Assembly: GCA_017443685.1 (NCBI GenBank)
Contig: JAFSYD010000174.1
Coordinates: 1 to 18,678 of the forward strand
DNA: 18,678 bases
Origin: Lachnospiraceae bacterium
Lineage (GTDB): Bacteria > Bacillota > Clostridia > Lachnospirales > Lachnospiraceae
Direction of reading: 5' to 3'
A program made the position numbers and the translations under genes. This document shows, in pieces, positions 1-18,678 of this stretch. How positions within the stretch are numbered: position 1 is the first letter of the stretch; each line of letters opens with the position of its first letter. Below the pieces are notes generated by a model. It was not told the DNA's origin and searched no databases. It saw nothing but the letters and a program-made list of their open reading frames with translations.

Positions 1-1085
1 GTATAACGCAAGCCACCGGTAATGATCGCGATATTACTCTCGACCTGAATGTTCGCGCCCATCCGTCTGAGCTCATCCACATAGCGAAAACGATTTTCGA
101 AAATACTTTCCGTCACCGTCGAGACGCCGCTTGCCAAACCAAGCACAACCGTCATCTGAGGCTGCATATCCGTCGGGAAGCCGGGATAGGGCAATGTCGT
201 CACCTGTGTATGATGAAGCGGCAGATTCCTCGCCACCACACGTACGGCATCATCGTATTCGAAAATCTCACAGCCGGTTTCCAACAGCTTTGCCGTCGTC
301 GCTTCCAAATGCTTCGGGATCACGTTACGAACAAGCACATCCCCGTGCGTCGCAGCGGCGGCAAACATAAACGTCCCCGCCTCGATCTGATCCGGGATCA
401 CCGAGTACTCCGTTCCATGCAGACGCTGCACGCCGACGATACGGATCACGTCCGTACCGGCGCCGCGGATATTCGCGCCCATACTGTTCAAAAAGTTCGC
501 AACGTCAACGACATGCGGCTCCTTCGCTGCGTTCTCGATGACGGTACGTCCTTCCGCTAAAGCCGCTGCCATAATAATATTGATCGTGGCACCGACCGAA
601 ACCTTATCCAGATAAATGTGATTACCGATCAGATTTTTCGCCTTAGCGGAGATCAGACCATAGCTGATATCCACCTGAGCGCCAAGAGCCTTGAATCCCT
701 TGATATGAAGATCGATCGGACGGCTGCCGATATCACAGCCGCCGGGAAGCGCTACCTCCGCAGAACGGTACTTGCCGAGAAGCGAACCCAAAAGATAATA
801 TGACGCGCGGATCTTCTTGATGTATTCATAATCGACGGCAACATCCTCAATATGCGCACCATTGATCCGCACGGTATGCTTATCCACCCGGTCAACGATC
901 GCGCCGATGTCCTGCATCGCACCAAGCATCACGTTAATGTCGCGCACATCCGGCAAATTCTCGATCGTAACCGTCTCATCCGTCATGATCGAAGCTGCAA
1001 GGATCGCCAATGCCGCATTCTTCGCGCCGCTGATATCCACAACACCTGCCAACGGCGTACCGCCTTTTATCACATACTGTTCCAT
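1..1085 (-). CDS. murA: UDP-N-acetylglucosamine 1-carboxyvinyltransferase, MurZ-type (3' end outside window)
   Basis: This enzyme transfers enolpyruvate from PEP to UDP-GlcNAc, the first committed cytoplasmic step of peptidoglycan synthesis and the fosfomycin target. I translated the minus strand from ATG at 1083-1085, which begins MEQYVIKGGTPLAG and contains the early SGAKNAALAIL motif. About 361 residues are visible; the family is about 420, so the C-terminus lies beyond position 1. The active-site loop reads LPGGCDIGSRPIDLHIKG and retains the catalytic Cys targeted by fosfomycin. The segments KKIRASYYLLGSLLG and SVGATINI resemble the MurZ/MurAB paralogue of Bacillus more than MurAA (from memory). 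AAGGAG lies about 14 nt upstream of the ATG, a slightly long spacing. The gene has its own extended -10 promoter between it and dnaB. Confidence 0.95.
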   Translation of the reverse strand, partial: MEQYVIKGGTPLAGVVDISGAKNAALAILAASIMTDETVTIENLPDVRDINVMLGAMQDIGAIVDRVDKHTVRINGAHIEDVAVDYEYIKKIRASYYLLGSLLGKYRSAEVALPGGCDIGSRPIDLHIKGFKALGAQVDISYGLISAKAKNLIGNHIYLDKVSVGATINIIMAAALAEGRTVIENAAKEPHVVDVANFLNSMGANIRGAGTDVIRIVGVQRLHGTEYSVIPDQIEAGTFMFAAAATHGDVLVRNVIPKHLEATTAKLLETGCEIFEYDDAVRVVARNLPLHHTQVTTLPYPGFPTDMQPQMTVVLGLASGVSTVTESIFENRFRYVDELRRMGANIQVESNIAIITGGLRY

Positions 1086-1125
1086 AAACGAACAAAAATC
1101 TCCTTAAAGCCAACAATTAAGAAGT

Positions 1126-1134
1126 ATTATATCA
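1126..1134 (-). promoter_or_regulatory. Extended -10 promoter of murA
   Basis: On the minus strand the segment reads TGATATAAT, a perfect extended -10 (TGnTATAAT) about 41 nt upstream of the murA start. The -35 region at 17 bp spacing (TATTAT) is poor, as expected when an extended -10 carries recognition. It suggests murA is transcribed independently of the dnaB operon. Confidence 0.65.
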
Positions 1135-1148
1135 CATCCAAAGGGAAT

Positions 1149-1175
1149 ATAATATACTTTTTTAAATTATATTAT
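1149..1175. repeat. AT-only inverted repeat between dnaB and murA
   Basis: ATAATATA (1149-1156) and TATATTAT (1168-1175) form a perfect 8-bp inverted repeat with an 11-nt A/T-rich loop. It lies just upstream of the murA extended -10 and covers the region where a -35 would sit. It could be a weak cruciform, an UP-like A/T tract or a protein site. There is no GC stem, so it is not a normal intrinsic terminator for dnaB. Confidence 0.4.
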
Positions 1176-1204
1176 CTGATTTTGGCTGCGCCGGTACACC
1201 GCTT

Positions 1205-2554
1205 TTACTCTCTCCGCCTCTCGTAATTCGCAAACTTCGTGTACTCCGGCAGCCACGCGAGATTGACCGTACCGACCGGGCCGTTACGCTGCTTGGCAAT
1301 GATGATCTCCGAAACCCCTTTGCTTGGACTGTCCTTGTTATAATAATCATCACGGTAAATGAACATCACGATATCCGCATCCTGCTCGATCGCCCCCGAA
1401 TCACGAAGGTCGGAAAGCATCGGGCGCTTATCCTCACGCTGCTCGACGCCGCGGTTCAGCTGGGACAAAGCGATCAGCGGGACATTCAGCTCCCTCGCCA
1501 AAGATTTTAACGACCGCGAGATATCGGAAATCTTCTGCTGCTGGGACACCTCTTTTCCTGTCGTCTCCATCAGCTGCAGGTAGTCAACCATGATCAGCTT
1601 CAAATCATGCTCCTGCTTATACTTCCGGCACTTGCTTCGCATCTGCGACACGGTGATCGCCGGCGTATCATCAATGATCAGCTTCGAGCTGCTGACCGTA
1701 GCCGCGCCCTCGATCAGCTTTTCCCAATCGCTGTCCTGCAGATCGCCTGTCCGCAGCTTCTGCGCATCCACGCGCGACTCCAGCGACAGCAAACGGTTCA
1801 CCAGCTGTTCCTTTGACATTTCCAGGGAAAAGATTGCGACACACATATGCTCGTGGAACGCGACGTGCTCCGCAATGTTAAGCGCCAGCGCCGTCTTACC
1901 CATGGAAGGACGCGCCGCAAGCAGGATCAGGTCCGAAGGCTGCAGGCCGGCCGTCCGGTAATCGAGATCGATAAATCCCGTCGGCACTCCGGTAACATTT
2001 CCGCTCAGATGGGAAGCCGCTTCGATCTTATCAAGGGCTCTCGATACGACCTGATCGATCGGCTCGAAATTCTCCACGCCCCGTGACTGGATGATCTCCA
2101 GCATCTTCTTTTCCGTCTGATCCAGGATCGTCGCGACCGGCTCGTTCTGTTCGAAGCATTCTTTCTCGATCTCCTGGTTCACATGGATCACGTTGCGCAG
2201 CAGGGCCTTATCCTTTACGATCTGCGCGTAGCTTTTTACATTGACGGAAGACGGAACGGAAAGCGCCACATCCGTAATATACTGCTGCGACGCGATCTCC
2301 GCCGGAGCATTCTTCTGCAAAAGCCGTTGCTGCACGGTCACAACGTCCACCGGCTGGCCTTCGTTGTAAAGCTCCACGATGGATTGGAACATCAAGGCAA
2401 AGCGCGTGTGGTAAAAATCCTCGCGCACCAGAATCTCCATCGCCGAAGCGATCGCATCATTATCCATCATCATCGAACCGATCACCGACTGCTCCGCCTC
2501 AGGCGAATTCGGCATCGTTCTTGTTACAACCGTCTCATCCATAAAAATTCCCAC
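1205..2554 (-). CDS. dnaB: Replicative DNA helicase DnaB
   Basis: This is the hexameric 5'-3' helicase that unwinds the replication fork and recruits primase. The N-terminal primase-interacting domain covers about residues 14-115 (PNSPEAEQSVIGSMM). The RecA-like motor follows: Walker A ARPSMGKT at 214-221, Walker B IMVDYLQL with Asp324, SQLNR at 364-368, DSGAIEQDAD at 385-394, and the arginine-finger segment KQRNGPVG with Arg423. At 449 aa it is full length and shows no intein. The start is uncertain. The longest frame uses GTG at 2554, while the ATG four codons later (2542) has GGGA 7 nt upstream and may be the true start. It lies 51 bp downstream of rplI in the same direction, a common Firmicute arrangement, and is probably the last gene of the operon. 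Confidence 0.97.
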   Translation of the reverse strand: MGIFMDETVVTRTMPNSPEAEQSVIGSMMMDNDAIASAMEILVREDFYHTRFALMFQSIVELYNEGQPVDVVTVQQRLLQKNAPAEIASQQYITDVALSVPSSVNVKSYAQIVKDKALLRNVIHVNQEIEKECFEQNEPVATILDQTEKKMLEIIQSRGVENFEPIDQVVSRALDKIEAASHLSGNVTGVPTGFIDLDYRTAGLQPSDLILLAARPSMGKTALALNIAEHVAFHEHMCVAIFSLEMSKEQLVNRLLSLESRVDAQKLRTGDLQDSDWEKLIEGAATVSSSKLIIDDTPAITVSQMRSKCRKYKQEHDLKLIMVDYLQLMETTGKEVSQQQKISDISRSLKSLARELNVPLIALSQLNRGVEQREDKRPMLSDLRDSGAIEQDADIVMFIYRDDYYNKDSPSKGVSEIIIAKQRNGPVGTVNLAWLPEYTKFANYERRRE

Positions 2555-2605
2555 AAATCATTCGGAAAAATACCTCTGCCATTCTCCCGGCATTCTCCGC
2601 CGCTC

Positions 2606-3052
2606 TTACTGCTCCGAAACGTGTACATTAAGCGTCGCCGTCACTTCGGGATGCAATTTCACCCGAACCTCGTGCATCCCGAGTGCCTTGATCGGCTCAT
2701 CCAAAACGATCTTCTTTTTATCGAGATCACGGTCATACTGCTTTTTCACTGCTGCCGAAATCTCCTTCGACGAAACGGATCCGAAGACGCGGCCGCCCTC
2801 GCCCGTTTTGATCGTCGTCTCGACCTTCCAGCCTTCCATCTCTTTGGCAAATTCCTTTGCGGCCGCCAGATTCTCGGCATCTACCTTGATCTTGTTCTGC
2901 TGCTGAAGCTTAAGATCGTTCAGCGCCTTCGGCGTCGCCTCCACCGCCATCTTTTTCTTGAAGAGCATATTGCGGGCATAGCCCTCCGACACCTCTACCA
3001 CATCGCCCTTTCTGCCCTGGGCTCTTACGTCCTGTAATAAGATCACCTTCAT
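2606..3052 (-). CDS. rplI: 50S ribosomal protein bL9
   Basis: bL9 binds 23S rRNA with its N-terminal domain and projects from the base of the L1 stalk through a long helix. At 148 aa it has the usual length. The family signature is clear: MKVILLQDVRAQGRKGDVVEVSEGYARN.. in the N-domain, a Lys/Glu/Ala-rich connecting helix (about 45-75), and the C-domain starting near KTGEGGRVFGSVSS. The start codon overlaps the gdpP stop (TTATGA, 4-nt overlap), and AAGGAG sits inside the gdpP 3' end, so translation is probably coupled. Confidence 0.98.
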   Translation of the reverse strand: MKVILLQDVRAQGRKGDVVEVSEGYARNMLFKKKMAVEATPKALNDLKLQQQNKIKVDAENLAAAKEFAKEMEGWKVETTIKTGEGGRVFGSVSSKEISAAVKKQYDRDLDKKKIVLDEPIKALGMHEVRVKLHPEVTATLNVHVSEQ

Positions 3053-5103
3053 AATACAATCTCTCCTTCTTCAATCATTGCGTCGATCGTCTGCTCGATC
3101 CGGCGCATAACTTCCTCTTCCGTTACATCCGCAATCTGCGCGCCCGCGACATTCAAATGACCGCCGCCGCCCATCCGTTCCATCACGCGCTGTACATCGA
3201 TCTCATCGATCGAACGTGCGCTGACATAGATCTTGTTATGGAACTTGGTCAGCACGAACGACGCCTTGATTCCGATGATGTTCAAAAGCTCGTTCGATGC
3301 CTGTGCGCCGACCACGGTCGGGCTTTCCAGCTCTCTCCCGTGACAGATCGAAATCGCAAATGCGCCGCGGTATACCTCCGCCCGCCGGACGATCTCCGCA
3401 CGCGCCTTGTACGCGTCCATATCCTCACGCAGCATTTTCCGGACCCGAGTGACGTCTGCGCCGCAGCGCTTCAAATAGGCCGCTGCCTCAAACGTACGCA
3501 CGCCCGTTTTTGTTAAAAAGTTGTTCGTGTCGATCAAGATACCGGCGTACAGGCAATCCGCCTCGACCTGCTCCAGACGGATCCGGTCGGAGAAATACTG
3601 CAGGATCTCCGTGATCATTTCACAGGCCGAAGACGCATAGGGCTCGATGTAGGACAGCGTCGGATTCGCGATCTGTTCCGTGGTCGTCCGGTGGTGGTCG
3701 ATCACGACGATCGGGCCTCCCCGCTCCAGAAGCTCCGGACACTCGCTGTTCGAAGGACGGTTCGTATCCACGACGATCACCAGCGTGTCTTTATCCCACA
3801 CGTCAAGCGCCTGGTAGCTTTCCAGGAACATGTCCTCCGGGTACATATCCTTATTGGTAAAATCATCCACAAACGTTCGTAACGACGCCGTCACCGTATT
3901 CAAAATGATCTGGCACTTTTTGCCCATCTCCCGCGCCGCCACGTATACGCCGATCGCGGCGCCAAGCGCGTCCGGATCGCTGATCTGATGTCCCATAACG
4001 AGGATGTGGCCGCTGGTCTTCATCAGCTCGCGCAGCGCCTGCGCTTTAACACGCGCCTTGACACGGGTATTCTTCTCGATCTCCCTGCCCCTTAAGCCAT
4101 AATAGGAGACGTCCTCCACATCCTTGATGACCGCCTGCGAACCGCCGCGCCCTAAGGCAAGACCGATCGCGGCACGCGAATACGCCGCGAGATCCCTGTA
4201 CGTATCCGCGCCGACGCCGAGCCCGATACTGATCGTCACCTCATTCTCATTGCCGACCTTTGTGGACTTGATGTCCTCCAAAAGCGAGAACCGGTCCTGT
4301 TCCATCGTATGCAGATAGCGGTTCTGGAAAAATACCGCGTATTTGTCTTTTTCCAGCTTCCGGACGATACCGTCGGCCTTCTCAAAATACTTGCTGATCT
4401 TGCGGTCGATCACGGCGTTTAAGAGCGCCCGCTTGACCTCTTCGACGGATTCGAAGGTTTCGTCGTAGTTGTCGATGTACACGAGGCCCGCGACCATCTT
4501 CTGCTCATCATTCCAGCGCTTGTAATTCACAAGCTCCGTCTTATCCAAAAGCATCACTGAGATCAGCGGCGCCTTGTCCGTGGTCTCCATCTGGATCATA
4601 TCCGCGTCGGAAGCGCTCTCCTCGATGTGCAGCCGGCGCAAGAGCGCGGTATAATTATGCTCATTATACTCGATGTCGTATTCGATCTCGTCATGCTTTG
4701 CCGCTTCGAGGCTTTCCCTTGTGATCTCGCGGAAGATCGAAGTCACGGACTTCCGGTAGCGCTTGTCCTTCGTTGTCAGATATGCAAACGCCTCATTCAC
4801 CCAGAGGATCTTCCCGGTGTCATCGATCAGCGCGTAGGGCACCTGGAAATGCTCTAAAAGCTCCTTTTGCACCGTGGAATACCGCGTTGCGAAATTAATG
4901 AGCTCCTGCTCGATCTGGCTTTGGGAAAACTTAAACAGCACAAACACGATAACCGTATAAAATGCCACCACGGCCCCCATCACCATGCCAAGCTTAAAGT
5001 TGTAGATCGCAAGTATCAGACTGGCCACGAAGAACACCGACGTAATGTAGAGCGGCGCGTAAAAATACCATTTTAATTTGCCCTTATACTGAATAGAATC
5101 CAT
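3049..5103 (-). CDS. gdpP: Cyclic-di-AMP phosphodiesterase GdpP (DHH/DHHA1)
   Basis: GdpP is a membrane-bound enzyme that hydrolyses c-di-AMP to pApA and so influences potassium and osmotic balance, cell-wall stress and beta-lactam tolerance in Firmicutes. Two membrane helices lie at about 13-35 and 38-58. A PAS-like sensor follows (about 75-150), then a degenerate GGDEF domain (about 190-320). The DHH nuclease carries GHQISDPDALG (His372, Asp376, Asp378), VVDTNRPS (Asp446), the DHH triad 469-471 and Asp525. The C-terminal DHHA1 domain has GGGGH at 645-649. All metal ligands are present, so it should be active. Its 684 aa is close to the Bacillus protein. It shares one base with the upstream ABC gene stop (TAATG) and overlaps rplI by 4 nt. 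Confidence 0.96.
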   Translation of the reverse strand: MDSIQYKGKLKWYFYAPLYITSVFFVASLILAIYNFKLGMVMGAVVAFYTVIVFVLFKFSQSQIEQELINFATRYSTVQKELLEHFQVPYALIDDTGKILWVNEAFAYLTTKDKRYRKSVTSIFREITRESLEAAKHDEIEYDIEYNEHNYTALLRRLHIEESASDADMIQMETTDKAPLISVMLLDKTELVNYKRWNDEQKMVAGLVYIDNYDETFESVEEVKRALLNAVIDRKISKYFEKADGIVRKLEKDKYAVFFQNRYLHTMEQDRFSLLEDIKSTKVGNENEVTISIGLGVGADTYRDLAAYSRAAIGLALGRGGSQAVIKDVEDVSYYGLRGREIEKNTRVKARVKAQALRELMKTSGHILVMGHQISDPDALGAAIGVYVAAREMGKKCQIILNTVTASLRTFVDDFTNKDMYPEDMFLESYQALDVWDKDTLVIVVDTNRPSNSECPELLERGGPIVVIDHHRTTTEQIANPTLSYIEPYASSACEMITEILQYFSDRIRLEQVEADCLYAGILIDTNNFLTKTGVRTFEAAAYLKRCGADVTRVRKMLREDMDAYKARAEIVRRAEVYRGAFAISICHGRELESPTVVGAQASNELLNIIGIKASFVLTKFHNKIYVSARSIDEIDVQRVMERMGGGGHLNVAGAQIADVTEEEVMRRIEQTIDAMIEEGEIVL

Positions 5104-7001
5104 TATGCATTTACCACCTTGCCTGTGTAAAGCTGATAATATTTACCCTTCTGCGCGATCAGATCATCATGATCACCGCGCTCGATGATACGCCCGCCAT
5201 CCATTACCATAATGCAGTCGGAATTGCGGATCGTCGACAGCCGGTGCGCAATGACGAACGTCGTCCGTCCGTGCATCAGCCGGTCCATCCCGTCCTGAAT
5301 GATCTTCTCGGTCCGGGTATCGATTGAGGACGTTGCCTCATCCAGGATCAGTGCCGGCGGATCCGCGATCGCCGCCCGCGCGATCGCCAGCAGCTGCCGC
5401 TGCCCCTGGGACAGATTCGCCCCGTCGCCCGTGATCATCGTGTCATACCCTTGCGGAAGCTTATGGATAAACCCTTCCGCATTCGCCAGGCGGGCCGCCG
5501 CCACAACTTCCTCATCGGTTGCGTCCGGCTTGCCGTAACGGATGTTGTCGGCAACCGTGCCGGTAAAAAGATGGGTATCCTGCAGCACGATCCCTAAGGA
5601 CGCGCGAAGCGCACTCTTTTTTATCTTATTGACGTTGATGCCGTCAAAACGGATCTTCCCGTCCGAAACGTCGTAAAAGCGGTTGATCAGGTTCGTGATC
5701 GTCGTCTTCCCGGCACCGGTCGCACCGACGAAAGCGATCTTTTGCCCCTCGTTCGCGTAAATGCTGATGTGATGCAGCACCTGCTTATCCGGAACGTAAG
5801 AGAAATCCACGTCATCGAACACCACGTTCCCCGCAAGCCTCGTGTACGTCGTCGTACCCTCCGCTTTATGATAATGCTTCCAGGCCCAAAGCCCGGTCCG
5901 CTCGCTGCACTCAACAAGCCCTGCGTCGGTCTCTTTCGCGTTAACCAGTGTCACATATCCGTCGTCCACCTCCGGCTTTTCATCCATCAGACCGAAGATC
6001 CGCGAAGCACCGGCCATCGCCATCACAATGAAATTCAGCTGCTGGCTGACCTGCGAGATCGGCATATTAAAGCTTTTGTTGAAGGTCAGAAAACTCGCCA
6101 GCTTGCCAAGGGTCAGCCCCGTCCATCCCGAAAGCGCCAGCGCACCGCCGACCACCGCGATCATCACATAACTGATATTGCCGATCTGCGCGTTCGCGGG
6201 CATCAGTATATTCGCGTATTTGTTGGCGTTGTCCGCACTTTCAAAGAGGGCGTCATTCAGCCTTTTAAATTCCTCGACGGACTCCTTTTCGTGGCAGAAT
6301 ACTTTTACCACCTTCTGCCCGTTCATCATCTCTTGTATGTTGCCGTTAAGGTTCGCGATCGCCGCCTGCTGCGCGCCGAAATATTTTGCCGACATACCGC
6401 CCAGGTACTTTGTCACCGCAAAGGTCACGCCGATCATAAAAAGTGTAACGATCGTTAACGGAATGCTTAAGATCACCATCGACACCAGGACCGATACAAC
6501 CGTAAACGAAGCGTTGATCATCTGCGGGATCGACTGCGAGATCATCTGCCGCATCGTGTCGATGTCATTCGTGTAAAAGCTCATGATATCGCCGTGCTTG
6601 TGCCTGTCAAAATACGACACCGGAAGCTTTTCCATGTGGTCAAACATCTCATCGCGAAACCGCCGCTGTGCGCCCTGGCTGACATACACCATGATGAGAT
6701 TGTATAAAAGCGACGCCGCGATCCCGACCACATAGAAGCCTGCCACTTTTAAGATCGCAAGGAGAAGCGGAGTAAAATCCCTGCTCCCGCTGCGCACCAT
6801 CGGCATCACATAGTCGTCGATCAGACGCTGCATAAAAAGCGTTCCGCGCACGTTTGCCAGCACCGAGATGATGATGCAGACAAAAACGACGGCGAACTGT
6901 ATGCCGTAATATTTAAAAAGGTATGCAAACAGGCGTTTCATTGTGCCCGCAGAATCTATGATCTGCTTCTTGCTGACCTGCTGCGCCCGTGGTCTTGGCA
7001 T
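5103..7001 (-). CDS. ABC exporter subunit with canonical Walker B and H-loop (TM288-like half)
   Basis: This is a half-size exporter with an N-terminal six-helix membrane domain (about 25-330) and a C-terminal ATPase. Walker A is GATGAGKT at 426-433, the Q-loop is Gln474, Walker B is LILDE at 551-555 with the catalytic Glu, and the H-loop His586 lies in IAHRLST. The signature is LSQGQ (530-534), where the usual third residue Gly is Gln. A linker of about 50 residues (around 345-392, including WAWKH) separates the two domains. GAGGAG lies upstream of ATG 7001, and the gene starts 24 bp after the first ABC gene. The two products very probably form a heterodimeric multidrug- or lipid-type exporter; the substrate cannot be read from sequence. 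Confidence 0.9.
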   Translation of the reverse strand: MPRPRAQQVSKKQIIDSAGTMKRLFAYLFKYYGIQFAVVFVCIIISVLANVRGTLFMQRLIDDYVMPMVRSGSRDFTPLLLAILKVAGFYVVGIAASLLYNLIMVYVSQGAQRRFRDEMFDHMEKLPVSYFDRHKHGDIMSFYTNDIDTMRQMISQSIPQMINASFTVVSVLVSMVILSIPLTIVTLFMIGVTFAVTKYLGGMSAKYFGAQQAAIANLNGNIQEMMNGQKVVKVFCHEKESVEEFKRLNDALFESADNANKYANILMPANAQIGNISYVMIAVVGGALALSGWTGLTLGKLASFLTFNKSFNMPISQVSQQLNFIVMAMAGASRIFGLMDEKPEVDDGYVTLVNAKETDAGLVECSERTGLWAWKHYHKAEGTTTYTRLAGNVVFDDVDFSYVPDKQVLHHISIYANEGQKIAFVGATGAGKTTITNLINRFYDVSDGKIRFDGINVNKIKKSALRASLGIVLQDTHLFTGTVADNIRYGKPDATDEEVVAAARLANAEGFIHKLPQGYDTMITGDGANLSQGQRQLLAIARAAIADPPALILDEATSSIDTRTEKIIQDGMDRLMHGRTTFVIAHRLSTIRNSDCIMVMDGGRIIERGDHDDLIAQKGKYYQLYTGKVVNA

Positions 7002-7025
7002 GGTTGGTCTCCTCTGTAACTTAAC

Positions 7026-8771
7026 CTATTCCGGCTCATCGAAATCGCCGCTGCTGCCACCGGTCTGCGACTCATAAACATCTCGGTAGATCGCATTGTT
7101 TTGCAAAAGCTCCTGATGTGTCCCGATCCCGTTGATCCTCCCGTCGTCGAGAACGACGATCCGGTCGGCGTCCTGTACCGAGGACACCCGCTGTGCAATG
7201 ATGATCTTCGTTGTCCCCGGGATTTCCTCGCGGAAAGCTTTGCGGATGTTCGCGTCCGTCGTTGTATCCACGGCAGAGGTGGAATCGTCTAAGATCAGCA
7301 CCTTCGGCTTTTTCAAAAGCGCCCTCGCGATACACAGCCGCTGCCGCTGTCCGCCGGAAACATTCGTCCCGCCCTGCTCGATATAGGTATCATAGCCGTC
7401 GGGGAATCCTTCGATAAATTCATCCGCGCACGCCAGCCTGCAGGCACGCGCACAATCCTCATCGGAAGCGTTGGGATCGCCCCACCGCAGGTTGTCAAGA
7501 ATCGTGCCGGAGAACAGCACGTTATTCTGCAAAACGACCGCCACTTCATCCCGCAGCGTGTCGATGTCATAATCTTTTACATTGACCCCGCCGACCAGAA
7601 CCTGTCCGCTTTTTACGTCGTAAAGACGGGGGATCAGATTCACCAGCGATGTCTTCGAGCTTCCCGTCGAACCGATGATACCGATCATTTCCCCGGAAGC
7701 GATATGCAGATTGATGTCGCTTAACACATTTTCGGCCGCGCCTTCGCCGTACGCAAAATCGACTTTGATAAAATCAACCGCGCCGTCCGCAACCTCCATC
7801 ACCGGCTCTTTCGGGTTCGTGATCGTCGACTTTTCATTTAATACCTCGGTCACACGCTCTGCCGACGCAACCGACATCGTGATCATAACGAAGATCATCG
7901 ACAGCATCATCAGGCTGAACAGGATGTTCATGCAATAGGCGAGGAGACTCATCAGCTCGCCGGTAGTCAGCGTCTCCGCAACGATCAGCTTAGCGCCGAA
8001 CCAGCTGATCAGAAGGATGCACGCGTATACCATCCCCTGCATGATCGGCATCATCCCGACCAGATTCCGCTCCGCGCGGATGAACATACGGCAGAGATTC
8101 TCGCTTGCCATATGGAATTTGGCTGTCTCGTATTCCTCACGGACAAATGCTTTTACCACGCGGATGCCCGAAACATTTTCCTGCACGGATGCGTTCAGCT
8201 CGTCGTATTTTTTAAACACCTGCTCGAAGACCTTCTTCGTGCGGACCGTAATAAACCCGATCACGACAGCCAGAACGAGCGCCGCCCAAAGGTAAATCTG
8301 CGCGAGCTCGGGGCTGATGTAAAACGACATACACAGTGCAACGATCACACTCGCCGGGGCCCGCGCCCCTATCCTTAAGATCATCTGAAACGAATTCTGC
8401 AGATTCGTCACATCCGTCGTCAGCCTCGTTATCAGCGACGACTGGGAAAACCGGTCGATGTTCGCGAAGGAAAACGACTGGATATTCTCGAACATGGACT
8501 GCCGCAGGTTCCTCGCAAATCCCGTGGACGCCCGTGCACCGTAGCGGCCGCCCTCGATGCCGGCGTACAGGCCGATGCCCGCGGCGATCACCATCAGACC
8601 GCCAACCTTGAAAATGTGTCCCATATCCCCCGCTTCCACGCCATCGTCGATGATCGATGCCATAAGGAGGGGAATGATCATTTCCATCGCCACCTCCAGC
8701 AGCATAAACGCCGGGGTCAGGCAGACGTCTTTTTTAAATTCTTTGACTTCTTTTAAAAGGCGTGCGATCAT
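7026..8771 (-). CDS. ABC exporter subunit with degenerate ATPase motifs (TM287-like half)
   Basis: This is a 581-aa half exporter with a membrane domain (about 15-305) fused to an ATPase domain. Three residues depart from consensus. The P-loop is GSTGSSKT (367-374), with Ser in place of the second conserved Gly. Walker B is LILDD (492-496), with Asp496 where the catalytic Glu belongs. The switch segment is IAQRVSS, with Gln527 instead of His. The signature VSGGQ (471-475) and Q-loop Gln415 are normal. Similar Glu-to-Asp and His-to-Gln changes are known in the degenerate subunit of heterodimeric exporters such as TM287/TM288 (recalled). Paired with the adjacent canonical subunit, this protein would supply the non-hydrolysing site. 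It is the first large gene of the operon, and its ATG overlaps the stop of a 31-codon ORF. Confidence 0.92.
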   Translation of the reverse strand: MIARLLKEVKEFKKDVCLTPAFMLLEVAMEMIIPLLMASIIDDGVEAGDMGHIFKVGGLMVIAAGIGLYAGIEGGRYGARASTGFARNLRQSMFENIQSFSFANIDRFSQSSLITRLTTDVTNLQNSFQMILRIGARAPASVIVALCMSFYISPELAQIYLWAALVLAVVIGFITVRTKKVFEQVFKKYDELNASVQENVSGIRVVKAFVREEYETAKFHMASENLCRMFIRAERNLVGMMPIMQGMVYACILLISWFGAKLIVAETLTTGELMSLLAYCMNILFSLMMLSMIFVMITMSVASAERVTEVLNEKSTITNPKEPVMEVADGAVDFIKVDFAYGEGAAENVLSDINLHIASGEMIGIIGSTGSSKTSLVNLIPRLYDVKSGQVLVGGVNVKDYDIDTLRDEVAVVLQNNVLFSGTILDNLRWGDPNASDEDCARACRLACADEFIEGFPDGYDTYIEQGGTNVSGGQRQRLCIARALLKKPKVLILDDSTSAVDTTTDANIRKAFREEIPGTTKIIIAQRVSSVQDADRIVVLDDGRINGIGTHQELLQNNAIYRDVYESQTGGSSGDFDEPE

Positions 8772-8863
8772 TTATGGTTCCTTTTGCAGACTGTCGGTAC
8801 AAAATAATCATATGAACCGGGAACATTCTTTGCCAACAGCAATAGCTCTTCTAATTTCCCCAT
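8768..8863 (-). CDS. Candidate 31-aa leader ORF overlapping the ABC operon start
   Basis: ATG at 8861-8863 opens a 31-codon ORF whose product begins MGKLEELLLLAKN and ends CKRNHK. It stops at ATGA, overlapping the start of the ABC gene by 4 nt. GAGG lies 10 nt upstream of its ATG. The frame continues upstream to a TTG inside the -35 element, so only this short version can be translated from the predicted promoter. I do not recognise the peptide. It may be a translational coupler for the exporter or a true small protein. The 4-nt overlap and the ribosome binding site favour translation. Confidence 0.45.
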   Translation of the reverse strand: MGKLEELLLLAKNVPGSYDYFVPTVCKRNHK

Positions 8864-8889
8864 TTTCCCGTCACCTCTTTGTTCATCAA
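8851..8889 (-). CDS. Possible 12-codon upstream ORF
   Basis: The best Shine-Dalgarno sequence in this leader, AAAGGAGGG at 8898-8906, precedes TTG at 8887-8889 and ATG at 8884-8886. Both open the same frame, MNKEVTGKWGN after the ATG. Its stop (TAG, 8851-8853) lies just inside the 31-codon ORF, whose ATG is at 8863. The overlap could couple translation of the two. It may instead be an accidental reading frame beneath a ribosome standby site. Confidence 0.25.
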   Translation of the reverse strand: MMNKEVTGKWGN

Positions 8890-8937
8890 GAGAGCATCCC
8901 TCCTTTGAGATGTTCTCTTCTTGCGGTGGTCTGCCTG

Positions 8938-8956
8938 GTGCAGTCGATGACTGCAC
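8938..8956 (-). promoter_or_regulatory. Perfect 8-bp hairpin at the start of the ABC operon transcript
   Basis: GTGCAGTC (8938-8945) and GACTGCAC (8949-8956) form a perfect inverted repeat around a 3-nt loop. The predicted transcription start is near 8963, so it would be the first structure in the mRNA or an operator immediately after the start site. No T-run follows, so it is not a terminator. A dimeric repressor site or a 5' stabilising hairpin are the likely roles. Confidence 0.5.
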
Positions 8957-8969
8957 ATAATTATTCAAT

Positions 8970-8998
8970 ATTATAATACTTTTGGGGTGAAATGGCAA
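8970..8998 (-). promoter_or_regulatory. Sigma-A promoter of the ABC-gdpP-rplI-dnaB operon
   Basis: Read on the minus strand: TTGCCA (8993-8998), exactly 17 bp, then TATAAT (8970-8975). The -10 is a consensus match and the -35 matches 4 of 6. It lies about 100 nt upstream of the first candidate ORF and about 200 nt upstream of the first ABC gene. No other good promoter is evident before dnaB, so it probably drives the whole run. Confidence 0.75.
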
Positions 8999-9012
8999 AT
9001 TTTAAGACAAGA

Positions 9013-9227
9013 GGGCTGTCACATAATGCTTGATTCAAGCGCCGAGTCTCACTAAATTCCCACTTCGATGCCCTGTTGATCCGCCCTGCGCGGGTAGTCT
9101 CGACATAAGAAGCATCACGAAATCAAAGATTTCTATGCTTCTAAGTCTGCGATTCCTGCTCGTTCGGATCGGTCATCTCGTGCTCATTAAGTGATTCGGC
9201 AATTCATCAAGTATTATGCGACAGCCC
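9013..9227. mobile_element. 215-bp MITE-like element with long imperfect terminal inverted repeats
   Basis: The ends read GGGCTGTCACATAATGCTTGA (9013-9033, + strand) and, on the other strand, the same with two transitions (9207-9227): 19 of 21 identical. Weaker similarity continues inward (GCCGAGTC against GCCGAATC, ACTAAAT against ACTTAAT, then GATG..GATCCG on both sides), so almost the whole element can fold on itself. The centre holds another hairpin, AGAAGCAT/ATGCTTCT enclosing GAAATC/GATTTC (about 9109-9143). There is no credible ORF and I see no clear target duplication. The GGGCTGTC end resembles tips of some insertion sequences, so a non-autonomous transposon is likely. It sits between two same-strand transcription units and could also act as a terminator or structured RNA. 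Confidence 0.6.
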
Positions 9228-9257
9228 CATCCTTAATTTTAAAATATTATCATTTTA

Positions 9258-9472
9258 TCAATTCGCAATGTTTGTTGTTCCCGGCGCTGCCTGCCCTGCA
9301 TCTGCCCCGTCCGCATCCGCCGCATTTGCATTCGCATTACCGGCATCTGCATTCGCTCCGCCCCGGTTGGCTGCCGGTTGTCCGCCTCCGGCATCACCGT
9401 TATCACCGTCATCACCTGCGTCGGCACCCCGCCGCTCTTATTTTCCTCCAACTGTATATCCTCCTTAAACAT
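9258..9472 (-). pseudogene. Frameshifted small low-complexity ORF resembling part of the FecR protein
   Basis: AAGGAGG at 9460-9466 is placed 8 nt before TTG 9449-9451, whose frame begins (L/M)EENKSGG. After a GGGG run (9427-9430) that frame becomes an improbable Met/Arg/Gln-rich string. A shifted frame (9437 to TGA 9258) encodes an Asp/Gly/Ala/Asn-rich stretch with GDDGDNGDAGGGQPAAN and NANANAADADGADA. This closely resembles the low-complexity segment of the FecR protein encoded upstream (GDGDAGGNAAGQPPAANAA, ADANAADANAAQANAA). One extra G would join the start to this frame and give about 64 aa. It may be a decayed partial duplication or a phase-variable gene. A longer alternative start, ATG 9472, has a weak ribosome site. 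Confidence 0.45.
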
Positions 9473-9491
9473 CGCCTCTAATTCTGCTTAC

Positions 9492-9899
9492 CTATGTCAG
9501 TATCGCACGAAGGCCATCCTGTAGTACTTGCGAATAATTGATCCCTCGCTTATCGGCAAGATTCGACATCCACGCCGGTATGGAAACATTTTTACGAACA
9601 GCGTGCGTATCTGTTGCCGCCCGGTAAGCTATCGTATCCACACTGATCAAAGACAAAATGTCATCCTCCGTATGTTGAATATCTTTCTGTGGAGTAGGGG
9701 GTGCAATCTCAAGTCCTTCATCCTCCGCAACCGTCAGCCAGCCTGCCGCTGCATCGGTAATCTGCTCCACCGCATCTTCAAGCGAATTCCCTGTTGTGAT
9801 ACAGCTTGGCAAATCCGGTATTCTGATGTAATACTTCGTTTTGTCTTCATTCGGTGTAAAGACAGCCGTATACGCGTATTTCATTTTATCACTTTTCAT
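9492..9899 (-). CDS. Solitary HicB-like protein
   Basis: HicB proteins are antitoxins with a degenerate RNase-H-like fold and a DNA-binding tail that neutralise the mRNA-cleaving toxin HicA. The N-terminal half shows the family pattern: YAYTAVFTPNED, then YYIRIPDLPSCITTGNSLEDAVEQ, then WLTVAEDEGLEIAPP. The C-terminus (about 102-134, RKNVSIPAWMSNLADKRGINYSQVL) looks like a ribbon-helix-helix/HicB DNA-binding tail. No HicA-like ORF is found on either side, so it is an orphan antitoxin or a stand-alone regulator. Its ATG overlaps the stop of the FecR-domain gene (TGATG), and an alternative ATG lies five codons downstream. It is probably cotranscribed with that gene, an unusual partner. Confidence 0.8.
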   Translation of the reverse strand: MKSDKMKYAYTAVFTPNEDKTKYYIRIPDLPSCITTGNSLEDAVEQITDAAAGWLTVAEDEGLEIAPPTPQKDIQHTEDDILSLISVDTIAYRAATDTHAVRKNVSIPAWMSNLADKRGINYSQVLQDGLRAILT

Positions 9900-12370
9900 C
9901 AGTTATCCGGACTAACGCTTATGCTCATCGTTCCATAACTAACACCTTTTTCCAAATGGAACGAGTATAGATTACCTCCCGGTTCCCCTTCAACGTTAAC
10001 TTGCCTATCGGCTATAACGTTGATGCCCTTATTCGAACCCGAGACTTTGACAAAAATTTCTGTTCCCGCCATTATTTTCGCTTGCTTAATCCCATCAGAA
10101 TCTGTAAACATAAGTCCAACTTCGTTGTTAAAGTAATCTTTGCAATATATACTTTCTATCGATGGATTGCTGCTGCCACCGGCTTGACTGGTTATAACGG
10201 AAATATTAATGTCTCGATTCGCATACGTTGCCGCAACAGTTGCGTCAGTATTCGGCATGGAAAACGAAACCTGATCTCCCGATGTCGAAATCCCCTCCGA
10301 CAAGCTATTCACTGTCACGCTTGTCAACACACCCGCGGAATCATCGATACCGATCGATGCCGCTATAGCGACGGTAACAGTCTCACCCGCCGCAGCCTTT
10401 GCGTCCGAAGGCGAAATAATACTCATGCAATCAAGCGAATCTAATCTCACAGGTTCCCCTGCTGAATCTACCGCCGAGTATTGCGTCGTGATCGCATACT
10501 TCGTTGTCGCCGCAAAAATCGCTACCGCAGACACATTCGCAGCCGGCATTGTGAATGTATTGCTGCTCGATACCGTTACAAAATTCCCGTTGGCATCCTT
10601 GACTTCCCATTGTGAGAGCGCATAGCCGCTGGCGGGCGTTGCGGACAATGTAACCGTCGTACCCTCAGCCGCAGCCGTGGGGCTTGCCGATACCGTACCG
10701 CCCGCGGACGGTGATGCTGCCACGGAAACACTGTATGTCACCGTCTCCGCCTCCGCCTGCGCTTCCGTCACCGTCACCTTGCACGTCGCCGTCTTGCTGC
10801 CGTCTTCCGTCGTAACCGTAATATTCGCCACACCAATACCAACGGCACTGATGGTGCCGCCCGATACCGTTGCGACGCCCGTGCTGTCACTCGCCCACGT
10901 TACCGTTTTGTTCGTCGCATTGTCCGGTGCTACCGTTGCCGTGATCGTCCCGGTCTCGCCTTTCGTCATACTGATTTCCGTCGCGCTCAAGCTTACCCCC
11001 GTTACCGCAACAACGGAACTGCTTGAACTACTGGAGCTGCTCGAACTGCTGGAGCTGCCGGACGAACCACTGCCTATCAGCTGGATACCACCCGATGAAG
11101 TCGTGATCGCTCCGCCTGTCGTTGTCTGCGCTGCACCTGCTGCCTGAGCCTGTGCATCTGCCTGCGCCGCATTGGCCTGTGCCGCGTTGGCATCTGCCGC
11201 ATTGGCATCTGCCCCATTGGCGTTCGCATCCGCATTATTCGCATTGCCTCGGGCAGCATTCGCTGCCGGGGGCTGTCCTGCCGCGTTCCCGCCGGCATCG
11301 CCGTCACCTCCGGCATCATCTCCGCCGTCCCCATCGTCTCCGCCGTCGGCTCCGTCTTCGCCCTCAGCTCCTTCTGCTGCGCCTTCTCCTTCTTCGCCCT
11401 GCTGGTTCCCTTCATCATCATAACCTGCGTCGATCAGCGCCTGTGCCGCCGCCTGGATCGCGGGAATGTCACTTTGCAGCGCTTCTTCCAAAGATGAAAA
11501 TACCGCCTGCTCCGCACGTCCCGAAGCTTCCTGCCGATATGCCGCTGCTTCGCCCGCATTCTCATTCGATCCGGGAACGCTCGCGTTCACCGTCTGCACC
11601 GAGGCCGCGCTTTCCCGCATTTCGCTCTCGCTCCAGCCGGTCTGATCCGATACTTCGTGAAGCGTCTGCTCGTTTTCAACGATCTTCTGCTGCGTCAGCG
11701 GACTTAAGTCTTCAAAAGAAACATCTTCCACCGTAAATAAAATGGACTTCTCACCCTCTTCGTTATTGAAAAAGCAGGTGCGCACGCGCTGTCCGGCATG
11801 AACCACCTGTGTCCGCTGCCCCTGCGTCGTCGGGTTAGTACCCGTCGCCTCAACCTCCCCGGCAGGAACGGTAAGCTCCGTAACACCCGTTGCCGGATCG
11901 TAAAACATCTCAACGACCGTACCGCGGATACCGACGATCAGCGTCTGCGTCTCGATATCACAGGTTTCGTCAGGCCCCAGCTTCGATGTGGAATAGAAGT
12001 AGAGCGACCCTTCCTCTACATTGATCTTCAGATGCTTGTCCTTCTGCTCGAACGCAGCCTTAGACGACACATCCAGCCCTGCTGTCTTCGTATCGTCGAG
12101 CATCAGATCCACACTGCCGTCTTCCGCGGTCGATAACGTATTACCGCTGTGCAGCAGCATATTTTCCCGCAGCGTCATATCGCCGTCAGCGCTGCTTAAC
12201 GACACCCCGCCGACATAGTTTAAGATCTTGATCGTCGTCGCCGTCAGATCATCCTTTTTCTTCGTCGCTAAAAGCAGCGCCACCGCAATTATTACCACGG
12301 CTGCGACCACTCCCGCCACGATCAAAGGCTTCTTCCCTTCCAACTTTGCTTTTTCCTGTAAATCGTTCAT
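9899..12370 (-). CDS. Membrane-anchored FecR-domain protein with low-complexity, poly-Ser, Big2 and B-repeat segments
   Basis: This 823-aa protein is predicted to sit in the membrane with its bulk outside. A short Lys-rich N-terminus is followed by one hydrophobic helix (about 15-35) ending in KKK and lacking a signal-peptidase or lipobox motif. A FecR-like domain spans about 45-200 (GIRGTVVEM at 147-155). An Ala/Glu-rich linker leads to an Asp/Gly then Ala/Asn/Asp/Gln repeat stretch (about 317-415), a Gly/Ser-poly-Ser run (about 433-452), a Big2 Ig-like domain (about 453-535) and an InlB B-repeat-like module (about 545-622). The C-terminal 200 residues are unassigned. There is no LPXTG. FecR domains with Ig repeats suggest envelope sensing or adhesion. 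GAGGTG precedes the ATG, and hicB follows with a one-base overlap. Confidence 0.82.
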   Translation of the reverse strand: MNDLQEKAKLEGKKPLIVAGVVAAVVIIAVALLLATKKKDDLTATTIKILNYVGGVSLSSADGDMTLRENMLLHSGNTLSTAEDGSVDLMLDDTKTAGLDVSSKAAFEQKDKHLKINVEEGSLYFYSTSKLGPDETCDIETQTLIVGIRGTVVEMFYDPATGVTELTVPAGEVEATGTNPTTQGQRTQVVHAGQRVRTCFFNNEEGEKSILFTVEDVSFEDLSPLTQQKIVENEQTLHEVSDQTGWSESEMRESAASVQTVNASVPGSNENAGEAAAYRQEASGRAEQAVFSSLEEALQSDIPAIQAAAQALIDAGYDDEGNQQGEEGEGAAEGAEGEDGADGGDDGDGGDDAGGDGDAGGNAAGQPPAANAARGNANNADANANGADANAADANAAQANAAQADAQAQAAGAAQTTTGGAITTSSGGIQLIGSGSSGSSSSSSSSSSSSSSVVAVTGVSLSATEISMTKGETGTITATVAPDNATNKTVTWASDSTGVATVSGGTISAVGIGVANITVTTEDGSKTATCKVTVTEAQAEAETVTYSVSVAASPSAGGTVSASPTAAAEGTTVTLSATPASGYALSQWEVKDANGNFVTVSSSNTFTMPAANVSAVAIFAATTKYAITTQYSAVDSAGEPVRLDSLDCMSIISPSDAKAAAGETVTVAIAASIGIDDSAGVLTSVTVNSLSEGISTSGDQVSFSMPNTDATVAATYANRDINISVITSQAGGSSNPSIESIYCKDYFNNEVGLMFTDSDGIKQAKIMAGTEIFVKVSGSNKGINVIADRQVNVEGEPGGNLYSFHLEKGVSYGTMSISVSPDN
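11041..11421 (-). repeat. In-frame codon repeats (Asp/Gly, Ala-Asn/Asp, poly-Ser)
   Basis: Inside the FecR-domain gene, about 11330-11150 on the minus strand is built from short units such as GATGCCAATGCGGCA repeated with variation (AANA/ADANA residues). About 11067-11011 is a run of AGC/TCC/AGT/TCA serine codons in nearly 9-bp units. Codon variation shows the runs are old or selected, but such tracts can change length by slippage. Confidence 0.7.
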
Positions 12371-12407
12371 CGGATCACCTCACGTATTATTTGTCCTTTA
12401 AAGTTAC

Positions 12408-12436
12408 ATCATAACACGAATATCGTGTGCTGACAA
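12408..12436 (-). promoter_or_regulatory. Promoter of the FecR-hicB operon with palindrome in spacer
   Basis: The minus strand reads TTGTCA (12431-12436), a 17-bp spacer, then TATGAT (12408-12413). The spacer contains a perfect 6-bp-arm palindrome, ACACGA-ATA-TCGTGT (12414-12428), centred between the two promoter elements. A dimeric regulator bound there would either block polymerase or, in MerR fashion, distort the spacer. The 17-bp spacer is already optimal, which favours a repressor. Confidence 0.65.
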
Positions 12437-12489
12437 CTTTACATATAAACAAAACGTTTTCTTTTCACGAATCCTGCCCCCTTTTTGTA

Positions 12490-12517
12490 TTGTCAAACAA
12501 AACGGAAGTGATATAAT
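12490..12517 (+). promoter_or_regulatory. Promoter of the hybrid histidine kinase gene
   Basis: TTGTCA (12490-12495), a 16-bp spacer and TATAAT (12512-12517) preceded by TG at 12509-12510 give an extended -10. The kinase ATG is 38 nt downstream of the -10, behind a GGGGGG ribosome-binding stretch (12545-12550). The promoter is divergent from the FecR promoter in the same 184-bp gap. Confidence 0.72.
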
Positions 12518-12554
12518 CGGTTTATCAAATCCACTTCATTAAAAGGGGGGACTT

Positions 12555-14162
12555 ATGGCAGACAATTATCTGGAATCCATTAAAGAGTTCGGTTCACAGA
12601 TGCCCGGAGGCTTTTTCATTTATCAGGCGACCGGCGACGGCCAGATCCTGTACGCAAATGACATTGTCTTCGAAATATTCGGCTGTGACACCCTCGAAGA
12701 ATTTAAACAGCTCACCGGGTTCACTTTTGCCGGGCTCGTTCATCCCGATGATCTGGCAAATGTGCAGGCCTCGATTCAGGAGCAGGTCAAAGTCAGCGAC
12801 CACAGCCTTGATTTCGTGGAGTATCGCATCATAAAAAAGGACGGCTCCATCTGCTGGGTGGACGACTACGGACGTATGGTGGACACGAAAGAATACGGCC
12901 CGGTATATTATGTTCTGATCCGCGACATTACGGCTCTTGTTAATGCCAGAAAGGCCCATATGGAAAAGCTTTCCATGGAGCTCGCTCTGGAAAAGGAACG
13001 GCATACGAACGAGGTAAAATCCGCCTTTCTTTTCAACATCAGCCACGACCTGCGCACCCCGATGACCGCGATCAAAGGTTTCACCGACCTCGCTCAGATG
13101 TACATCGACGATCCCCTCCATCTGAAGGAATACTTAAATCTAGTGAACGAATCCACGACCCATCTGATCTCCCTGATTGACGATCTTCTGGAAATGAGCA
13201 AACTTGACTTCGGACACATCGAGATCAACCCGGCGCCGACCGATCTAGGCAAAACGCTGTCCGAAGCCGTCGATCTGTTCCGCGCGGAGGCCGCGAAGAA
13301 AAACCTGACCATCGAGACAGATTTTACCCTTCCCGAAAGGGCGGTGCTGGCTGACGCTTCGAGAATCACACGCATTATGAGCAACCTGCTTTCCAACGCT
13401 GTCAAATTCTCCCATCCGGGCGGCAGGATCATGGTAAGCGCCCGGCAAAAGCAGGTTTCCGAAAGCGGCTACGCGCGGTTTGAATTCACGGTTGCCGACA
13501 ACGGGATCGGAATGTCCGAGGATTTTATCCATAAGATCTACGATGCTTTTGAGCGCGAGGAATCCTCCACCCAGACAGGCTACATCGGAACGGGCCTGGG
13601 TCTTACGATCACGAAGCGGCTTTTGGATGTGATGGGCGGTTCGATCGTGGTCGAGAGCCAAAAAGGGGACGGCTCGACGTTTACCGTCGATCTTCCGTTA
13701 AAATTTGCGGACACGCCGGCAGCGCCCGACACGCTCACGCGCGAAAAGCCGGAAGCAGCCCGCGCCGTTGGCGAACACCGCATCCTGCTTGTGGAAGACA
13801 TCATGATCAACCGAAAGCTCGCGGAAAAAGTTTTAACAGACGCCGGTTTTCTTGTCGAATCGGTGACAGACGGCAGTGACGCCGTGGAAGCGATGAAATC
13901 GCACGAGGAATGGTATTACGATCTGATCCTGATGGACATTCAGATGCCGGTAATGAACGGCTACGAAGCGACGCGGTCGATCCGCGCGATGGGACGGGCG
14001 GATTCCAAACTGATCCCCATCATCGCCCTCTCGGCAAACGCCCGCGAAGAGGACCGGCAGATGAGCATGGACAGCGGAATGAACTCCCACGTCGCAAAAC
14101 CGTTCGATATTGCGCACCTGATCGGTACGATCAACGATCATTTACAGTCAGATGACGCGTGA
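12555..14162 (+). CDS. Cytoplasmic hybrid sensor histidine kinase (PAS-HisKA-HATPase-REC)
   Basis: This 535-aa hybrid kinase has no membrane segment, so it should sense an intracellular or membrane-proximal signal. The PAS domain covers about 15-125 (GQILYANDIVFEIFG, HPDDL, and the PAC-like DITALVNARKAH at 124-135). The dimerisation domain holds the phosphorylated His164 in FLFNISHDLRTPM. The ATPase has an N-box around Asn281, G1 DNGIGM at 315-320 and G2 GTGLGL at 345-350. The C-terminal receiver starts near 409 (LLVEDIMINR) with phosphoacceptor Asp461 in LMDIQMPVMNGYEA and Lys515 in AKPFD. No separate response regulator, Hpt or effector domain is in the window, so its output partner is unknown. 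It is divergent from the FecR gene, an obvious candidate neighbour in function. Confidence 0.94.
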   Translation: MADNYLESIKEFGSQMPGGFFIYQATGDGQILYANDIVFEIFGCDTLEEFKQLTGFTFAGLVHPDDLANVQASIQEQVKVSDHSLDFVEYRIIKKDGSICWVDDYGRMVDTKEYGPVYYVLIRDITALVNARKAHMEKLSMELALEKERHTNEVKSAFLFNISHDLRTPMTAIKGFTDLAQMYIDDPLHLKEYLNLVNESTTHLISLIDDLLEMSKLDFGHIEINPAPTDLGKTLSEAVDLFRAEAAKKNLTIETDFTLPERAVLADASRITRIMSNLLSNAVKFSHPGGRIMVSARQKQVSESGYARFEFTVADNGIGMSEDFIHKIYDAFEREESSTQTGYIGTGLGLTITKRLLDVMGGSIVVESQKGDGSTFTVDLPLKFADTPAAPDTLTREKPEAARAVGEHRILLVEDIMINRKLAEKVLTDAGFLVESVTDGSDAVEAMKSHEEWYYDLILMDIQMPVMNGYEATRSIRAMGRADSKLIPIIALSANAREEDRQMSMDSGMNSHVAKPFDIAHLIGTINDHLQSDDA

Positions 14163-14792
14163 TCAATAGCCGAGCGCATCGTTGACAAGGATCACATGGA
14201 TACGCCCCTCGTGACGGGAGAAACGTGTGATCAAAAACTGGCAGCAGATCGTATCCGGCGATTTACAGTTAAAGCAGGAGCCCGTTTTCGCACAGGGCGT
14301 GGAAAGCCCGAACCGCTGCGCATTGATCGGTGCCGCAACGTTGCGCGCACGCTTCATGGCGCCGTCCACATCATCACATACCTTATTCATTCCGACAATG
14401 AAGATCACCTTCTTCGGTCCCTGCGCGATCGCGGAAACGCGGTTCGCATTGCCGTCGATATTGATGATCACTCCATCCTCGGTGATCGCATTTGCACTCG
14501 CCAAAAAGAAATCCGCATCATAAGCCGCGAGCATCGCCGCGCGTTTGTCCTCTGTCGCGTCACGGTCGATAAAGTTGTATTTTTCATTTTTTACAGCATC
14601 CACAAGCCCGATCTCGTGCACACTCATCGCACCGCCCATCGCAATACTGCTGCCTTCGGGGATCAACGCAAGCGCCTGCTTTAAGGCATCCTCCTTCGTC
14701 GCCGCGTAGTAACCGGTCATATTGCGGGAAGCAAGCCCCTTGATCACCTTCTCCGCCAGCAGCTCATTTCGTTTTGTGATATTCGCATCCAT
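14163..14792 (-). CDS. LUD-domain protein (LutC/YkgG-like), 209 aa
   Basis: The LUD fold is shared with LutC and part of LutB in lactate utilisation, but many stand-alone clostridial members have no proven role. Visible family features are the N-terminal helix with RNELLAEKVIKGL, the GSSIAMGGAMSVHEIGL motif, ADFFLASANAITEDG, NIDGNANRVSA, and a C-terminal Cys-rich segment TPCAKTGSCFNCKSPDTICC (Cys167, 173, 176, 183, 184 counted from the chosen start). The Cys cluster could bind metal or an Fe-S centre; this is inference. I chose ATG 14792 over 14849 because AAAGGAG lies 7 nt upstream of it. The stop codon abuts that of the convergent kinase gene. No lutA or lutB is adjacent. Confidence 0.88.
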   Translation of the reverse strand: MDANITKRNELLAEKVIKGLASRNMTGYYAATKEDALKQALALIPEGSSIAMGGAMSVHEIGLVDAVKNEKYNFIDRDATEDKRAAMLAAYDADFFLASANAITEDGVIINIDGNANRVSAIAQGPKKVIFIVGMNKVCDDVDGAMKRARNVAAPINAQRFGLSTPCAKTGSCFNCKSPDTICCQFLITRFSRHEGRIHVILVNDALGY

Positions 14793-14799
14793 TCGTCTT

Positions 14800-14806
14800 C
14801 TCCTTT
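14800..14806 (-). promoter_or_regulatory. Ribosome binding site fixing the LUD gene start
   Basis: AAAGGAG on the minus strand, 7 nt from the ATG at 14790-14792. The longer frame (ATG 14849) would place its start inside the -10 element at 14848-14853, so it cannot be used from that promoter. Confidence 0.7.
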
Positions 14807-14847
14807 CATTTTGCAAAATCTTTTCGCCCTCTTTCATCAGCTTTTTC

Positions 14848-14853
14848 ATTATA
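14848..14853 (-). promoter_or_regulatory. -10 element of the LUD gene promoter
   Basis: A consensus TATAAT on the minus strand, 55 nt upstream of the chosen start. The -35 at 17 bp (TTTTCG) is weak. It shares the divergent intergenic region with the lipoprotein promoter. Confidence 0.5.
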
Positions 14854-14886
14854 CACGAAAAAAAGATTCCCGAAAACTTTTTATTT

Positions 14887-14919
14887 TTTAAAGTCTGCTT
14901 AAGGTTCGGCGTCTATTCT
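14887..14919 (+). promoter_or_regulatory. Direct-repeat regulator site and -10 upstream of the lipoprotein gene
   Basis: TTTAAA (14887-14892) and CTTAAG (14898-14903) are half-sites separated by 5 nt, an 11-bp period. They are followed 10 nt later by TATTCT (14914-14919), a plausible -10. There is no recognisable -35 at the usual spacing. The geometry matches OmpR-family activator sites, specifically the CiaR pattern NTTAAG-n5-NTTAAG placed 10 bp before a -10 (recalled), with one mismatch in the first half. It suggests two-component control of the downstream gene. Confidence 0.45.
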
Positions 14920-14967
14920 GCTATCAGTTCACAAAGAACCACAACTTCGGGAAAGGAAGTGACTATT

Positions 14968-16593
14968 ATGAAAGCTAAATATATCAGAACACATCTTCAC
15001 ATCGCTATCGGCGCAATTGCCCTGGCACTGACTTTAAGCTTAAGCGCGTGCACAAACGATACATCGACCACCGGCACGGCGGAAACTGCGGTTGAAACTG
15101 CTGTAGAAAACACCGACGCCGCAGCGGACTCCGGCAGCACCGCAGAACATATCGCTTTGACCGCGGATGACATCACGATCAATGATACCATCGAAAACTC
15201 CGAGGACGGCGGCCACGCGATCAATGTCGACGGCGAGGAAGCAAGCTACAGCAATACCGCAATAGAAAAAACCGGCGAATCCGATGGTGACGAAGCAGAC
15301 TTTTTCGGTGAAAACGCGGCAGTTTTTGCCACGAACGGCGCAACACTTACGATTTCGGAAAGCAGGCTGCACTCGAACGGGACACACGCCAACGGGATTT
15401 TTTCCTATGGTGACGGAACAACGGTAAACGTCTCCGATTCACTGATCGAGACCGAAGGGAACTGCTCCGGCGGACTGATGACGACGGGCGGCGGCACAAT
15501 GAATGCCGAAAACGTGACGATCCATACCTCCGGTAATTCATCGGCCGCGATCCGTTCCGACCGCGGCGGCGGAACCGTCAACGTGACCAAAAGCTATGCA
15601 ACGACAAGCGGCATCGGATCCCCGGCCATCTACTCCACCGCTGACATTACCGTCAGCGACTCCTATCTGGAATCGGACGGTTCGGAGGGCATCGTGATCG
15701 AGGGCAAAAATTCGGTGACTCTGGAAAATGTTGACCTTGTCGCGAACCAGACGAAAACCAACAGCGACAAATCCGACAACCTGCACGGCGTTATGATCTA
15801 TCAGTCAATGTCCGGCGACGCGGCGGAAGGGTTAAGCAGCTTTACCATGACAGACGGGACGCTTATCAATAAAAACGGAGATGTCTTTTTCATCAACAAC
15901 ACCGCCTGCGACATCAATCTGACGAACGCGGTGATTACAAACGAAGATGCTGACGGACTTTTCCTCCGTGCGGCGGCAGCCGGCTGGGGACGGGAAGGCG
16001 CAAACGGCGGACAGGTGAATCTGAACGCCTCCGGGCAGACGATCGATGGAAATATCGTTGCAGATGATATTTCGGTATTGAATATGTACTTAAAGGACGG
16101 CTCTTCTTTTACCGGAGCGATCAACAGCGACGGAGCAGCCGGCGAGGTATATGTCGAGCTGGATGCGGATTCAACCTGGACATTAACGGGGGATTCCAGC
16201 ATTTCCTCCCTGACCTGTGACGCGGATTCCATCGACCTGAACGGGCATACGCTCTATGTGGACGGGGAAAAATATGACGCAGGTACCGCTTCAAAGGGCG
16301 ATGCGATCGAAATAACGATTAAAGAAGGAAACGGTATGCCGGGAGAACCGCCTGCTGACGGCATGGGACCGAATGGCGGACAAAAACCGGATGGAAACGG
16401 AAAGCCGGGTGACGGACAGACCCCGCCCCAGAAGCCGGACGGGAACGATAAACCGGGCGACGGGCAGACCCCGCCGGAGCGCCCGGAGGGTTTCGGTGAC
16501 GGACAGACTCCGCCGGAACTCCCGGAAGGAATGGAACCGGGACAGGCGCCGAATGGGCAGCCTCCGGAAAAGCCGGGCGAGAACGCACAATGA
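14968..16593 (+). CDS. Lipoprotein with parallel-beta-helix-like body and Pro/Gly repeat tail
   Basis: This 541-aa exported lipoprotein has a signal peptide MKAKYIRTH.. with hydrophobic core IGAIALALTLSL and lipobox LSAC, so Cys28 should be lipidated. An acidic Thr/Ala/Asp linker follows. A long Ser/Thr/Asn/Gly-rich region (about 65-430) has repeated V/I-x-V/I strand-like units such as TVNVSDS, TVNVTKS, DITVSDSY and SVTLENVD, typical of right-handed beta-helix or pectin-lyase-like surface proteins. The tail from about residue 454 is Pro/Gly rich with three GDGQTPP units. No catalytic motif is evident; carbohydrate binding, adhesion or wall association are possible. ATG 14968 is chosen because GGAAG lies 8-12 nt upstream and the signal peptide begins there; the frame is open further upstream but without these features. 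Confidence 0.85.
   Translation: MKAKYIRTHLHIAIGAIALALTLSLSACTNDTSTTGTAETAVETAVENTDAAADSGSTAEHIALTADDITINDTIENSEDGGHAINVDGEEASYSNTAIEKTGESDGDEADFFGENAAVFATNGATLTISESRLHSNGTHANGIFSYGDGTTVNVSDSLIETEGNCSGGLMTTGGGTMNAENVTIHTSGNSSAAIRSDRGGGTVNVTKSYATTSGIGSPAIYSTADITVSDSYLESDGSEGIVIEGKNSVTLENVDLVANQTKTNSDKSDNLHGVMIYQSMSGDAAEGLSSFTMTDGTLINKNGDVFFINNTACDINLTNAVITNEDADGLFLRAAAAGWGREGANGGQVNLNASGQTIDGNIVADDISVLNMYLKDGSSFTGAINSDGAAGEVYVELDADSTWTLTGDSSISSLTCDADSIDLNGHTLYVDGEKYDAGTASKGDAIEITIKEGNGMPGEPPADGMGPNGGQKPDGNGKPGDGQTPPQKPDGNDKPGDGQTPPERPEGFGDGQTPPELPEGMEPGQAPNGQPPEKPGENAQ
16345..16542 (+). repeat. Pro/Gly coding repeats in the lipoprotein tail
   Basis: Units encoding KPDGNxKPGDGQTPP and RPEGFGDGQTPP are repeated in frame, with GGACAGAC(C/T)CCGCC as the most conserved nucleotide core. 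This low-complexity linker might span the cell wall and may vary in copy number between strains. Confidence 0.65.
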
Positions 16594-16636
16594 CAGTGCC
16601 GGCTGGGAAGGTCGACAGGTTTTTCCTTTAGACGCC

Positions 16637-16663
16637 CCGCGATAGCGGCATCCCTCCTTTTTT
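16637..16663 (+). terminator. Weak candidate terminator after the lipoprotein gene
   Basis: CCGC-GATA-GCGG (16637-16648) is a short GC stem followed 9 nt later by six T (16658-16663). The stem is only 4 bp and the T-run is displaced, so function is doubtful. Confidence 0.25.
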
Positions 16664-16673
16664 AGAAATCCCC

Positions 16674-16702
16674 TTGACATCATTACGGTTTTACCGTAAT
16701 AT
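16674..16702 (+). promoter_or_regulatory. Consensus promoter of the HTH-Uma2 gene
   Basis: TTGACA (16674-16679) is a perfect -35. A 17-bp spacer leads to TAATAT (16697-16702), four of six positions matching the -10 consensus. The gene ATG is 42 nt downstream. The spacer is almost entirely occupied by the first palindromic operator. Confidence 0.78.
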
Positions 16703-16724
16703 GAAATTACGGAGAAACCGTAAT
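16682..16724 (+). promoter_or_regulatory. Two 19-bp palindromic operators on the HTH-Uma2 promoter
   Basis: Site 1 (16682-16700) is ATTACGGT-TTT-ACCGTAAT, perfect 8-bp arms, lying between and over the -35/-10. Site 2 (16706-16724) is ATTACGG-AGAAA-CCGTAAT, perfect 7-bp arms, covering the predicted transcription start. Their centres are 24 bp apart. Identical arms in two copies on one promoter mark them as binding sites of one dimeric repressor. The product of the next gene has an N-terminal helix-turn-helix and is the obvious candidate. Confidence 0.8.
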
Positions 16725-16744
16725 GGTCGAAAGGGGGTTTTCTT

Positions 16745-17611
16745 ATGTATCCTGCTATGAACCGCTCCCCAAAAGAGCTCATCTCTTTGAATCTACATTT
16801 TTTGCTTGAGCTGTATAACCGCTCCCGCCGTGACGTGTGTGAGGATCTTCGCTTAAGCTACACTACTTTCTGCGACTGGTACAACGGCAAGACCTATCCC
16901 CGCATCGAGAACCTCGAAGCCATCGCCTATTATTTTCGGATCGAGGCGAGAGATTTTTTTATTGAAATTGAAAAGAATGCTCTTCTGGTCGGGCGGCTTT
17001 CGGCCTACGCGGAATCACTGGGTGTCCGCTTACGGGATTCGGATAATCCGCATTTTACGGTGGAAGATTATAACGAGACGCCGGAGGGATATCCGGTAGA
17101 GCTGATATGCGGGAAATTTTTCATTATGGAACCGCCGAATATCAAGCATCAGACGATTGTCATGGAGCTTTCTGCCGAGATACGCAATACGATCCGTCAG
17201 CGAGGCGGCAAATGCCGGGTCTTCCCGGGACCGTTCGATGTGGAACTGCCGACAAAGGAAGCCTCGGTCGTTGTTCCCGACATTACGATCATCTGCGACA
17301 GCAGCAAGCTGACATTCAAGCGCTGCGTCGGCGCACCGGACTGGATTGTCGAAGTACTCTCCGAGCGTACCGCCAAAAAGGATCAAAAAGAAAAGCTCGC
17401 AGCCTATGAAGAGGCAGGCGTCCGCGAATACTGGATCATTGACCAGTTTCACGATTCCATCACCGTATACTCGCTTTCCGAAGCCGGCGGCGTGAACACC
17501 TATGGCATTCCGGCCATCTATGCCTTTACAGATCCTGTCCCTGTCGGGATCTATGAAGATTTTTCCATCTGCCTCGCCGAACTCGACATCGATCTCGAGA
17601 TCAGCGAGTAG
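16745..17611 (+). CDS. XRE-type HTH fused to Uma2-family (DUF820) PD-(D/E)XK nuclease-like domain
   Basis: The first 75 of 288 residues look like a Cro/C1-type helix-turn-helix (LISLNLHFLLELYNRSRRDV, then LRLSYTTFCDWYNGKTYPRIENLEAIAYYF). Residues about 105-270 match the Uma2 family: VELICGKFFIMEPPNIKHQ with Glu119, VVVPDITIICD with Asp179, GAPDWIVEVLSERTAKKDQKEKL with Glu203, Asp213 and Lys217, and AAYEEAGVREYWIID. The PD...E-x-V core suggests a nuclease-like fold with likely metal ligands present, but the cellular role of the family is unknown. Most Uma2 proteins are about 190 aa without the HTH (recalled). AAAGGGGG lies 7 nt before ATG 16745. Two palindromic operators on its promoter suggest self-regulation. 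Confidence 0.85.
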   Translation: MYPAMNRSPKELISLNLHFLLELYNRSRRDVCEDLRLSYTTFCDWYNGKTYPRIENLEAIAYYFRIEARDFFIEIEKNALLVGRLSAYAESLGVRLRDSDNPHFTVEDYNETPEGYPVELICGKFFIMEPPNIKHQTIVMELSAEIRNTIRQRGGKCRVFPGPFDVELPTKEASVVVPDITIICDSSKLTFKRCVGAPDWIVEVLSERTAKKDQKEKLAAYEEAGVREYWIIDQFHDSITVYSLSEAGGVNTYGIPAIYAFTDPVPVGIYEDFSICLAELDIDLEISE

Positions 17612-17626
17612 CGAGTGGCGGGCAGC

Positions 17627-17659
17627 GAGATTGTCACGAGATTTTCACAAGATTGTCGG
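17627..17659 (+). repeat. Three tandem 11-bp repeats between the Uma2 gene and tRNA-Pro
   Basis: GAGATTGTCAC (17627-17637), GAGATTTTCAC (17638-17648) and AAGATTGTCGG (17649-17659) are adjacent units of one 11-bp sequence, about one helical turn each. The preceding bases (about 17604-17627) also repeat AGCGAG. ATTGTCGG at 17652-17659 is inverted as CCGACAAT at 17685-17692 inside the tRNA promoter. Confidence 0.6.
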
Positions 17660-17674
17660 GTCGCAAAAAAGTAC

Positions 17675-17703
17675 TTGCGTTTGACCGACAATTGTGTTAG
17701 AAT
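17675..17703 (+). promoter_or_regulatory. Promoter of tRNA-Pro
   Basis: TTGCGT (17675-17680), 17 bp, TAGAAT (17698-17703). The tRNA 5' end is 22 nt after the -10, a normal leader length. Confidence 0.6.
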
Positions 17704-17725
17704 ACATTTCGCGTTGAAAACAGTT

Positions 17726-17799
17726 CGATGCGTGGCTCAGTTTGGTAGAGCGCTGCGTTCGGGACGCAGAGGTCGCAGGTTCAAATCCTGTCGCATCGA
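17726..17799 (+). tRNA. tRNA-Pro(CGG)
   Basis: This 74-nt cloverleaf has acceptor CGATGCG/CGCATCG (17726-17732 with 17792-17798) and discriminator A17799. The D-stem is GCTC/GAGC with loop AGTTTGGTA. The anticodon stem CTGCG/CGCAG encloses loop TTCGGGA, so the anticodon at 17760-17762 is CGG, reading proline CCG. The T-arm is GCAGG-TTCAAAT-CCTGT. CCA is not encoded. The 3' end is duplicated downstream, as at integrated elements. Confidence 0.96.
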
Positions 17800-17800
17800 T
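17782..17800 (+). repeat. Attachment-site-like repeat, copy 1 (tRNA 3' end)
   Basis: CAAATCCTGTCGCATCGAT includes the T-loop edge, acceptor strand and discriminator of tRNA-Pro plus one base. It is identical to 18027-18045. tRNA 3' ends are standard attB cores for tyrosine recombinases. Confidence 0.7.
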
Positions 17801-17806
17801 CGAACA

Positions 17807-17832
17807 AAAGAGGTACCGTTAGGTGCCTCTTT
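17807..17832 (+). terminator. Hairpin terminator after tRNA-Pro
   Basis: AAAGAGGTACC (17807-17817), loop GTTA, GGTGCCTCTTT (17822-17832): an 11-bp stem with one T-G wobble, followed by a modest T-rich stretch (CTGATTTATATA). It is a probable intrinsic terminator for the tRNA transcript. Confidence 0.65.
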
Positions 17833-17873
17833 CTGATTTATATATACGTGGTTGTCCCTGTGACCTCACAGCG

Positions 17874-17999
17874 GCGCGAACGCCCGCGTTCGGGCGCAGA
17901 GGGCTCAAGGCGTCCTGTGGACGCCTGTTTTGAGCCGACCGGAGCGAAGCGGAGACCGCAGGGCGCGGGTGTCCGGTGGACACCGCTCACGAAGTGAGC
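17874..17999. repeat. GC-rich cluster of four adjacent hairpins between the two tRNA-end repeats
   Basis: In order: CGAACG/CGTTCG with an outer GCG/CGC (17874-17897); GGCTCAA+GGCGTCC / GGACGCC+TTGAGCC (17902-17936), a 14-bp two-part stem; GGTGTCC/GGACACC (17968-17984); GCTCAC/GTGAGC (17985-17999). GCCGACCG occurs at about 17934 and again at 18003. The base composition is much richer in GC than neighbouring intergenic DNA. No credible ORF is present. It resembles palindromic intergenic repeats or a structured RNA, and its position between two copies of a tRNA end suggests it arrived by integration. Confidence 0.6.
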
Positions 18000-18026
18000 A
18001 GCGCCGACCGAGCCGGCAGGCGAGAC

Positions 18027-18045
18027 CAAATCCTGTCGCATCGAT
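18027..18045 (+). repeat. Attachment-site-like repeat, copy 2
   Basis: An exact 19-nt copy of 17782-17800, starting 245 bp after the first copy. As with the first copy, a strong hairpin begins 6-7 nt downstream. It lies on the integrase side, as expected for one end of an integrated element. Confidence 0.7.
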
Positions 18046-18050
18046 ACAGT

Positions 18051-18090
18051 AAAATCAAAGGGTTTCGGCCTTCCGAAGCCCTTTGATTTT
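18051..18090. terminator. Strong bidirectional hairpin terminator
   Basis: An 18-bp stem (18051-18068 with 18073-18090, one G-T wobble) around loop CCTT, with A-tract and T-tract at its two ends. It can end the minus-strand integrase transcript and any plus-strand transcript crossing copy 2 of the tRNA end. Confidence 0.8.
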
Positions 18091-18097
18091 GCCTTCA

Positions 18098-18117
18098 GTT
18101 CTAACTTTGTTCTAACT
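18098..18117. repeat. Direct repeat GTTCTAACT x2 beside the integrase
   Basis: GTTCTAACT at 18098-18106 and 18109-18117, an 11-bp period. Short direct repeats beside an integrase gene and att core are typical of recombinase arm-type or excisionase binding sites; this role is inferred. Confidence 0.45.
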
Positions 18118-18170
18118 CAATGTACCATTTTGCACAATTAACAGAAATAATTCCTTATGATAAATTAGCG

Positions 18171-18678
18171 TTACTCGCCGCTATAGTTCTTCGGCTGGAT
18201 GATATTCTCCATCCCGCTTAAAATCTCTTGTTTGGCTTCTTTATCTTTGACCTTTGCATAGATTTTCAGCGTTGTCTCAATATCTGCGTGCCCCACCCAC
18301 TTTTGAATACGCTTTACATCAAATTTTTCGTGTACAAGGATCGATACGCAGGATGTTCGCAGCCCGTGGAAAGTAATTCTCTGCGGCAATTCCGGGTGTG
18401 CTTTGATAATTTTGCCAAATGCCTTCGTCGGATAGTCGGGATAGAAAAGCGAACCATCCTAATGGTTAAAAATGTAATCATTCACAATATAGGCATTTCC
18501 GAAAAGTTTTCGGTTCTCTCGTTCTTTTTCCTTAAGATGTTGGAACATCATAACCTGTGCCGCGTTCAGCGGATATGTCCGTGCGCTTGTCTCCGTTTTT
18601 GTTGTGTTGAGTCTGTTGATCGTCGTCCCCTTTGTCACCGTATGATTAATGACAAACTGCTTCCCGATAAGATCAATA
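18171..18678 (-). pseudogene. Tyrosine recombinase/integrase, 3' part, interrupted by in-frame TAG
   Basis: Integrases of this family carry out site-specific recombination of integrative elements. The minus strand from the right edge reads in one frame through IGKQFVINHTVTKG and TKTETSARTYPL, a typical catalytic-domain stretch, to IFNH. There a TAG codon (18459-18461) interrupts it. The same frame continues with DGSLFYPDYPTKAF and FHGLRTSCVSILVHE (HxxR box), then VGHADIETTLKIYAKV with the second His and the catalytic Tyr, ending at TAA 18171-18173. Similarity on both sides of the TAG points to a single nonsense mutation or amber readthrough rather than two genes. The N-terminal arm-binding domain and first catalytic Arg lie outside the window. 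It points toward the tRNA, as usual for int next to its att site. Confidence 0.85.

Follow-up and report, generated by a model that had tools for sequence, protein, structure and literature searches.

The 245-bp block that separates a tRNA-Pro gene from the left end of an integrative element in this Lachnospiraceae contig is probably an rtT-like tRNA-tail module, in which a spare, truncated tRNA 3′ half holds two mobile palindromic units. The 3′ ends of tRNA genes are common docking sites for mobile elements, and repeated ends are readily taken for att sites; a repeated tRNA 3′ end can instead belong to a spare tail filled with mobile hairpins. The window (the whole stretch of DNA analysed, 18,678 nucleotides) is one entire contig (C70) of an incomplete MAG that is 71% complete.

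Composition of the block and the element boundary beside it

The intact tRNA-Pro(CGG) gene lies on the plus strand at 17725-17801 (ARAGORN; Rfam tRNA, 67.7 bits). Its exact 19-nt 3′ end, CAAATCCTGTCGCATCGAT, is present within the gene at 17782-17800 and again on the same strand at 18027-18045, a spacing of 245 bp, and by simple arithmetic the chance occurrence of an exact 19-mer repeat inside 1 kb is negligible. This duplication had been described in an earlier note on the same DNA and was reproduced by repeat search. The hairpins that the note had placed behind each copy were present as well; their offset, given there as 6-7 nt, was found to be 6 nt for copy 1 and 5 nt for copy 2. The hairpin behind copy 1 (t1, 17807-17832, plus strand) is terminator-like and folds directly 3′ of the tRNA. 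The hairpin behind copy 2, also terminator-like, is formed by an inverted repeat (18051-18090) within the left end of the integrative element (18046-18090, plus strand), which copy 2 directly abuts. A search for the 19-mer core AAATCCTGTCGCATCGA with at most one mismatch found no third copy in the incomplete own assembly beyond the two window sites. Directly 5′ of the tRNA gene, a Uma2-family protein with an N-terminal Cro/C1-type HTH is encoded at 16745-17611 (plus strand).

The block folded more strongly than all 200 of 200 dinucleotide shuffles (z -4.6). Local alignment to the tRNA reverse complement placed an imperfect inverted copy of the tRNA-Pro region from anticodon arm to T-arm at 17857-17883 (minus strand, score 25); when tRNA types were compared, the own-tRNA score of this inverted copy was 19, versus a mean of 12.9 and a maximum of 19 for the other types. 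Downstream of it, and entirely on the plus strand, lies a second, truncated copy of tRNA-Pro in three pieces. The first, identified by alignment to tRNA-Pro, runs from the anticodon loop to the variable region (17886-17901) and is followed by palindromic unit A (17902-17956), a 55-nt sequence with a 14-bp stem, a 4-nt bulge and a conserved tail. Unit A matched the covariance model R1 with 82.7 bits, being itself one of the 11 unit copies from which R1 was built. The second piece is the T-stem sequence CGCAG (17957-17961), and the third is the repeated 19-mer at 18027-18045. Between these two pieces, in the T-loop, sits palindromic unit B (17962-18026), 65 nt in length, with a stem, a small second hairpin and a variant tail. 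Units similar to B were seen in two other genomes of the genus (G005:C84 and G001:C93), and unit B matched R1 weakly, with 15.4 bits.

When units A and B were left out, the remaining sequence aligned to tRNA-Pro as GCGTTCGGG-CGCAGAG--CGCAG---CAAATCCTGTCGCATCGAT, and 40 of the 40 aligned bases were identical. The gaps in this alignment measured 1, 2 and 3 nt, with GT absent at unit A and GTT absent at unit B. The boundaries of both units were set from copies at other places, independently of the tRNA alignment. In a random-excision control (2000 draws), the part outside the 19-mer scored 33, versus a mean of 21.5 and a maximum of 39. The excision score by itself is not decisive, and the case for a tail copy thus rests on the base-for-base fit at independently set boundaries. 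Judged by its sequence, the block repeats the 3′ half of tRNA-Pro, with two palindromic units breaking up the copy. An Rfam search of the block returned tRNA and two matches far under their cut-offs, and in a plasmid BLAST with the tRNA plus the block, the best 20 of 119 records matched the tRNA part only. Part of the block matched other sites in the own assembly, several of them at contig ends.

A tyrosine recombinase gene pointing toward the repeats had also been noted, and a minus-strand frame with a PF00589 match bears this out. Only the 3′ part of the gene lies in the window (18171-18678, minus strand), and the gene continues past the contig end. Its C-terminal piece is a Phage_integrase domain (PF00589, E 3e-11); the upstream 72-aa piece of the frame had no match in the profile search. 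An in-frame TAG at 18459-18461 (minus strand) may mark a disrupted gene or reflect an error in the assembly.

The integrative-element boundary that the earlier note had placed at tRNA-Pro was supported by relatives. Of five other genomes in the genus, three (G003, G004 and G005) have the left end of the element directly behind the 3′ end of a tRNA-Pro gene, which in G003 is a different tRNA-Pro with anticodon AGG. An integrase is present behind the left end in G003 and G005, and the contig of G004 stops before that point. In G001 the contig stops 10 nt past the 19-mer of tRNA-Pro, inside what is seemingly the same left end, and the best tRNA-Pro match in G002 has a different sequence behind it. 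Since tRNA-Pro directly abuts the element in G003, G004 and G005, the block is an extra in the window.

Structure, distribution and mobility of the A-type unit

The A-type unit has a 6-bp outer stem and an 8-bp inner stem, separated on the 3′ side by a 4-nt bulge, together with a 3-nt loop and a tail that resembles GACCGNAGCGNAGCGGAGAC. In searches that scored only the best first-look candidates of each genome, so that copy numbers and perhaps shares are lower bounds, R1 gave 14 matches in the own assembly. With the own genome counted each time, the same searches gave matches in 21 of 61 genomes, all from the own family (21 of 37, versus 0 of 24 from elsewhere), in 109 of 250 Lachnospiraceae genomes, and in 3 of 249 genomes of a phylum-wide draw, these three too being members of the own family. 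When named genomes were scanned by pattern, the unit was found in at least 120 contigs. Among the 80 matches listed, most were titled Lachnospiraceae, the other titles being Eubacteriales, Clostridiales, Eubacterium, Coprococcus comes, Oribacterium and one Oscillospiraceae; the isolates AC3007, AD3010 and XBB2008 were also among these 80. A unit family this widespread and countable allows the spread of short, gene-less DNA palindromes to be tested, and it bears on whether the tyrT repeats of E. coli are a single oddity or a case of a general process.

Covariation was scored in two stem alignments, both fitted to R1. Across 90 distinct copies, 97.3% of 1206 cells were paired, with 296 double changes and 10 G-U cells. 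A second set of 108 distinct copies, selected by a pattern with a fixed core, had 208 double changes, and 14 of its 1485 cells were G-U. The near absence of G-U pairs suggests that the unit hairpin is maintained as DNA and not as RNA.

Two further arrangements were observed. On four contigs of the own genome (G000: C313, C245, C328 and C35; loci L009-L012), one or two units lie inside a longer dispersed repeat with inverted TGATTCAAGGGTCAAAAG-like ends. At locus L044 (G001:C253:2231-2294), the 5′ half of tRNA-Pro is joined to a unit of which only the beginning is present.

Units were also found within protein genes. A relaxase ORF carries an in-frame unit at L190:4548-4604 and at L196:4241-4297. 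In an alignment of the query with 22 homologues, chosen among 120 matches listed, the unit was present in 2 of 23 sequences (the query and its near-copy) and absent in 21, a net gain of 17 residues. A type B unit sits in an open frame of G005:C84. By the comparison of relaxase homologues, A-type units move, and they would do so as folded single-stranded DNA. BLAST of the relaxase piece against plasmids gave no match, and BLAST of the relaxase unit against phages found a single weak similarity, spanning 47 nt at 85%, to MT837213.1, a record that carries no annotation. The Rickettsia palindromic elements (RPE) are described in PMC6649704 as short palindromes inserted in protein genes with the protein left unbroken. 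In-frame insertion is common to RPE and to the relaxase unit, which 21 homologues lack. However, RPE have hosts of another phylum, and the units described here are linked to tRNA tails.

Dispersal as a short hairpin with a conserved flanking motif, a trait of REP/BIME repeats and their RAYT (Y1) transposases, is also seen in the A-type unit. In contrast to that system, no Y1 transposase (PF01797) was found in G000 (71% complete, 14 units) or G007 (94% complete, 15 units), and Y1_Tnp matches numbered zero across the unit-bearing genomes G000, G007, G018 and G022. A Y1 transposase was accordingly set aside as the partner of the unit, as a misfit with the distribution of PF01797. The proposal that all units are located in loops of flanking palindromes held only in part. 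From 98 distinct units, 92 with enough flank were taken and reduced to 47 by removing near-duplicates; 17 of these 47 sites had a pairing score of at least 6, versus 17.5% for permuted flanks, a share about twice the permuted expectation, and the mean score was 5.55 versus 4.67 (sd 0.14).

Tail modules behind other tRNA genes

The majority of units are located away from tRNA genes. Those near a tRNA gene were found mostly behind it: with a limit of 150 bp, 20 of 145 distinct units in the named set lay downstream of a tRNA 3′ end, compared with 4 upstream of a 5′ end, and in the set of relatives the corresponding counts were 16 of 105 downstream versus 1 upstream. The orientation of the unit relative to the tRNA was either way. 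Spare tails holding units were present behind tRNA-Pro(GGG) in G001:C60 and behind tRNA-Pro(CGG) in G022:C1, and modules were also found behind tRNA-Gly, -Arg, -Met, -Leu and -Lys. A case at tRNA-Thr is less clear, as the 3′ end repeat is not kept.

In the loci examined, 31 of 125 tRNA genes had a repeat of their own 3′ end of at least 11 nt within 450 bp. A unit lay between in 24 of these 31 (23 plus L059, whose unit was an identical duplicate left out of the listing), 5 were in real tandem tRNA genes, and 2 were unit-less arrays. Of 40 tRNA genes lying no more than 200 bp from a unit, 17 lacked a repeat of their 3′ end of at least 11 nt. Measured from the tRNA end to the repeat end in 24 modules (L084, with a 10-nt repeat, included and L059 left out), module length had a median of 148.5 bp and a range of 123-306 bp, the module of the window measuring 244 bp. 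Such a fairly uniform length would not be expected if tails were duplicated at random. An inverted copy of part of the own tRNA scored above the mean of other tRNA types in 18 of the 24 modules. Constant pairing of the tRNA end with the module interior to form a stem was not supported; complementarity between the interior and the last 13 nt of the tRNA was not above that for other tRNAs (p 0.43).

Tandem modules occur at L215 and L069. Tail copies in tandem were also found with no unit in them. In the own genome, three 44-bp tandem tail copies with an altered T-loop lie behind tRNA-Pro(UGG) (L008, G000:C87). Behind tRNA-Pro(AGG) at L037 (G029:C49), three extra tail copies are visible, about 75 bp apart, in an array that partly reads N, and in each of these tails an inverted T-arm is joined to a direct T-arm. 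These two unit-less arrays weaken the proposal that insertion of the unit itself creates the tail repeat. In the unit-rich genomes G030 and G032, 50 tRNA genes yielded two non-tRNA tail repeats, both with units (2 of 2), counts that would also fit a process making tail and unit together. Modules were found using the unit as bait, and the frequency of unit-less tails is thus poorly sampled.

The course of events that we favour begins with local duplication of the tRNA tail, which would give rise to spare tails. Units would then insert in the T-loop, an event that the spare copy may tolerate and the real gene may not. In the window, one unit would have inserted near the variable region and the other in the T-loop. 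The integrative element would have entered by ordinary tRNA-directed integration at the spare 3′ end; in an alternative order, the module may have formed after the element was already in place.

Alternative origins and the tail repeats of E. coli

The earlier note had raised the possibility that the 245-bp block is a satellite borrowing the recombinase of its neighbour. A micro-element that relies for its movement on a tyrosine recombinase acting in trans, whether that of the neighbour or another, would account for the direct repeats of the tRNA 3′ end at both ends of the block, a trait of integrative satellites, and for tandem copies elsewhere (L215). The composition of the block, a tRNA-tail copy with two palindromic units, argues against this proposal, as do the modules behind other tRNA genes, each of which bears the tail of its own adjacent tRNA. 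A-type units are, moreover, found away from tRNAs and inside ORFs. A link to a recombinase did not hold across occurrences: 26 ORFs starting within 900 bp of a module were listed and 20 were scanned, covering the nearest one or two ORFs per module at 18 of the 24 modules, and none of the 20 matched an integrase (PF00589). We consider a satellite very improbable. Given that the ORFs scanned beside other modules include no integrase, the integrase of the window most likely belongs to an ordinary tRNA-directed element sitting on the spare tail. The element right of 18045 is of the known kind that integrates at tRNA genes with a tyrosine recombinase, from which the 245-bp block differs in having no recombinase and in consisting of tRNA-tail sequence and palindromic units.

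The same scan bears on the view that the block was left behind by an earlier integration. In that case, the old attR of a lost element would survive as the second tRNA 3′ half, and the left end of that element would have given the hairpin behind the tRNA; the scar would later have received the units, with a second element integrating next to it. An att site usually extends from the anticodon loop to the tRNA 3′ end, which is the extent of the copy in the block, tRNA 3′ ends do serve as integration sites, and a second element is present. However, the modules behind several tRNA types are similarly short (median 148.5 bp), the ORFs scanned at the 18 loci include no integrase, and the tandem same-tail arrays at L215, L069, L008 and L037 are not predicted by single scars. 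A remnant is judged unlikely, yet such a scar is the strongest competing account of where the tail copy came from. An assembly artefact, by which tRNA, repeat and integrase were wrongly joined through the dispersed hairpin repeat, could be suspected in a fragmented MAG with several of its own unit copies at contig ends, but the order of tRNA, hairpin, tail copy with unit, and 3′ end recurs in other assemblies, among them those titled AC3007 (L215) and Coprococcus comes (L150), and this explanation is hardly credible.

A spare tRNA tail holding palindromic units, the reading preferred here, has a counterpart in the tail of E. coli K-12 tyrV. The last 19 nt of this tRNA recur three times behind the gene at a spacing of 178 bp, and RF00391 (RtT) gave four matches of 133-138 bits in the tyrT locus. 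The tyrV repeat opens with the tRNA end in inverted form, continues with AAGGTTCG, a direct part of the T-arm, and with a hairpin-rich insert, and closes with AATCC plus the tRNA end, so that the insert lies in the T-loop. The inverted copy of the first repeat scored 29 against its own tRNA versus 22 for two other tRNAs. Copies of the 3′ end behind a tRNA gene are found in both systems, and tyrV and the window module have their part order in common. They differ in sequence: RtT (RF00391) had no match at E <= 1 in window positions 16800-18678 or in nine other loci, eight of them with modules, and the best R1 score in five E. coli loci was 7.4 bits (E 0.69), so that a single sequence family comprising rtT and the window units finds no support in either search. 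An RNA product of the E. coli repeats is reported in PMC4986893, whereas in the window a terminator-like hairpin lies ahead of the module.

This difference also concerns the proposal that the block yields a functional rtT-like RNA from the tail of the tRNA operon, its hairpins being kept for RNA processing or regulation. The tyrV-like part order speaks for such an RNA, as does the role of rtT in the stringent response that is cited in PMC2965389 and PMC4986893. Against it stand the terminator-like hairpin between tRNA and module, stem covariation that proceeds nearly without G-U pairs, the occurrence of units in either orientation, and the negative RtT search in the window stretch and the nine loci. 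A functional RNA thus appears very unlikely.

A broader reading, which we offer tentatively and regard as doubtful, is that palindromic DNA elements targeting T-loops form a cross-phylum class, moved by an enzyme, of which the rtT repeats of E. coli would be another branch. Folded single-stranded hairpin units would, on the same doubtful reading, insert in the T-loops of spare tails and in other hairpin loops. If this were true, tail modules would offer tRNA-directed integrases another place to land, as in the window. A cluster of rtT-like E. coli elements is reported in PMC2965389 to belong to the BIMEs. In the open-licence literature, at the level of titles and the starts of abstracts, searches for hairpin or palindromic repeats in connection with Lachnospiraceae or with tRNA genes, and for rtT, rttR and tyrT, found no report of these palindromic units or of T-loop insertion.

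The part order of the window module is shared in part by the tail of E. coli lysV (L336), which contains a T-arm copy in inverted orientation. There, the inverted copy scored 26 against its own tRNA versus 23 and 22 for others and a 3′ end repeat lies behind a hairpin-rich insert. The argQ tail (L334) shares only the 3′ end repeat and the hairpin-rich insert, both of which are clear, whereas its inverted own copy is not (13 versus 16 and 11).
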